From positions 124,001 to 188,000 of the forward strand of contig SYJQ01000028.1 of the NCBI GenBank assembly GCA_005798405.1: 64,000 nt of DNA, read 5' to 3'. Origin of the DNA: Nitrosopumilaceae archaeon. GTDB taxonomy: Archaea > Thermoproteota > Nitrososphaeria > Nitrososphaerales > Nitrosopumilaceae. A program made the position numbers and the translations under genes. Under the pieces are notes generated by a model. It ran no database searches and was not told where the DNA came from. It saw only the letters and a program-made list of their open reading frames with translations. Shown piece after piece: positions 1 to 64,000 of this stretch (the stretch's first letter is position 1; each line of letters starts with the position of its first letter).

Positions 1-57
1 CGGCTGGAGCACCAAGATTTAATTACTAATGAGAAAGTTTTTTCAATAGACCTAATC

Positions 58-909
58 TTGGACAGGAAAAATATCGAGATTAATCCTTTACTTGAAACAT
101 ATGGTAAGTATATCGATAAAATCAACCATGCATTAGATAGAGAATTATCATTATATTCAGAATCAGAATTCATTGAACCATTAAAATATTCATTAGAGGG
201 GGGGAAACGAATCAGACCAATCATCTTAGTTTTGGCTGGTGAAAGTGTAGGAAAAATCGATGATAATACATTGGCTGCATCTTGTGCTGTGGAATTTTTA
301 CATATGGAATCGATCATACATGATGACATAATAGATAATGAAACTATGAGAAGACAAAAAGAACCATTTCACATCAAATATGGATATAACACAAGTGTAC
401 TAACAGGAGATTTTGTTTTAGGATTAATTCTTGCAATTTCTTCAAGATTAGATAATGCGAGAATTACAAAGGATTTGGCAACAACTGCAATGTTGATGAG
501 TGAGGGAGAAATGATAGAAGGCAGATTAGAGACTAGTGAAGATGTTACTTTTGATGATTATCTAAAAGTGATCGAATACAAAACTGCTACGGCATTTGAA
601 GTGGCAGCAAGAATAGGTGCAATCATTGCAAATGGTAGTGAGGAAGAGATAGAAGCCCTAACAGAATATGGAAAGAATATAGGAATTGCATATCAAATAA
701 GAGATGATTTGTTAGACTGGAAGAATGAGGATAAATTATTTAATTTGTTGATCAAAAAAAGTTCGGATCCAAGAGATGTTTTTAATAAAATGGAAGAGCT
801 CTTAAAAAAATATTCAGACAAAGCAAGAACAAGTTTAAGAAAAATTTCAGAGAATGATGCAAAAATGAATTTAGATAATCTTATAAAATTTACAACATTT
901 AAGGCATAA
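58..909 (+). CDS. Polyprenyl (geranylgeranyl) diphosphate synthase family protein
   Basis: GGKRIRP, HDDIID and DDLLD (Asp-rich) motifs; TTG start. Confidence 0.85.
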   Translation: MDRKNIEINPLLETYGKYIDKINHALDRELSLYSESEFIEPLKYSLEGGKRIRPIILVLAGESVGKIDDNTLAASCAVEFLHMESIIHDDIIDNETMRRQKEPFHIKYGYNTSVLTGDFVLGLILAISSRLDNARITKDLATTAMLMSEGEMIEGRLETSEDVTFDDYLKVIEYKTATAFEVAARIGAIIANGSEEEIEALTEYGKNIGIAYQIRDDLLDWKNEDKLFNLLIKKSSDPRDVFNKMEELLKKYSDKARTSLRKISENDAKMNLDNLIKFTTFKA

Positions 910-2383
910 CACCTAAGCTAAGTGTTGGTGCAGCAAATTCTACAAATTTGATAATTGGATCTGGATATACACCGAATCCTACCAAAAAGATTATTGAAAA
1001 TATCATGATTGCAATAACAGATTTTGGTTCAGATACTCTTTTTTCAGTTTCTCCTTCAAAGTACATTTTTCTTGTAATCCAACCATAGTAAGCTAATGAT
1101 AGAGCGCTGTTTAGAACTCCAGCAATTGCAAGCCAAGGTGCCCACCATATAGTGGAGCTAGCATCCAATGCGCCACCAAATAGCATGATTTTACTCCAAA
1201 ATCCAGCAAGTGGAGGTACACCAGCTAAAGCAAATAACGAGATAATTAATCCAAGGGATGTAATTGGCATTCGTCTTCCAAGTCCTTTGAGTTTATCGAT
1301 ATTAGTTACAGCAAGTGTGGTTACTATTCCTGCAATTGCTATGAAGGCAGCACCTTTCATTACAGCGTGATTTAATATTTGATATAATGAGCCTTGGAGA
1401 CCAAGAGAACTGTATGGAGCTACTGCAAGTCCGATCAAAATGTATCCAGCATGAGCAATGCTAGAATATGCTAACATTCTTGCAAGATTCTTTTGCATGA
1501 TTGCAGCAATGTTACCAATAGTCATTGTCATAACTGCAATTATTCCAAGAGCTAAAGTCCAATCAAGATTTAGTACAACCATTCCAAGTACAATTATTCT
1601 AATTGTTGCTGCAAACCCTGCTTTCTTTGTTCCAGCTGCAAGTAGAGTTGTAATGGTTGGAGGTGCACCTTCATAAGTGTCAGGTAACCATTGATGGAAA
1701 GGTACTAACCCCATCTTAAATCCAAATCCTGCAATAAACATTCCAACAGATAGTAATGCTAATGGTAATAACGAAGGATCAAGAGTGGAATAACCCTGAA
1801 TAACTTCGCCAATATTTGTTGAACCGGTTAGTCCATAAGATAATGAAATTCCATAAACTATAATTGCAGAAGATAGTGCCCCAAATAAGAAATACTTTAG
1901 TGCAGCTTCGTTTGAACTTGGATTCTTTTTCATAAATCCAACAAGAACATATGTTGGAATACTCATCAGCTCCCATGCTACAAATAACATCACCAAGTCA
2001 GTAGAATATGCTACTAACACCATGCCGATTGTTGAAAGTAGTATCAAGGAATAGTAAACAGCAGGATAGTTCTTTTTTCGCATGTAATTAAAGGAGCCAA
2101 CAGTGGTGAAGATTGCAACAATTAGCATGGCTATTGCAAAGAATCCACCAAATGCATCATCTACAAGCACATCTTCAGAAAATAATGCAGATGGCAGAAT
2201 GTTATCAGTTAAGAATTGATATGCAACATATCCAATTGATGCAATTAAGGCAGCAAATGCAATAACGGCATAAAATGAGTTTGAGCCTTTTTCTTTTCGT
2301 GCAATACTGATGATGGGTAACAAAACTCCTACTGTACCGAGAATTGCAATTATTACCAATGGTGTTGAACTGATTTCTAGCAT
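899..2383 (-). CDS. nuoN: NADH-quinone oxidoreductase subunit N
   Basis: Multi-TM proton-pumping subunit; last gene of the nuo operon. Confidence 0.9.
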   Translation of the reverse strand: MLEISSTPLVIIAILGTVGVLLPIISIARKEKGSNSFYAVIAFAALIASIGYVAYQFLTDNILPSALFSEDVLVDDAFGGFFAIAMLIVAIFTTVGSFNYMRKKNYPAVYYSLILLSTIGMVLVAYSTDLVMLFVAWELMSIPTYVLVGFMKKNPSSNEAALKYFLFGALSSAIIVYGISLSYGLTGSTNIGEVIQGYSTLDPSLLPLALLSVGMFIAGFGFKMGLVPFHQWLPDTYEGAPPTITTLLAAGTKKAGFAATIRIIVLGMVVLNLDWTLALGIIAVMTMTIGNIAAIMQKNLARMLAYSSIAHAGYILIGLAVAPYSSLGLQGSLYQILNHAVMKGAAFIAIAGIVTTLAVTNIDKLKGLGRRMPITSLGLIISLFALAGVPPLAGFWSKIMLFGGALDASSTIWWAPWLAIAGVLNSALSLAYYGWITRKMYFEGETEKRVSEPKSVIAIMIFSIIFLVGFGVYPDPIIKFVEFAAPTLSLGVMP

Positions 2384-2396
2384 CTCATCTTATCTC

Positions 2397-4472
2397 CTAT
2401 ATCAACAATATCAGGACTACAAATAGTAATCCTGCTCCAAATACGAATAGATAAGATTGGGTTACACCGGTTTGAGTTCCTTGAACTACTCTTGCACTCC
2501 AACCAACTGCTTTTTGCAATCCATTGTTCATTCCATAATCGATAGCGGTCTTTTCAAAGTATCTGAATACTCCTCTTGAAAGCCATAATGGGGCCACAAC
2601 AAAACACCAGTAGACAATTGCGTTAAGATAAAATCTATTCAGAATGAGTTTATGAATGGCAGAAAATAAAATGTTTGAATTTACAAATTTAACAGGATCA
2701 ACCCACCTGCCAAAATAGAACACGTATCCTAATCCAGTTCCAATTGCAAATGCAGATAATGACGCAGCGAGGGCAATAGGATTAATTCCATCCAAGAATC
2801 CAGGAAGTATGGAGTTTTCAATTTCATGTACAGAATGGATTCCAAATGATTCTTCAAGATAATCTGTAAACAATTCGTGTAGTCCTCCTTCAAAGGATAA
2901 TCCAACTAGGCCAATAGCAATTGTAAGCACTGCAAGAATACCATATGGTATCCACATAGATAATGGTGCTTCATGAATATGATGACCTTCTTCTTCCATT
3001 TTTTGAATATGTTTGCTCTTTGAACCATAGAATACCAATCCCAACATTCTAGTCGTATAAAACGCAGTTATTACTGCAGTCAATACAGCAATTGCAAATA
3101 TTGGCATGGCCCATTCATGTCCTGATGTATAAACAGCGCCAAAAATAGAATCCTTACTCCAAAAACCCGTCGTGATAAATGGTGCGCCCATTAATCCAAG
3201 ACCCGCGGCCCACATAAACGCATAAGTTTTTTTCATATTTTTGCGTAATCCACCCATATCAGTCATAAATCTTGAACCGACAACATGTAACAATGAACCT
3301 GCAGCCATGAACAATGATGCCTTAAACATTGCATGAGAAATTAGATGAAAGAAACCTGCAGTGTATCCATTAACAAATTGCTGTGATAATCCAGCAATGC
3401 CCAATACCATCATCATATAACCAATTTGAGAACCAGTAGAATATGCAAGTACTTTCTTAATTTCAGAATTAACCATACCCTGAAGTCCTAAGAGAAGTGC
3501 AGTGGTAGCACCAACTATGAGAATTATTTCAAAGAATTGGTCTGCTAGAATTCCAGCAGCACTTAAAGCAAAAACTAATGGTGCTAATCGCATAACTAGG
3601 AAGACACCGGCTTTCACCATTGTTGCAGCATGAATTAAAGCAGAAACTGCTGTTGGGCCAGTCATTGCTTCTAAGAGCCATTCATTTAGTGGGAATTGTG
3701 CTGATTTACCAACAGCACCACCAAATAATAAAATGAATGCAGGTACCAAGAGACCTTGTGCAGACATTGCTGTAGCCCAAGCTGTATCATGCATTAATTC
3801 TCTAAACCCAAATGTTCCGGCAAATAAGAATATCAAAAGCATACCTGCAATCATCATGACATCACCAACTTTTGTCATGATGAAAGCTTTCATACCTGCA
3901 TGAGTTGGAGAATAATAATCTAAAAGGCCAAGAACAGTTCGTCCTTCAGTACCAACATGATCTTTCTTTCTATCACGATACCAAAAGCTAATCAATGCAT
4001 AAGATGCAAGGCCTACACCTTCCCAACCAAAGAATACTTGTAACAAATTATCAGATAGAACAATTAATTGCATTGAACCGATAAAGAACATCATCCAGAA
4101 CCAAAATCGGGTGATTGATTTATCGCCTTTCATGTATCCTGTGCTGTAAATCATGATGAGAAATGAAATCCATCCAACTACGTTTGCCATAATTATTGAA
4201 AGTGGATCAGCTAGAACGCCGGCTTTCAGACCAATCGAATTAATCCAAGATATTTGATCATGAATCTCATGTGCTTCCAATGCAATTGGAAGTAAAGATG
4301 CTGCAGAAAGTGCACTCATTAAAGCAAATCCTACTGCTACATATCCAGTTGCATTTTTGGATATTTTTCCAATTCCCGGCATTATTAGTGCAGCAATAAA
4401 AGGAAGTATCCAAATTAACCAAGCACTTGATGCACCTGCTTCAAATGGCAAACCTAACATTTCAGTTGCCAT
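2397..4472 (-). CDS. nuoL: NADH-quinone oxidoreductase subunit L
   Basis: 691 aa antiporter-like subunit, motifs FFGWEGVGLASYALI and LIHAATMVKAGVFL. Confidence 0.93.
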   Translation of the reverse strand: MATEMLGLPFEAGASSAWLIWILPFIAALIMPGIGKISKNATGYVAVGFALMSALSAASLLPIALEAHEIHDQISWINSIGLKAGVLADPLSIIMANVVGWISFLIMIYSTGYMKGDKSITRFWFWMMFFIGSMQLIVLSDNLLQVFFGWEGVGLASYALISFWYRDRKKDHVGTEGRTVLGLLDYYSPTHAGMKAFIMTKVGDVMMIAGMLLIFLFAGTFGFRELMHDTAWATAMSAQGLLVPAFILLFGGAVGKSAQFPLNEWLLEAMTGPTAVSALIHAATMVKAGVFLVMRLAPLVFALSAAGILADQFFEIILIVGATTALLLGLQGMVNSEIKKVLAYSTGSQIGYMMMVLGIAGLSQQFVNGYTAGFFHLISHAMFKASLFMAAGSLLHVVGSRFMTDMGGLRKNMKKTYAFMWAAGLGLMGAPFITTGFWSKDSIFGAVYTSGHEWAMPIFAIAVLTAVITAFYTTRMLGLVFYGSKSKHIQKMEEEGHHIHEAPLSMWIPYGILAVLTIAIGLVGLSFEGGLHELFTDYLEESFGIHSVHEIENSILPGFLDGINPIALAASLSAFAIGTGLGYVFYFGRWVDPVKFVNSNILFSAIHKLILNRFYLNAIVYWCFVVAPLWLSRGVFRYFEKTAIDYGMNNGLQKAVGWSARVVQGTQTGVTQSYLFVFGAGLLFVVLILLI

Positions 4473-4475
4473 AAA

Positions 4476-6029
4476 CTATGCTCCCAATACCCCGTTCATA
4501 TATGGAATTATTTGATTAAAGAATATGTCAGGATAAATTCCTAGAACTATTGTAAATCCTGCAAGCACCATCATTGGTGCAGTCATATACCAACTTCCTT
4601 CTTTAACATGTTCAAGATGTTGTGGAAGTTTTCCAAAGAATACACGTTTTAGCATCCAAAGAATATAAGACATTGTTAGCGCAGTTGCAACAAGACCTAA
4701 ACCAAATGTAACAGCTCTAACAGTTGAGCCCTCATCAATAGCAGTTTCTAATGCACCATAAAATAAGGTCCATTCACCCATAAAGCCGCTAGTTGGTGGA
4801 ACTCCCATAATTGTCAATGCACCAATCACTGCACATACAGCAGTTATCGGCATCTTACCAGCTAATCCACCTAGTTGAGAAATATTTCTAGTACCAACTT
4901 TAACAATTATAATTCCAGCCATCATGAAGAGGATACCTTTACCAAGTGCATGTGTAACATACATCATCTCAGCACCAGATAATCCAAGTACAGACATGGA
5001 TCCAATTCCAAATAGAATGTAACCCATTTGACTAATACTAGAATATGCTAGTAATCGTTTGATGTCGTCTTGCATCAGTGCCATTGCGCCACCATAAATC
5101 ATTGTAACAAGACCCCAAATGTGGAACCAAATTGAAAGATCAGCAAATGTGTTTGGTAAAAATTCCACAATTAATCTGAAGATACCATAAGCACCAATGC
5201 CAATCATTGCAGGAGATAATAGTGCACTAATTGGAGTTGGTGCAGAACCGTGAACCCATGGAAGCCATATGTGGAACATGAATACTGCAAGTTTAACTCC
5301 AAGTCCAATGGAAATTGCAACTGCTGAAAGTATCAAAATATCATGTGGAATTTCTGATTCTTTGATATCCGCAAAATCAAAACTTCCAATTGTAAGACCG
5401 ATCATTAAAAATCCCAATAACAATACGACTGCACCAGCATGAGTCCAAAACAAGAACATCAGACCAATTTTTCTTCTTGGACCTGCGCCCCAAAGAGCAA
5501 CTAAAAAGAAACCCGGAATCAGCATTACCTCAAAGAACACATAAAATTCAATTAGGTTTGTAGATAATACAGTACCAAGCATCCCCATTGCAAATACAAG
5601 ATAAAGTGCAAAGTAGAGTCCGGATTTAGCATTGACATAGTTTGAAAGAGAAGATGATTCAACTATTGTTGAATGTCCACTAGATGATGTGACTTCGTGT
5701 TGTTCTTCTTCATATTGTTCATGGAATCTGTGAATCATGTATGGTTTTGAATAAAGTGCCAAAATTGTACTTAGTACGTAAATCATAATAGCGAATGGAG
5801 ATGCCAAGCCATCCAACAGGAAACCAAACTCGCCAAACTGTTCTGTCCATGGGTAATGTTCTTCGGTAGTACCACTCATTGCAGCCAGAATTACCAATAC
5901 AGTGGTATAAAGCAAAAGTCCAAACGTAAACCACATTGCAGGAGTAGGACCCATTTTTCTTCCAATTATGTAGGCAATTGGTGATAATAGTAAAGGCAAG
6001 AAAACTGCCTGCAAAAGAGCATATTCCAT
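4476..6029 (-). CDS. nuoM: NADH-quinone oxidoreductase subunit M
   Basis: FYVFFEVMLIPGFFLVALWG; operon position. Confidence 0.93.
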   Translation of the reverse strand: MEYALLQAVFLPLLLSPIAYIIGRKMGPTPAMWFTFGLLLYTTVLVILAAMSGTTEEHYPWTEQFGEFGFLLDGLASPFAIMIYVLSTILALYSKPYMIHRFHEQYEEEQHEVTSSSGHSTIVESSSLSNYVNAKSGLYFALYLVFAMGMLGTVLSTNLIEFYVFFEVMLIPGFFLVALWGAGPRRKIGLMFLFWTHAGAVVLLLGFLMIGLTIGSFDFADIKESEIPHDILILSAVAISIGLGVKLAVFMFHIWLPWVHGSAPTPISALLSPAMIGIGAYGIFRLIVEFLPNTFADLSIWFHIWGLVTMIYGGAMALMQDDIKRLLAYSSISQMGYILFGIGSMSVLGLSGAEMMYVTHALGKGILFMMAGIIIVKVGTRNISQLGGLAGKMPITAVCAVIGALTIMGVPPTSGFMGEWTLFYGALETAIDEGSTVRAVTFGLGLVATALTMSYILWMLKRVFFGKLPQHLEHVKEGSWYMTAPMMVLAGFTIVLGIYPDIFFNQIIPYMNGVLGA

Positions 6030-6334
6030 TATCCCTTCAAGCTCCTAAAGTCTGCAATGTCAATATTCTGATACATGCGGTATGCTACAATAATTAATGA
6101 AAGTCCAACTGCAACTTCGGCTGCTGCTATTGCAATTGAAAATAATGCTAATGTTTGACCACCACTGTGTGGTAAAAATCGTCCAAATGCAACCAAATTA
6201 AGATTTGCCGCGTTGATAATTATTTCAACTGCAAATAACATTCTAATGGCATTTCTCTTTACAGATAAACCATAGATTCCAATGCCCAAAAGGGCAACAG
6301 ATACTAAAACAAAATCAATCAGTTCGTTGCTCAT
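6029..6334 (-). CDS. nuoK: NADH-quinone oxidoreductase subunit K
   Basis: 101 aa, MLFAVEIIINAANLNLVAF motif. Confidence 0.92.
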   Translation of the reverse strand: MSNELIDFVLVSVALLGIGIYGLSVKRNAIRMLFAVEIIINAANLNLVAFGRFLPHSGGQTLALFSIAIAAAEVAVGLSLIIVAYRMYQNIDIADFRSLKG

Positions 6335-6836
6335 TCTCTACATCCTCTCTTCTTGCTAAAACTAGTGCGCCAGTAACTGAACCGGTTAATATTAGTGCCA
6401 TTAAAATCAAAGCTGGCCAATAATATGTCAGAAAGTCTGCACCAATACTTCTAAAATCAACTGCAGGTTCATCGGTAGTTATTGTTTTGATGCCGGAATC
6501 CATTATGACTGAACCAAGCGCAACCATAAAAACTAGCATAAGTGCAATGCCAACAAATTTTCTTCTTTTATCTTCAATTTTCTTGAATATGAGTTCTCTT
6601 TTTACCAACATGACGGTAAACAAAATTAAAACTGCTATAGAACCCACATAAACCGCTAGTTGGAACATTGCAACAAACGGTGAATCCAAAAGTAAAAAGA
6701 ATCCTGCAATTCCACCGAGTGTACCCATCAAAGCAATAGAACCATAAATTAAAGATCTTAATTCAAGTGCAGCTATTGCAGAACCAATTGTAATTACAGA
6801 TAATGCAAGGAATACGGCATCAGCCATGTGTTGCAC
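6315..6836 (-). CDS. nuoJ: NADH-quinone oxidoreductase subunit J
   Basis: FQLAVYVGSIAVLILFTVML motif. Confidence 0.9.
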   Translation of the reverse strand: MQHMADAVFLALSVITIGSAIAALELRSLIYGSIALMGTLGGIAGFFLLLDSPFVAMFQLAVYVGSIAVLILFTVMLVKRELIFKKIEDKRRKFVGIALMLVFMVALGSVIMDSGIKTITTDEPAVDFRSIGADFLTYYWPALILMALILTGSVTGALVLARREDVENEQRTD

Positions 6837-7317
6837 CTCTATCGGTAATTTTTATTTCAGAATCTTGAGAAACAAATGGTTTTACTTGAAGTTGGGCTGG
6901 GGTGTAAATCAAACCCTCCTTGCTAAATGAAGAAAGTTCATAATCATTTGTCATGTACAATGCATAAAATGGACATGCATCTACACATAATCCACAAAAT
7001 ACACATTTGCCGTAATCAATTTGTGGCATGATAGCTTTTTTATTTTGTTTATGTTCTTCTGGAACTTTTACCATTGCGATTGCTTCTGCAACACCTTCGC
7101 ATGCAATGGAGCATAGCTGACAACCAGTACAATGATCATGAAATAACATATGGCGCCCTTTGTAACCAGCAATTCCAACACCAGTTGATGGATCAAATTG
7201 ATAACCATCACCAACAAACTTTAGTTTTTCTTCAGGATATCGTAATGTAAATCGTTTAATTGCTAAATGCTTAATTCCTGAATTTAATGCCTTGATAATT
7301 CCAGTAGCTGTATTCAT
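6820..7317 (-). CDS. nuoI: NADH-quinone oxidoreductase subunit I (2x[4Fe-4S])
   Basis: CTGCQLCSIAC and CVFCGLCVDACP motifs. Confidence 0.92.
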   Translation of the reverse strand: MNTATGIIKALNSGIKHLAIKRFTLRYPEEKLKFVGDGYQFDPSTGVGIAGYKGRHMLFHDHCTGCQLCSIACEGVAEAIAMVKVPEEHKQNKKAIMPQIDYGKCVFCGLCVDACPFYALYMTNDYELSSFSKEGLIYTPAQLQVKPFVSQDSEIKITDRGATHG

Positions 7318-8615
7318 TACAATATTCCTCCAGGTCCCAAGACTCCAGCGTACAACAAACCGAGTGCTATAAAGATGTTAACGAATGCAAGTCCAATTAA
7401 TTTGTACCAACCAAGACTCAATAACATATCAATTCTGATTCTTGGAAAAACACCTCTTGGTAATAGAATGAAAAAGATTACACCCATTGTTTTTATCACA
7501 AACCATACAACACCATTTAGCATCTCTTGTGAGAATACCGGCAATCCAGGAATTTTAGCAGTGATTGGACCCATCACTATTCCATCAGTTATGATTTCCT
7601 CAGGGAAAGGAGGCCAAATCATAGGACCGGTCCAACCACCGAGGAATAAAACAACAAACAGTGCTGCAAATGCATAAAGTTTCAAATATGTTCCCAATTG
7701 AACAAGACCGTAAATCATTCCAGAAAATTCAGTCAACCAACCAGCGACAATTTCACTTTCTGCTTCTGGTAAATCAAATGGGATTCTTTCTAGTTCAGCT
7801 AATATGGTAATAAAGAAAATAATTGCGCCAATTGGCAAGAAGATAATCCATGGGAAATTGGTTTGACTTACAACAATTTCAGAAAGATTTAGAGTTCCTG
7901 TAAGAATTACTACTCCTAACAATGAGAGAATCAATGGAATTTCAAAAGATACCATTTGATGTAATGCTCTTATTCCACCAATGAATGGAAATTTACTATT
8001 TGAAGACCAAGCAGAAAGAATAGTTATGATTGGAAAGAATCCAATAATTGCAAACACCGCAAGCAATCCAACATCTACATCTGCAACGACCCATCCAGGT
8101 GCAACTGGAATTAATGCAACAAATGCTGCTGCTGTTGCGACAAATATTACAGGAGCTGCCCAAAAAATCGGTTTGTCAGCTTTTGCGGGAATAATAATTT
8201 CTTTTGATATTAGTTTTAGTCCATCTCCCATTAATTGCAAGATTCCTTCAATTTTTCCACAGTAAAAAGGACCTACTCTAAGTTGTAATTTTGCCAACAT
8301 TTTTCTTTCGATAAAGATTGTTCCAGCTGCAATTAATGCAGCAAAACCAAATCCAGGAAAAGCAGCAATTCTAAACAAATCAGTAGTCATAAAGGCTTTC
8401 AAAATTGGAAGAGTTCTAGATGGATCTGCCAACCATGTCAATGCAAGAAATGGTGTAAGTAGTTCACCGTCAATTACAGGCATTTCAATATAGAATAAAA
8501 TTACTTGAACTGCAGGTAATCCAATCAATGAAAAGATAAGAATTATCCAAAATACATTATCTAAAAGAGACTTTACAAATTCACTAAACTTGAAGTTTGG
8601 TGCAATGACAGACAT
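7317..8615 (-). CDS. nuoH: NADH-quinone oxidoreductase subunit H
   Basis: IPFDLPEAESEIVAGWLTEFSGM signature. Confidence 0.93.
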   Translation of the reverse strand: MSVIAPNFKFSEFVKSLLDNVFWIILIFSLIGLPAVQVILFYIEMPVIDGELLTPFLALTWLADPSRTLPILKAFMTTDLFRIAAFPGFGFAALIAAGTIFIERKMLAKLQLRVGPFYCGKIEGILQLMGDGLKLISKEIIIPAKADKPIFWAAPVIFVATAAAFVALIPVAPGWVVADVDVGLLAVFAIIGFFPIITILSAWSSNSKFPFIGGIRALHQMVSFEIPLILSLLGVVILTGTLNLSEIVVSQTNFPWIIFLPIGAIIFFITILAELERIPFDLPEAESEIVAGWLTEFSGMIYGLVQLGTYLKLYAFAALFVVLFLGGWTGPMIWPPFPEEIITDGIVMGPITAKIPGLPVFSQEMLNGVVWFVIKTMGVIFFILLPRGVFPRIRIDMLLSLGWYKLIGLAFVNIFIALGLLYAGVLGPGGIL

Positions 8616-9752
8616 TTATCGATCTGCCTCCACTGGCCAATAATTAAGGCTCCAATACACTGATGGCATGTTTCCAAGTTTTTCTCCTTTGAGAAGATAA
8701 GGTAACGCAATAAGATTTCTAAATGAACCGACACTTAGTTTTACTCTATAAGGTTCAGGTTTGCCATCTGAGACGATATAGCAACCCAATGAACCTCTAC
8801 CAGATTCTACACGTTTGTATACTGAATCAAGTCCTTTTCCTTTTGGATTTGGTTTTAGCTTTACTCTCACAGAGCCCGACTTTGGCATTTTTTGTAATGC
8901 GTGTCTGATTATTCTACAGCTTTCCATCATGTCAAGCCATGGAATTTTTGATCTTGCATAAGAATCACCTTCTTTAAGGACATTAGTTTGAAAATCTAAT
9001 TCATCATAAACATCGTATGGTTCTTTCTTTCTAAGGTCATAATCGACACCACTAGCTCGAAGAACAGAACCAGTGGTACCTAATCTAATTGCGTCTTCAC
9101 GTGATAAAACACCAGTGTTTGCAGTTCTAGCAATTAAGATGGGGTTATCATAAAAAACTGCTGCATATTCTTTGATTCGTTTTTCAAAATAGTTTACTTG
9201 TCTCAAACAAACATCTTCAAAGTTTGGTGGCAAATCATTTCTTACACCACCTGGTACAAAATGAGCATGTGTAACTCTAGCTCCTGTCATTTTTTCCAAT
9301 AGATCAATTAGTAATTCACGATCACCTGCTGGCCACATAAACATTGTAGAGTGACCTAAAAATATTCCATAAATTGCAAGCCAGTACATTGTGTAAACAC
9401 ATCTATTCAATTCAGATGCAATAACTCGAATGTATTTTGCTCGTTCTGGAACTTCAATACCAAGGAGTTCTTCAACTCCTAAAACATAGGGATACAAAAC
9501 ATTGCAAGAATCATGAATTACAGGTCTCTCTAAATGTGGTATGTTTGTGATATAATTTCTATATTCAGCCATTTTTTCTTCACCACGATGAACATAACCA
9601 GGATCAGGATCACATGCTACTATAAAATCACCGTCAATTTGTACAATAATTCTCATATGACCAGAACCTGGATGTTGTGGTCCAACATTGAGAGTCATAA
9701 TTCTCTCATCTACTTTCTGAAGTGCTAGTCCTGGAGGTAATTCTTTATTCAT
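8616..9752 (-). CDS. nuoD: NADH-quinone oxidoreductase subunit D
   Basis: NVGPQHPGSGHMR and PGYVHRGEEKMAE motifs. Confidence 0.95.
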   Translation of the reverse strand: MNKELPPGLALQKVDERIMTLNVGPQHPGSGHMRIIVQIDGDFIVACDPDPGYVHRGEEKMAEYRNYITNIPHLERPVIHDSCNVLYPYVLGVEELLGIEVPERAKYIRVIASELNRCVYTMYWLAIYGIFLGHSTMFMWPAGDRELLIDLLEKMTGARVTHAHFVPGGVRNDLPPNFEDVCLRQVNYFEKRIKEYAAVFYDNPILIARTANTGVLSREDAIRLGTTGSVLRASGVDYDLRKKEPYDVYDELDFQTNVLKEGDSYARSKIPWLDMMESCRIIRHALQKMPKSGSVRVKLKPNPKGKGLDSVYKRVESGRGSLGCYIVSDGKPEPYRVKLSVGSFRNLIALPYLLKGEKLGNMPSVYWSLNYWPVEADR

Positions 9753-9754
9753 AT

Positions 9755-10339
9755 CTATCTTCCTTTAATTGCAAAGTCCTTTCTTAGCGGTGGTAAATCT
9801 GCCCAATCTTCTGGCAAAAGCAATCTTCTATTATCAGGATGACCTTGAAAGTAAACCCCAAACATTTCAAAAATCTCTCTTTCATGAAATTCTACACTGT
9901 AAAATATTTCTCTAAGACTGGGAAGTTTTGTTGCATCATTTCCAGGAATTGGATTTTCTTCTCTTTGTGCTCGAGTTGCTAATACAAGAATTTGTCTTGA
10001 TAATGAAGGATCAGTATAGGAACCTAAATGATAAACCACTTCAATCTCTTTATCCTGAGGATAATCTACGCCTGATACAGATTCAGCATGATCAAAATTT
10101 AGAACGTCTCTTAGAAATCCAGCTACTTCTTTAACGTCATCCTTTCCAACATTAATCCTAACTCGATCTGGTTTTACAAATGCCACTTTAATTCTAGTAC
10201 CAAATTTTTCAACAATTCTATCTGCAAGTCCTTTTTCAAATTTTGGTAATTCAATTTCTTTTTCTGGAGTTACTTTAGCAGATACAGGTTCTGCATCAGA
10301 TACTGTTTCAATTTGTTCATTATCAGAATCAGAACTCAT
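9755..10339 (-). CDS. nuoC: NADH-quinone oxidoreductase subunit C
   Basis: EREIFEMFGVYFQGHPDNRRLLLPEDW motif. Confidence 0.93.
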   Translation of the reverse strand: MSSDSDNEQIETVSDAEPVSAKVTPEKEIELPKFEKGLADRIVEKFGTRIKVAFVKPDRVRINVGKDDVKEVAGFLRDVLNFDHAESVSGVDYPQDKEIEVVYHLGSYTDPSLSRQILVLATRAQREENPIPGNDATKLPSLREIFYSVEFHEREIFEMFGVYFQGHPDNRRLLLPEDWADLPPLRKDFAIKGR

Positions 10340-10863
10340 TATACATACTTCCTAGCCTTCATTCTCTTGATTTTTTCTTGTAGTAACATACATCCTTGAA
10401 TAAGAGTTTCAGGTCTAGGTGGACATCCTGGAACATAAACATCAACAGGTAAAACCCCATCAATGCCCGGAAGTACATTGTATGAATCAAAATACAATCC
10501 ACCCGTGATTGCACAAGCCCCCATTGCAATGACATATTTCGGTTCTGGCATTTGATCATAAACTAAACGTAAACGTGGTGCCATTTTTCTTGTGATGGTT
10601 CCTTGAACTACAATTAGATCACATTGTCTAAGTGAACCGAATGCCTCAATGATACCAAATCTTTCGACATCATATCTTGGACTAGATGCAGCTCCAAATT
10701 CTACACTACAACATGCAGTTTCAATATGGACAGGCCAAAGAGACCATATTCTACCCCAGTTGATTGCATAGCCTAATGGTTTATCGATTGCTTTTTCTAA
10801 GATATCGCCTAACTTTCCAACAAACACATTTGCATTTTGTGGTGTCATCAGGTCTTTTAGCAA
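10339..10863 (-). CDS. nuoB: NADH-quinone oxidoreductase subunit B
   Basis: IETACCSVEFGA and VPGCPPRPE motifs. Confidence 0.95.
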   Translation of the reverse strand: MLKDLMTPQNANVFVGKLGDILEKAIDKPLGYAINWGRIWSLWPVHIETACCSVEFGAASSPRYDVERFGIIEAFGSLRQCDLIVVQGTITRKMAPRLRLVYDQMPEPKYVIAMGACAITGGLYFDSYNVLPGIDGVLPVDVYVPGCPPRPETLIQGCMLLQEKIKRMKARKYV

Positions 10864-10903
10864 TCTAATCCCTCATTTCCATAATTTTGATTTGTATAAA
10901 AAA

Positions 10904-11278
10904 CTACCATATGTCTCGTCTCCCAGATTGATGTAATGCAAAAGCCATTGCAGCAAACATAATTGCTAAGAAACCAATAATTGGTAAAGTTGCGGATTTA
11001 GGAAGTTCTAAAAGTGCACTTCCCCACGCATATAAGAAAATGGCCATAACATCAAAAACAACAAACATCAAAATGTAAGCATAATACTGCATCATAAAAT
11101 GAGTTCTTCCTTCGCCTGATGGAACTTGTCCACATTCCATTGGCAAAAATTTTACTGGGTTACTTTTTTTTCGAGGAGAGATCATTCTAGAAATTAAAAG
11201 TGCAGGTGCCATTGCTACTACCGCAAATCCAAACATTAACACTACGGTACTATAATTGCCCGCTAATTCCCCGACCAA
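10904..11278 (-). CDS. nuoA: NADH-quinone oxidoreductase subunit A
   Basis: PMECGQVP and MFVVFDVMAIFLYAW motifs. Confidence 0.92.
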   Translation of the reverse strand: MVGELAGNYSTVVLMFGFAVVAMAPALLISRMISPRKKSNPVKFLPMECGQVPSGEGRTHFMMQYYAYILMFVVFDVMAIFLYAWGSALLELPKSATLPIIGFLAIMFAAMAFALHQSGRRDIW

Positions 11279-11388
11279 TTTAGCTTTGAACCCAAGTTTT
11301 TGTATAAAAAGGTATGCACTTTTTTAAATTAGATTTTAGAAAAGTGGTTTTTGTAAAGTACTAAATAGGATAACTACTAAATGCGATC

Positions 11389-11853
11389 ATGTCGTTAAAT
11401 GTTGGAGATATTGCTCCTAATTTCGAACTACCAGATATAGATCTCAAAATGAGGACTTTGGATGAATTTAGAGGAGGAAAAATCATTCTATCATTCTTTG
11501 TGGCTGCAAGTTCTCCAATTTGTGAAAATGAGCTGTGTGAATTCAGAGATTCTTGGAGTGAATTATCTAATCTTGGTGCCCAAGTAGTTGCAATAAGTAA
11601 TGATGGTCCATTTGCAAACAAAGCATTTGCACAAAAACACAACTTCAATTTTCCAATATTGGCAGATTATAACAGTAAAACAATTCGAGATTACGATGTT
11701 TTAATGCCACATCTACTACATATCAAAGATTACAATGCTGCAAAACGTTCAGTATTCATAATAATGGAAGATGGAAAGATTGGATACAAGTGGGTGTCTG
11801 AAAATCCATTAAAAGAACCGGATTATGAAGAAATTAAAAAATTCTTGAAATAA
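11389..11853 (+). CDS. Peroxiredoxin (AhpC/TSA/BCP-like)
   Basis: GDIAPNFELPDID start, SSPICENELCEF active-site region. Confidence 0.85.
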   Translation: MSLNVGDIAPNFELPDIDLKMRTLDEFRGGKIILSFFVAASSPICENELCEFRDSWSELSNLGAQVVAISNDGPFANKAFAQKHNFNFPILADYNSKTIRDYDVLMPHLLHIKDYNAAKRSVFIIMEDGKIGYKWVSENPLKEPDYEEIKKFLK

Positions 11854-11862
11854 GTTAGTTTT

Positions 11863-12378
11863 TTATTCTATTTCTGCAACTATATCGTTTTTAGCTACAG
11901 TTCCACCAATTTTGATTTTAATAGATTTGATTGAACCATTTTTATGAGATTTAACAGATACTTGCATTTTCATAGATTCTAAAGTACAGATAACATCTCC
12001 TTGTTTCACCGAGTCACCTTCTTGAACAGCGATAGAAACAACTTTACCGGGAATTTGACTTTTTAATGCCAGTTGAGTATCAGTCGAACTGCTACCTCCA
12101 GAATTTTTGAAAACAATTTTATCAAAATTAGTATGCATGTTAAGTGTAATAGGAACATTATCAATGATGAGATTCATTTCATTTGTTGAATTTTCAAGAT
12201 ATTTTGCTCTATGATATTTTTGATCTAATACAAATTCAATTCCTTTAGAATCCATTTTTAGAATTTTTATTTGATGTTTGTCAGAATTAATTTTAATTAC
12301 GTATTCATTGTTACCAAGATTTTCAGTTATTTCTCCATCAAATATTTTTTCAACATCTTTTATTTTATAATCCATCAA
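11863..12378 (-). CDS. Biotin carboxyl carrier protein of acyl-CoA carboxylase
   Basis: C-terminal biotinyl motif LESMKMQV. Confidence 0.92.
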   Translation of the reverse strand: MMDYKIKDVEKIFDGEITENLGNNEYVIKINSDKHQIKILKMDSKGIEFVLDQKYHRAKYLENSTNEMNLIIDNVPITLNMHTNFDKIVFKNSGGSSSTDTQLALKSQIPGKVVSIAVQEGDSVKQGDVICTLESMKMQVSVKSHKNGSIKSIKIKIGGTVAKNDIVAEIE

Positions 12379-12381
12379 TCA

Positions 12382-13878
12382 TCAATCCAGTTTATTTTTC
12401 CAATTTGAATTATTAGAAGTTGAATTTTGTACTCTACTCTTATAATATTCAGAATAAACAATAGCAGCTGCTAAAGCAGCCTCACTTTTTTCAATTTTTT
12501 CAGTTTTGAGATCTTCTTTTAATCTATCAATGATATTATAACGATTAAGGAAATCGGTAGAAAGATGTCCATTTTTGTATTCATCTGTATTCAAAATTGT
12601 TTTGTAAAGTGGTATTGATGTCTCGACACCTTGAATGTAAAAATCATTTAATGCGTTAAGCATTCTGGTTCTTGACTCCTCAAATGTCTGTCCCCATGTA
12701 CAAAGTTTGGCCATCAAAGAATCATAAAATGCAGATACAGTACATCCAGAATAAAGATAGGTATCACATCTAACACTTGGTCCAGATGGAATAGTAACAT
12801 CAGGTACAGGACCAGTCGAAGGAGCAAAATCCAAGAATGTATCTTCTGCGTTTATTCTGCATTCAATTGCATAGCCATTCATTTTGAGATCTTTTTGTTT
12901 GAATGGAAGGGGTTCACCATTTGCAATATCTATTTGTAGTTTAACGAGGTCAAGTCCCGATACAAGTTCGGTGATTGGATGTTCTACTTGCAATCTAGCA
13001 TTGATTTCTATAAAATAAAATTCACCGTTATCTGCTCGAAGAAATTCAGCAGTTCCAAGATTAGTATAATCAACTGCCTTAGATGCTTTAACAACCAATT
13101 CACCAATTCTGTCTCTTGTTTCTTGATCTACTATAGGAGATGGTGTTTGTTCAATAAGTTTTTGATTACGTCTTTGAATCGAACATTCTCTTTCAAATAT
13201 ATGAACTGCATTACCATGTTTGTCTCTTGCCATTTGATATTCAATATGTCTAGTTTTTTGTAGAAATTTTTCAACAATAATTGCAGATTTCCCAACCGCT
13301 GAAATGGATTCGCTTGTAACTGTTTCAAATCCTTCTCGTAGTTCTTTATCATTATTTACTAATCGAATTCCACGTCCACCGCCACCAAAAACAGATTTTA
13401 GTAGAACTGGGTATGAGATATCATTAGCAATTTTTAATGCATCTTCAACATCTTTTACTAGACCTGGACTTCCTGGCACAGTTGGAACTTTTGCTTTCAA
13501 CATAGCAGATTTACATTGCATTTTATCACCACAAAGATCCATAGATGCAGCACTGGGACCAATAAAATTTATTTTATTTTTTTCACATTTACCTGCAAAG
13601 TCTGAGTTTTCTGAAAGAAAACCATAACCAGGATGTATAGCATCGGCACCAGAAGAAAGTATAGTTTCAATAATTTTTTCTTGATTTAGATAAGATTTTG
13701 CAGGTGCAGCCTCACCAATATGATACGCTTCTGTAGCTTGTTTTACATGTAAAGAATTGTAATCTTCGTCAGAGTACACTGCAACAGTTTTGATTCCAAG
13801 CGCTTTGCATGTTTTAATAACACGTAAAGCGATTTCTCCTCTATTTGCGATAAGAACTTTTTCAATCATATTAATCAC
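12382..13878 (-). CDS. accC: Acetyl-/propionyl-CoA carboxylase, biotin carboxylase subunit
   Basis: KVLIANRGEIALRVI, GGGGRGIRLV, FIEINARLQVEHPITE. Confidence 0.95.
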   Translation of the reverse strand: MINMIEKVLIANRGEIALRVIKTCKALGIKTVAVYSDEDYNSLHVKQATEAYHIGEAAPAKSYLNQEKIIETILSSGADAIHPGYGFLSENSDFAGKCEKNKINFIGPSAASMDLCGDKMQCKSAMLKAKVPTVPGSPGLVKDVEDALKIANDISYPVLLKSVFGGGGRGIRLVNNDKELREGFETVTSESISAVGKSAIIVEKFLQKTRHIEYQMARDKHGNAVHIFERECSIQRRNQKLIEQTPSPIVDQETRDRIGELVVKASKAVDYTNLGTAEFLRADNGEFYFIEINARLQVEHPITELVSGLDLVKLQIDIANGEPLPFKQKDLKMNGYAIECRINAEDTFLDFAPSTGPVPDVTIPSGPSVRCDTYLYSGCTVSAFYDSLMAKLCTWGQTFEESRTRMLNALNDFYIQGVETSIPLYKTILNTDEYKNGHLSTDFLNRYNIIDRLKEDLKTEKIEKSEAALAAAIVYSEYYKSRVQNSTSNNSNWKNKLD

Positions 13879-15422
13879 AAATTGATATTTCCATGTTTTC
13901 TTGGAAGTTGTTTTTCTCTTTTGTTTGCAAGCATTTCTAATGCTTTTATCAACATAGGTCTTGTTTCAGCTGGATCAATTACATTATCAATAGTACCATG
14001 AGATGCAGCAACGTATGGGTTTTCAAATTTTTCTGAAAATTCACTGATTAATTGTTTTTTAAGAGATTCAGGATCATTGGAACTGGATAATTCCTTTCTA
14101 TACATAATTTTGACAGCTGCTTCAGCACCCAATACAGCACATCGTGCAGTTGGCCATGCATAATTTACATCAGTTCTTAGATTCTTACTTCCCATGGCTA
14201 TGTATGCACCGCCATATGCTTTTCCTATTACAAGTGTAATTCTAGGAACAGTAGCCTCACAGTAAGCATAGAGAAGTTTGCTACCATGTCTAATGATGCC
14301 ATTATGCTCTTGATTAGAACCTGGCATATATCCAGGAGTATCTACAAATGTAATGATCGGAATATTGAATGCGTCACAAAATCTAATGAATCTAGCTGCT
14401 TTGTTTGATGAATCAATATCAAGTGCACCGGCAAGATGAAGTGGTTGATTAGCAACAATGCCTACGACTTTGCCGTTTAATCTTCCATAACCTACAACTA
14501 CATTTGGTGCAAACAATTCATGAATCTCAAAAAATTCATGATTATCAACAACAGAGTGAATAATTTCTTTCATGTCGTATGGTTGTAAAGGATTATCAGG
14601 GATGATATTGATTATATTATGATCAAGTCTGTTTGGATCGTCATCAGTTTTTATTTTTGGTGGTTCTTCAGTATTATTTTGTGGAAGAAAAGAGATTAAT
14701 TTTTTTATATAATCCATACATTCGTATTCATTCTTTGCAACAAAATGTGCAACACCACTTTTTATTCCATGTGTCATTGCTCCACCTAAATCATCAAATG
14801 AAATTTCTTCTCCTAAAACAGTCTTTACTACATCAGGGCCAGTTACAAACATGGTTCCTGCTTTATCAACCATAATAACAAAATCAGTCATTGCTGGAGA
14901 ATATACAGAACCTCCAGCTGATGGACCGATACTTGCAGTAATTTGTGGAATAACACCAGAAGCTAATTGATTATGATAAAAAATATCAGCAAATCCATCA
15001 AGACTCATAATCCCTTCTTGAATTCTTGCACCGCCTGAATCCATTATACCAATTATAGGACAGCCTGTTTTGACTGCATGATCCATTAATTTTGTAATTT
15101 TTTTAGCTCCCATTTGACTTAGTGTTCCACCAAGTACAGTGAAGTCATAAGCAAAGACAAAGATTTGTCTACCATTTATGGATCCATAACCACCAACAAC
15201 ACCATCAGTATAGAATTTTTTTTTCTGCATATCATATTCATGATAATGATGAGTTGTAAGTGGATCAATTTCAGTAAAAGTGCCAACATCCAATAAAAGA
15301 TCAATTCTCTCTCTAGCTGTTAACTTACCTTTATCATGCTGATCCTTGATTTTATCTTGTCCTCCACCTTGTAAGGATATTTTATTTCTCTTAGAATATT
15401 CATCAATTTTTTCAAAATGCAT
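13875..15422 (-). CDS. pccB: Acetyl-/propionyl-CoA carboxylase, carboxyltransferase subunit
   Basis: GKLTARERIDLLLD, DSGGARIQEG, FVDTPGYMPGSNQEHNGIIRHGSKLLYAY. Confidence 0.95.
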   Translation of the reverse strand: MHFEKIDEYSKRNKISLQGGGQDKIKDQHDKGKLTARERIDLLLDVGTFTEIDPLTTHHYHEYDMQKKKFYTDGVVGGYGSINGRQIFVFAYDFTVLGGTLSQMGAKKITKLMDHAVKTGCPIIGIMDSGGARIQEGIMSLDGFADIFYHNQLASGVIPQITASIGPSAGGSVYSPAMTDFVIMVDKAGTMFVTGPDVVKTVLGEEISFDDLGGAMTHGIKSGVAHFVAKNEYECMDYIKKLISFLPQNNTEEPPKIKTDDDPNRLDHNIINIIPDNPLQPYDMKEIIHSVVDNHEFFEIHELFAPNVVVGYGRLNGKVVGIVANQPLHLAGALDIDSSNKAARFIRFCDAFNIPIITFVDTPGYMPGSNQEHNGIIRHGSKLLYAYCEATVPRITLVIGKAYGGAYIAMGSKNLRTDVNYAWPTARCAVLGAEAAVKIMYRKELSSSNDPESLKKQLISEFSEKFENPYVAASHGTIDNVIDPAETRPMLIKALEMLANKREKQLPRKHGNINL

Positions 15423-15548
15423 TGATATTGTAGAAAAGAAATCTTCCTATATTAATTTAGTTTGATTATTTTTGGAATTTATTAGAACATGCATGAATGA
15501 TTTTGACGATATTTGTTCAGATCGAATGGTTTTGAATCAACTATTAAT

Positions 15549-15866
15549 TTAAGAATTTAGATTTAAAAGGGGAAAATTCTTTTTTACGGATTTTTGATAT
15601 AAATTAAAAGGATTTTGCTCTTCACTGCACTTTTTGCATATACATAACTGAGAAACTCTTTGAATGTTACAATTATCTTGAAATTCACATTGTGAGCATC
15701 CAGCTGAACCTCTACAAACAATACACTGAAGTTCATTTATTTGTGCACATTTTTCATGTTTTACTCCTAATCCTTTTGACCACAATCCAATTTCATTTAC
15801 TTCAATTTTTTCATTACAAACAACACAAGTGCCTGGAAATTTCATTGGGATTTTTCTCCAACTCAT
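15549..15866 (-). CDS. Cys-rich small protein, probable zinc binding
   Basis: Repeated CxxC pairs (CVVC, CIVC, CSQC, CICKKC); 4-nt overlap with the RFC-L gene. Confidence 0.7.
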   Translation of the reverse strand: MSWRKIPMKFPGTCVVCNEKIEVNEIGLWSKGLGVKHEKCAQINELQCIVCRGSAGCSQCEFQDNCNIQRVSQLCICKKCSEEQNPFNLYQKSVKKNFPLLNLNS

Positions 15867-17029
15867 CTAATTGATTCAATCTCCTTTTCAAGAACATCAT
15901 CAAAAGTATCTAGTTCTAATTTTAATTTTTTATTTTTTATACAAAATAACACATATGGAAAACATATTGTGATAAATGCGCTGGATGAAAGATGTAAATT
16001 TTTAGCCATTATAGAAGATAATGTTTTTATTTTTTTTCCATCCCATCTAATACGATTTAGAAGTGGCCATGAAAGATTGTATTGTGCGTATCTTATTCGT
16101 TCATCTTTTGTATATAATCCAATTAAAATTTCATTTAGATAACGAAGTAATCGCCAATTTTGAGTTTTCATAATTCTTCCATAAAGTATGTCAGCTTCAG
16201 AAATAATTTCTAAAAATTTTGCAAGAGTGTCAATGTCTAAATTGCTGGTAATTATACTAGAGTAAAAAGCATCTATTTTTAATTTTGGATCAATTTGAAT
16301 AGAATACAAAACACTTCTAGCTTCATCAAGTGAATTTGCTTTAAAAAATGCGTTAATACCATCTTCTACATTTATGCTTTCAAATGATTTTTCAGTTTGA
16401 GGATTAAATCCAGTTACAAGAGATTGTGTCAAATTAATCATTGAACGAATATCACCTCTTGATCTATCAATTACTTTAATTATAGAACCAGGACTGAGTT
16501 TTGCATTTTCTTTTTGTAAAATATTTTCAAGATATATTTTCAAAAGGCGTGGAGGTAGTGGCTTAAAAAAGATAGTTTTAACAACTTTTTTGATACTTTT
16601 CATTTTATCTGAAATATCTGAATTTGCAGCTAATATGATAGGCACTGTAGGTTCTTTCAGAATTTCAATTAATGCTTCGGCACCACCATAATCCCCCCTA
16701 CCATGAATTCCATCTACCTCATCTATGAAAATCATTGGCATTCCCATTACACTGACATTGCTCAATACAGGTGAGAGAATTTCATTAATTCTAGATTTAC
16801 TTCGCACGTCACTTGCATTCAATCCAATCATATCATATCCAAATTGTTTTGCAGAAAGATATGCAATTGTTGTCTTTCCAATTCCAGGCGGGCCAACTAA
16901 TAGAATTGGTTTTGTACCTTTTTTCCATTTTGTGAACCACTCAATTATGAAAGATCTAGATTCTTCATTACCAATCATGTCAGAAATATTCTGAGGCCTA
17001 TATTTTTCGGACCACATCAAGTTAATCAC
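15863..17029 (-). CDS. rfcL: Replication factor C large subunit
   Basis: MWSEKYRPQNISDMIGN, Walker A GPPGIGKTT, Walker B IFIDEVDG. Confidence 0.93.
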   Translation of the reverse strand: MINLMWSEKYRPQNISDMIGNEESRSFIIEWFTKWKKGTKPILLVGPPGIGKTTIAYLSAKQFGYDMIGLNASDVRSKSRINEILSPVLSNVSVMGMPMIFIDEVDGIHGRGDYGGAEALIEILKEPTVPIILAANSDISDKMKSIKKVVKTIFFKPLPPRLLKIYLENILQKENAKLSPGSIIKVIDRSRGDIRSMINLTQSLVTGFNPQTEKSFESINVEDGINAFFKANSLDEARSVLYSIQIDPKLKIDAFYSSIITSNLDIDTLAKFLEIISEADILYGRIMKTQNWRLLRYLNEILIGLYTKDERIRYAQYNLSWPLLNRIRWDGKKIKTLSSIMAKNLHLSSSAFITICFPYVLFCIKNKKLKLELDTFDDVLEKEIESIR

Positions 17030-18141
17030 TTAGGGAGTTTAGATTCAAACTCTGACCATTTGTTTGCTTTTTGTAATTGATTATACCAATATTGATTGTA
17101 GTGTTCAACTGTCAAAAATAAAAACTCTAAAAATTCAGTATGTGAAAATTCTTCAGGTAGTAATTTAAGTGCTAAACGAGCATCTTGAAGATATAAATTA
17201 CTTTTTTCTAATGTTAATTCAAATCCCTTTTTGACATCATTTGATAATAAAGTGTAATACAATGGCCATGACGGAATTTTTACAAATCCATTTTTGATCG
17301 AGTCTTCAATTTCATTTCCACATCCAACACCTTCAGCAGCTCTTGCCATTCCAAGATAGAAAATTTCTCCGAGTGGTCTTTCTGCCAGAGCCATATTTCT
17401 TCCAGCAGTTCCCATCACAGATCGGTATTTTTTGTAAGACAAATTCATTTCTTCTTCTGTAATCTTGGTGGGTTTTGATTTTAATTTTTCATCAAGATAT
17501 TGACCTATTCTAGCATCCTTGAATCCTTCTTCAAATTCTTTTAGAACCTCAGGTCCACCTTTAGAAATTTTATCTCGAGCTAATTTCAAAATATACGGAT
17601 TCATTAGTTTGTAATCATCAAGATATTCCAAGTCTTCATCTTTGTCAACAATTCTATCCATTGGTTCACTAAGATCAATTGCTAAAATATGACCTTCAAC
17701 AATATCTTGTCTTAATTGAGGATCTTTTTTTCCAGTATAATTAGAGGCTCCATCAAATAACGCATTAAATACAGGAAAAGTCATTTTTACAAAATTTGAA
17801 TTTAAAATACGCAGTACTCTATCTTTGATTACATCCGGACTTTCTAATTTTGATTTAATATGATCAATTTCAGAGGCTTGAAGAATGATTTCAGTAGAGC
17901 CTACTTCATTTCCAAATGCTTGTTGTGTTGAGTTTGGAGAAAGATCAGACTTAATTTCATGTAAAAGATCTCTTGCAAATCTATCTGCAAAATTTGGAAA
18001 TTCATTTTCTGTTTCTTCTTTGTATTGAGTAAATAATTTGTAACCTTTAGATTTGAATAATCCTTGTTTCATAATTTGTTTTCCAGGTTTTGTACTCATC
18101 AAAGATTCTTTGCTTATAACAGATTGATCTTTTCCACTCAC
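17026..18141 (-). CDS. Protein of unknown function in RFC-L operon
   Basis: 371-aa ORF overlapping the RFC-L start by 4 nt; no recognised motif. Confidence 0.75.
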   Translation of the reverse strand: MSGKDQSVISKESLMSTKPGKQIMKQGLFKSKGYKLFTQYKEETENEFPNFADRFARDLLHEIKSDLSPNSTQQAFGNEVGSTEIILQASEIDHIKSKLESPDVIKDRVLRILNSNFVKMTFPVFNALFDGASNYTGKKDPQLRQDIVEGHILAIDLSEPMDRIVDKDEDLEYLDDYKLMNPYILKLARDKISKGGPEVLKEFEEGFKDARIGQYLDEKLKSKPTKITEEEMNLSYKKYRSVMGTAGRNMALAERPLGEIFYLGMARAAEGVGCGNEIEDSIKNGFVKIPSWPLYYTLLSNDVKKGFELTLEKSNLYLQDARLALKLLPEEFSHTEFLEFLFLTVEHYNQYWYNQLQKANKWSEFESKLPK

Positions 18142-18211
18142 ACACGATGAGTTGATATATTGTTATTTATGCTTTCAAAAATGAAAATTTCTTTCACTTA
18201 AATTACGAATA

Positions 18212-19027
18212 ATGAAAAAGAAAATTATGGAAATCATTGAAATTCTTCGTAATGCATCAAAACGGATTTATGAAAATGTAAAAGATTTAGCAGGTACTGA
18301 TAATGCTGCAGGAGATTTTGGTAGAGGTGCAGGGGGGGATATTTCACGCAATATTGACATTATTGCAGAAAAAACAGTGTTAGATTATCTTAAAGAAATT
18401 AATTTTGATTGTGTTGTTTTAGGAGAAGAGTGTGGCAGGGTAGAATTATCTGAAAATCCAAAAGGATTTGTCATTATGGATGCAATTGACGGTTCTGCAA
18501 ATGCTGTGAGAGGAGTTCCATTTTTTTGTAGTTCTTTAGCATTTGCAACGGAAGATAAATTGAGTTCCATTACAGACGGAGTAATAACAAATTTATCAAA
18601 TGGAGATATGTATTGGGCATCAAAAGGAATGGGGGCATTTTTGAATGAATTAAAAATCAGAGTTCATGATAAAGAGCCAATTTACAAAATTATCGGAATA
18701 AACACTTCAGGAGCTACACCTGAATTGATGAAGAGATTATATCCAATATTCGAACAACACAACCACATAAGACATTTTGGTGCAAATGCATTGGAAATGG
18801 CCTTTTTTGCAAGAGGGTTAATGGATATTTTCATAGATTTAAGAGATAAAATTAGGATTCAAGATATTGCTGCGGGATATGTCATAGTAAAAGAGGCAGG
18901 CGGATTACTTTTAGATGCTGATTTGAATCCACTTGATGCAGATCTTAGTTACAAAACAAGAGTTTCATTTATTGCAGCAGCAAATCAAAATATAATAGAC
19001 GATGTTATTTCACAAATAAAAAAATAA
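18212..19027 (+). CDS. Inositol-1-monophosphatase / archaeal FBPase family protein
   Basis: VLGEECG and MDAIDGSANAVRG metal-binding motifs. Confidence 0.85.
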   Translation: MKKKIMEIIEILRNASKRIYENVKDLAGTDNAAGDFGRGAGGDISRNIDIIAEKTVLDYLKEINFDCVVLGEECGRVELSENPKGFVIMDAIDGSANAVRGVPFFCSSLAFATEDKLSSITDGVITNLSNGDMYWASKGMGAFLNELKIRVHDKEPIYKIIGINTSGATPELMKRLYPIFEQHNHIRHFGANALEMAFFARGLMDIFIDLRDKIRIQDIAAGYVIVKEAGGLLLDADLNPLDADLSYKTRVSFIAAANQNIIDDVISQIKK

Positions 19028-19117
19028 AATTATTCATAACACAAATCAAAACATACCAAAAATTCTGTTGAAAAAATTACATTTTAAATAAAATAAAGAT
19101 TAATGCCCTAAGATTAT

Positions 19118-19957
19118 CTATCCGTATGATTCATACTTAATTTCGTAACTTCCATCTTTACGTTTTTCTTCTTTTGTAACAAATCCTTTTGGTCCTAAAT
19201 ATTCAATAACTCCATCAATAGTACCTTGGTATCCGCAAATGTAGACTTTGGTATTTGCAGTTGTAACTGTTTCACCAACCATTTCTTCTAATGGTGAGAC
19301 ACCATTTTTGTTTGGTTTGAAGAAGGATTCAACTCTGCCTACATGTCCTGACCAAGTTCTGTTAAAGAATTCCTTGGGTCTGCTAATAGCTGCCCTATAT
19401 TTGAAATTCCATTGATCTTTTCCTCTCTCAATACTTTCATTCTCCAAGTTTGTTAGCAATTCTTTGTAGCTTAATTCATCAACATAACTTGCACCATGAA
19501 AAACAATGATTTCTCTTTTATCTCCAGTATCGTGTAAATGTTTAGCAAAAGCGATAAATGGTGCAAGACCGGTTCCACCTCCTACACAAACAATTCTTCT
19601 ATTATCAGGTTGACCGTTTGGTAATTTATCATCGATTAGTAAAGCATTACCAGTAGGATCTCCCAAGTATACCTCATCACCAACATTTGCATAAAATAAT
19701 TCAGTTGTAACACGACCGGGCAAAGGCTTTCTAACCCATCTAATTACAAATTCAAAATAATCTCGATTTTCAGGATGTGATGCAATTGAGTATGCTCTTC
19801 GAACAACCTTTTGTTCAGATGGTATTGGTACTCCTATAGTAAGAAATTGACCTGTAGTGTATTTTGGCATACCGTCATTTGGAACTAACCGAATTACAAC
19901 TAGATCTTCTTTAAGTAATTGCATGTAAGTAATTTTTGCCTTATGTTCTACTACCAT
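19118..19957 (-). CDS. Ferredoxin-NADP reductase-like FAD/NAD(P) oxidoreductase
   Basis: RRAYSIASHP (FAD), GGGTGLAPFIAF (NAD); paralogue of 30394..31239. Confidence 0.88.
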   Translation of the reverse strand: MVVEHKAKITYMQLLKEDLVVIRLVPNDGMPKYTTGQFLTIGVPIPSEQKVVRRAYSIASHPENRDYFEFVIRWVRKPLPGRVTTELFYANVGDEVYLGDPTGNALLIDDKLPNGQPDNRRIVCVGGGTGLAPFIAFAKHLHDTGDKREIIVFHGASYVDELSYKELLTNLENESIERGKDQWNFKYRAAISRPKEFFNRTWSGHVGRVESFFKPNKNGVSPLEEMVGETVTTANTKVYICGYQGTIDGVIEYLGPKGFVTKEEKRKDGSYEIKYESYG

Positions 19958-20181
19958 ACAAAGTAATTTTTGTTACTTTGGATAAATGTATTTCTGTCAA
20001 ATTTTGATTCTAGATAAACTCAGATCAGATTTGTTCATAAATAAAAAATTTTAACATATAATTTGGAAAATAAGGTATTGTAGCTAAGAATATGTCAGAA
20101 ATGTATTTTTTAAACGATTATTCAGTTTTACGAGGTGTGTATTATCTTTTGATATTTATATCCAGAGATTAAACTGGGGGT

Positions 20182-20343
20182 ATGGCTAAATTGAAATGTA
20201 GCGATTATGGATTTGAGTGCGATTTTGTAGCCGAAGGTGAAATAGAGCAAGTAATAGAAGAATTTGGAAAACACACAGAAGATGTACATGGGATAGATTA
20301 CTCAAAAGAAGCTCTAATGCAATTTATTCTTAGAAAGAAATAA
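20182..20343 (+). CDS. DUF1059-like small protein (53 aa)
   Basis: Manual translation MAKLKCSDYGFECDFVAEGEIEQVIEEFGKHTEDVHGIDYSKEALMQFILRKK; TATA-like TATTTATAT ~25 nt upstream; not in ORF track. Confidence 0.8.
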   Translation: MAKLKCSDYGFECDFVAEGEIEQVIEEFGKHTEDVHGIDYSKEALMQFILRKK

Positions 20344-20400
20344 GATGCATAAGCATTGAATGATTTGTCATATAATTAATTAAAATAATAAACCAAAAAA

Positions 20401-21477
20401 TTAGATGTAAATTCGTTTCATTGTTTCTGCAAGGATTGGAACTTCTTTTTCGATTATTTTTTCTACAGCAGGAACTATACCAGATCTGGCTTTTACGTTT
20501 TCTTCATATATCTCAGCAATTTGATCTCTAAACAATAATTTAATCCCTGGAAGTGCAGTTATTCCCTCATCGACTGTTCGTGGATCAGATAAATCTAAAA
20601 TTAATGTGCCTTTCTTCTTTTCTTCCATAACCAATTTTATTCTATCAAAAGTGATCAAGAAATAATCAGATGTGGTCGCAACAAAGATAATATCGTATTT
20701 ATCAAATCCAGCCAAAACTTCTTCAAATGCAATTGCTTTTCCACCCAATATTTTAGAAAATCCAGTCGAACGCTCAATAGTTTTACTTGTGACATCAAAT
20801 GTGAATCCTTTTTTATTAAGAGTTTTAGCAACCATAGCTGCAGGTTCGCCTGTACCTATTAACAAAATACGTTTCTTAGCGTCCAAACCTGCTTTTTCAT
20901 CTACAATTTTAACAGAGACATCTCCAAGAGAAATTACATCTTTGCTAATTCCAGTCGTATCTCTGATACGAGTCGCAATTCGTATTACGCTTTCAAATAG
21001 TTTATTCAAAACTACTCCAGACACGTTAATCTGTTTTGCATGAGAAAGGGCTGCCTTAATCTCATTCAATATTTCTTCTTTTCCTACAACAACTGAATCC
21101 AAACCACATGCTAATCTCAAAAGATTAAGATAAACATCTGTACTTTTGTAAACTTCAAGAGTTTGATCAAAGTGATCAATATCAATTTGTTCTAGTTCTG
21201 ATAGAGACTGCCAAGTTTCTTTTATTTGGTTTAAAACAAGAGATTTTCCTTCCGTTGTTCTCCCATCTGGAGTATCTCCCGTTTCCAAGTTACTCACTGT
21301 AAATATTTCAATTCTGCTAGAAGTCTGAATTATAATGCATTCTGCAACACCTGGAATTTTCTTAAATGTTTCACATGCGACTTTCAGATCTTTAAATCTA
21401 AATCGTGATAATGTGTAAAGTGGTACATTTTTAAAAGTAACTCTTGCATTAATTACATCAAAATTAATTTCGTTCAC
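20401..21477 (-). CDS. hemA: Glutamyl-tRNA reductase family protein (catalytic Cys replaced)
   Basis: HemA-like length and domain order, GxGEPAAMVAKTL Rossmann motif, DLSDPRTVD; TCNR-equivalent motif reads TSSR. Confidence 0.78.
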   Translation of the reverse strand: MNEINFDVINARVTFKNVPLYTLSRFRFKDLKVACETFKKIPGVAECIIIQTSSRIEIFTVSNLETGDTPDGRTTEGKSLVLNQIKETWQSLSELEQIDIDHFDQTLEVYKSTDVYLNLLRLACGLDSVVVGKEEILNEIKAALSHAKQINVSGVVLNKLFESVIRIATRIRDTTGISKDVISLGDVSVKIVDEKAGLDAKKRILLIGTGEPAAMVAKTLNKKGFTFDVTSKTIERSTGFSKILGGKAIAFEEVLAGFDKYDIIFVATTSDYFLITFDRIKLVMEEKKKGTLILDLSDPRTVDEGITALPGIKLLFRDQIAEIYEENVKARSGIVPAVEKIIEKEVPILAETMKRIYI

Positions 21478-21488
21478 ATCATCACCAT

Positions 21489-22166
21489 TTATTCTCTAAG
21501 TTTATTCCTTCCACCTTTAGCAGTACGGAAAACATTCATACCAATGTAATAATTCTCATAAATTGATTCTAAATATTCAAGTTCTTGTTGTGTTGTGAGT
21601 ATATCCTTTTTAGATGCATGAGGATCATTTTTTAATTTCTTTAATTTTTGTTTGGTTTCTTCTAAAAAGTTTCCTACTCCAGATTCATAATTAGACATAC
21701 CACCAAATTCTGGACTTAGTACATGTTGTGGAATATATTTTGGAGTGTTATCTGTTGGAATTTCCACTTTTCTTGTAAGTTCATCTTGTTCGTCGGATGA
21801 AAGAACAGGTCTTGGAAATCTATCTTTTTTGGCTAAGAAAAATTCAGGCTCTCCCATTTCTCTTCTAAATATTTCTTCACCCTTGCGTTGATTAGTAAAT
21901 GCTGGTGCTTTAGTTGCTGCAGCTTTAACTTCTGCAGCTATTGCTTTGTATTCCTCTTCTGCAGCTGCTTCTGCTACGGCCTTGGCAGCGGCAGCTTTTG
22001 CTAATGCAGCTTCTACTTCAGCTTCTGCCTGAGACACTGCTGCAGCAGCTTTTGCCGCTGCTTCTATTTTTGCTGCGGCAGCTTTTACTACATCTTTTGG
22101 TGTAGATTCGGATGCTGAAATTTCAGATGTTGTCTCTACCTTAGATTCTTGGTTCTCTTCAGACAT
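21489..22166 (-). CDS. Ala/Glu/Lys-rich coiled-coil protein of unknown function
   Basis: 225-aa ORF with long Ala-rich heptad-like segment, 11 nt upstream of the hemA homologue. Confidence 0.7.
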   Translation of the reverse strand: MSEENQESKVETTSEISASESTPKDVVKAAAAKIEAAAKAAAAVSQAEAEVEAALAKAAAAKAVAEAAAEEEYKAIAAEVKAAATKAPAFTNQRKGEEIFRREMGEPEFFLAKKDRFPRPVLSSDEQDELTRKVEIPTDNTPKYIPQHVLSPEFGGMSNYESGVGNFLEETKQKLKKLKNDPHASKKDILTTQQELEYLESIYENYYIGMNVFRTAKGGRNKLRE

Positions 22167-22365
22167 CAGAATTTACTAAAATTGCCTGAATTTTAATATT
22201 CTTGTAAGAGAAATTCTCAAAGATTATCTTTCAAGAGACAAACTTATCATAATTGAGAACAAATATAGTTAGAATTACCTACTTGTTAATTTTAACACCA
22301 TCAAAGTATGAGAGATCTAGATCGATAAAGACAAAATCACAATAAAAATTTAAGAAGATAAAAGG

Positions 22366-22440
22366 CGCCCTCGGCGGGATTTGAACACGCGTCTCAACCG
22401 TGACAGGGTCGAATTCTAGACCGGACTATACTACAAGGGC
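22366..22440 (-). tRNA. tRNA-Asp(GTC)
   Basis: Acceptor GCCCTTG/CGAGGGC, anticodon loop CTGTCAC, T-loop TTCAAAT. Confidence 0.93.
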
Positions 22441-22536
22441 ACAAATTATTTCAAACAAATTGCCAGATTAAAAGTTTCTGTAAGAGTAAAAAATTTTGTA
22501 AAAGACTAAATTATACACGTCAAGCATTTTTCTCAG

Positions 22537-22610
22537 GGGTCTATGGCGCAGCCAGGTAGCGCACCGGACTTTTAATCCGGTTGTCGTGGGTCCGAATCCC
22601 ACTAGACCCG
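22537..22610 (+). tRNA. tRNA-Lys(TTT)
   Basis: Acceptor GGGTCTA/TAGACCC, anticodon stem-loop CCGGA-CTTTTAA-TCCGG. Confidence 0.94.
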
Positions 22611-22613
22611 CTC

Positions 22614-24074
22614 CTATCTTAACAATTCATTAATTTTGTCAGAGAGATTATCTAATGCCTTTAAGATATCATTGTCTCTTTTTGTTGCATTGATTCTGTA
22701 ATCATTGATTTTTTTCATACGATCTTCAATCATTCTCTTCTGCTCATCATATCCAGAAGAGCCAAAAGATTTTCTTTCCTTTAGAGATGATGTAATGGTA
22801 GTAGATTGAATTGCTTTCATTATCAAGTCTGGATTAACTTTTGTTTCCTGAGCAATTTTCGAAATTTCTTTCATACTAAGTTTATTCATAGATTTGTTTG
22901 ATTGATGTGCTATCTGTACTAAACCTCCTGCAATTTTATGAGTTGTTCTAAACGGAATTCCATTCTGAACTAATTTCTCTGCAATGTCAAGTGCAATTAG
23001 ATAACTAGATTCAGCTGCCTTTTTCATTTCTTTTTCATTAACATGTAATGTAAGAAGAATTGATTTTAAAATAAGTAATGCACTAATAGAAATTTTGGAT
23101 GTTGACCAAATTGAGGATTTAATTTGTTGTAGATCACGCCCATATCCTGAAGCTAAACCTTTGATCGTAGTTAGAATCGCAGTGAGATTTCCAATTATCT
23201 CTGCAGTTTTTCCTCTTGTTAATTCTAAGATATCAGGGTTTTTCTTTTGTGGCATTACGCTTGACGGAGATGTAAATTCATCAGCTAATTCTATAAAAGA
23301 AAATTCAGATGTAGACCAAATTACAAAGTCTTCAGAAATTCTGCTGAGATTAGTCATCATTATTGCGATCATTGCAACATATTCAGCAACGAAATCACGT
23401 GTGCTTGTTGCATCAAGGGAGTTCTCAACGAGTCCATCGAACCCCAACATCTTTGCAGTGCTATGTCGATCAATTGCAATGCTAGTTCCACCAACAGGTC
23501 CTGCTCCTAAAGGACTTTGATTAACATGACTAAATGTAGCATAAAGACGATCAAAGTCTCTAAACAATACGTCGGACTGAGCCAGCAGATAGTGTGAAAA
23601 TAAGCCTGCTTGAGCTTGTTGAAGATGTGTATAAAGAGGCATTATTGTTTTTTGATGATTTTTTGCCAAAGATACAAGTGCTTCAATTGTATCAAGTAAA
23701 CAATTACAGATAATGTTAATATCATCACGAATTTTCATTCGAATATCCAAAGCAACTTGATCATTTCGTGATCTCGCAGTGTGCATTTTTCCTCCACTTG
23801 CCATACCTGCTTTTTTGATTACAAGAGTTTCAATTAGTTCATGAATATCTTCTGCTCCAGATGAAGCATCGAATTTTTCATTTTTTAAAGATTCTAATGC
23901 AAAAAGAATTTTTTTTGCATCATTTTTTGTGATGATTTGGTTTTCATATAACATAAGAGCATGAGCTTGACTTCCAATAATATCATAAAGTGCTATTTGA
24001 AAATCATCATTTATCGATGAAACATAATCCAAAGTAATATCACTCAAATCAGTACCAAGACGTGAACGATACAT
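22614..24074 (-). CDS. argH: Argininosuccinate lyase
   Basis: GSSVMPQKKNPDILE fumarase/lyase signature; HTARSRNDQV. Confidence 0.95.
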   Translation of the reverse strand: MYRSRLGTDLSDITLDYVSSINDDFQIALYDIIGSQAHALMLYENQIITKNDAKKILFALESLKNEKFDASSGAEDIHELIETLVIKKAGMASGGKMHTARSRNDQVALDIRMKIRDDINIICNCLLDTIEALVSLAKNHQKTIMPLYTHLQQAQAGLFSHYLLAQSDVLFRDFDRLYATFSHVNQSPLGAGPVGGTSIAIDRHSTAKMLGFDGLVENSLDATSTRDFVAEYVAMIAIMMTNLSRISEDFVIWSTSEFSFIELADEFTSPSSVMPQKKNPDILELTRGKTAEIIGNLTAILTTIKGLASGYGRDLQQIKSSIWSTSKISISALLILKSILLTLHVNEKEMKKAAESSYLIALDIAEKLVQNGIPFRTTHKIAGGLVQIAHQSNKSMNKLSMKEISKIAQETKVNPDLIMKAIQSTTITSSLKERKSFGSSGYDEQKRMIEDRMKKINDYRINATKRDNDILKALDNLSDKINELLR

Positions 24075-24123
24075 TACCTAAGGTTCTAGAATGGTTATAT
24101 ATAGCATCGACGCTTTTTTCGAC

Positions 24124-24447
24124 ATGAGTCTAGATATCAAACAACTTCGGGTAAAAATTTTCGATGAGTTATCAAAGATTGTAGATCCTGAAATCAATAC
24201 ATCAATTACAGATTTAGAATTGATTGACGAAGTCGACATCAACAACAGTAATGTTAAAGTGGATTTGCATCTAACTAGTCCATTTTGTCCTGCAGTTTTT
24301 GGATTTAAAATTTGTCAAGATATTCATGATAATCTTTTGAAAGTAAATGGAATTGACGATGTCAAAGTAAATGTTTCAAACCACTTTATGGCAGAACAAA
24401 TTAACAATCAGGTAAACAACAGTCCTAATCCAAAAAAGAAAAATTAG
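24124..24447 (+). CDS. DUF59/MIP18-family (Fe-S assembly-type) protein
   Basis: DELSKIVDPEINTSITDL...LTSPFCPA; start moved from track 24091 to ATG 24124, ~25 nt after TTATATATA. Confidence 0.8.
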   Translation: MSLDIKQLRVKIFDELSKIVDPEINTSITDLELIDEVDINNSNVKVDLHLTSPFCPAVFGFKICQDIHDNLLKVNGIDDVKVNVSNHFMAEQINNQVNNSPNPKKKN

Positions 24448-25196
24448 CTTCTAAATCCCAACATATAGCCTCGAAGTAATTGAATTCCCATGGCGGGATC
24501 TACTCCTTTTGGGCATACTTGACTACAAGAACCTGCAAAATGACATCTCCAAATACCGTGAGAGTCATCAAGAATTTTTAGTCTATCGTCTTTTCCTTTG
24601 TCTCTGCTATCAGCAACATAACGATATGCTTGAGCTAGTGCTTGAGGTCCTACAAATGAAGAATCAGTTGCCATTGTAGGACATGCAGAATTACACAAAC
24701 CACATTTGATACAATTTGAGAATTGAATGTACTGTTCTAATTCTTCTGGAGATTGTAGGAATTCTTTTGTGTTAGTTGAAATCTCAGTGTCATCACGAAT
24801 AAGATATGGTTTTACTTTATGATGTGTATCAAATAGTCGTTCAAATTTAACTGCTAGATCACGAATTATTGGAAAATTATTCATTGGTTCTACTGTTATA
24901 ATGTTTGAATTCAATTCACTGATTTTTGTAAAACATGCAAGTCTTGGTTTACCATTGATAATCATCCCACATGAACCACATGTAGCTTGTCTACAAGAAT
25001 ACCTGACAGCAACAGAATGATCAAAGTGTTTCTTCACATCAAGAATTGCCTCTAATACCGTAGTCCATTTTTCATATTGGATTTGAAATTCCATGAAGGT
25101 TTTGGTGCTATCATGTTCAGGATTGTATCTTGCAATACGTAGAGTGATTGATTGTGATGAAGACATGTTTTCTGCAAGACTAGTTGTTTGTGCCAT
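24444..25196 (-). CDS. sdhB: Succinate dehydrogenase iron-sulfur subunit
   Basis: CRQATCGSCGM, CIKCGLCNSACP, CHFAGSCSQVCP. Confidence 0.94.
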   Translation of the reverse strand: MAQTTSLAENMSSSQSITLRIARYNPEHDSTKTFMEFQIQYEKWTTVLEAILDVKKHFDHSVAVRYSCRQATCGSCGMIINGKPRLACFTKISELNSNIITVEPMNNFPIIRDLAVKFERLFDTHHKVKPYLIRDDTEISTNTKEFLQSPEELEQYIQFSNCIKCGLCNSACPTMATDSSFVGPQALAQAYRYVADSRDKGKDDRLKILDDSHGIWRCHFAGSCSQVCPKGVDPAMGIQLLRGYMLGFRS

Positions 25197-25553
25197 CTAT
25201 GTCATCCCCGTATTTACCATTATTATTGTTCGCGAACCATAAGCAATTAATGCAATCATAGCTACAACACAGCCGTATGATACTGCTTTTTCATATGTCT
25301 TACCTTGTTTTAATTCAAGTAAAATAACTCGTAATCCATTAAAGCCATGAATAGACAATAAAATCAAAATTATTTCAAGCATGCCAGCATAAGGTAGAAA
25401 TTTGTAATTTGCAATGACGCTATCATATTCAAGAGATTCTGAAAATCCTTGTGTAAGACGCATTAAGATGTGAACTGCCACCAGAGCTACTGCAGCTAAG
25501 GCAGTTCCATAATGAATTTTCATAATTATGCTTTCTCTCATTTTATTCACCAA
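25197..25553 (-). CDS. sdhD: Succinate dehydrogenase membrane anchor subunit
   Basis: Three-TM small protein in sdh operon. Confidence 0.75.
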   Translation of the reverse strand: MVNKMRESIIMKIHYGTALAAVALVAVHILMRLTQGFSESLEYDSVIANYKFLPYAGMLEIILILLSIHGFNGLRVILLELKQGKTYEKAVSYGCVVAMIALIAYGSRTIIMVNTGMT

Positions 25554-25977
25554 GCATTACGGCTAATCCATACATCATTGCAATTGCAGCCAATATGATA
25601 GCAGAATAGATACCCATTTTATGTCGGACATTTTGTGATGCTGGAATATATGGATAGTCAGGTCTTGCAGGCTTACCTACGCCAACTCCACCATGTCCAA
25701 GCATGACTCTAATTCCATTTACAGTATGAAAAACACACATCGCAATTACTATTGCCAAAATAGCATGACCTGTATTAGTTTGTGTCAATTCAAGAAATTC
25801 ATTCCATCCAACTTGACCTTTTAAAATGGAACTAGTTTCGTAAATATGACCTATGAAATATGCCAATAATCCTAATCCACTTAATCGCATTAACAAGTAG
25901 GCAACTCGTTCAATACCATATCTTCTAGGATTAATCATTCCTCCAATACCTTCTTTGTGTTCATCTGGTTTTGTCAT
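25543..25977 (-). CDS. sdhC: Succinate dehydrogenase cytochrome b556-like subunit
   Basis: Three-TM protein, FHTVNGIRVMLGH motif; in sdh operon. Confidence 0.8.
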   Translation of the reverse strand: MTKPDEHKEGIGGMINPRRYGIERVAYLLMRLSGLGLLAYFIGHIYETSSILKGQVGWNEFLELTQTNTGHAILAIVIAMCVFHTVNGIRVMLGHGGVGVGKPARPDYPYIPASQNVRHKMGIYSAIILAAIAMMYGLAVMLGE

Positions 25978-27690
25978 CTAGTATTTTCTCTCCACTGGTT
26001 GATATTTAGTAATTGTAACAGGATGTGTTTTCATGATAGGTTCTTTCGGATCATAATATGCAAGAGTGTGATGTAAAAAGTTTGCATCATCACGTTTTGG
26101 ATAATCTGTTCTTGCGTGTGCACCTCTAGATTCTTTTCTGTTAATAGCTCCAAGCAAAACTATTTCTGCAACTCTGAACATTGAATCAAGTTCCATTACA
26201 TTTGAAAAGTTGGTGTTGTATTCTTTAGCTTTGTCATCAACGTGTTTCCAAGTTTGCTCTTTTAGTTGACGGATTTTTTTTAATCCTTCAACCATATTTT
26301 TTTCATTTCTGAAAACATATGCTTTATCATTCATAGTGTCAGTTAATTCTTGCCTAATTTCATACGGGTTAACATCACCATTACCTCGAAAAATTCCATC
26401 GTAGATTCTCTTTTCTTCGGCTGCAACTAAGTGATGTGGCCAAGGAGTTACAGGAATACCTTTTTCAATATAATCAACTGCCAAATTACCTGTAATTTTT
26501 CCCCAAACTATACACTCAGAGGTTGAATTTGCACCAAGTCGATTTGAGCCGTGAACGCTATTACATGCTGCCTCACCTGCAGCCCAAACACCTTGAAGTT
26601 CTGTAGCTCCATCAATATTGGTATGGATACCACCCATCATATAGTGGCATACAGGTCTAACATCAAGAACTTCAGTTGCAGGATCTAATCCTGAAAATTT
26701 GATAGATATTTCTCTAATACCGCCTAATTTTTCTTTAATTTTTTCATCACCGATATGTCTCAAATCAAGTTTCATACAATCAACACCTGTTTCATGTTTG
26801 AATCCACGGCCTTCGCTCATTTCTGTCATCATAGATCTTGAAACAATATCTCGTGGAGCTAACTCCATTTTTTCAGCAGCATATTTTTTCATAAATCTTT
26901 CACCTTTGTTATTTAGAAGATATCCTCCTTCACCCCTAGCACCTTCAGTGATCAATATTCCAGAAGGTAAAATTCCAGTAGGGTGAAATTGTACAAATTC
27001 CATATCTTTTAGTGCCATACCTGCACGTAACGCCATATCCAACCCATCAGGAGTTGATGATAATGCATAAGTTGAAAAACTATACAGTCTTCCAGCTCCA
27101 CCAGTTGCAATAATCAAAGCTTTTCCTTTAATAGCGTAAAAATTACCAGAAGAAAGTTCAATTGCAGTAATTCCCATAAATCGTCTTCCATCATGAATAA
27201 TTGATGTTGCAAACCATTCATTGAGATATTCTATATTATCATATTTTTGACAAGTATCATACAGAGTTTGCATTTCAAAGAAACCTACTTTATCAGATGC
27301 ATATGTGGCTCTTGGAAAACTATAACCACCAAAGTTTCTTTGTCCTATTCTTCCGTCTTTTCTTCTAGACCAAGGCATTCCCCAATGATCCAATTGGTAG
27401 ATTTCTTTTGGCATTTCTACGCAAAGTCTTTCAGCAACATCTTGGTCAGCAAGAAAATCACTTCCTTTTACAGTATCATAAATATGAGATTCGATTGTAT
27501 CACCTTCATCTTCAAAAAGAACCGCAGCTGTTCCACCTTCTGCAGACACAGAATGTGAACGCATAACTTGTAGTTTTGAAACTATTCCAATTTTGATTTT
27601 TGGATTCTTTCTAGCAGCCTCTATTGCAGCTCTTAGACCTGCTAATCCAGAACCACATATTATCAAATCAAATTCAATAGATTCGACCAT
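25978..27690 (-). CDS. sdhA: Succinate dehydrogenase flavoprotein subunit
   Basis: GSGLAGLRAAIEA, SHSVSAEGGTAA, HGSNRLGANS. Confidence 0.95.
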   Translation of the reverse strand: MVESIEFDLIICGSGLAGLRAAIEAARKNPKIKIGIVSKLQVMRSHSVSAEGGTAAVLFEDEGDTIESHIYDTVKGSDFLADQDVAERLCVEMPKEIYQLDHWGMPWSRRKDGRIGQRNFGGYSFPRATYASDKVGFFEMQTLYDTCQKYDNIEYLNEWFATSIIHDGRRFMGITAIELSSGNFYAIKGKALIIATGGAGRLYSFSTYALSSTPDGLDMALRAGMALKDMEFVQFHPTGILPSGILITEGARGEGGYLLNNKGERFMKKYAAEKMELAPRDIVSRSMMTEMSEGRGFKHETGVDCMKLDLRHIGDEKIKEKLGGIREISIKFSGLDPATEVLDVRPVCHYMMGGIHTNIDGATELQGVWAAGEAACNSVHGSNRLGANSTSECIVWGKITGNLAVDYIEKGIPVTPWPHHLVAAEEKRIYDGIFRGNGDVNPYEIRQELTDTMNDKAYVFRNEKNMVEGLKKIRQLKEQTWKHVDDKAKEYNTNFSNVMELDSMFRVAEIVLLGAINRKESRGAHARTDYPKRDDANFLHHTLAYYDPKEPIMKTHPVTITKYQPVERKY

Positions 27691-27763
27691 TTGTTAGACT
27701 GTCTACCTAGAAAGCGGGTTAAATATGTAGTAATAGAGGCTAAAAATCTAGAAAAAATATTAT

Positions 27764-27779
27764 ATATCACTAGTGATAT
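27764..27779. promoter_or_regulatory. 16-bp perfect palindrome ATATCACTAGTGATAT in sdhA/padR divergent intergenic region
   Basis: Direct reading; ends 8 nt before the PadR-family ATG and overlaps its AT-rich promoter. Confidence 0.6.
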
Positions 27780-27787
27780 TGTTAATT

Positions 27788-28297
27788 ATGATTTCGGAGT
27801 GGTTTCAAAGAGTTGGAAGTTCAGTGCCAAGAGGATTTTCAAGATATTTTATTTTAGAATTACTAAAAAAGAAATCACATACTGGAAAAGAAATCATAGA
27901 TTATGCAGTTGAACAAAGTAATGGAATATGGAAACCTTCGCCGGGTTTGATTTATCCGTTATTGGGGAGATTACTTGATGAAGGATTAATTGAAGAAACT
28001 AAAGATGGAAAATATCAACTTACAAAAAAAGGAACAGAAACTGCAGAAGACGTTGACAAAATTAATGATATTGTTAGAAAACAACTAGATGTTCTTTTCA
28101 GATTAGGCAATGTAGGAAGATTTGTTGCAATGGATTTGTTAGAAAAGATGTCTACAATAGGTTCAATTCTTAATTCTAATTTTGCCAATATGACGAATGA
28201 GGAAACACAAAGATATAGAAAATTCTTAGAATCTGAACTAAAGAAGATAGATGAGAACAATACAACCAAAAAAAGAAAGGAAATCAAGATAGAATAG
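27788..28297 (+). CDS. PadR-family transcriptional regulator
   Basis: SHTGKEIIDYAVEQSNGIWKPSPGLIYPLLGRLLDEGLIEE wHTH; start moved to ATG 27788. Confidence 0.88.
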   Translation: MISEWFQRVGSSVPRGFSRYFILELLKKKSHTGKEIIDYAVEQSNGIWKPSPGLIYPLLGRLLDEGLIEETKDGKYQLTKKGTETAEDVDKINDIVRKQLDVLFRLGNVGRFVAMDLLEKMSTIGSILNSNFANMTNEETQRYRKFLESELKKIDENNTTKKRKEIKIE

Positions 28298-28354
28298 ATT
28301 TTTGTCTTATTTTAGATATTTTTAAAATCATAAATAATTCGAGTTAAAAGTAAA

Positions 28355-29224
28355 GTGGTGAAAAATCTTAAAAACATGCTAAAGGCAAACAAACCTCTTG
28401 TTATTCCAGGAGTTTATGATGCAATAGGGGCCAAAATTGCAGAAAAAGTAGGATTCCAAGCAATGTTTCAAACAGGATATGGAACTTCAGCTACATTATT
28501 TGGAATGCCAGATTATGGATTTATTGGTGCAACAGAAACACTTGATAATGCAAGAAGAATTTGTCGTGCAGTTTCAGTACCAGTAATAGTTGATTCAGAT
28601 ACCGGTTATGGTAATGCGTTAAGTGTTTGGAAATTAGTAAGAGAGTTAGAGGCTGCAGGAGCCTCTGGAATGTTTCTAGAAGATCAAAGATGGCCAAAAA
28701 GATGTGGACATATGAAAGGAAAAGAAGTCATAACACAGGAAGAATACACAGAGAAATTAGGTGCAGCAGTAGATGCAAGACAAAGTAAAAATTTCATAAT
28801 TGTTGCAAGGACGGATGCAAGAGCAACAGAAGGATTAGATGCTGCAATAGAACGAGGATTACAAAATAAAAAAACAGGTGCAGATGCCATATTTATTGAA
28901 GCACCGAGATCATTAGAAGAAATGAAGACAATTGGAAAAGCAATCAAAGCACCACTTGTTGCAAACATGATTGAGGGTGGCGCAACTCCAATGAGCTCTT
29001 CTGAAACATTACATAAATTAGGATTTAAAATAATTTTATACCCGCTTTCAGTATTGTTTGCAAATACTTTTGCAACGATGAATATTTTAAAAGAGTTAAA
29101 GAAAACAGGAACAACTGCAAAATTTAAACAAAAAGTAGTAAATTTTGATCAGTTCAATGATCTAGTTGAACTACCCAAGTTTCAAAAATTAGAAAAGAAG
29201 TATGGATTTTCAAAAAGAGAATAA
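28355..29224 (+). CDS. Isocitrate lyase/PEP mutase superfamily protein (methylisocitrate lyase-like)
   Basis: DSDTGYGN, FLEDQRWPKRCGHMKGKEVI. Confidence 0.87.
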   Translation: MVKNLKNMLKANKPLVIPGVYDAIGAKIAEKVGFQAMFQTGYGTSATLFGMPDYGFIGATETLDNARRICRAVSVPVIVDSDTGYGNALSVWKLVRELEAAGASGMFLEDQRWPKRCGHMKGKEVITQEEYTEKLGAAVDARQSKNFIIVARTDARATEGLDAAIERGLQNKKTGADAIFIEAPRSLEEMKTIGKAIKAPLVANMIEGGATPMSSSETLHKLGFKIILYPLSVLFANTFATMNILKELKKTGTTAKFKQKVVNFDQFNDLVELPKFQKLEKKYGFSKRE

Positions 29225-29253
29225 AATAAAAAATTTCAAGTAAAGTACAGATA

Positions 29254-29538
29254 TCAGCTGTTTCGCTTTACTTCAATTTCTATTGTTGAAACGTTTCTGG
29301 TTCTACCGTCTTGTGACTCTAATGACTCGGAGCCTATTTTGATTTCTCCAATAGAGTATCCAGCATTTTCTGTCTTTCTTGCAATGATTTGAGCTACATC
29401 CACAGCACGACCAATGCTTAGACCTCTAGCTTTGATGTAGACGGATGGTAAGTTTGCCAATTGAATTAGCGTTGATGTAACATATGCCATCAATGGTTTC
29501 TTACCAATGAATATGGTGTTTCTGGATTCGTTTGACAT
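29254..29538 (-). CDS. albA: Alba DNA/RNA-binding protein
   Basis: IFIGKKPLMAYVTSTLIQL...IKARGLSIGRAVDVAQI. Confidence 0.93.
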   Translation of the reverse strand: MSNESRNTIFIGKKPLMAYVTSTLIQLANLPSVYIKARGLSIGRAVDVAQIIARKTENAGYSIGEIKIGSESLESQDGRTRNVSTIEIEVKRNS

Positions 29539-29655
29539 GAGAAAATCGGTATTTAACGATAATTTAAAGCTAAAAGAGGTTTTTTGACTTTAGAGAAAAT
29601 TTTATGAAAGATATTGAACCATTATTAAGTAGAATTAACGATTTTAATTAATAAC

Positions 29656-30213
29656 TTGAAAAACATCAAAGAAATTTTAGATTTCGGAGTAATTGAAGAA
29701 AAAATCAAAATTCTAGAATCTCTTTCTTCTACAAACAATACAGAAATCATAGAAAAAATCATTTTAAAATTAGATGATGATGACATTCAAGTAAGAGGAG
29801 AGGCATTTAGTTCGCTAGTGTTAAATGAAAACAAAATTTCAGATTTATTGATAAACAGTTTAAGATCTCAAAATAAGAATATCAGAGGTTATGCATCTTT
29901 AGTTTTAGCAAATAGGAATGACTTTAATGCGATACCGGAAATTGTCAAGCTCATATATGATCAAAGTTCCATGGTAAGATCGTGTGCATTGGGAGCATTA
30001 GGTCATCTCAAAGCAAATGAAACAAAAGAGGTGATCAATAGTTGCATGTTTGATTCTAATTTAGAAGTTAGAAAGAGTGCATTACAGGCAATTATCAATA
30101 TTGGATATTCATTACCAGAAGATAAAATTAAAGAAATGGCTAAAGAAAAAGATTCAGAACTAGAGAGACTACTTAACAATGTAAAAAGAGAGAGTGGACC
30201 GAAAGGGATTTGA
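29656..30213 (+). CDS. HEAT-repeat protein
   Basis: Repeated helical units (IQVRGEAFSSLV, IRGYASLVLANR, MVRSCALGALGHL, LEVRKSALQAIINIG). Confidence 0.78.
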   Translation: MKNIKEILDFGVIEEKIKILESLSSTNNTEIIEKIILKLDDDDIQVRGEAFSSLVLNENKISDLLINSLRSQNKNIRGYASLVLANRNDFNAIPEIVKLIYDQSSMVRSCALGALGHLKANETKEVINSCMFDSNLEVRKSALQAIINIGYSLPEDKIKEMAKEKDSELERLLNNVKRESGPKGI

Positions 30214-30268
30214 ACCCTCGATCTGATGCATGCCATGCACCCATCCTACCAGACTAGACGATCGGCCC
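30195..30268 (-). tRNA. tRNA-Ala(GGC)
   Basis: Anticodon loop ATGGCAT, acceptor GGGCCGA/TCGGTCC with G3:U70 identity pair. Confidence 0.92.
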
Positions 30269-30393
30269 AATAATCAGTAAACTGATCGAATAACGTTTTT
30301 CAAATTGGTTATTAACGTTTAGCGGTTAAAGAGAAAACACATGTGTGAAATTAACACAAGATATTTAACCATAATTAGGATGGATGTAACGTT

Positions 30394-31239
30394 ATGGTAG
30401 TAGATAACAAAGCAACTATCACGTATGTACAGTTACTAAAAGAAGATCTTGTAATTATCAGATTAGTACCAAAAGATGGTCCAGTTCCAGAATATCAAGC
30501 GGGTCAGTTTATCACATTAGGATTACCAAATCCTGTAGAAGGTGGAAAAATTGTTAGAAGAGCATATTCAATTGCCTCTCATCCTGAAAACAGAAAATAT
30601 GTTGAGCTTGTGATTAGATGGGTAAGAAAACCACTGCCAGGTAGATTGACCACACAGATATTCAATGCAAAAGAAAATGATGAGATTTTATGGTTAAAAC
30701 CTACAGGTAGAGCACTTTTGATAAATGAGACGCTTCCGAATGGAGAAAAAGATAACAGGAGAATTATTTGTATTGGGGGAGGAACAGGTCTCGCACCGTT
30801 TGTCAGTTTTGCACAACATCTGCATGATACCGGAGATAAGCGAGAAATTATTGTTCTTCATGGTGCAAGTTATGTTGATGAATTAAGTTACAAAGAATTG
30901 CTAACAGATTTAGAAAATGAAAGTAGAGCAAGAGGAAAAGATCAATGGAATTTCAAATACAGAGCAGCTATCAGTAGACCACAGGAATGGTTCAACAGAT
31001 CGTGGTCAGGTCAGGTTGGAAGAGTTGAAACATTTCTTAGACCTAGAGATAATGGAATTTCACCATTAGAAGAGTTGATTGGGGATAAAATCACCAAAGA
31101 AAATACAATGTTTTATGTTTGTGGTTGGCAAGGAACAATTGATGGTGTAATGGATTTCTTAAAACCAAAAGGTTTCGTTACAGAACATGATAAGCGTTCA
31201 GATGGAAGTTTTGAAGTAAAATACGAATCTTACGGATAA
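30394..31239 (+). CDS. Ferredoxin-NADP reductase-like FAD/NAD(P) oxidoreductase (paralogue)
   Basis: RRAYSIASHP, GGGTGLAPFVSF; co-linear with 19118..19957. Confidence 0.88.
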   Translation: MVVDNKATITYVQLLKEDLVIIRLVPKDGPVPEYQAGQFITLGLPNPVEGGKIVRRAYSIASHPENRKYVELVIRWVRKPLPGRLTTQIFNAKENDEILWLKPTGRALLINETLPNGEKDNRRIICIGGGTGLAPFVSFAQHLHDTGDKREIIVLHGASYVDELSYKELLTDLENESRARGKDQWNFKYRAAISRPQEWFNRSWSGQVGRVETFLRPRDNGISPLEELIGDKITKENTMFYVCGWQGTIDGVMDFLKPKGFVTEHDKRSDGSFEVKYESYG

Positions 31240-31283
31240 TCAATTTTTTAAAGAAATAAAATCTTCGAATAATTCTTACTATT

Positions 31284-31357
31284 GGGGACGTAGGTTAGCT
31301 TGGTATACTGCCAGCCTCGGGTGCTGGAGATCATGGGTTCAAATCCCATCGTTCCCA
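31284..31357 (+). tRNA. tRNA-Pro(CGG)
   Basis: Acceptor GGGGACG/CGTTCCC, anticodon loop CTCGGGT. Confidence 0.9.
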
Positions 31358-31408
31358 TATTCTGAGAAAGTCAATCATTGAAATATGACATTTTTTTAGT
31401 TAGTATAG

Positions 31409-32011
31409 TTGATAACTGCTCTATATCTAGCACATCTAAATCCAGTAACCAATGCACATGTTGAAATAATTAATGAATTAAAAAATAATGCAGATATTGT
31501 AAAAGTCATGCCTGTTGTTTTTAAATTAGGAGAAAGTGAAATTAATAGTAAAAGCTTCCCATTTAATTTTGAGATAAGGAAAAAAATGCTTACATCGATT
31601 TTTGGTAATTCTATTTTAGTTACTGATGATTATGCATTTTTTGCTCCTTTTAAAAAATACATGCCACCATTATTATCACCTAGATCGTGGGAATTACGAA
31701 AACAAATACTCAGAGGAGTGCAAGGTGATTTTTTTTCATATACGGGGGACAAGGCAGAAGGATACATGCTGAAAATATACAGATTAAAACCCAAAGTAGG
31801 ACAAAGAAGGACATTATCAGCAGCATCTGTAAAAAAAAGTCTCTATGATTCAGCATTAGGAATGGAATCAAATTGGAAAAAAGATGTTCCAGAAAGTGTT
31901 GTGAGAATTATTGAAGAAAATTGGGACATAATTAAGAAATTTTCAGATTCAGAAGATAAAACAACCCGAATTTTAGGAATGAAATTTCCAAAAGACGGAT
32001 GGTCCAAGTAA
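31409..32011 (+). CDS. Nucleotidyltransferase (NMN adenylyltransferase-like)
   Basis: LYLAHLNPVTNAHVEII (TxxH-type motif)...RTLSAASVKKSL; TTG start. Confidence 0.72.
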   Translation: MITALYLAHLNPVTNAHVEIINELKNNADIVKVMPVVFKLGESEINSKSFPFNFEIRKKMLTSIFGNSILVTDDYAFFAPFKKYMPPLLSPRSWELRKQILRGVQGDFFSYTGDKAEGYMLKIYRLKPKVGQRRTLSAASVKKSLYDSALGMESNWKKDVPESVVRIIEENWDIIKKFSDSEDKTTRILGMKFPKDGWSK

Positions 32012-32103
32012 AATTATCAAAAAACTACTATTTTTAGAAAAACAGAGTTTTTGATATTAAAAATAAAGATTAGAATAGAAAAAATAAAACAAGCTTCAAA
32101 AGA

Positions 32104-32169
32104 TTATTTCTTTTTTGAAGCCTTTTTGGTTGTTGTCTTTTTAGCTGCTGCTTTTTTCTTTGCTGCCAT
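32104..32169 (-). CDS. 21-aa Lys/Ala/Thr-rich micropeptide candidate
   Basis: Manual translation MAAKKKAAAKKTTTKKASKKK*. Confidence 0.5.
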   Translation of the reverse strand: MAAKKKAAAKKTTTKKASKKK

Positions 32170-32514
32170 AATTGAAACGATGATTTACTAGAATTTCTAC
32201 AGGTGAAATTAAAAAAATTACACAAAATGGGTGATGTTCGGAATACAATTTTAAAACATTTTGAAAAAGAAAAAATGATCATAGATCAAAATCAGATCTA
32301 TATTTTTAGCATTTTTATCTTCATTTTTTTATCATCTCCAGATTATTGAAATTATCAAATCAATAATAACATGAAAATTTGAATAATTCAAAAACATCTT
32401 CAAATTTTAGTATTTTTATCAAATCAGAATATGTCTCAATTCAAGGTTTTAAAGAAAATATCAAAAACAGGAGTTTCCAGAATAGATTAATTACTGATAT
32501 GATGGGTATTTTTT

Positions 32515-33432
32515 ATGAGTTTACCCCTTTCAAAATATGTTTGGTTTGATGGAAAATTTGTCACATTAGACAAGGCCAATGTTCCAATCACAACACATGC
32601 AATTCACTATGGAACATCGGTTTTTGAGGGAATACGAGCATATTGGAATGGGAAAAATCTTTTTGTCTTTAGATTGGATGAACACATTAAGCGATTTAGA
32701 AGATCAGGGCAATTCTATAATATTTCACTTAATTTTTCAGATAAAATTATCAGTAATGCAATAATTGAAATTTGTAAAAAAAATAAAATAAAAAAATCAT
32801 GTTATATTAGACCTTTTTATTTTGTGGGAAATTACGGAATAAATCTACATGTAACAGAAAAGGCACCAACTAATGTTGCAATTTTCACATTCCCATTTGG
32901 GGATTTATTTAACAAAAATGGAATTACTGCAGGAGTTGTATCATGGAGAAAATTTTCAGATATGTCAACACCGCCACAAGCAAAGATGGGAGGAAATTAT
33001 CTTAATTCAATTATAGCAACACAAGAAGCAAAAAGGAACGGTTTTGATGAAGCGATATTATTAGATCATAATGGAAATGTAAGTGAAGCACCAGGTGAAA
33101 ATATTTTCATTGTAAGAGAAGATAAGCTAATTACGCCACCATTATCATCATCCGCTTTGAATGGAATTACACGAGATGCAATAATAAAAATTGCAGGTGA
33201 TCTTGACATAGATATAACAGAAACTGAAATTGCAAGAAGTGAATTGACTATTTCTGATGAAATTTTTCTTACTGGTACTGCAGCTGAAATTACTCCAATT
33301 ATTTTGATGGACGGTAAAAAAGTAGGAGATGGTAAGCCTGGAGACATTACTAAAAAAATGATGAGTGCATATACGGACATAGTAATGAACAAAAACCAGA
33401 ATTACGCTCATTGGTTAACTGCGGTGTATTAA
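32515..33432 (+). CDS. ilvE: Branched-chain amino acid aminotransferase
   Basis: HAIHYGTSVFEGIRAY; EAILLDHNGNVSEAPGENIFIV. Confidence 0.93.
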   Translation: MSLPLSKYVWFDGKFVTLDKANVPITTHAIHYGTSVFEGIRAYWNGKNLFVFRLDEHIKRFRRSGQFYNISLNFSDKIISNAIIEICKKNKIKKSCYIRPFYFVGNYGINLHVTEKAPTNVAIFTFPFGDLFNKNGITAGVVSWRKFSDMSTPPQAKMGGNYLNSIIATQEAKRNGFDEAILLDHNGNVSEAPGENIFIVREDKLITPPLSSSALNGITRDAIIKIAGDLDIDITETEIARSELTISDEIFLTGTAAEITPIILMDGKKVGDGKPGDITKKMMSAYTDIVMNKNQNYAHWLTAVY

Positions 33433-34368
33433 ATGAAAATTGTTCAAATTGGTACTGGTGGATGGGGCAAAAATCACACTAGAATATTATCACAGTTAGG
33501 AGTTCTCTCTGCAGTTTGTGATGTAAATGCTGAAAGAAGTAAGGAATACGGTGAAAAATATTCGGTGAATCATTATAGTTCATTAGATGATTTGATCAGA
33601 TCTGAAGAATTTGATGGGGCTTTTGTTGTGACGCCGACTTCAACTCATACAGAAATTGCTACAAAATTGCTTGAGGTAAAAAAACATGTATTTGTGGAAA
33701 AACCAATGACATACAAATCAGAAGACGGTCAAAAAATAGCAGAGTTAGCAGAAAAAAATAAAGTAATACTGACATGTGGGTATATCGAACGTTTTAATCC
33801 TGCAGTAGACATAGTAAAAAAATTTGTTAAAGAAAAAAAGTTTGGAGAACTAGTAATGCTTGAATTTCATCGAGAGAATAGGATGCCACTACATATCAAA
33901 GATGTTGGAATAATTTACGATACTTCTGTACATGACATAGATACTGCAAATTGGTTGTTTGATGATATGCCTCAGGTAGTTTTTGCAAGATCAGGCAGGA
34001 TAAATCATGAGCATGAAGATTTTGCAAGCATAATGCTCGGATACAAAAACGATAAAGTGGCGATAATTTCATCAAATTGGATTACACCAAAGAGAGTCAG
34101 AACATTTACCGCTGTTTGTACGGATGCAATAATCACATCAGATTTTATTTCACAGGAAGTAAAAGTAGAGAAAAAAGAAGAGACAGAAATTCCTCGCAAT
34201 GAGAAACAAGAACCATTACTGTTAGAAATTCAAAGTTTTCTTGGAGCTATAGAAGGAAAAAATGACATAATTGTAAAATCACAGCAGGCAGTAAATGTAA
34301 CAAAAATAGCAGAAGCTGCACTTTTATCCAGCCAAAAAGGAATACCAATCTATCTGAATTTAAAATGA
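33433..34368 (+). CDS. Gfo/Idh/MocA-family oxidoreductase
   Basis: GTGGWGKNHTRIL Rossmann; FVEKPMT. Confidence 0.9.
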   Translation: MKIVQIGTGGWGKNHTRILSQLGVLSAVCDVNAERSKEYGEKYSVNHYSSLDDLIRSEEFDGAFVVTPTSTHTEIATKLLEVKKHVFVEKPMTYKSEDGQKIAELAEKNKVILTCGYIERFNPAVDIVKKFVKEKKFGELVMLEFHRENRMPLHIKDVGIIYDTSVHDIDTANWLFDDMPQVVFARSGRINHEHEDFASIMLGYKNDKVAIISSNWITPKRVRTFTAVCTDAIITSDFISQEVKVEKKEETEIPRNEKQEPLLLEIQSFLGAIEGKNDIIVKSQQAVNVTKIAEAALLSSQKGIPIYLNLK

Positions 34369-34634
34369 ATAAAGCAATGATGAATATTTTGGCATGTCCT
34401 ATAGACAAAAATCATCCTTTGGAATTATATGAAATTAAAGAAAAAAACAATGTTGTTTCAGAAGGTGCATTATTTTGTTCCAAATGCTCTAGATTTTATC
34501 CCATAATTGAAGAAATACCAATAATGTTACCAGATGAGTTAAGAAATAAGGAACAAGAAATACAATTCCTTACAAGCAATAAGAAAAACTTGCCTGAAAA
34601 AATTATTAGTATGGCAAAGCCATGGCATTTGTGA
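34365..34634 (+). CDS. Trm112-like zinc-ribbon protein
   Basis: NILACPIDKNHPLELY...FCSKCSRFYPIIEEIPIMLPDE. Confidence 0.85.
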   Translation: MNKAMMNILACPIDKNHPLELYEIKEKNNVVSEGALFCSKCSRFYPIIEEIPIMLPDELRNKEQEIQFLTSNKKNLPEKIISMAKPWHL

Positions 34635-34639
34635 TATAA

Positions 34640-35116
34640 TTGGTTACTAATTTTATTTCAGAAAAAGCAAAAATTGGAGATAATGTAAAGATTTGGCATT
34701 TTTCATATATTGGGGATAATGTAGAAATTGGAAATAATGTAAAGATTGGTTCACTTGTACATATTGATTATAATGTAAAAATTGGAGATAATACAAAGAT
34801 AGAAGGGCAAGCATACATTCCACCACTTTCAAGAATTGGAAAAAATGTTTTCATAGGACCTGCAGCTGTATTGACAAATGATCCATACCCAATGTGTGAA
34901 AAAATGATCGGAGTTACAATTGAAGATAATGCAGTGATTGGAGCACGAGCTGTCATCAAGGCAGGAGTAACAATTGGGAAGAATAGCGTTGTTGCGATGG
35001 GGGCAGTAGTAACCAGAGATGTCCCTGAAGATTCTGTAGTCATAGGAGTTCCAGCTACAATAAGATACACTCGTAAAGAATACGATAAAAAGCAAAGACA
35101 GTGGATGGAAAGTTAG
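34640..35116 (+). CDS. Hexapeptide-repeat acyltransferase (sugar N-acetyltransferase-like)
   Basis: Left-handed beta-helix repeats IGDNVKI/IGNNVKI/IGKNVFI. Confidence 0.88.
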   Translation: MVTNFISEKAKIGDNVKIWHFSYIGDNVEIGNNVKIGSLVHIDYNVKIGDNTKIEGQAYIPPLSRIGKNVFIGPAAVLTNDPYPMCEKMIGVTIEDNAVIGARAVIKAGVTIGKNSVVAMGAVVTRDVPEDSVVIGVPATIRYTRKEYDKKQRQWMES

Positions 35117-35343
35117 TATTTTATCTCTTTTTTGAAAATCCAGTTTTTTAATTTCGACAACACCAAAATCCAAACTACTACTAGAATTATTGCGATGATT
35201 GCTTTAAGTACAGAAGTCAATAACAAATCTAAATCACCATAGCCAGAGATAGAAAAAGGGCCTAAAATTGCCACAAGGATTCCACCTCCAGCAAGAATCA
35301 GAATCCACATTACAAACAGAAATCCAAAAAGACCTATCTTCAA
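35113..35343 (-). CDS. Small two-TM membrane protein
   Basis: Hydrophobic 76-aa ORF, 4-nt overlap with upstream GT4 gene. Confidence 0.65.
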   Translation of the reverse strand: MKIGLFGFLFVMWILILAGGGILVAILGPFSISGYGDLDLLLTSVLKAIIAIILVVVWILVLSKLKNWIFKKEIKY

Positions 35344-36332
35344 ATTACCACTCTCATCATAAATGCAGTAATTATTGCAAGTATTCCTGAAAAAATCGCT
35401 AGTTTAAAAATTGCATACCCAACTTGTTTTTCAGATAATGGACCACCTGCAAGGATCAATCTTACAAGTGTCACAGGTGCAGTCTTATCATTAGTTGCTT
35501 TTAGTTTGAAATCTTCAGTATGTTCAACAGGCTTTCCTTTGATTTGTCTGTGTTCTACGATTCGTTTCATACTTGAGAGAAACAAAAAGGAGTTAATTAT
35601 AGCAGGTAAAAGTGCAACAGCTGCAATAATTTCTACATGGCCAACGATTGCAATTGTACCATACATAGCACCCAAAGTCAAAGCACCAGAATCTCCAGGA
35701 AATATCTTACTTGGAATTTTATGATATTTGTAAAATGCTAATGAAACAAATCCTAAAGGTAAACTGATTATTGCCATTTCATAGTTTTGTAAAATAAACA
35801 ATGCAATGCTTAATGAAAAACTTGCAATGATCATAAAACCACTAGCAACCCCATTTAGTACATCAATAGAATTAATCGTATTACCTGTAACTGGGATCAT
35901 GAAAATTACGAGTCCGAGATAAAGAGCAGGTATTTGGACAGTTCCAAATAAAGGAAATGCTAGATTAGAGTCGTATGTTCCAAGGAAGATTATTGGTGTA
36001 GATGCAATTACTAGAGCAACTGGTTTAAACCATCCACCCATAACCTTTCGATCATCGACATAACCAACTACAAATGCAATAAAACTAGTAATCATTATTG
36101 CAAGAATTTCATTAATTTGGAAGAATCCATACAAAACAAGTTCAGATGCAATAATTCCAGCAATAATTGAAGGACCACCAGGCCTAACTACCATCACATG
36201 ATCTTTTTTGTTCATGTCTTTAACAGCAAGATTTCTTTTTTGTAAAAACTGGATTAGTGGTGGTGTTACAAAATATACTGTAAAAAATGCAACAATGCAT
36301 GAAACTATTGCAGGTATTATTAATTCAGCCAA
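35340..36332 (-). CDS. Glycosyltransferase family 4 (UDP-GlcNAc:dolichyl-phosphate GlcNAc-1-P transferase-like)
   Basis: VVRPGGPSIIAG, GYVDDRKV, NSIDVLNG, KIFPGDSGAL. Confidence 0.88.
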   Translation of the reverse strand: MAELIIPAIVSCIVAFFTVYFVTPPLIQFLQKRNLAVKDMNKKDHVMVVRPGGPSIIAGIIASELVLYGFFQINEILAIMITSFIAFVVGYVDDRKVMGGWFKPVALVIASTPIIFLGTYDSNLAFPLFGTVQIPALYLGLVIFMIPVTGNTINSIDVLNGVASGFMIIASFSLSIALFILQNYEMAIISLPLGFVSLAFYKYHKIPSKIFPGDSGALTLGAMYGTIAIVGHVEIIAAVALLPAIINSFLFLSSMKRIVEHRQIKGKPVEHTEDFKLKATNDKTAPVTLVRLILAGGPLSEKQVGYAIFKLAIFSGILAIITAFMMRVVI

Positions 36333-38459
36333 TTATCTAACCTTACGTAGTTCTGACTTTATGTTATCTGCAATGGTTGAACCAATTTTATCTATTTCTG
36401 CTAATTTATTCACCGGAATTTTTCCTAAATCATCAAGGGTTTTAATTCCATGTTTATAGAGTACTCTTGCTCTTATTCTTCCAATTCCTTTTATTTTTAC
36501 TAAATCTAACAATTCCTCCCTAATACCATACATAATTCGTCGCCGTAGATTTTCTAATTCATCGAGTAAGTCTGCACGCTCAACGTGTTTTGAAATTTCT
36601 CTAAGGCAATAAGATAACCAATCTGCAGTCTCAACCATTCTATGCATATCGCCAGATTCGATTCCAAGATTATCAGAAAGAGTTAATTCAGATGATTCAG
36701 TAATCCAAGACTGCAAAGCAAGTAAACTCCTAGAACAGTCATATTCAGATATCGGTGCTAAAAGCTCAGAAGAATGATTATCTATCATCAAACTTGCAGT
36801 TTCATAGTCTTTTTGTCGAAGTGCGAATTTGGGGAAAAATTCCTCACAATTTGAAATCAAGTGTAAAAATCCAAAAGTATGTTTTCTTTCTTTTGATACA
36901 TTTTCAATGGCATCTCTAAAGTAGGTTGCTGTAAGCGGATCAATGTACAGCATAGATGTCTTTTTTCCAAATTCTGTTGCAGCATATCTTTCACCTTTTT
37001 TAATAATTAAAAATGCGTTTGTAAGGAATCGTAAGGAAATATCAATTGCAAACTTTATTGTTGCTTTTCTTGATTGTAATCCACCTAATGTTTGCAAAAA
37101 GAAATCAAGAATATCTTCTTTTTTAATTCCAGGACTTGTTACAATTACACTCAACACATGAGTTCTCAATGATTTATCATCTGTAATTTTTGATAAAATT
37201 GGTTCAGGTTCTCCATGGACATAGTATTCCATTAGATCTTCACGGTTACCATTTCCAATAATTATTGATTCTCCATAATTATCATATTGTGGTCTGCCAG
37301 CTCTGCCACATAGTTGTTTATATTCCAAAATACTAATTGGTCTATTTCCACCAACTTTTGCGTTGTATCTATTGATATTTGATATGACGACTCTCCTTGC
37401 AGGAAGATTTACACCAGCAGCCAAAGTTGGTGTAGAAGATAATAGTTTAATTGTTCCTTTCCGAAATTCAGTTTCTATTGTTTGTCTGCAATTTTGATTT
37501 AGCCCAGCATGATGAAATGCGACACCTTTTTTTATTAATGTTGCAAGAGTTCTTACTAATTCAGTATGTTCATTATTAGATAGAATTTTTTTTGAGATCT
37601 TTTCTAGTTCTTCTAATTCTTTTTTTTCTAAAAATTGTGAAATAATATCTGCTGCCTTTGTAGCAAGAGCTTTTGAGCGAGTTCTAGTTTCTGCAAAAAC
37701 TAGGGATTGGCCTCCATCTCTTACAGATTGTACGCCTAAATCAATAGGAATCCCACGAATACTGTGCTCAACTTCAAATTTTTTGCCATCACTCATGATT
37801 ACTTCTCCTGAATCATACACGCCCTCAGAAAGAGGTACAGGTCTCCAATCATTTTTTATCAATATACAACCAAGCCAGTTTGCAATCTCATCAGAATTAG
37901 TAATTGTTGCACTCAGACCTACAATTTGAGGCTTAGATACCAATAGTTTTAGTTTTGTTAAGATCATCTCTAATGTTGGTCCCCTACTTTCATCACCAAT
38001 AAGATGAATTTCATCTACAATAACTAACCCTATTTCGTCAATCCATTCAGCACCATGTCTGATTATGGAATCCATCTTCTCATTTGTTAAAATCAACACA
38101 TTATTTTTTTCAAGATTTTTTTCAATGTTTTCAAAATCTCCAGTGGAAATACCGACTCTGATTTTTTTTCCTAGTTCAACTTTTTCGAGTTTTTTAAATT
38201 CGGTAAATTTTTCAGCAGCTAATGCTCTTAGAGGACTAAGATAGATAACCTTACCATTGTTTTTTGAAAGATAACTGATTGCTGCTAGTATTGCTGTAAG
38301 AGTTTTTCCACTTGCAGTTGGTGCAGAAACCAGTATACTTTTTCCGTCAAGCAATCCAGCATCAATACAATCAGCTTGAGGAGGATATAATTTTGAAAAA
38401 CCTTCGGATAATAAAAAATCGATTGCAGGTTTAAGAAGATCTAGTTTTTCTATTTTCAT
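36333..38459 (-). CDS. hel308: Hel308-type superfamily 2 helicase
   Basis: APTASGKT, DEIHLIGDESRG, LCGRAGRPQYD, C-terminal HhH. Confidence 0.92.
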   Translation of the reverse strand: MKIEKLDLLKPAIDFLLSEGFSKLYPPQADCIDAGLLDGKSILVSAPTASGKTLTAILAAISYLSKNNGKVIYLSPLRALAAEKFTEFKKLEKVELGKKIRVGISTGDFENIEKNLEKNNVLILTNEKMDSIIRHGAEWIDEIGLVIVDEIHLIGDESRGPTLEMILTKLKLLVSKPQIVGLSATITNSDEIANWLGCILIKNDWRPVPLSEGVYDSGEVIMSDGKKFEVEHSIRGIPIDLGVQSVRDGGQSLVFAETRTRSKALATKAADIISQFLEKKELEELEKISKKILSNNEHTELVRTLATLIKKGVAFHHAGLNQNCRQTIETEFRKGTIKLLSSTPTLAAGVNLPARRVVISNINRYNAKVGGNRPISILEYKQLCGRAGRPQYDNYGESIIIGNGNREDLMEYYVHGEPEPILSKITDDKSLRTHVLSVIVTSPGIKKEDILDFFLQTLGGLQSRKATIKFAIDISLRFLTNAFLIIKKGERYAATEFGKKTSMLYIDPLTATYFRDAIENVSKERKHTFGFLHLISNCEEFFPKFALRQKDYETASLMIDNHSSELLAPISEYDCSRSLLALQSWITESSELTLSDNLGIESGDMHRMVETADWLSYCLREISKHVERADLLDELENLRRRIMYGIREELLDLVKIKGIGRIRARVLYKHGIKTLDDLGKIPVNKLAEIDKIGSTIADNIKSELRKVR

Positions 38460-40543
38460 ACTCGGTTATAATGACCGGGTTTTGATTCATAAATAGATGC
38501 TTCGCGAAGCATTCTTCTGATATAATTTCGTGCTTCTTCTTCAGAGAACTTTTCTGTCTTTTCTAGTTCCTTAACAAATGCTCTTTCTTCAACTGCAATT
38601 TTATTGTCACCTTCCATTGATTTTAGAATATCCATGAATAATTGCATCTTTGATACTTCACTTCTTGGTCTTCCTTGTAAAACTCCGAGATCTACTTTGC
38701 CAGTATTGACGTCAACACCTGCATCTTGTAACATACTTTGAATCAGAAATATTGCTCTTTCTGCATCTTCTTCTTCTACTTTGTCTTTCATGAGTAATCT
38801 TGCTCTGGCAGTTGAAAGTCGAATAATACCTTCAAGCTGTCTAGGAGTGACTGTGATCATCTCTTCAGATTCTACATTTCTCATTTGGAGATAATATTCA
38901 AGAATCTTTTCTTCTGCTTCTTTTGTCAAATCAGGACTAGATCTTTTTGCATATGAAAGATACTTTGTTAGTGTATCCACATCAATTACAGAACGTTTGT
39001 CAGTTCCCTGTGGTGTATGCAATTCAATGATGTGTCTTGCGATTTTTTCATCTTTTTCTCTTCCTGGAATATCACGTACTACAAAAATTAAGTCAAATCT
39101 AGTCAATAACGGAATTGGTAAATTTACATTTTCAGTGATATTTTTGAATGGATCATATTTTCCATACATTGGGTTTGCAGCTGCTAAAATCGAGGTTCTT
39201 GCATTTAGTGTGGCAACAATACCACCTTTTGCAATACTTGCAGATTGTTGTTCCATAACTTCATGTAGTGCACTTCTATCTTCAGGTTTCATCTTATCAA
39301 ATTCATCAATACATACAAGACCCTGATCACCAAGAACTACAGCACCTGCTTCCAACATCATGATTCCTGTTTTATCACGAACTACAGCTGCTGTAAGACC
39401 TGCTGCAGTTGAACCTCTACCTGAGGTGTACAGTCCTCTTGGTGCTATTCTTGCACAAAATTTTAACATCTCACTTTTTGCAGTACCAGGATCACCAACA
39501 AGAAATACGTTAATGTCACCTCTAATCTTGCTCCCATCGCCAAGCAATCTTTGAGTTGAACCAACAATCAATAACAAAATAGCTTCTTTGATTAGAGATT
39601 GTCCTTGGATGTGAGGTGCAAAAGAATCAATTAATCTCTGATAAACATTAGGACTTTGAGAAAGTGTTTTAATCATCTTTTCATCTTCTGGAGAGATTTC
39701 TTCTCTTTCTATTTTACGTGAAGTCTTAGAACCTCTTCCACCCAAAAATTCAATATTGTTTCCTTCAATTCGTAATCGGTATAATCCACTGTGTCCTCTA
39801 GTTATTCCTGCGATTGATTCTTGTTCTACTCTCACTATTCCAGTAAGAATTATCCTATCACCTGGCCTTGCATTATCCACAAGATCCTGCCTGATTGTTA
39901 CATCAATGTAATGAGGTAATTGACCTGGAGGAAGATCTTCAGGAAGTTCCTGCAATCTAAGAATTTGAAAGTCTATGAATTTGCTGGCTTCAGGTTTTAA
40001 TTCAAAATCTCTATGTTTACAACTTGGATTGTCACATACTATTGGAATTTTTACATCCATTCCCTTTAGCTGAATTACTTTTGTTTGATGTTCATCAGGG
40101 CAGACAAACACGAGTTCTTTTGCTAGTGGTTTTACTTCTGATGCTCTAACTACCATACCTGAAACACTGGTAATATTTCCAATAGTTTCAGCATTAATTT
40201 GTCTTAGACTTCGTTGAAGTGGATAATTTACTAATCTTACACGAACTTCATCTTTTATTTTTTCTGCATAATCAGGAAATCTTGTTTGAAGAGCTTCCTT
40301 TATTGCCCTTGAAAATGCATTTAGAACTCTATCAGGATCTGTTGTAAAAATAATTTCTATTTCAGGTTCTACTACAAGGTCATTATAATCAACAATGATA
40401 AATTTTGCACTCTTTGGCATCATCTCGTCGATTTGCTCGACATACTTGTAACTACCAAACTTGTCTTTGAATCTAGTTAGAAATTCTTTTACTTTATCAG
40501 ATAATGCTGATTCAGTAAAAGTACTAGTTTGAACTTTGCTCAT
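38456..40543 (-). CDS. mcm: Replicative helicase MCM
   Basis: GDPGTAKSEMLKF, CIDEFDKM, LLTRFDLIFVVRD. Confidence 0.96.
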   Translation of the reverse strand: MSKVQTSTFTESALSDKVKEFLTRFKDKFGSYKYVEQIDEMMPKSAKFIIVDYNDLVVEPEIEIIFTTDPDRVLNAFSRAIKEALQTRFPDYAEKIKDEVRVRLVNYPLQRSLRQINAETIGNITSVSGMVVRASEVKPLAKELVFVCPDEHQTKVIQLKGMDVKIPIVCDNPSCKHRDFELKPEASKFIDFQILRLQELPEDLPPGQLPHYIDVTIRQDLVDNARPGDRIILTGIVRVEQESIAGITRGHSGLYRLRIEGNNIEFLGGRGSKTSRKIEREEISPEDEKMIKTLSQSPNVYQRLIDSFAPHIQGQSLIKEAILLLIVGSTQRLLGDGSKIRGDINVFLVGDPGTAKSEMLKFCARIAPRGLYTSGRGSTAAGLTAAVVRDKTGIMMLEAGAVVLGDQGLVCIDEFDKMKPEDRSALHEVMEQQSASIAKGGIVATLNARTSILAAANPMYGKYDPFKNITENVNLPIPLLTRFDLIFVVRDIPGREKDEKIARHIIELHTPQGTDKRSVIDVDTLTKYLSYAKRSSPDLTKEAEEKILEYYLQMRNVESEEMITVTPRQLEGIIRLSTARARLLMKDKVEEEDAERAIFLIQSMLQDAGVDVNTGKVDLGVLQGRPRSEVSKMQLFMDILKSMEGDNKIAVEERAFVKELEKTEKFSEEEARNYIRRMLREASIYESKPGHYNRV

Positions 40544-41054
40544 TTAAATCTCCTCTAACTTGTTTTTCAAATTCTATACTGTTATCATGAATGGTTTTAA
40601 AGAAAATACTTTCTTCAACAGTTAATTTACCATATAATTCAGAATTGAGTTTGGTTGAATCTGCAAGCTTTACAAGTTTCCCTCTCCTCATCCTAAATAA
40701 TTCTAGCATAATACTTTCTACGTGATTAAAATCATCACGATTCAAATTTTTCATTGATTCTTTTAGTTTGATGTAAAAGTGAGGATCAAGTGTAGACATC
40801 TGGTATTCTCCAACCATCTTTTCTTTTGATAATGCTTGTTTTAGTTCTGTAATCATGTCAGGTGTTTCAAGTGAAGCAAGCTTGTTTTGAGATAGAATTT
40901 TTCCTACCCACTGAGGTAAATTCAGAACCTCGCCTTGGGTGCCATTAATTTTAAGGCCTGCAACATTGAATTTAATATCATGATTTATGGTGACTTTGGC
41001 ATCCTTTAGACTATATCCAATAGAGTGCAATTTTTCTATCTTATCAATTTCCAT
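40524..41054 (-). CDS. GINS complex subunit (Gins23-like)
   Basis: Small N-terminal B-like domain (FNVAGLKINGTQGEVLNLPQWVGKIL) then helical A-like domain; overlaps mcm. Confidence 0.7.
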   Translation of the reverse strand: MEIDKIEKLHSIGYSLKDAKVTINHDIKFNVAGLKINGTQGEVLNLPQWVGKILSQNKLASLETPDMITELKQALSKEKMVGEYQMSTLDPHFYIKLKESMKNLNRDDFNHVESIMLELFRMRRGKLVKLADSTKLNSELYGKLTVEESIFFKTIHDNSIEFEKQVRGDLNEQSSN

Positions 41055-41155
41055 CTTAAGATCACTACTCCTTCATAAGATCCTGATGTAATGGATCGAT
41101 CAATTCTGTTCACTATTTTGTTAGATCAATTGATCCTATTAATTTCGATTTATTA

Positions 41156-42130
41156 GTGGGAAATAGACTAGAAGATCACATGTTATCTACAGGCATGTGG
41201 GTGGAAAAATACCGCCCATCAAAGCTCTCAGAGATTGTAAATCAGACAGAAATTATAGGTAGCCTAGAAGCACTAATCAAAGACCCAACAGATATGCCTC
41301 ACCTAATGTTTTCTGGCTCTGCTGGGGTTGGCAAGACAACTACTGCTTTGTGCATAGCCAGACAGATTCTTGGCGAATATTCTAAAGACTATACACTTGA
41401 GCTAAATGCGTCAGACGAAAGAGGAATAGGCATGGTTAGAGAAAAAGTAAAGAAATTTTCCAGGTATGCAGGAATGGTGGATGTTCCATTTAAGATAATT
41501 ATTTTAGACGAAGCAGATGAGATGACCTCTGATGCACAAACTGCGCTTAGACGAATAATAGAAGATACTGCAAAATATTGTAGATTTATCCTGATTGCAA
41601 ACAATATCTCCAAAATTATTGAACCTATTCAAAGCAGATGTGCCACCTTCAAGTTCACATCGATTCCTGAAGAAGACATGATAAATCATCTAGAAAGCAT
41701 AGCCAAAAAAGAGAAGGTAAAAACGGATAAAAAAGGACTAAAGGCAATTTATGATTATTCTGAAGGGGACCTTAGACATGCCATTAATCTGATGCAGGCA
41801 ACTGCAAGCATAGGAGACATTTCAGAAGAGAATGTGAAATCATCTGCTGGACTGACAAAAACTAGTGACGTTGATGGGGTTCTAAAAATGGCGTTGTCTG
41901 GAAAAATATTAGATGCAAGAGAGAAAATGATTGAATTAATCAAAGTTTATGGAATGTCAGAATCTGATTTTCTAAAATATCTAAATTCAGCAGTGTTCAA
42001 AACAAAACATGAAAAGTTATCAGAGATTTTAGAAGTAATTGCAAAATATGATTATAGAATTTTAGTTGGTGCAAATCCTGAGATTCAACTATCAGCTTTA
42101 TTAGCCGAATTAGGCAAATTAGAAAAATAA
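41156..42130 (+). CDS. rfcS: Replication factor C small subunit
   Basis: WVEKYRPSKLSEIV, GSAGVGKTTTA, LDEADEMTSDAQTALRR. Confidence 0.95.
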   Translation: MGNRLEDHMLSTGMWVEKYRPSKLSEIVNQTEIIGSLEALIKDPTDMPHLMFSGSAGVGKTTTALCIARQILGEYSKDYTLELNASDERGIGMVREKVKKFSRYAGMVDVPFKIIILDEADEMTSDAQTALRRIIEDTAKYCRFILIANNISKIIEPIQSRCATFKFTSIPEEDMINHLESIAKKEKVKTDKKGLKAIYDYSEGDLRHAINLMQATASIGDISEENVKSSAGLTKTSDVDGVLKMALSGKILDAREKMIELIKVYGMSESDFLKYLNSAVFKTKHEKLSEILEVIAKYDYRILVGANPEIQLSALLAELGKLEK

Positions 42131-42133
42131 AAA

Positions 42134-42217
42134 CGCAGAGAGAGGGATTTGAACCCCCGGGTGCTTGCGCACACAGGCTCTCAAGGCCCGCGCCCTACCG
42201 AGCTAGGCGACCTCTGC
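42134..42217 (-). tRNA. tRNA-Ser(TGA)
   Basis: Long variable arm, anticodon loop CTTGAGA, acceptor GCAGAGG/TCTCTGC, discriminator G. Confidence 0.9.
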
Positions 42218-42299
42218 AAAAAATGATGTATGATAGTGATTAAAATTTGTTGAGGATGGACAAAAAATTTGTAAAAAGAAGAAAAAAGAAATTAATTCT

Positions 42300-42842
42300 T
42301 TAATCGTGTGCGTGTGGATTTCCACTACTTGCCATTTTGACGAAGGTACCGGCTGCTTTCTCATGCCATTCTAGGTTAGCTGGTTCAATTCGAATAGCTC
42401 CTGTAGGACATATTTCCTGACAAGCCATACAAACAGTACAATCATGTTCTCGAATTGGCATTGATTTGTCAGTAAAATCTAATCGTTCGTCTTGTTCAGT
42501 TTTTCCAGTTCCTTCAAATGTTTTTCCAACTACGTCTTTAGCTGGAATATCTTGTTCGGTTCTGTACCACTGAAATGTTTGAACTGGACATACACTAAAG
42601 CATGAACCAGTTGCAACACAAGAATCCCAATCGACTGCAACTGTTGTTCCATGAATACCAAGAGGGACTTGTTTTTCTCCTCTTTCTTCATATGCTGCTT
42701 TTACTTCTTCATTTGAGAATGCTGCGCCTTCTGGATTACCTTTGCCCCAAATCCAATGGAAATTCTCGCCATTACCATGACTAGTTTTTCCAACTGGTTT
42801 TTGTTCGTGACAAAAATCTTCTGGTATTACTAAATCGACCAT
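42300..42842 (-). CDS. zfx: Zinc-containing-type ferredoxin
   Basis: [35 protein letters not shown]...CTVCMACQEICP as in Sulfolobus zinc ferredoxin; His-rich N-terminal extension; ATG at 42842 preferred over track TTG. Confidence 0.88.
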   Translation of the reverse strand: MVDLVIPEDFCHEQKPVGKTSHGNGENFHWIWGKGNPEGAAFSNEEVKAAYEERGEKQVPLGIHGTTVAVDWDSCVATGSCFSVCPVQTFQWYRTEQDIPAKDVVGKTFEGTGKTEQDERLDFTDKSMPIREHDCTVCMACQEICPTGAIRIEPANLEWHEKAAGTFVKMASSGNPHAHD

Positions 42843-42859
42843 AAGCAAACATTATTGGA

Positions 42860-42899
42860 ATATTATTTAAAGCTAGACAAAATTAGTTATAACTAATTT
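42860..42899 (-). promoter_or_regulatory. Promoter with TATA-like TTTAAATAATAT and 20-bp palindrome AAATTAGTTATAACTAATTT
   Basis: 28 nt identical to 43532..43559 upstream of paralogous ferredoxin; palindrome 42880..42899. Confidence 0.7.
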
Positions 42900-42991
42900 A
42901 TAATAAATCACAATTCACATTCATTTTTTGCAGAACAATCACATGATAAACAAAATGAAAATAATTCTAATTGTAGGATTTGCAGAATATG

Positions 42992-43568
<577 letters not shown>

Positions 43569-43651
43569 ACTTAACTACAATAAAAGATCTGTGCTCAAAT
43601 CCTATTTGAAATTTCCTTACGTTCATATCGTTTGAAGATCATATACAACAA

Positions 43652-44317
43652 ATGGATATTATCAAATTCGATGTTTACAGAGGACCAAACATAGGAATTT
43701 ACATTAATACAAATGATAATTTTGTTTTGCTTCCTATGGGTTTTGCTCAAACCAAAGCAGACAAACTTGGGGAGTATTTGAATACTGAAGTCCTGTATTC
43801 TTCTGTTGCAAATACTCGTCTTTTAGGAGCATTGATGGTCATGAATAACAATGGAATTTTGCTTCCAAAGACTGCATACATGGATGAATATGATTTTCTA
43901 AAAAAAGAAACCAAGATGGAAATTGGAGTATTGGATTCAAAATACACTGCACTTGGTAATGTGATTTGTGCAAATGATAAAGGAGCTATTGTGTCACCTT
44001 GGCTGTCAAAAGAAGATTGTCATACAATAGAGCAAGTATTAGGAGTTGAAGTTTTACAGAAAAGAATTGCTGGGTTTAATCAAACGGGGGCAGTAATGGT
44101 TGCAAACAATTCAGGGGCTGCAATACACCCAGAAGCTGACGAAGAAGACATGAAAGTATTTGCAAATGTGATGGGTGTAAGAGTAGAGCCTACTACCATC
44201 AATAACGGCATCCCATATGTCATGTCAGGAATCTTGGTAAACAACCATTCAGTTGTAGTTGGATCCATGACTAGTGGTCCCGAAATTATGATGTTAACTA
44301 GAGCTTTTCTAAATTAA
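43652..44317 (+). CDS. eif6: Translation initiation factor 6
   Basis: IFSRGPNIGIYIN-like start, GNVICANDKGAIVSP, pentein fold repeats. Confidence 0.94.
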   Translation: MDIIKFDVYRGPNIGIYINTNDNFVLLPMGFAQTKADKLGEYLNTEVLYSSVANTRLLGALMVMNNNGILLPKTAYMDEYDFLKKETKMEIGVLDSKYTALGNVICANDKGAIVSPWLSKEDCHTIEQVLGVEVLQKRIAGFNQTGAVMVANNSGAAIHPEADEEDMKVFANVMGVRVEPTTINNGIPYVMSGILVNNHSVVVGSMTSGPEIMMLTRAFLN

Positions 44318-45578
44318 GAATAGATCTTGGATCATCTGTAAGTTGCTCTATATCAATTTGGGACTCGGTTCCATCGTGCATGTTTCGCAATACAATCTTA
44401 CTTTGTTCTAGCTCTTTTGGAGCTACTATAATGCAATACTTTGATTCAGATGCTTGTTCGATTTGTTTTTTTAGATTCTTTCCAGACAGATCAACATCAG
44501 TTGGAATATTGTCTAATCTAAGTAAAGATGCAATGCTCATTGCAACTTTTTGCATCTCTTCATTAATGTATAAAACTGAAACTCTAGTCTGTTTTGTTTC
44601 TGGAATTATTTTTTGTTCTTGCATTGTAAGTATAATTCTCTCCACTCCACCTGCAACACCCGTAGCTCCAATATCTTCTCGTCCAAATGCTTTTGTTAAC
44701 GAATCATATCTTCCTCCACCAGCTAAAGCACCAAGAGTTGAATTTTTGTCAAACACTTCAAAGACAGTTCCAGAGTAGTAATCCAGTCCTCTAACTATAC
44801 CAAAATTTATGCGTGTATTTACAACTCCTCTGTTTTCTAGTGAATCAATTAGTTGTTTTAATTCATCCCATGATTGTAACTTTGTTGTATCAAATTTTGA
44901 TTCTACTTCATGTATTGTTCCTTTGATTTGTGAAAACTCTAGAATCTTTTCTAGTTTGTTTATGTCATATCTATCTTTGAACTCATTTAGAATTTCTTGC
45001 TTTGATTTTTTTTGTATTTTATCAATTGCCCTTAACATATCTCCAACTAGTTTAGGATCTTTTGAATCAAATGTTTGATTGATAAATGATTCTACCAGAT
45101 TTCTATGATTGATGTCAATTGTGATATCTTTGAGCAATAAGGAATCAAATAATCTGGATGTTAATTCAATAATTTCAGCTTCGGATTCTAGTCCGGGTTT
45201 TCCGTAAATCTCTATATCCCATTGGTGAAAGTAACGATATCGTCCCTTTTGTGGTTCATCGTATCGAAATACACCACCGAATGCTGAGATCTTTGCTGGT
45301 AACCTCATTGATTTTTGTGAAGCTGCATATCTTGTCAACCCTACAGTAAAATCAAACCTTAATGCTACTTCTCTGTCTCCCTTATCTTTGAAATAGTAAA
45401 TTTCATCTTTAATTGCGGGTCCTGACTTTGTCTCTAATACAGATAACAGCTCAATTGGAGATGGATCCATAAATGAGAATCCATATAGAGTGGATAGTCT
45501 TTTAAAATGATTCCTAATGTGTTCAATGTTGGAATTTTCTGTTTCTTCAAAGTCTTTCATTCCACGTGGCAGTTCCAT
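44298..45578 (-). CDS. hisS: Histidyl-tRNA synthetase
   Basis: FRYDEPQKGRYRYFHQWDIEIYG; GLDYYSGTVFEVF; GGGRYDSL. Confidence 0.95.
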   Translation of the reverse strand: MELPRGMKDFEETENSNIEHIRNHFKRLSTLYGFSFMDPSPIELLSVLETKSGPAIKDEIYYFKDKGDREVALRFDFTVGLTRYAASQKSMRLPAKISAFGGVFRYDEPQKGRYRYFHQWDIEIYGKPGLESEAEIIELTSRLFDSLLLKDITIDINHRNLVESFINQTFDSKDPKLVGDMLRAIDKIQKKSKQEILNEFKDRYDINKLEKILEFSQIKGTIHEVESKFDTTKLQSWDELKQLIDSLENRGVVNTRINFGIVRGLDYYSGTVFEVFDKNSTLGALAGGGRYDSLTKAFGREDIGATGVAGGVERIILTMQEQKIIPETKQTRVSVLYINEEMQKVAMSIASLLRLDNIPTDVDLSGKNLKKQIEQASESKYCIIVAPKELEQSKIVLRNMHDGTESQIDIEQLTDDPRSILNLEKL

Positions 45579-45664
45579 TGGTGTTGTTGTTAATGGTAAT
45601 CATTTAGATTTTACTGTAATAACTATGCAGAACTAGGCAGTTTTTCAAAAATAAAAAAGAAAAG

Positions 45665-46861
45665 CTAGTTTGCAGGAACTGCAAAACCGTTTTCAATCAT
45701 TCGAAGTGCAGAATCTGCTTTTACGCACATTGGCAATCCGTTTGACGTCTTCATTATAAGGCTAAATCCTTCACGACATTCAATTTCTTCTGCATCAATT
45801 CCTGCAGTTACTTGTTGTCGTGGTGAAATCCATGCCAATTGCATAGATTTTGCCTTTTCAATGAATTCTGCTCTAAGTTCTTGTTTTTCCTCATCAGTTA
45901 GTGTAGATGACTTTTCTCGCAATTCAGCTTTTAATGCCTTCATCTCTGCATGTCTTGCTTTAATGTCAGCTTTTTGCTCGTCAGTGAGTTTACTAGACAT
46001 TATTGAGATGTGATCTTTGAATTTCATTTTGAGTTCTTGTCTTTTCTCATCAGATAATTCACCGTGTCTTTCTTGGTATTTGGCTCTGAGTTCATCCATT
46101 CTCTCTGGAGAAATATCAGTTGACATGATCATCTCTCGCATTCTTGGAGATAGATCGTGTTTCTCTTTCATTCTCTCTAGTGCGTCACGATGTTTTTCTT
46201 TGAAATCCATTGCAGTATTGTAATGTTCTTTTTTGTATACATCTCTTTGCTCAGGTGTCATTGCACACCATTCAGAAATTTTTGCCAATTTTTCAGCATC
46301 AGTAATTTCTGCTGCAAGTTCATCTTCAGTCATTTGACAGAATCTTTGATATTCTGCTTTATGATCACGAATTTCTTGATGTTTTTCTTGCATTTTATCT
46401 ACTAACATTTTGTGTTCAGCAATGTAAGCATCTCTTCCAGATTCATCTAATGCACAATATTCATCCATTCTAGATTTTAGATCTGCTTTGTCATGTTCTG
46501 CCAAGAATTTTTCCTTGTCATCATCAGACATTGCACAGTATTTCTCTAGTTTGCCTACCATGTTATAATCTGGTTTTCGCTCAGGGGCAATCTCTTTGAG
46601 AAAAGTTTCCATAGATATTTCACGTTGATCTTCACTTTGCTCACAAATATTTGCTAGTCTATCTTTGAACTCAGCAATTCTTGGATGATTCATAAAGAAT
46701 TTTTCTTTTTCTTCGTCATCCATACTGCAAAAATCAGCTAGTCTTTCTTTGAGGTCATTATGTTTTTCATCTGATTCAGCATATGCTACTGTATTACCAG
46801 CAATAATACCAGTAATCATGATCAGTGAAAAAACAACACTTAGAAGTTGTATCTTTTTCAT
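45665..46861 (-). CDS. Exported, highly charged Cys-repeat protein of unknown function
   Basis: N-terminal signal peptide; repeated FC/YC/WC-x-M-(acidic) units. Confidence 0.8.
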   Translation of the reverse strand: MKKIQLLSVVFSLIMITGIIAGNTVAYAESDEKHNDLKERLADFCSMDDEEKEKFFMNHPRIAEFKDRLANICEQSEDQREISMETFLKEIAPERKPDYNMVGKLEKYCAMSDDDKEKFLAEHDKADLKSRMDEYCALDESGRDAYIAEHKMLVDKMQEKHQEIRDHKAEYQRFCQMTEDELAAEITDAEKLAKISEWCAMTPEQRDVYKKEHYNTAMDFKEKHRDALERMKEKHDLSPRMREMIMSTDISPERMDELRAKYQERHGELSDEKRQELKMKFKDHISIMSSKLTDEQKADIKARHAEMKALKAELREKSSTLTDEEKQELRAEFIEKAKSMQLAWISPRQQVTAGIDAEEIECREGFSLIMKTSNGLPMCVKADSALRMIENGFAVPAN

Positions 46862-47041
46862 TGTAACATTTTGATAATTTATCCATATAAAGAATAACGG
46901 ATCAATAAGCAGAAATGGTTATTAGCAATAATCTCTCTTTTCAAAATTATATAGTATAAATCAATATTAACTTATTTTTCAAAATATATTTTGTAATATT
47001 TAAAAAATAAAAAACATCTGAATGCTTTATATTATAATATT

Positions 47042-47128
47042 AATTTCATAAATACAACATAAGGAAAAAGACATTTCAATTAATCGCAAATTCCTTGATA
47101 AGTCATTTTCCTTATGTCTAATGAAATT
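47042..47128. repeat. Interrupted inverted repeat in divergent intergenic region
   Basis: AATTTCAT-N7-ACATAAGGAAAA ... TTTTCCTTATGT-N3-ATGAAATT, 37-nt loop. Confidence 0.7.
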
Positions 47129-47225
47129 TATTCTACAAAAAATGTTCTAAAATAATAAAACACAGGTTAATGAAATGGATCAAAGACCATCTAAATTAAT
47201 AATTAGCAAGATTTCAAAAACATAG

Positions 47226-47642
47226 TTGAGTTACAAGTTTTTAGATCATGCAACTGACGCATTTATTGAAGTAACTGCAAAAGATCTCAAAGAGGCATTT
47301 TTGGTTACTGCAAACGCAGTAATCAATCTAACACTAGATCAAGATAAGGTAGAAGAAAAAGATCAGAAAGTAATTGTCGCACAAGGAAAAGATCTCAGAT
47401 ATCTATTGTTTAGCTGGTTAGAAGAAGTGACTTTTGTTCTCATCACGGAAGGTTTTGCAATAAAAAGAATAGAACTTGAAATTCAAGAAAATAAAGGATA
47501 TAAAATCAATGCCAAAGCATATGGTGAACCACTTGATTTTTCAAAACACAATTTCAAAGTAGAAATTAAAGCCCCCACATTTTATGAGATGAAAATTGAG
47601 CAAAATAATGGCATATTTATGAGATTTTTACTTGATCTCTGA
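47226..47642 (+). CDS. Archease
   Basis: YKFLDHATDAFIEVTAKDLKEAF; TTG start. Confidence 0.92.
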   Translation: MSYKFLDHATDAFIEVTAKDLKEAFLVTANAVINLTLDQDKVEEKDQKVIVAQGKDLRYLLFSWLEEVTFVLITEGFAIKRIELEIQENKGYKINAKAYGEPLDFSKHNFKVEIKAPTFYEMKIEQNNGIFMRFLLDL

Positions 47643-47721
47643 ATTTGGTGAAATTTTATTATCAAATCCATAGAAGAATTTATCCGTGTTTTTTAAATGC
47701 AAATGTAATTCATTTCATATA

Positions 47722-49371
47722 ATGCGTACAAAGTTATTGGTATCTTTGGTATTTTCGTTAATTATTCTCATTACTCCAGCATATGCTAATGTCACTACGG
47801 TCTCTATGGAAAAAAGTTTCTACACTGTTGATGAAAAGATTTCATTTATTGGAACCGAAAGTGATGGTGGCAGTATAGTTACAGTGATTGTAAGAGCTCC
47901 AGATGGACATGCAGAATTACTTGGTGGTTTCTCAGATCCTCAAGGAGAATATGAAACAACTCCAAGAAATGTAAAAACTATTTTTTCAATACAAGGAATT
48001 TACAATGTAACGGCATTTACAGATAAAATTGAGAACGGTATTTCCATGCAGGTAGAATTTGATGGGACAAAAGTTGCTCCAATTCCAGATTTTGTGTTAG
48101 CACTTAATTCAATTTCAGATAAAACTATTGAAGAAGAAAAGACTCTAGTGTTTACTCCAACACTAACTCAATCATTAACAGGTGTAATATTCAGTCTTGA
48201 AAAAAATCCACCAACAGGTGCATCTATCAATAGTGAGACAGGGCAATTCACATGGACTCCAACAGAATCTCAGGGCCCAGCATCATATGTTTTTGATATA
48301 GTAGTGAAAAAAGGAGCATCAGAAGATAGAGAAGATGTAAAGATCACTGTAACTGAATTATCTCCTCCAATACAACCAGAACAAACACAAGAACCTGAAC
48401 CAACATCAGTAACAGAACCTGAACCAACATCAGAACCAACACCAGTGATGGAATCAACACAAGAATTAGGAATTGCATCGTTTGTAGATCCGACAAAAGA
48501 TCCACAGTCTTATGTCAACAGATACAATAATGAACCAAAATACAAAGAGTGGTTTGATACAAACTTTCCAGAATATTCCTCAATTTATCAAGCAGTGGGC
48601 TTGGAAAAACCATTACAAGTCCCAGCTCCATTTGTAGATCCGACAAAAGATCCACAGTCTTATGTCAACAGATACAATAATGAACCAAAATACAAAGAGT
48701 GGTTTGATACAAACTTTCCAGAATATTCCTCAATTTATCAAGCAGTGGGCTTGGAAAAACCAAAAGAGATAGCATCTTTTGTGGATCCAACTCTAGATCC
48801 ACAATTTTACATTGATAGATACAATAATGAACCAACATTCAAGGATTGGTTTGATACAAACTTTCCAGATATGACAATTTATGATGCAATTGGATTAGAT
48901 GAGTCAGAAATCAAAGAACAGGAAAGTGGACAATGCGGTACAGGGACAATCCTAGTTGACGGAGTATGCACAGTTGACGATAATCTACAAGGTGGTGGAT
49001 GTCTTATTGCTACTGCAGCATATGGCTCTGAGATGGCACCACAGGTACAATTTCTCAGAGAGATTAGAGATAACAAAGTGATGAATACTGAATCAGGTGC
49101 TTTGTTTATGAGTGGATTTAACCAATTGTATTATTCATTCTCGCCAAGCATAGCTGATCTGGAAAGAGAAAACCCAGTATTCAAAGAAATGGTAAAAATT
49201 GGAATCACCCCAATGTTATCATCACTTTCAATTATGTCAGCAGCTGATTCAGAACAAGAAATTCTAGGATATGGAATTGGAGTTATTTTGATGAATGTTG
49301 GAATGTATTTTGTAGCACCAGTCATGTTATTTTTTGGTATTAAAAAGGCAAAAACAAGACTAAGTTTTTAA
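47722..49371 (+). CDS. Exported repeat protein with CFI-box-like (CLIATAAYGS) C-terminal domain and TM anchor
   Basis: Signal peptide from ATG 47722, Ig-like region, PEPT-rich linker, three ~44-aa repeats, GGCLIATAAYGSEMAPQVQFLREIRDN. Confidence 0.85.
   Translation: MRTKLLVSLVFSLIILITPAYANVTTVSMEKSFYTVDEKISFIGTESDGGSIVTVIVRAPDGHAELLGGFSDPQGEYETTPRNVKTIFSIQGIYNVTAFTDKIENGISMQVEFDGTKVAPIPDFVLALNSISDKTIEEEKTLVFTPTLTQSLTGVIFSLEKNPPTGASINSETGQFTWTPTESQGPASYVFDIVVKKGASEDREDVKITVTELSPPIQPEQTQEPEPTSVTEPEPTSEPTPVMESTQELGIASFVDPTKDPQSYVNRYNNEPKYKEWFDTNFPEYSSIYQAVGLEKPLQVPAPFVDPTKDPQSYVNRYNNEPKYKEWFDTNFPEYSSIYQAVGLEKPKEIASFVDPTLDPQFYIDRYNNEPTFKDWFDTNFPDMTIYDAIGLDESEIKEQESGQCGTGTILVDGVCTVDDNLQGGGCLIATAAYGSEMAPQVQFLREIRDNKVMNTESGALFMSGFNQLYYSFSPSIADLERENPVFKEMVKIGITPMLSSLSIMSAADSEQEILGYGIGVILMNVGMYFVAPVMLFFGIKKAKTRLSF
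48481..48900 (+). repeat. Tandem coding repeats, two identical 132-bp copies plus one diverged copy
   Basis: 48481..48612 identical to 48631..48762; diverged third copy from 48778. Confidence 0.95.
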
Positions 49372-49394
49372 TCATAATGTCCATTCATTGTAAC

Positions 49395-49541
49395 ATGGGA
49401 AAACTAAGTAGAAATCTTAGAATTTGTGGAGATTGCGGAATTGTTTACACTTCTGTAAGCTTGACAAAATACATTGATCAGTGTCCAATATGCAATTCTA
49501 AAAGATATGAAGCGATGCCAATTAAGACAGACATTGATTGA
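49395..49541 (+). CDS. 48-aa zinc-ribbon protein
   Basis: Manual translation MGKLSRNLRICGDCGIVYTSVSLTKYIDQCPICNSKRYEAMPIKTDID*. Confidence 0.75.
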   Translation: MGKLSRNLRICGDCGIVYTSVSLTKYIDQCPICNSKRYEAMPIKTDID

Positions 49542-49622
49542 AGATCTAGAAAAAATATTGTAAAAAATTATTTGAAAAACATTCAACATAGATTTTTTAA
49601 TAGAAACAAATTGTTGTAATTA

Positions 49623-50024
49623 TTGTCCGATGATCCTGAAATTGAGAAAATAAAACAAAGAAAACTCGAAGAGATGATCAGACAGCAAAATCAGCCTCAC
49701 CTTCAGCCTGGAATAATTGACCTAAATAGTGTAAATTTTACTCAAATAATTTCTGCGGAGAATCCCACGTTAGTTGATTTTTGGGCAGATTGGTGTGGCC
49801 CATGTAAGATGATGCACCCTATATTTGAGAGTCTGTCAAAGAAATATCCAAAAATAAAATTTGCGCGAGTTAATGTAGATCAAAACCAAAACATTGCAAT
49901 GAGATTTGCAGTACAATCAATTCCCATGTTTATCATGTTCAAATCAGGACAAATAGTTGATAAAATGATGGGTGCAGTAGGCGCACCTGGAATTCATATG
50001 ATCTGCAAAAAATATTCAGACTAG
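49623..50024 (+). CDS. Thioredoxin
   Basis: DFWADWCGPCKMMHP. Confidence 0.92.
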   Translation: MSDDPEIEKIKQRKLEEMIRQQNQPHLQPGIIDLNSVNFTQIISAENPTLVDFWADWCGPCKMMHPIFESLSKKYPKIKFARVNVDQNQNIAMRFAVQSIPMFIMFKSGQIVDKMMGAVGAPGIHMICKKYSD

Positions 50025-51802
50025 TAAGCGTAAGCTGCATCTTTGCTACGCTGAATATCTATAATTTCATTCAGAGTTGCTTGTTCTTCAGAACTTAACT
50101 TGTGCATAAATTTGGCAAGAAGTTTTTTTGCTTCATGAGACGGAGGAAATGTATAAAATACTTCTTCTTCAAAAATATGTCTACCAATTGTTACACCTTG
50201 AACAGAACATGCAACCTCTTGCCCTACTTTGGCAGAAGTTACAGTTTTTTTATCAAGTTGAATTTGATGGACCAAACCAATTCGCCTTCCATCCTTATTC
50301 ATAAAAGGGACTTTTTGTTTCAGAGTTCCAACATCAATTCTAATTCCAAATACTGCAGGATCAGTATTTCTAAAAACATAGCCTTTGAGAAATGTGAATT
50401 TAGAAATTGGTGTTAGTTCTGCAAAAACTGCATCTTCTTCATTGGCAGTGTCTTCACTTACCCATGCATTGTAATTATCAATCAGACTGTAAATGATTCT
50501 ATCTTCAAAAATTTTGATGTGGCTGCTTTCTGATTCATCTTTTGCATCAGGAAGTACCTTGACATTAAAAGATAATATCACTCCCAGATGTCGGTCATTT
50601 TCTTTGATGGCTTTGGCTTCCATTATATCTCGGCGGTTAACTGGACCAATGTCTGCTTTAGCTATTGGTACTTGAGAGCGTCTTAGCATCTCAACTATTG
50701 CCTCAAGTGAGCCTATAGTATCACATTTTAAAACAACGCCATTTGTTTCCGTATCAATAAACACAGATTTCATTTCAGATTCAATTAGTTTGGTATATTT
50801 TGTCACATCTGCAGGACTTGAGGCAACATACAGAGTACTACCAGGCAAAACACCTTCAAGATCAGGGGATGCGATTTTGAGTCCTGCAGCTGCATCAACA
50901 CTTTGTACGGGTTTGAATTTATCTCTAGGATCTCTCATTTCATCAAGTGGTTTTGGTAAAAGAATTGCTTTTGGTTTTGTTACTATAACTGAATCTCTTT
51001 TTGCAACAACTATCGTGTCACCTTTTTTGATGCTGCCATCAATCAAAATTATGTTAGCTGTATGACCTAGTCCGATCTCATCATTTACTTCAAGCACTAT
51101 TCCTCTAGATTCCTTTTCTTTTTGATCTAATCTTTTTTGCAAGTATTGCTGTGTCAATCCAACCAATACTGCAAGTAATTCAGGTATTCCGACTCCAGAT
51201 CTTGCAGAGATTGGTACAATTGCAATTTCAGATTTAAAGTCTTTAACTCGATAAAATGCTTCAGATTGATATCCCAAAATAGACAGTGTTCCCACTACAT
51301 CGTAGATTTTTTGATCAAGATCAGTTTGAATAAACGCGTCTTGTTCTTTGATTGCTTGTGTGATAAATTTAGTTTCTGATTTTCTCCATCCAGATATTTG
51401 ATCACATTTGTTTAGTGCAACAACAAATGGAACTTTTCTGCTTTGTAGAATTTTTAGGCTCTCATTTGTTTGTGGTTGAAATCCTCTATTAACATCAACT
51501 ACAAGTATTGCAATATCTGCAGCAGAACCGCCTCTTGCTCTGAGATTTGTAAATACTTCGTGTCCAGGTGTATCAATTACTAAAATTCCAGGAACTTGGT
51601 TTTCTGATTCTTGTAATTTTTTGTATAATTGACCACATGTCTCTTTGATTGTTTCAGTTGGAAGAAAACTTGCACCAATGTGTTGAGTAATGCCTCCAGC
51701 TTCCCTACCTTGAACCCCTGTACCCCTAATTCTATCTAAGAGAGATGTTTTACCAGAGTCTACGTGACCAAGAACTACCACTATGGGTTGACGAATTTGC
51801 AA
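50021..51802 (-). CDS. infB: Translation initiation factor aIF5B
   Basis: VVVLGHVDSGKTSLLDRIRG; DTPGHEVF; NKCD. Confidence 0.95.
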   Translation of the reverse strand: MQIRQPIVVVLGHVDSGKTSLLDRIRGTGVQGREAGGITQHIGASFLPTETIKETCGQLYKKLQESENQVPGILVIDTPGHEVFTNLRARGGSAADIAILVVDVNRGFQPQTNESLKILQSRKVPFVVALNKCDQISGWRKSETKFITQAIKEQDAFIQTDLDQKIYDVVGTLSILGYQSEAFYRVKDFKSEIAIVPISARSGVGIPELLAVLVGLTQQYLQKRLDQKEKESRGIVLEVNDEIGLGHTANIILIDGSIKKGDTIVVAKRDSVIVTKPKAILLPKPLDEMRDPRDKFKPVQSVDAAAGLKIASPDLEGVLPGSTLYVASSPADVTKYTKLIESEMKSVFIDTETNGVVLKCDTIGSLEAIVEMLRRSQVPIAKADIGPVNRRDIMEAKAIKENDRHLGVILSFNVKVLPDAKDESESSHIKIFEDRIIYSLIDNYNAWVSEDTANEEDAVFAELTPISKFTFLKGYVFRNTDPAVFGIRIDVGTLKQKVPFMNKDGRRIGLVHQIQLDKKTVTSAKVGQEVACSVQGVTIGRHIFEEEVFYTFPPSHEAKKLLAKFMHKLSSEEQATLNEIIDIQRSKDAAYAY

Positions 51803-51807
51803 TCAGA

Positions 51808-52209
51808 TCACTCAAATGCTACCCTCGATTCGTGATCAAAACTTTCCTGTGAATCAGATGCATGAATGATATTGTCACTAAATCCCAATCCAAAATCACC
51901 ACGTATTGAACCAGGTGCTGCCTCAAAAGATTTTGTTGCGCCAATCATTATTCGTGTAGTTGCAATTGCATTGTTTCCCTCAATAATTGCTACAACTACT
52001 GGACCTGATGTAATAAATGATGTAAGTTCACCAAAGAATGGTTTGTCTTTATGAACGCCATAGAAATTTTCAGCTTGTTTTTGTGTAAATGTAAACATCT
52101 TTAATTTTAAAAGTTTGAATCCCTTTCTTTCAAATCTTGCAATGACTTCACCAGTAAGTTTTCTAGCTACGGCATCAGGTTTTACAATGAAAAGAGTGTG
52201 TTCAGTCAA
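51808..52209 (-). CDS. ndk: Nucleoside diphosphate kinase
   Basis: TLFIVKPDAVARKL; IIHASDSQESFDHE. Confidence 0.95.
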   Translation of the reverse strand: MTEHTLFIVKPDAVARKLTGEVIARFERKGFKLLKLKMFTFTQKQAENFYGVHKDKPFFGELTSFITSGPVVVAIIEGNNAIATTRIMIGATKSFEAAPGSIRGDFGLGFSDNIIHASDSQESFDHESRVAFE

Positions 52210-52211
52210 TT

Positions 52212-52415
52212 TTATTTCTTGTGTTGAATTCCGCCTTTAACGTATTTTTTGGTCCACTTTAATTTTCTTGGATCACGTTTTAGTTCTAGTGCATTTTTCT
52301 TGCATTTTGCTGAACAAAACCATAAAACTGTTCCGTCATTTTTTGCAAGCATTGTACCTGAACCTTTTGCAACAGGTCTAGCACAAAAACTGCAGGGTTT
52401 AACTAAAAGACTCAT
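52212..52415 (-). CDS. rpl24e: Ribosomal protein L24e
   Basis: CSFCARPVAKGSGTMLAKNDGTVLWFCSAKCKKN. Confidence 0.94.
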   Translation of the reverse strand: MSLLVKPCSFCARPVAKGSGTMLAKNDGTVLWFCSAKCKKNALELKRDPRKLKWTKKYVKGGIQHKK

Positions 52416-52424
52416 CTATTTCAC

Positions 52425-52637
52425 CTAATGAATTTTCTTTGCTTCTCTTTCTGTTTCTCGTAGCATTAGAATTTCTCCAATCCTAACTGAACCTTTTACA
52501 TTTCTAGTGAGAATTCTACCTTTATCTTTACCAGAAAGAACTTTTACTCTAACTTGAATAACTTCACCAGCGATACCAGTTCTGCCAACAATTTGAATAA
52601 TTTCAGATTGAGTTACGTCGTCTGTTGTAGTGCTCAT
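52425..52637 (-). CDS. rps28e: Ribosomal protein S28e
   Basis: [18 protein letters not shown]...[22 protein letters not shown]. Confidence 0.95.
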
Positions 52638-53020
52638 TTACTAGTCTTTCCACCTTTAATTTTAGCAATTGCTGAGACAACTTGATCAACTATGTGTTGT
52701 GCATCACCAGCATCTAAAATTGCTGCAGCGGCAGAAGTAATGTCAATGCCCAAAGACTTTCCTAATTCTTGTTTGCTTGGAACAAATGCATATGCTGCAC
52801 CCTGTTCTTCACATAGAATTGGAAGATGAGCAACTACCTCCGGTGGTTCAACATCTTCAGCGATAACGATTAGTTTACTTGTTCCTCGCTCAATTGCCTT
52901 TGTGGCTTCATTGGTTCCTTTCTTTACTTTACCGCTGGTAGATGCGACTCTAACAGCCTCCAAGATTGGATTTACGAGTTCTTCAGGCGTCTCAAATTTT
53001 ACATAATAAGCTTTACCCAT
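52634..53020 (-). CDS. rpl7ae: Ribosomal protein L7Ae
   Basis: [35 protein letters not shown]. Confidence 0.96.
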
Positions 53021-53061
53021 ACTATGTCACCCTTTAGGGATCATTCTCCATTCCAATCATG

Positions 53062-54432
53062 CTAGTAATTGGTTTTAAAAGTGTTATCGGAAATGACAGA
53101 CTTGACTTTTTGGAGGTATTTTGTCATCAAAGTGTCCAATTTTTGCTGACTTTCAGCTTCGCCATATATTCTGATTATGGGTTCTGTTCCGCTAGGTCTT
53201 ATCATTACCCAATTTTTAGAATCAGTTGTAATTTTGATTCCATCAGTTGTATCAGAATTTGGAAATTCTTCTTTTAGTGATTGTATTAATTTTTTAGAAT
53301 CTTCATGAGAACAAGCAACTTTATCTTTAGTTGTAAAAGAAGGTGGAAGACTAGAAGTTTCCTCAGATAATGTTTTTTCAGATGTAGCTAAAAGTTCCAA
53401 CATTAAAGCTAAAGTCATACAACCATCTCTTACTTGATTATGTTTTCCAAACATGAATCCACCATTTTCTTCAAAACCAATCAATGCATTTGTTGGTACC
53501 ATCTTTCGAGATACTTCCACACTTCCAACTTTGGTTCGTATAACTTGAGAATTAAATTCATTTGCAACAAGTTCTATGTTTGAACCAGAATTCAAGCAGG
53601 TAACAACTAGAGAATTGGGATTTTTTTCTAAGATAAATTTTGTCAGAACCAGTGCAGATTTGTCACCAGTAAGTATTTCTCCATTATTATCACAAAATAT
53701 ACTTCGATCACCATCACCATCAAATGCAATTCCAAGATCAGCATTATTTTTTTGAACTGTGTTAGAAAGTTCAGAAAGATTTTGTGGTGTTGGTTCTGAA
53801 CCACGACCTGGAAATGCACCATCAATTTTTTCATTTATCAGAAATGTTTCACATCCGAGAGATTTACAAAATAAAGGTGCAGTCATAGCTTGTGCTCCAT
53901 TTCCTAAATCCAGAACAACTTTAAGATTTCTTGATTTTATTTTTTGTGTATCTATTTGAGAAGATATTCCATCAACATAAACGTCAATTGCTTTATTTTC
54001 TGTTCCTGTAATTCCCCACTTTGAAGGATTTTTTGTCCAATTTTTTTTCAGAAAAATATCTTCGATTATCAATTCATCCTCTCTTGAAATTTCTACTCCA
54101 TCTTTTGCAGCAGGTTTGATTCCATTGTATTGTGGAGGATTATGAGATGCGGTGATCATTATTCCGCCAGAGTATCCAAGTGTCTTTACAGCGTATTCAA
54201 GACATGGTGTTGGTACAATTCCTGCATTATTGCAATCAAGCCCAGCATAATTTAGTGCAGAACATACAACTTTAGAAATTATTGGGCTTGATTCTCTTCC
54301 ATCATATCCAACTAATATCGGTCCTTTTTTGAAATATGTTGCAATTGCTAATGTCATGTCATGTACAAATTCTAAGGTGAAATCTTCAGAAAACACTCCT
54401 CGAATTCCATTAGTACCAAAAAATTTTGCCAC
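53062..54432 (-). CDS. glmM: Phosphoglucosamine/phosphomannomutase
   Basis: FGTNGIRG, MITASHNPPQYNG, FDGDGDR, RPSGTEPIIRIYGEA. Confidence 0.92.
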   Translation of the reverse strand: MAKFFGTNGIRGVFSEDFTLEFVHDMTLAIATYFKKGPILVGYDGRESSPIISKVVCSALNYAGLDCNNAGIVPTPCLEYAVKTLGYSGGIMITASHNPPQYNGIKPAAKDGVEISREDELIIEDIFLKKNWTKNPSKWGITGTENKAIDVYVDGISSQIDTQKIKSRNLKVVLDLGNGAQAMTAPLFCKSLGCETFLINEKIDGAFPGRGSEPTPQNLSELSNTVQKNNADLGIAFDGDGDRSIFCDNNGEILTGDKSALVLTKFILEKNPNSLVVTCLNSGSNIELVANEFNSQVIRTKVGSVEVSRKMVPTNALIGFEENGGFMFGKHNQVRDGCMTLALMLELLATSEKTLSEETSSLPPSFTTKDKVACSHEDSKKLIQSLKEEFPNSDTTDGIKITTDSKNWVMIRPSGTEPIIRIYGEAESQQKLDTLMTKYLQKVKSVISDNTFKTNY

Positions 54433-54479
54433 ACTTTACTTCAATAATAGATAAATTTGTGTTTAATGGCAAGTCCGAT

Positions 54480-54564
54480 GCGGGAGTCGCCCAGCCTGGT
54501 CAAAGGCGTAGGGCTTAGGACCCTATCTCTTAGGAGTTCGTGGGTTCAAATCCCACCTCCCGCA
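54480..54564 (+). tRNA. tRNA-Leu(TAG)
   Basis: Acceptor GCGGGAG/CTCCCGC, anticodon loop CTTAGGA, long variable arm, discriminator A. Confidence 0.94.
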
Positions 54565-54621
54565 TAGATTGTAAATTTCTGTGAATGATTAATAATGAGA
54601 AAATAGTGATCAAAAAAAGTT

Positions 54622-55470
54622 ATGAAAAAGACAGTGATTGGGATTACAGTTGTTGGAAAAGACAGAGAGGGAATAGTTGCATCATTTACTAATTTCGTAT
54701 TTGAAAACGGTGGAAACATCGAAAAAGTAAATCAAAATGTAATAAAAGGTCTTTTTGGAATGTATCTTGAAGCATCTTTTACAAAAGCAGTGGATGTAAA
54801 GAAGTTTGATTCTGGAATTCAAGTATTATCAAAAAAAGAAAAGATGGATGTAAGTACTCATCATGAAACAAATTTAGAAAAAAACATTGCAATACTTGTT
54901 ACAAAAGAGCCACGCTGTCTGGAGACAATACTTGATGCTGCAAAAAAGAAATCATTGAAAGGAAGTATTTCAGTAATTATAGGAACAGAGAAAACATTAG
55001 AACCAATAGCAAAGAAAGCAAAAATTCCATTTATCGTGATAGGAGAATCAAATCAAGAAAAAGCTGAAGAGAAAATAATAGAGGTTTGTAAAAAACATGA
55101 AATTGATTTGATCGTGCTTGCAAGATATATGAAAATTCTTAGTCCAAACTTTGTTTGGAGATATCCAAATAGAATAATCAATATTCATCCATCATTATTA
55201 CCTGCATTTCCTGGTGCTCTAGCATATGCTCAAGCATATGAGAGGGGAACAAAAATTGTTGGTGTAACTTCTCATTATGTAACTGAAAACTTGGATCAAG
55301 GACCAATAATTTTCCAAGATTCTTTTAAAGTTGATCCAAATGATACACTAGAAGAAATCAAATCCAAAGGTCAAAAACTAGAAGCAGATACTTTGTTAAA
55401 GGCAACAAAGATGCATCTAGAAAACAAGCTTGAAGTTCGTTGGAGAAAGGTTCACATCAAGTCCAAGTGA
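54622..55470 (+). CDS. purU: Formyltetrahydrofolate deformylase-like (ACT + formyltransferase domains)
   Basis: ACT-like N-terminus; NIHPSLLPAFPGALAYAQAYERG...DQGPII. Confidence 0.88.
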   Translation: MKKTVIGITVVGKDREGIVASFTNFVFENGGNIEKVNQNVIKGLFGMYLEASFTKAVDVKKFDSGIQVLSKKEKMDVSTHHETNLEKNIAILVTKEPRCLETILDAAKKKSLKGSISVIIGTEKTLEPIAKKAKIPFIVIGESNQEKAEEKIIEVCKKHEIDLIVLARYMKILSPNFVWRYPNRIINIHPSLLPAFPGALAYAQAYERGTKIVGVTSHYVTENLDQGPIIFQDSFKVDPNDTLEEIKSKGQKLEADTLLKATKMHLENKLEVRWRKVHIKSK

Positions 55471-55475
55471 ATTAG

Positions 55476-56210
55476 ATGGTAGAAATTAAATCTCAGTTTG
55501 ATCCCGAACTAAGAAAAAGAATTGTAAAGAAAAAACAAGTTGCAGTGATTCCTGTAGGCTCAATAGAACAACACGGTCCACACTTACCAATATCAACTGA
55601 TTCAGATATTGTTACTGAAATAGCAAGACAGTTATCAGAAAAGGAAAACTTTCTACTTTTACCGACAATAACATATGGAGTATCATATGAACATGCACCA
55701 TTTTTCAACTTGAGTATCAAGGAATCGACTCTTAATACAGTTATTACTGATTTGTGTACATCACTTCTTGCAAATAACATCAGAACAATTTTTGTCATTA
55801 ATGGACATCATGGAAATCTAAAACCGTTAAAAAATATTGATGAAAAATTACAGAAGTTATCAAAAAACAAACTTGATGTTTTCTCACTTTCATATTGGCA
55901 TTTTATGCAAAGAGAATTTGATCATGCTGGATTTGTAGAGACGTCATTGATGCTTGCAATCTCAAAAAACATAAAAATGAAATTGGCAAAAAAGGGACTT
56001 GTTACAGATGGAATGAACAAGTCGCAGATTAGCAGTTTAGGTCGATTGGCAACAAAATCATTTCCAAAAGTTACTAAAAATGGAATTTGGGGGGATCCAA
56101 GAAAAGCCACTAAGAGAGAAGGGCAGATAATTTTAGATGAAATCATGAAAAATCTCGAAAAAAAGTGTCAAACTTGCCTCACTGGGCATAGTTCAAAGTT
56201 ACACCAATGA
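55476..56210 (+). CDS. Creatininase-family amidohydrolase
   Basis: VGSIEQHGPHLPISTDSDI; NGHHGN. Confidence 0.88.
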   Translation: MVEIKSQFDPELRKRIVKKKQVAVIPVGSIEQHGPHLPISTDSDIVTEIARQLSEKENFLLLPTITYGVSYEHAPFFNLSIKESTLNTVITDLCTSLLANNIRTIFVINGHHGNLKPLKNIDEKLQKLSKNKLDVFSLSYWHFMQREFDHAGFVETSLMLAISKNIKMKLAKKGLVTDGMNKSQISSLGRLATKSFPKVTKNGIWGDPRKATKREGQIILDEIMKNLEKKCQTCLTGHSSKLHQ

Positions 56211-56255
56211 AATTTTAATATAATCCCTCAACATCAAAGCCAATAAGTGAAATAG

Positions 56256-56492
56256 ATGTCCGTTGATATGGCAGTAAAAGTATTGGATGAGAGTATCAAT
56301 CAAATCGTATTGATAAAACTCAAAGGAGGCAAAACAATTAGAGGTAGTTTACTCGGTTTTGACCAACACATGAACCTGCTACTTGACTCATCAGAGGAAA
56401 TTCCTGCTGATGGCAATTCAAAAAGCCTAGGAACAATAGTCGTCAGAGGAGACAATGTTGTTATGATATCTCCTCCACCAGCAGCAAATTAG
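56256..56492 (+). CDS. LSm/Sm-like RNA-binding protein
   Basis: [36 protein letters not shown]. Confidence 0.94.
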
Positions 56493-56502
56493 GTGATATG
56501 AG

Positions 56503-56670
56503 ATGACTAGAGGCACAACTTCAATGGGTGGCTTTACTAAGAAAAAAGTACACATCAGATGTAGAAGATGCGGTAATAATGCACTTCATAGACGTCACCA
56601 CCAATGTGCAAGCTGTGGTTTTCCAGAGGCTAAACGCAGAAAGTATTCCTGGATTAAATGGTATACGTAG
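56503..56670 (+). CDS. rpl37e: Ribosomal protein L37e
   Basis: Manual translation [55 protein letters not shown]; below ORF-track cutoff. Confidence 0.94.
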
Positions 56671-57603
56671 ATGCAAGAGATTGCAATAATTCTTAGTTCA
56701 TTAGCAGGTGTTGCTACGGCAGCTGCCGCAAGAAAAATGCCAAGAAATAAAACGCAATTACTAAGTCTTGGTGCTAGCTCACATATCAAAAGCCAAATTA
56801 ATTCTCTAAAAATCGAAAAAGATATCCTCACAAAAACTATTTCCAGATTATATCAAACAGATTCAGATTTTCCAAAGATTCAACGTGATAAATTATTGCT
56901 AAAGTACCAACATCAGTTGGGAATTGTATTAGCAAGATTAGAAAAACTTGAAGCTGCAAGTCATCATCCAGATTTAGGTCCAGTTGGAGATGGATTGATC
57001 ACATTAATGGATCAAAAACTATCAAAATTAGATGATAGATTATATGAATTATCATCAAAGATTGCAACTGTAACAATACCAGAAATTAAAAAAGAGCAAG
57101 TAGTTGAAAATAAACCAGAATCAAAACCAAGTAGAAAAGTATTCAACTTTGAAAAACCAGAAGAGGTAAAATTAGAACCAATAGTAATTCCACAATCAGG
57201 TTCAAGACAATCATTTGAATTAACTACATTAACTAGATTTTCAAACAGAGAGCCAAAATTCCCATTATTTGAAAAATTGATTGAACCAAAAGAGCAAACA
57301 ATACAAGAAATAACCAAGTCAAAAGAAGTCATAAGAGAAACAGTTCAACCAAAGATTGAAGATAAAATTGAGATCATACAAGAAACCATTGCAAAACCTG
57401 AAATTAAATTTGAAACAAAGCCAGACATCAATAAAGAAGTTGCAAAGATAACTGAGCATAAAGCCCTTCCAGAGCCAAAGAAATCAAATCCAAGCATAGT
57501 ACTAGAAGATGACTTTGATGAAGATAATTCAGACGACCTAGATAAAATCAAGGGAGAGATAATGAAAGTTCTCTCCAAGATTGAGCAAGCAGAGGTAGAA
57601 TAA
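56671..57603 (+). CDS. Coiled-coil protein of unknown function
   Basis: N-terminal hydrophobic segment, coiled coil, Lys/Glu/Pro-rich tail; abuts L37e stop. Confidence 0.75.
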   Translation: MQEIAIILSSLAGVATAAAARKMPRNKTQLLSLGASSHIKSQINSLKIEKDILTKTISRLYQTDSDFPKIQRDKLLLKYQHQLGIVLARLEKLEAASHHPDLGPVGDGLITLMDQKLSKLDDRLYELSSKIATVTIPEIKKEQVVENKPESKPSRKVFNFEKPEEVKLEPIVIPQSGSRQSFELTTLTRFSNREPKFPLFEKLIEPKEQTIQEITKSKEVIRETVQPKIEDKIEIIQETIAKPEIKFETKPDINKEVAKITEHKALPEPKKSNPSIVLEDDFDEDNSDDLDKIKGEIMKVLSKIEQAEVE

Positions 57604-58278
57604 TTGTCCTACGATGATGCCATTGAGGCATTGTCAACTGATGCATTAAAATTTGTAAAAGACGGTTATGTGATTGGACTCGGTAGTGGTAGAGCAGCTA
57701 CTGTACTTGTAAAATCTCTTTCATCACTAATTAAAACAAAAAATTACAAAATTAAAGGCGTACCAACATCATTGCAGATAAAATTGATTGCAGAGAAAGG
57801 AGGCATTCCATTAGTAGAGGCAGATCATGTTGATCACATAGATGTTGTCTTTGATGGTGCTGATCAAATTGATTCTCAAAGATTTGTCATTAAAGGTGGA
57901 GGTGGAGCTTTGTTACGGGAAAATATTTTGTTTAGTCTAGCTAAAAAAGTAGTAGTCATGGCAGATAAATCAAAATTTGTTAAAAACTTTACAAGAACAG
58001 TTCCAGTAGAAGTTCATCCGCTTGCAAGAAATTCAGTAACAGATGCAATCAAGAAATTAGGGGGAAGAACAGAACTGCGCTCACTTGATAGAGGTTATCC
58101 ATTTTTTACAGAAAATGGAAATATTATTCTTGATTGTGACTTTGGAGTAATCAAAGATCCAAAAGCACTCACCCAAAAAATTAAACAAATTACAGGAGTG
58201 ATGGAATCAGGAATATTTATCAGAAAACCAGATATAATTTACAGAGCCAAGATTGGCGGTAAATTTGATATAATTTAG
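57604..58278 (+). CDS. rpiA: Ribose-5-phosphate isomerase A
   Basis: IGLGSGRAATVLVKSL; FDGADQID; KGGGGALLREN; DKSKFV. Confidence 0.94.
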   Translation: MSYDDAIEALSTDALKFVKDGYVIGLGSGRAATVLVKSLSSLIKTKNYKIKGVPTSLQIKLIAEKGGIPLVEADHVDHIDVVFDGADQIDSQRFVIKGGGGALLRENILFSLAKKVVVMADKSKFVKNFTRTVPVEVHPLARNSVTDAIKKLGGRTELRSLDRGYPFFTENGNIILDCDFGVIKDPKALTQKIKQITGVMESGIFIRKPDIIYRAKIGGKFDII

Positions 58279-58282
58279 AAAA

Positions 58283-59191
58283 TTATTTTGAAGTGTCTTG
58301 AGATGAATTTTCATGTCGGATTGAATTCATAAATTCTGTATTTTCTAGCATTATGTCTATCATTTGTTGGCGTAAAGTAGAATCATCCATCATAGAATTG
58401 AGTATTTGCCCCATCAATTGATCTGTCATCAAATGCATGTGATTTGGATTTCCAAGCATGAATTCAGTCATTTTGTCCCTCATGGAATCATTTACCCAGA
58501 TGTGGTGAATCATATCCATCATAATGTCTTGATTATGAAAAGACATGGCATGTTGCATTGTATCATGAGTGTTTGATTGCATATCTGCATGTGGGGAATG
58601 ATTTTGTCCCATTGGTGAATTCATACCTTCTCCAGTAATTTCTTCATGTACTGAATGCATCCACATAGTATTTTCCTGTAGTGTGTTTGTCATCATATTG
58701 TGTTCTTTCATTTTTGTAATCATTTTTTCTCTAATCTTAGGATCATTAATCATTGGATCCATAAATTTTTTCAAAAAGTTTGAGTCATATTTCATTTTTG
58801 GAATCCACACATTCACTGTTTCTTGCATCATGTTTGGATTTTGTATCATCATATCATGCCAGTGCTGCATCATATTTTGGTTTGAGACCATATTACCCAA
58901 AAGATTGTCAATCATCTCAGGTCGCTTTACAAAAAGTGTGGAATCATATTTTCCATATTTTCTGTCAATTAATTTGAGATATGTAGACGGTGTAATACAT
59001 GTAGGAGAGCCATCACTTTTTTGTAAAAGCATCATTCCAGGTTTACATGTCAATATTTCCATGTCAGGTACTTCTTTCCATTGTTTTCTTGGAGGAATAA
59101 TTTCTTGTGCAAAAGTATTTTCAAAAAGTATTGAAACAAGACTAATGCTTAAAACAAATGTGAATAAAAATAAAATCCAGAATTTATTCAA
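58283..59191 (-). CDS. Exported Met/His-rich protein (possible metal binding)
   Basis: Signal peptide; 40 Met and 15 His in 302 aa by hand count; NQNMMQHWHDMMIQNPNMM. Confidence 0.82.
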   Translation of the reverse strand: MNKFWILFLFTFVLSISLVSILFENTFAQEIIPPRKQWKEVPDMEILTCKPGMMLLQKSDGSPTCITPSTYLKLIDRKYGKYDSTLFVKRPEMIDNLLGNMVSNQNMMQHWHDMMIQNPNMMQETVNVWIPKMKYDSNFLKKFMDPMINDPKIREKMITKMKEHNMMTNTLQENTMWMHSVHEEITGEGMNSPMGQNHSPHADMQSNTHDTMQHAMSFHNQDIMMDMIHHIWVNDSMRDKMTEFMLGNPNHMHLMTDQLMGQILNSMMDDSTLRQQMIDIMLENTEFMNSIRHENSSQDTSK

Positions 59192-59271
59192 TGATTTAGT
59201 AATCGTTTTTATTTTAAAAAGCCTTTGTTAAATTCAAATCAAAATTTAGACTATTTTATGAGTTTAGAAAT

Positions 59272-59349
59272 CTATTCGTCATCTGAAACTAGCCATGATA
59301 GTCCTCTTAGTTCTTCCCATGCAGGTTTTGACTCCTTATTTTCTAACAT
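59272..59349 (-). CDS. 25-aa small ORF candidate
   Basis: Manual translation MLENKESKPAWEELRGLSWLVSDDE*; TATA-like CTTTTAAA ~25 nt upstream. Confidence 0.35.
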   Translation of the reverse strand: MLENKESKPAWEELRGLSWLVSDDE

Positions 59350-59425
59350 AGCATAGTAGAGCAAAAAGTAGTTTAAAAGATACATGAACCATTTGTTCAG
59401 ATCAATGATCCATGGTTAATGAAAA

Positions 59426-59453
59426 AAGACTTGGGCCAAATTGCCCAAGTCTT
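59426..59453 (-). terminator. 11-bp perfect stem, 6-nt loop, followed by T-run on minus strand
   Basis: Minus strand AAGACTTGGGC-AATTTG-GCCCAAGTCTT-TTTTC. Confidence 0.55.
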
Positions 59454-59663
59454 GGACGGTGGTCGGTCAGTAGGTAAACGAATGACTCCTGTTAACGTAT
59501 GAAGACCGTAATAATTTAGGAAATTTTCCTTAAAAGACTCACGTAGAAATTATCAGTATGATCTAAATACTATTTTGATGAAATAAGCGTGATTGGAACT
59601 CTCACCAAACAACTAACCGTTGCTGGTCTTAAGATCCGATCTCAATTTTTTTATTGGAAAATA

Positions 59664-61052
59664 TCAATATGGACGATCAATGAATTTTCCATGTCCTAGT
59701 TTTCCAACAACTTCAAAATCTTCAGCAACTAGATGTCCTCTTACAATTGTTTTAACAGGCCAACCTTTCAACGACATTCCCTCATATACTACATAATCAG
59801 AAAATCCACCAAACAGTTCAGAAGACACTTTATTTTCTTTTTTTAAGTCTATCATGGTAATATCAGCATCTGCATCTTTAGACAGTGTTCCTTTTTTTGG
59901 ATACATTCCAAATATTTGAGCAGCGTTACTGCTTGTAAATCGAACAAATTTCTCAAGTGAAATTCTATTCTTGTTTACTCCCTCGCTTAACAAAATTGGT
60001 ATCACTGTACCTATTCCTGGAAATCCTGCCAACGCTCCCCAGATATCAGTGCCACCAAGTTTTAGTTTTAGTTGATTTGCAACATGATCTGTTCCTATAG
60101 TATCAATAAGATTGTTCGATAGTGCATCCCATACTGCAGCATTATCTTGTGCTGTTCTGATAGGAGGCATAACTTTGGCAAGATATCCTTTCTGATTTTC
60201 ATATGATAAAGTCAGATAATGAGGACATGTTTCAACAAAAATTTTTGTTCCTAGTTTTCGCTCTTCGCTAATTTGTTGTAATGCTTTTTGAGAACCAATA
60301 TGAACAAAGTAAATTACACATCCATAATCTCTTCCAAATTTTGAAACAGTTTTGATTGCCTTTGCTTCAAATTCAGGAGATCTACTCTCAGACCATGCAG
60401 GAAGACCATCACGTTTTTTCTCTTTAGCAGTCTTTATTCCACATGCACACGATTCATAATCTTCAGCATGAACCAATACAGGACATCCAAGTGATGCAGC
60501 AGTTTTTACTATGTTTTCTACTAGTTTATCATTTACATCTACTGTTGCTTCAGATAATTTAGAAGAGTATGGGGGCATATCCATATACACATGTCCCACA
60601 TCACCGCCAAGATTCATGTAAATTTTAAATGAAGTGATTCCTTTTTCAATACAGTAAGGCATTTCGCTAATTTGTTGAGGAGTGAAAATAGACGCATGTA
60701 TTGTATAATCAATGTAATGATTTTTTGATGCAGCATCTAGCTGATCTCGCAATGAAGTTTTAAAAGAATTTCCTAGTCGCAACATTCTCATCATAGTTGT
60801 TATTCCACCAATAGCTGCTGCATGTGATTCAGTTTTTGCAGCCTGATCAATTGGAGAGTACACTCCATAATGAACATGAGTATCTATTGGTCCTGGTATT
60901 GAGATTAGACCATTTCCGTTTATTTTATTATCACATGAAGGAATATCATTTGTAAAACCAACGATTTTTCCGTCATCAATTATAATATTTTTGTCAAGTA
61001 TTCCTTGAGGTAAAATTATGTGTGAATTTGTGATCACGGTGTCATACGTCAT
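59664..61052 (-). CDS. pyrC: Dihydroorotase/allantoinase-family amidohydrolase
   Basis: GPIDTHVHYG; FKIYMN; HAEDYESC; GTDHVANQ. Confidence 0.82.
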   Translation of the reverse strand: MTYDTVITNSHIILPQGILDKNIIIDDGKIVGFTNDIPSCDNKINGNGLISIPGPIDTHVHYGVYSPIDQAAKTESHAAAIGGITTMMRMLRLGNSFKTSLRDQLDAASKNHYIDYTIHASIFTPQQISEMPYCIEKGITSFKIYMNLGGDVGHVYMDMPPYSSKLSEATVDVNDKLVENIVKTAASLGCPVLVHAEDYESCACGIKTAKEKKRDGLPAWSESRSPEFEAKAIKTVSKFGRDYGCVIYFVHIGSQKALQQISEERKLGTKIFVETCPHYLTLSYENQKGYLAKVMPPIRTAQDNAAVWDALSNNLIDTIGTDHVANQLKLKLGGTDIWGALAGFPGIGTVIPILLSEGVNKNRISLEKFVRFTSSNAAQIFGMYPKKGTLSKDADADITMIDLKKENKVSSELFGGFSDYVVYEGMSLKGWPVKTIVRGHLVAEDFEVVGKLGHGKFIDRPY

Positions 61053-61158
61053 CAGAAATTTTTGTGTTCTGCAGTCTATTATGCGTTGAGTATGGTATAC
61101 AAAAGTATCATGCCAGAAAACTCAGTAGATTTAACTAGCTCAAAATTGTAATTTTTTT

Positions 61159-62448
61159 GTGAAAATTTTACTTGTATTATGTATAGTTATTTTTATTGGA
61201 CTACCGGAAATATTTGCAGAACATAGCGGTAATCAATCATTACCACAAGTTCTTGATGAAAATTATCTAGTGCAACAATTTGTAGCAGAAGGAATTCCAA
61301 ATAATCCAACTACAATGACCTTTCTGGGAGATGATATTTTGGTACTGCAAAGATACGATGGAACAGTTAGGCTGGTAAAAGATGGCGTTTTACAACCATG
61401 GTCTGTTTTGGATGTATCTGTTGCAAAAGATGGAGAGCGTGGAATGCTTGGAATTACATCTGATGGATCCAAAGTTTATGTCTATTTTACAGCAGCTGAT
61501 GTTGATGCAGGAAAAGCAATAGAAAATAGAATTTACAGATATGATTGGAATGGAGAAAAATTAGTAAATCCAGTATTGCTTAAGACATTACCAAGTGATA
61601 ATTATTATCACAATGGTGGTGCAATGACTAGTTTTGACGGTCAGACATATGCAGTGATTGGAGATAATGGAAATTATGGCAGACTACAAAACAGAGATGC
61701 TGATTGGAAAAATGATACTAGTGTGATTCTAAGAATAGATCCTCCAGGATCATATTATGCAATGGGAATTCGAAATAGTTTTGGAATAACAGTAGATCCA
61801 ATAACTGGAAATTTGTGGGATACTGAAAATGGTGATGATGCAAATGATGAAATTAACATGGTGCCAGAAAATTTTAACAGTGGTTGGATTGAGATAACGG
61901 GTATTACAAAGAATCAAACTTTAATTGATTCATTACCAAAATATGGAGATTTTGTGTATAATAATCCAGAATTTGTATGGGAAAAACCAGTTTGTCCTAC
62001 GGGAATTGCATTTAGCACATCAGAGATATTTGCACAAACAGATAAAGTGTTTGTAGGAGATTGCATTAACGGAAATATTTACAGATTTAATCTAAATGAC
62101 GATAGAACTGGCTTTATTTTTAATTCGCCTTATTTACAAGACAACACACTAAACACTGATGAGTCAAATGAAGAAATTTTGTTTGGGACAGGTTTTGGGG
62201 CAATTACAGATGTTGAAGAAGGGCCAGATGGCTTTTTGTATATTGTTTCATTATCTAATGGTAAGATATATCGAATAATTCCAAAAGATGTTGTGCAGAA
62301 CGTACCTGAATTAAAAGGAGATTACATAAGTGAATTTAGTAAGATTATCGTTTATCTAGGAATAATTCTTGCTATCTCTGCAGTTGTAATTTACTTGATT
62401 ATCAGAAAGATAATTGCAAATCGACGATTTTCATTAGAAAATGAATAA
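61159..62448 (+). CDS. Membrane-anchored PQQ glucose/sorbosone dehydrogenase-like beta-propeller protein
   Basis: Signal peptide, YYHNGGAMTSFDG, RNSFGITVDPITGNLWDTENGDDANDEIN, C-terminal TM. Confidence 0.87.
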   Translation: MKILLVLCIVIFIGLPEIFAEHSGNQSLPQVLDENYLVQQFVAEGIPNNPTTMTFLGDDILVLQRYDGTVRLVKDGVLQPWSVLDVSVAKDGERGMLGITSDGSKVYVYFTAADVDAGKAIENRIYRYDWNGEKLVNPVLLKTLPSDNYYHNGGAMTSFDGQTYAVIGDNGNYGRLQNRDADWKNDTSVILRIDPPGSYYAMGIRNSFGITVDPITGNLWDTENGDDANDEINMVPENFNSGWIEITGITKNQTLIDSLPKYGDFVYNNPEFVWEKPVCPTGIAFSTSEIFAQTDKVFVGDCINGNIYRFNLNDDRTGFIFNSPYLQDNTLNTDESNEEILFGTGFGAITDVEEGPDGFLYIVSLSNGKIYRIIPKDVVQNVPELKGDYISEFSKIIVYLGIILAISAVVIYLIIRKIIANRRFSLENE

Positions 62449-62474
62449 AAACACATCTCTGAGAGGTAATGCAA

Positions 62475-62546
62475 GGGCCGGTGGTTTAGTGGTATAATGC
62501 CTCGTTCGCAACGAGGATGTCGGGGGTTCAATTCCCCCCCGGTCCA
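62475..62546 (+). tRNA. tRNA-Ala(CGC)
   Basis: Anticodon stem-loop CCTCG-TTCGCAA-CGAGG; G3:U70 pair. Confidence 0.94.
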
Positions 62547-62597
62547 TTAATAATTTTTCCAGAAACTATTATACATAAACAAAGATTACAAATTTTC

Positions 62598-62957
62598 ATG
62601 AAGGTTTTTGATGGAAAGAAAGCTGCACAAGATTACATGTCAAAACATACACTTGCATTTTCTACTCCAGAACTAACTCTGATGAGATTTGCATTTTGGC
62701 TAGGAGACACTGTTCCAGATCCTCAAAACAAAGAAAACTCTATTCCAAGAATGCTGACATTTATGGTAGAGCAAGACTTTGCACCAATTCTAATTGATGA
62801 TGACAAGTATGAGCCATCAGGTGCTGTCAAAAGTTCAAATGTTTATGGAAATGCATTTTCAGAAACTAGTGCAGATGGAAAGTTTTGTTCTGAATGTGGT
62901 ACCACGTTATCAAAAACAGCAAAATTCTGTCCTGAGTGTGGTACAACACAAGACTAG
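62598..62957 (+). CDS. Protein with C-terminal double zinc ribbon
   Basis: KFCSECGTTLSKTAKFCPECGT; track start overlaps tRNA-Ala, ATG 62598 preferred. Confidence 0.8.
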   Translation: MKVFDGKKAAQDYMSKHTLAFSTPELTLMRFAFWLGDTVPDPQNKENSIPRMLTFMVEQDFAPILIDDDKYEPSGAVKSSNVYGNAFSETSADGKFCSECGTTLSKTAKFCPECGTTQD

Positions 62958-62977
62958 TTTTGAAATAATTTTTAATT

Positions 62978-63505
62978 TTATGATTTAGTGCCACATTTTG
63001 TGCAGAACTTTGCATTTGGTCTTAATGATGCACCACATGCAGTACATCCATTTTCACTAGATACAACAGATCTTCTTGGCATAAGAGCAGGATCAGGAGA
63101 AGGTAAAGTTCCAACGTCACCAAATGCTTGTTGTGCAGATACAATACCAGGTGGACCACCCACAGGATTTTGTGCAGAACCAGATCTTGGCATTCCCATT
63201 CCACTCATCATTCCAGGTTGTCCCATTCCAGGCATCAGTCCTGGAGATTGTGTATTACCAGTGCCAGAACCACGAGATTTTTTCAGCTCAAAGATGACTT
63301 TGATTGCTAAAAATTCTAATGCAGAGTAAGCTACAACATAATCACCTAGTTTTTGAAAGAACTCTTTGTCAGTTAAGAGACCTTTTTTGTACATGTTATT
63401 GGTATCAAGAAATGATTCATAGTATCCCTGAGAATCATCAAACAAACTTTGCAGCTTGTCAAATAACATGTTTAGTGTATCTACTTCACCAAATGACATA
63501 TCCAT
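62978..63505 (-). CDS. Protein with Gly/Pro/Met-rich linker and C-terminal zinc ribbon
   Basis: GMPGMGQPGMMSGMGMP linker; CTACGASLRPNAKFCTKCGTKS. Confidence 0.8.
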   Translation of the reverse strand: MDMSFGEVDTLNMLFDKLQSLFDDSQGYYESFLDTNNMYKKGLLTDKEFFQKLGDYVVAYSALEFLAIKVIFELKKSRGSGTGNTQSPGLMPGMGQPGMMSGMGMPRSGSAQNPVGGPPGIVSAQQAFGDVGTLPSPDPALMPRRSVVSSENGCTACGASLRPNAKFCTKCGTKS

Positions 63506-63564
63506 GCTTTAGTTTTGGAATATTAATTACTTTAGGATCAAAAAATGAAAAAATGTGTAATGGT

Positions 63565-63894
63565 TTATGCTTGTAATGCTCTATCAATCATATTTTTGTA
63601 TGACTCTTTTGATGCTGCACCAACTTGCTGACTAACTATCTCGCCTTTGTTTAGGAGAATTAGGGTTGGAATGCTAAAGACATTGTATTTTGATGCTAAT
63701 TCGCCTGCTTCATCTACGTTGACTTTGACAAATTTTACTTTGCCTTGATAGTCATTTGCCAGTTCTTCTACAACTGGGCCAACCATTCTACATGGACCAC
63801 ACCATTGGGCCCAAAAGTCAACAAACACTGGCATATCAGAGTGGATTACATTGATTTCCCAAGACTTTGCATCTGAAATTTCTGTTATTCCCAT
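63565..63894 (-). CDS. trxA: Thioredoxin
   Basis: VDFWAQWCGPCRMVGPVVEEL. Confidence 0.95.
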   Translation of the reverse strand: MGITEISDAKSWEINVIHSDMPVFVDFWAQWCGPCRMVGPVVEELANDYQGKVKFVKVNVDEAGELASKYNVFSIPTLILLNKGEIVSQQVGAASKESYKNMIDRALQA

Positions 63895-64000
63895 TTGAGT
63901 ATAATTTACAGAACGTACCTAAAAATGTTCACCAGAATTAGCACCGTATTTTTTGTTGGAAAAGAAAAATCAAAAAACAGATTTAGTGATATATACTTAA

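Follow-up and report, generated by a model that had tools for sequence, protein, structure and literature searches.

A cysteine-less glutamyl-tRNA reductase paralogue of Nitrosopumilaceae, its constant gene partner and their putative link to acyl-CoA carboxylase

Gene content of the locus

The window (the whole analysed stretch of 64,000 nucleotides from a Nitrosopumilaceae archaeon) encodes a homologue of glutamyl-tRNA reductase (GluTR, HemA), which was given the name GTRL in this analysis (Table 1). Its minus-strand codons ATT CAG ACT TCT AGC AGA ATT GAA, read from 21330 down to 21307, translate to I-Q-T-S-S-R-I-E, and the replacement of both Cys and Asn of the Q-T-C-N-R motif by Ser, as described in the initial annotation, is borne out exactly by these codons. 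The HemA fold signature and the NADP domain, which were likewise said to persist around the motif, are recovered by the Pfam matches to GlutR_N (1.9e-28) and to the Shikimate_DH/Rossmann family PF01488 (4e-19), and the dimerisation domain GlutR_dimer (PF00745) gave no match in the window GTRL in the Pfam search. The score against TIGR01035 is 195 bits, below the hemA equivalog cut-off of 209.55 bits. The AlphaFold model of GTRL has a pLDDT of 90.6, and Foldseek with this model retrieved GluTR structures first, with 1gpj as the best PDB match (2e-24, TM-score 0.49); such a low TM-score would follow if the two proteins, as members of a V-shaped, elongated family, differed in the angle between their domains.

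Hem genes are not adjacent to GTRL in the window, in agreement with the initial annotation. The neighbouring SDH and argH genes were set aside as incidental, their adjacency to GTRL not being conserved across genera. A conserved 371-aa protein adjoining rfcL (17026-18141) has no Pfam match, and a conserved Cys-rich protein of 105 aa (15549-15866), found in the rfcL-carboxyltransferase interval of nearly all ammonia oxidisers examined, matched no family above its cut-off.

Table 1. Coordinates and main properties of the features considered (positions are those of the window, except for the canonical HemA).
Feature	Position	Strand	Remarks
Biotin carboxyl carrier protein	11863..12378	-	
Biotin carboxylase subunit	12382..13878	-	
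Carboxyltransferase subunit, acyl-CoA (acetyl/propionyl-CoA) carboxylase	13875..15422	-	5 kb downstream of GTRL
Ferredoxin/flavin-reductase-like flavoprotein (FNR)	19118..19957	-	FAD_binding_6 + NAD_binding_1; adjoins GTRL in most loci, orientation varies
GTRL (Cys-less GluTR-fold paralogue)	20401..21477	-	358 aa, GTG start; GlutR_N + NAD(P)-binding Rossmann, without dimerisation domain
T-S-S-R in place of canonical HemA T-C-N-R	21313..21324	-	GTRL residues 52-55
X	21489..22166	-	225 aa, 11 nt upstream of GTRL, no known family
X segment, residues 88-118, includes IFRREMGEPEFF	21813..21905	-	found only in GTRL-carrying genomes
Canonical HemA	L033 5112..6383	-	423 aa, all three domains, TIGR01035 341 bits

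The canonical HemA and the origin of the second copy

A search for a second HemA with T-C-N-R, which had been proposed as a check, succeeded: the window's own genome contains on contig C18 another GlutR_N gene, coding for 423 aa with QTCNRIE and lying beside hemB, Met8-like and AhbA/B-like genes (names read from the translations). Because this canonical enzyme is present, the synthesis of tetrapyrroles and ALA need not rest on GTRL, which, judged from sequence, is not the GluTR of this organism. In a survey of haem genes in archaea from 2010, Nmar_0510 was the only hemA given for N. maritimus (PMC3004389).

Two GlutR_N genes per genome were found, among the 251 genomes of the class surveyed, only in the window's family. 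Of the 63 sequences in a maximum-likelihood tree, 37 are paralogues; they group in a single clade (support 100/100) that is nested among the family's canonical HemAs, which points to a single duplication of HemA inside Nitrosopumilaceae, probably after the first branches of the family had split. The closest relatives of GTRL in a named search came from Nitrosarchaeum, then from Nitrosopumilus, Nitrosopelagicus and others; except where the names of such relatives are known, genera are given here by codes. Only the canonical copy, or none, was detected in the genera g4, g5, g7, g8, g13, g15, g17 and g19 and in some g2 species (among them G025, G028, G056 and G071), and GTRL is also absent from all of f2/f3. 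GTRL is an old second copy that most marine and freshwater ammonia-oxidising archaea have in addition to their normal HemA.

Residue replacements and selection

The residue counts were made on 63 distinct paralogue sequences aligned with 48 canonical ones. Cys-Asn occupies positions 53-54 in 48/48 canonical sequences, and position 53 in the paralogues holds Ala (42), Ser (12), Gln (3) or, once each, His, Asn, Thr, Pro, Lys and Gly, with Cys in 0/63 and about 13 changes on the tree; at position 54, Ser (54), Phe (5) and Thr (4) replace the Asn of all canonical sequences. A sequencing error at the Cys codon (21319..21321), one of the outcomes that would have overturned the initial reading, is ruled out, since these sequences from 13-14 genera are without Cys at that place in every case. 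A replacement catalytic Cys elsewhere in the protein is ruled out as well, since C47 is common to canonical HemA, and C35 and C124 are variable. By sequence, the Cys-Asn pair is permanently lost in GTRL. A residue that wanders as position 53 does is not a new nucleophile, and the proposal that Ser53 replaces Cys, with GTRL still acting as a GluTR, can be given very little credence: Ser does stand there in the window GTRL and in 11 other paralogues, but Ala is the commonest residue, Gln, His, Pro, Lys and Gly also occur, Asn54 and His118 are replaced, and a canonical GluTR is present in the genome. According to the literature (PMC3778395), all GluTRs show strong conservation of this Cys; this agrees with GTRL being something else and tells against a Ser nucleophile.

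The equivalent of M. kandleri His84, position 118, is His in 48/48 canonical sequences and His in 36/63, Asn in 22/63 and other residues in 5/63 of the paralogues, the window GTRL having N118. Q51, R55 and E57 of the Q-T...R-x-E frame are kept in 63/63 paralogues, R55 being the equivalent of M. kandleri Arg50. D271 is found in 63/63 paralogues, where 48/48 canonical sequences have Pro; position 186 is Asp or Glu in 61/63 paralogues and Ser in all the canonicals; H102, D104 and Q105 are newly fixed and invariant; and an extra loop of about 20 residues carries the invariant D71 and R73. The placing of the switched residues in the pocket comes from the alignment and secondary structure. All the paralogues keep the nucleotide loop G208-x-G210 and R236, and the retained Rossmann fold (PF01488, GxG, R236) predicts that NAD(P) would be bound. 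Position 232, at which the family would be expected to recognise the 2'-phosphate of NADPH, is Arg or Lys in 41/63 paralogues and Met, Gln or Leu in 22/63, in some of which cofactor binding may accordingly have been lost.

The catalytic residues and one domain are gone from the window GTRL, as would be expected of a decaying functionless duplicate. Such decay is nevertheless scarcely credible, and it is refuted for most lineages by the selection data: the pairwise dN/dS of the paralogues is 0.02-0.09 in 12/13 pairs (0.33 in the remaining one), similar to the 0.04-0.07 of canonical HemA, these being Nei-Gojobori counts that are rough where pairs come near synonymous saturation. The gene is also kept across about 14 genera, with new residues fixed and its operon with X unbroken. 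Loss of the catalytic residue, retention of the fold, purifying selection and a canonical enzyme elsewhere in the genome together fit, at the level of sequence, a pseudoenzyme or repurposed paralogue.

Among the three explanations offered in the initial annotation, a non-canonical paralogue with a different role is well supported by the second HemA beside hemB and by the separate paralogue clade. The two others, in which Ser serves or the lineage uses another mechanism, are disfavoured, the former by the counts at position 53 and the latter by the canonical GluTR, which makes ALA synthesis independent of GTRL.

Canonical HemA and some of the paralogues have the dimerisation domain PF00745, which is absent from the window GTRL and from that of Nitrosopumilus; it was lost at least 4 times among the paralogues, the window GTRL included. 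A full-length Cys-less paralogue with this domain (L080 8119-9384) scores 235 bits against TIGR01035, above the cut-off; such full-length paralogues will be annotated as GluTR, and pipelines can then call two GluTRs where one exists.

The constant partner X

Among 40 GTRL loci from 13 genera, X lies upstream of GTRL on the same strand in 39/39 loci with the upstream side on the contig, mostly with gaps of 0-19 nt, and the neighbourhood beyond X is not constant. The protein consists of an Ala/Lys/Glu-rich helix, the IFRREMGEPEFF segment and, at its C-terminus, a conserved helical hairpin (GMNVFRTAKGGR). Neither Pfam nor NCBIfam gave a match for X, and its predicted structure, a low-confidence and mostly helical model, gave no fold match; X as a known carboxylase subunit was rejected on the lack of a Pfam match and of a fold match for this model.

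The segment of residues 88-118 is present in 113/171 genomes of the family, and GTRL is found in 113/113 of these, complete or as contig-end fragments (Fisher p about 1e-37 before the fragments were counted, a value overstated by the relatedness of the genomes). Two genomes, G266 and G308, have a near-complete GTRL and no match to the segment, GTRL being cut there at the contig end on the side of X. The C-terminal part of X has a wider distribution and occurs in 32/62 genera, a set identical, when compared by genus code, to that of the genera with archaeal amoA. This small helical domain of about 90 aa, which has the motif GMNVFRTAKGGR and is encoded beside the carboxylase, may be a signature protein of the ammonia-oxidising archaea.

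This constancy of X also bears on a possible regulation of haem synthesis by GTRL, which would form a heterodimer with HemA or bind tRNA-Glu or GSA aminomutase and so damp the formation of ALA. The descent of GTRL from HemA, the identity of about one half, the retained fold and the preservation of some glutamate-site residues speak for such a role; but the domain by which GluTR pairs was repeatedly lost while the gene was retained, and no haem gene was seen as a neighbour of GTRL, whose constant partner is X. No genomic evidence favours a role in haem regulation, which we regard as improbable.

The genomic link to acetyl-/propionyl-CoA carboxylase

In the ammonia oxidisers without GTRL, a short X (70-193 aa) directly precedes the carboxyltransferase gene, which is followed by the genes of biotin carboxylase and the biotin carrier. 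In g10, g11, g12 and g16 the genes run rfcL-Zn105-X-GTRL-FNR-carboxyltransferase, again followed by biotin carboxylase and carrier, and GTRL is 1.0-1.7 kb away from the carboxyltransferase gene. The X-GTRL block of Nitrosarchaeum, Nitrosopumilus, g3 and a part of g9 stands about 5 kb upstream of the carboxylase, where no X is left. The g2 species have two copies of X, a short one at the carboxylase and a long one with GTRL elsewhere, away from the carboxylase genes. These gene orders place the origin of X in the acetyl-/propionyl-CoA carboxylase operon of ammonia-oxidising archaea, and the simplest history would be an insertion of the HemA duplicate between X and the carboxyltransferase gene, after which X became its partner.

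The FNR-like neighbour was considered as a specific partner of GTRL and rejected, as it is near most GTRL loci but universal in ammonia oxidisers. This ferredoxin/flavin-reductase-like family is confined to 32/62 genera (those with amoA) and is often duplicated in the GTRL genomes; in the window a paralogue about 72% identical to the FNR of Table 1 lies at 30394-31236.

Proposed role

Its sequence shows GTRL to be a repurposed copy of a known enzyme, and its partner in the genome is unusual. That it also binds a nucleotide, has no GluTR function and, as the partner of X, acts on or close to the acetyl-/propionyl-CoA carboxylase is a reading to which we give an even chance. In its separate parts, a physical complex of GTRL and X is probable, the contact candidates being the IFRREMGEPEFF segment of X and the GTRL loop at about residues 62-80, and an action on the carboxylase falls somewhat short of even chances. 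The carboxylase of ammonia oxidisers would have in X a small accessory protein, since the ancestral X gene is the immediate upstream neighbour of the carboxyltransferase gene. GTRL, keeping an NAD(P)-binding Rossmann fold with GxG and R236 and working without covalent thioester chemistry, would then most likely tune the carboxylase, the CO2-fixing step, via X in response to a nicotinamide nucleotide or another ligand of the remodelled pocket. A regulator is more likely than an enzyme, and nucleotide-dependent regulation would be preferred over catalysis. Against a role at the carboxylase stand the g2 species, in which the X-GTRL pair is apart from it, and the unlikeness of X to known carboxylase subunits; the gene neighbourhood that ties X, GTRL and the carboxylase indicates association, not mechanism.

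GluTR uses NADPH to reduce an acyl ester to a semialdehyde, a chemistry that resembles the reduction of acyl-CoA, and GTRL is located between X and the carboxylase genes making malonyl-CoA. GTRL could on this ground be a Cys-free malonyl-/succinyl-CoA reductase of the HP/HB cycle; as of 2018 the genes for these reductases had yet to be found in N. maritimus, although the activities were measured (PMC6038301). The pocket residues conserved in a new pattern and the invariant Arg55 agree with this reading. However, GTRL is absent from several ammonia-oxidising genera and from the four g2 species named above, which must run the cycle; it is not present in every organism running the cycle, and this patchy distribution argues against GTRL as the sole such reductase, although a lineage-specific substitute may be conceived. 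The new pocket residues are acidic and so unfavourable for dicarboxylate substrates, and the free drift of residues 53 and 118 is unusual for an active site. The reductase reading is therefore considered improbable, and the broader statement that a GluTR, by losing its catalytic Cys and being captured into the carboxylase operon, was turned into a part of CO2 fixation, whether as a carboxylase subunit that senses nucleotides or as such a reductase, is still rather doubtful; if true, a GluTR would have given rise to one enzyme missing from the N. maritimus cycle or to a carboxylase sensor.

Nitrosopumilaceae are among the most abundant cells of the ocean and fix CO2 through the carboxylase. In the PMC open subset, no description was found of GTRL or of the accessory parts and regulation of the ammonia-oxidiser carboxylase, nor any mention of Nmar_0265 to 0269 (the guessed N. 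maritimus tags of X and GTRL), 0264 and 0272-0274. The X-GTRL pair, as a conserved two-gene unit tied to the carboxylase operon, is a concrete and testable candidate for an accessory or regulatory part.

Comparison with known systems

GTRL shares with GluTR (HemA/GtrR; PF05201, PF01488 and PF00745; TIGR01035; 1gpj of Methanopyrus kandleri) the N-terminal catalytic fold and the NAD(P)-binding domain, the start of the spinal helix, the Q-T-x-x-R-x-E frame and the GxGE nucleotide loop. Unlike GluTR, it has an insertion of about 20 residues, the invariant D271, D71, R73, H102, D104 and Q105 and a location outside any haem cluster, and the window GTRL is without the Cys, the Asn and the dimerisation domain, with the active-site His changed to Asn and a hemA score under the cut-off. 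The canonical HemA of the same genome is a sister protein, about half identical, and differs from GTRL by its QTCNRIE motif, His, dimerisation domain, haem-gene neighbours and TIGR01035 score (341 vs 195 bits). The small accessory subunits of acyl-CoA carboxylases, such as the actinobacterial epsilon AccE/PccE and the haloarchaeal PccX, offer a tentative comparison for X, being short and encoded beside the carboxyltransferase gene, as is X; no sequence or fold match was found for X.
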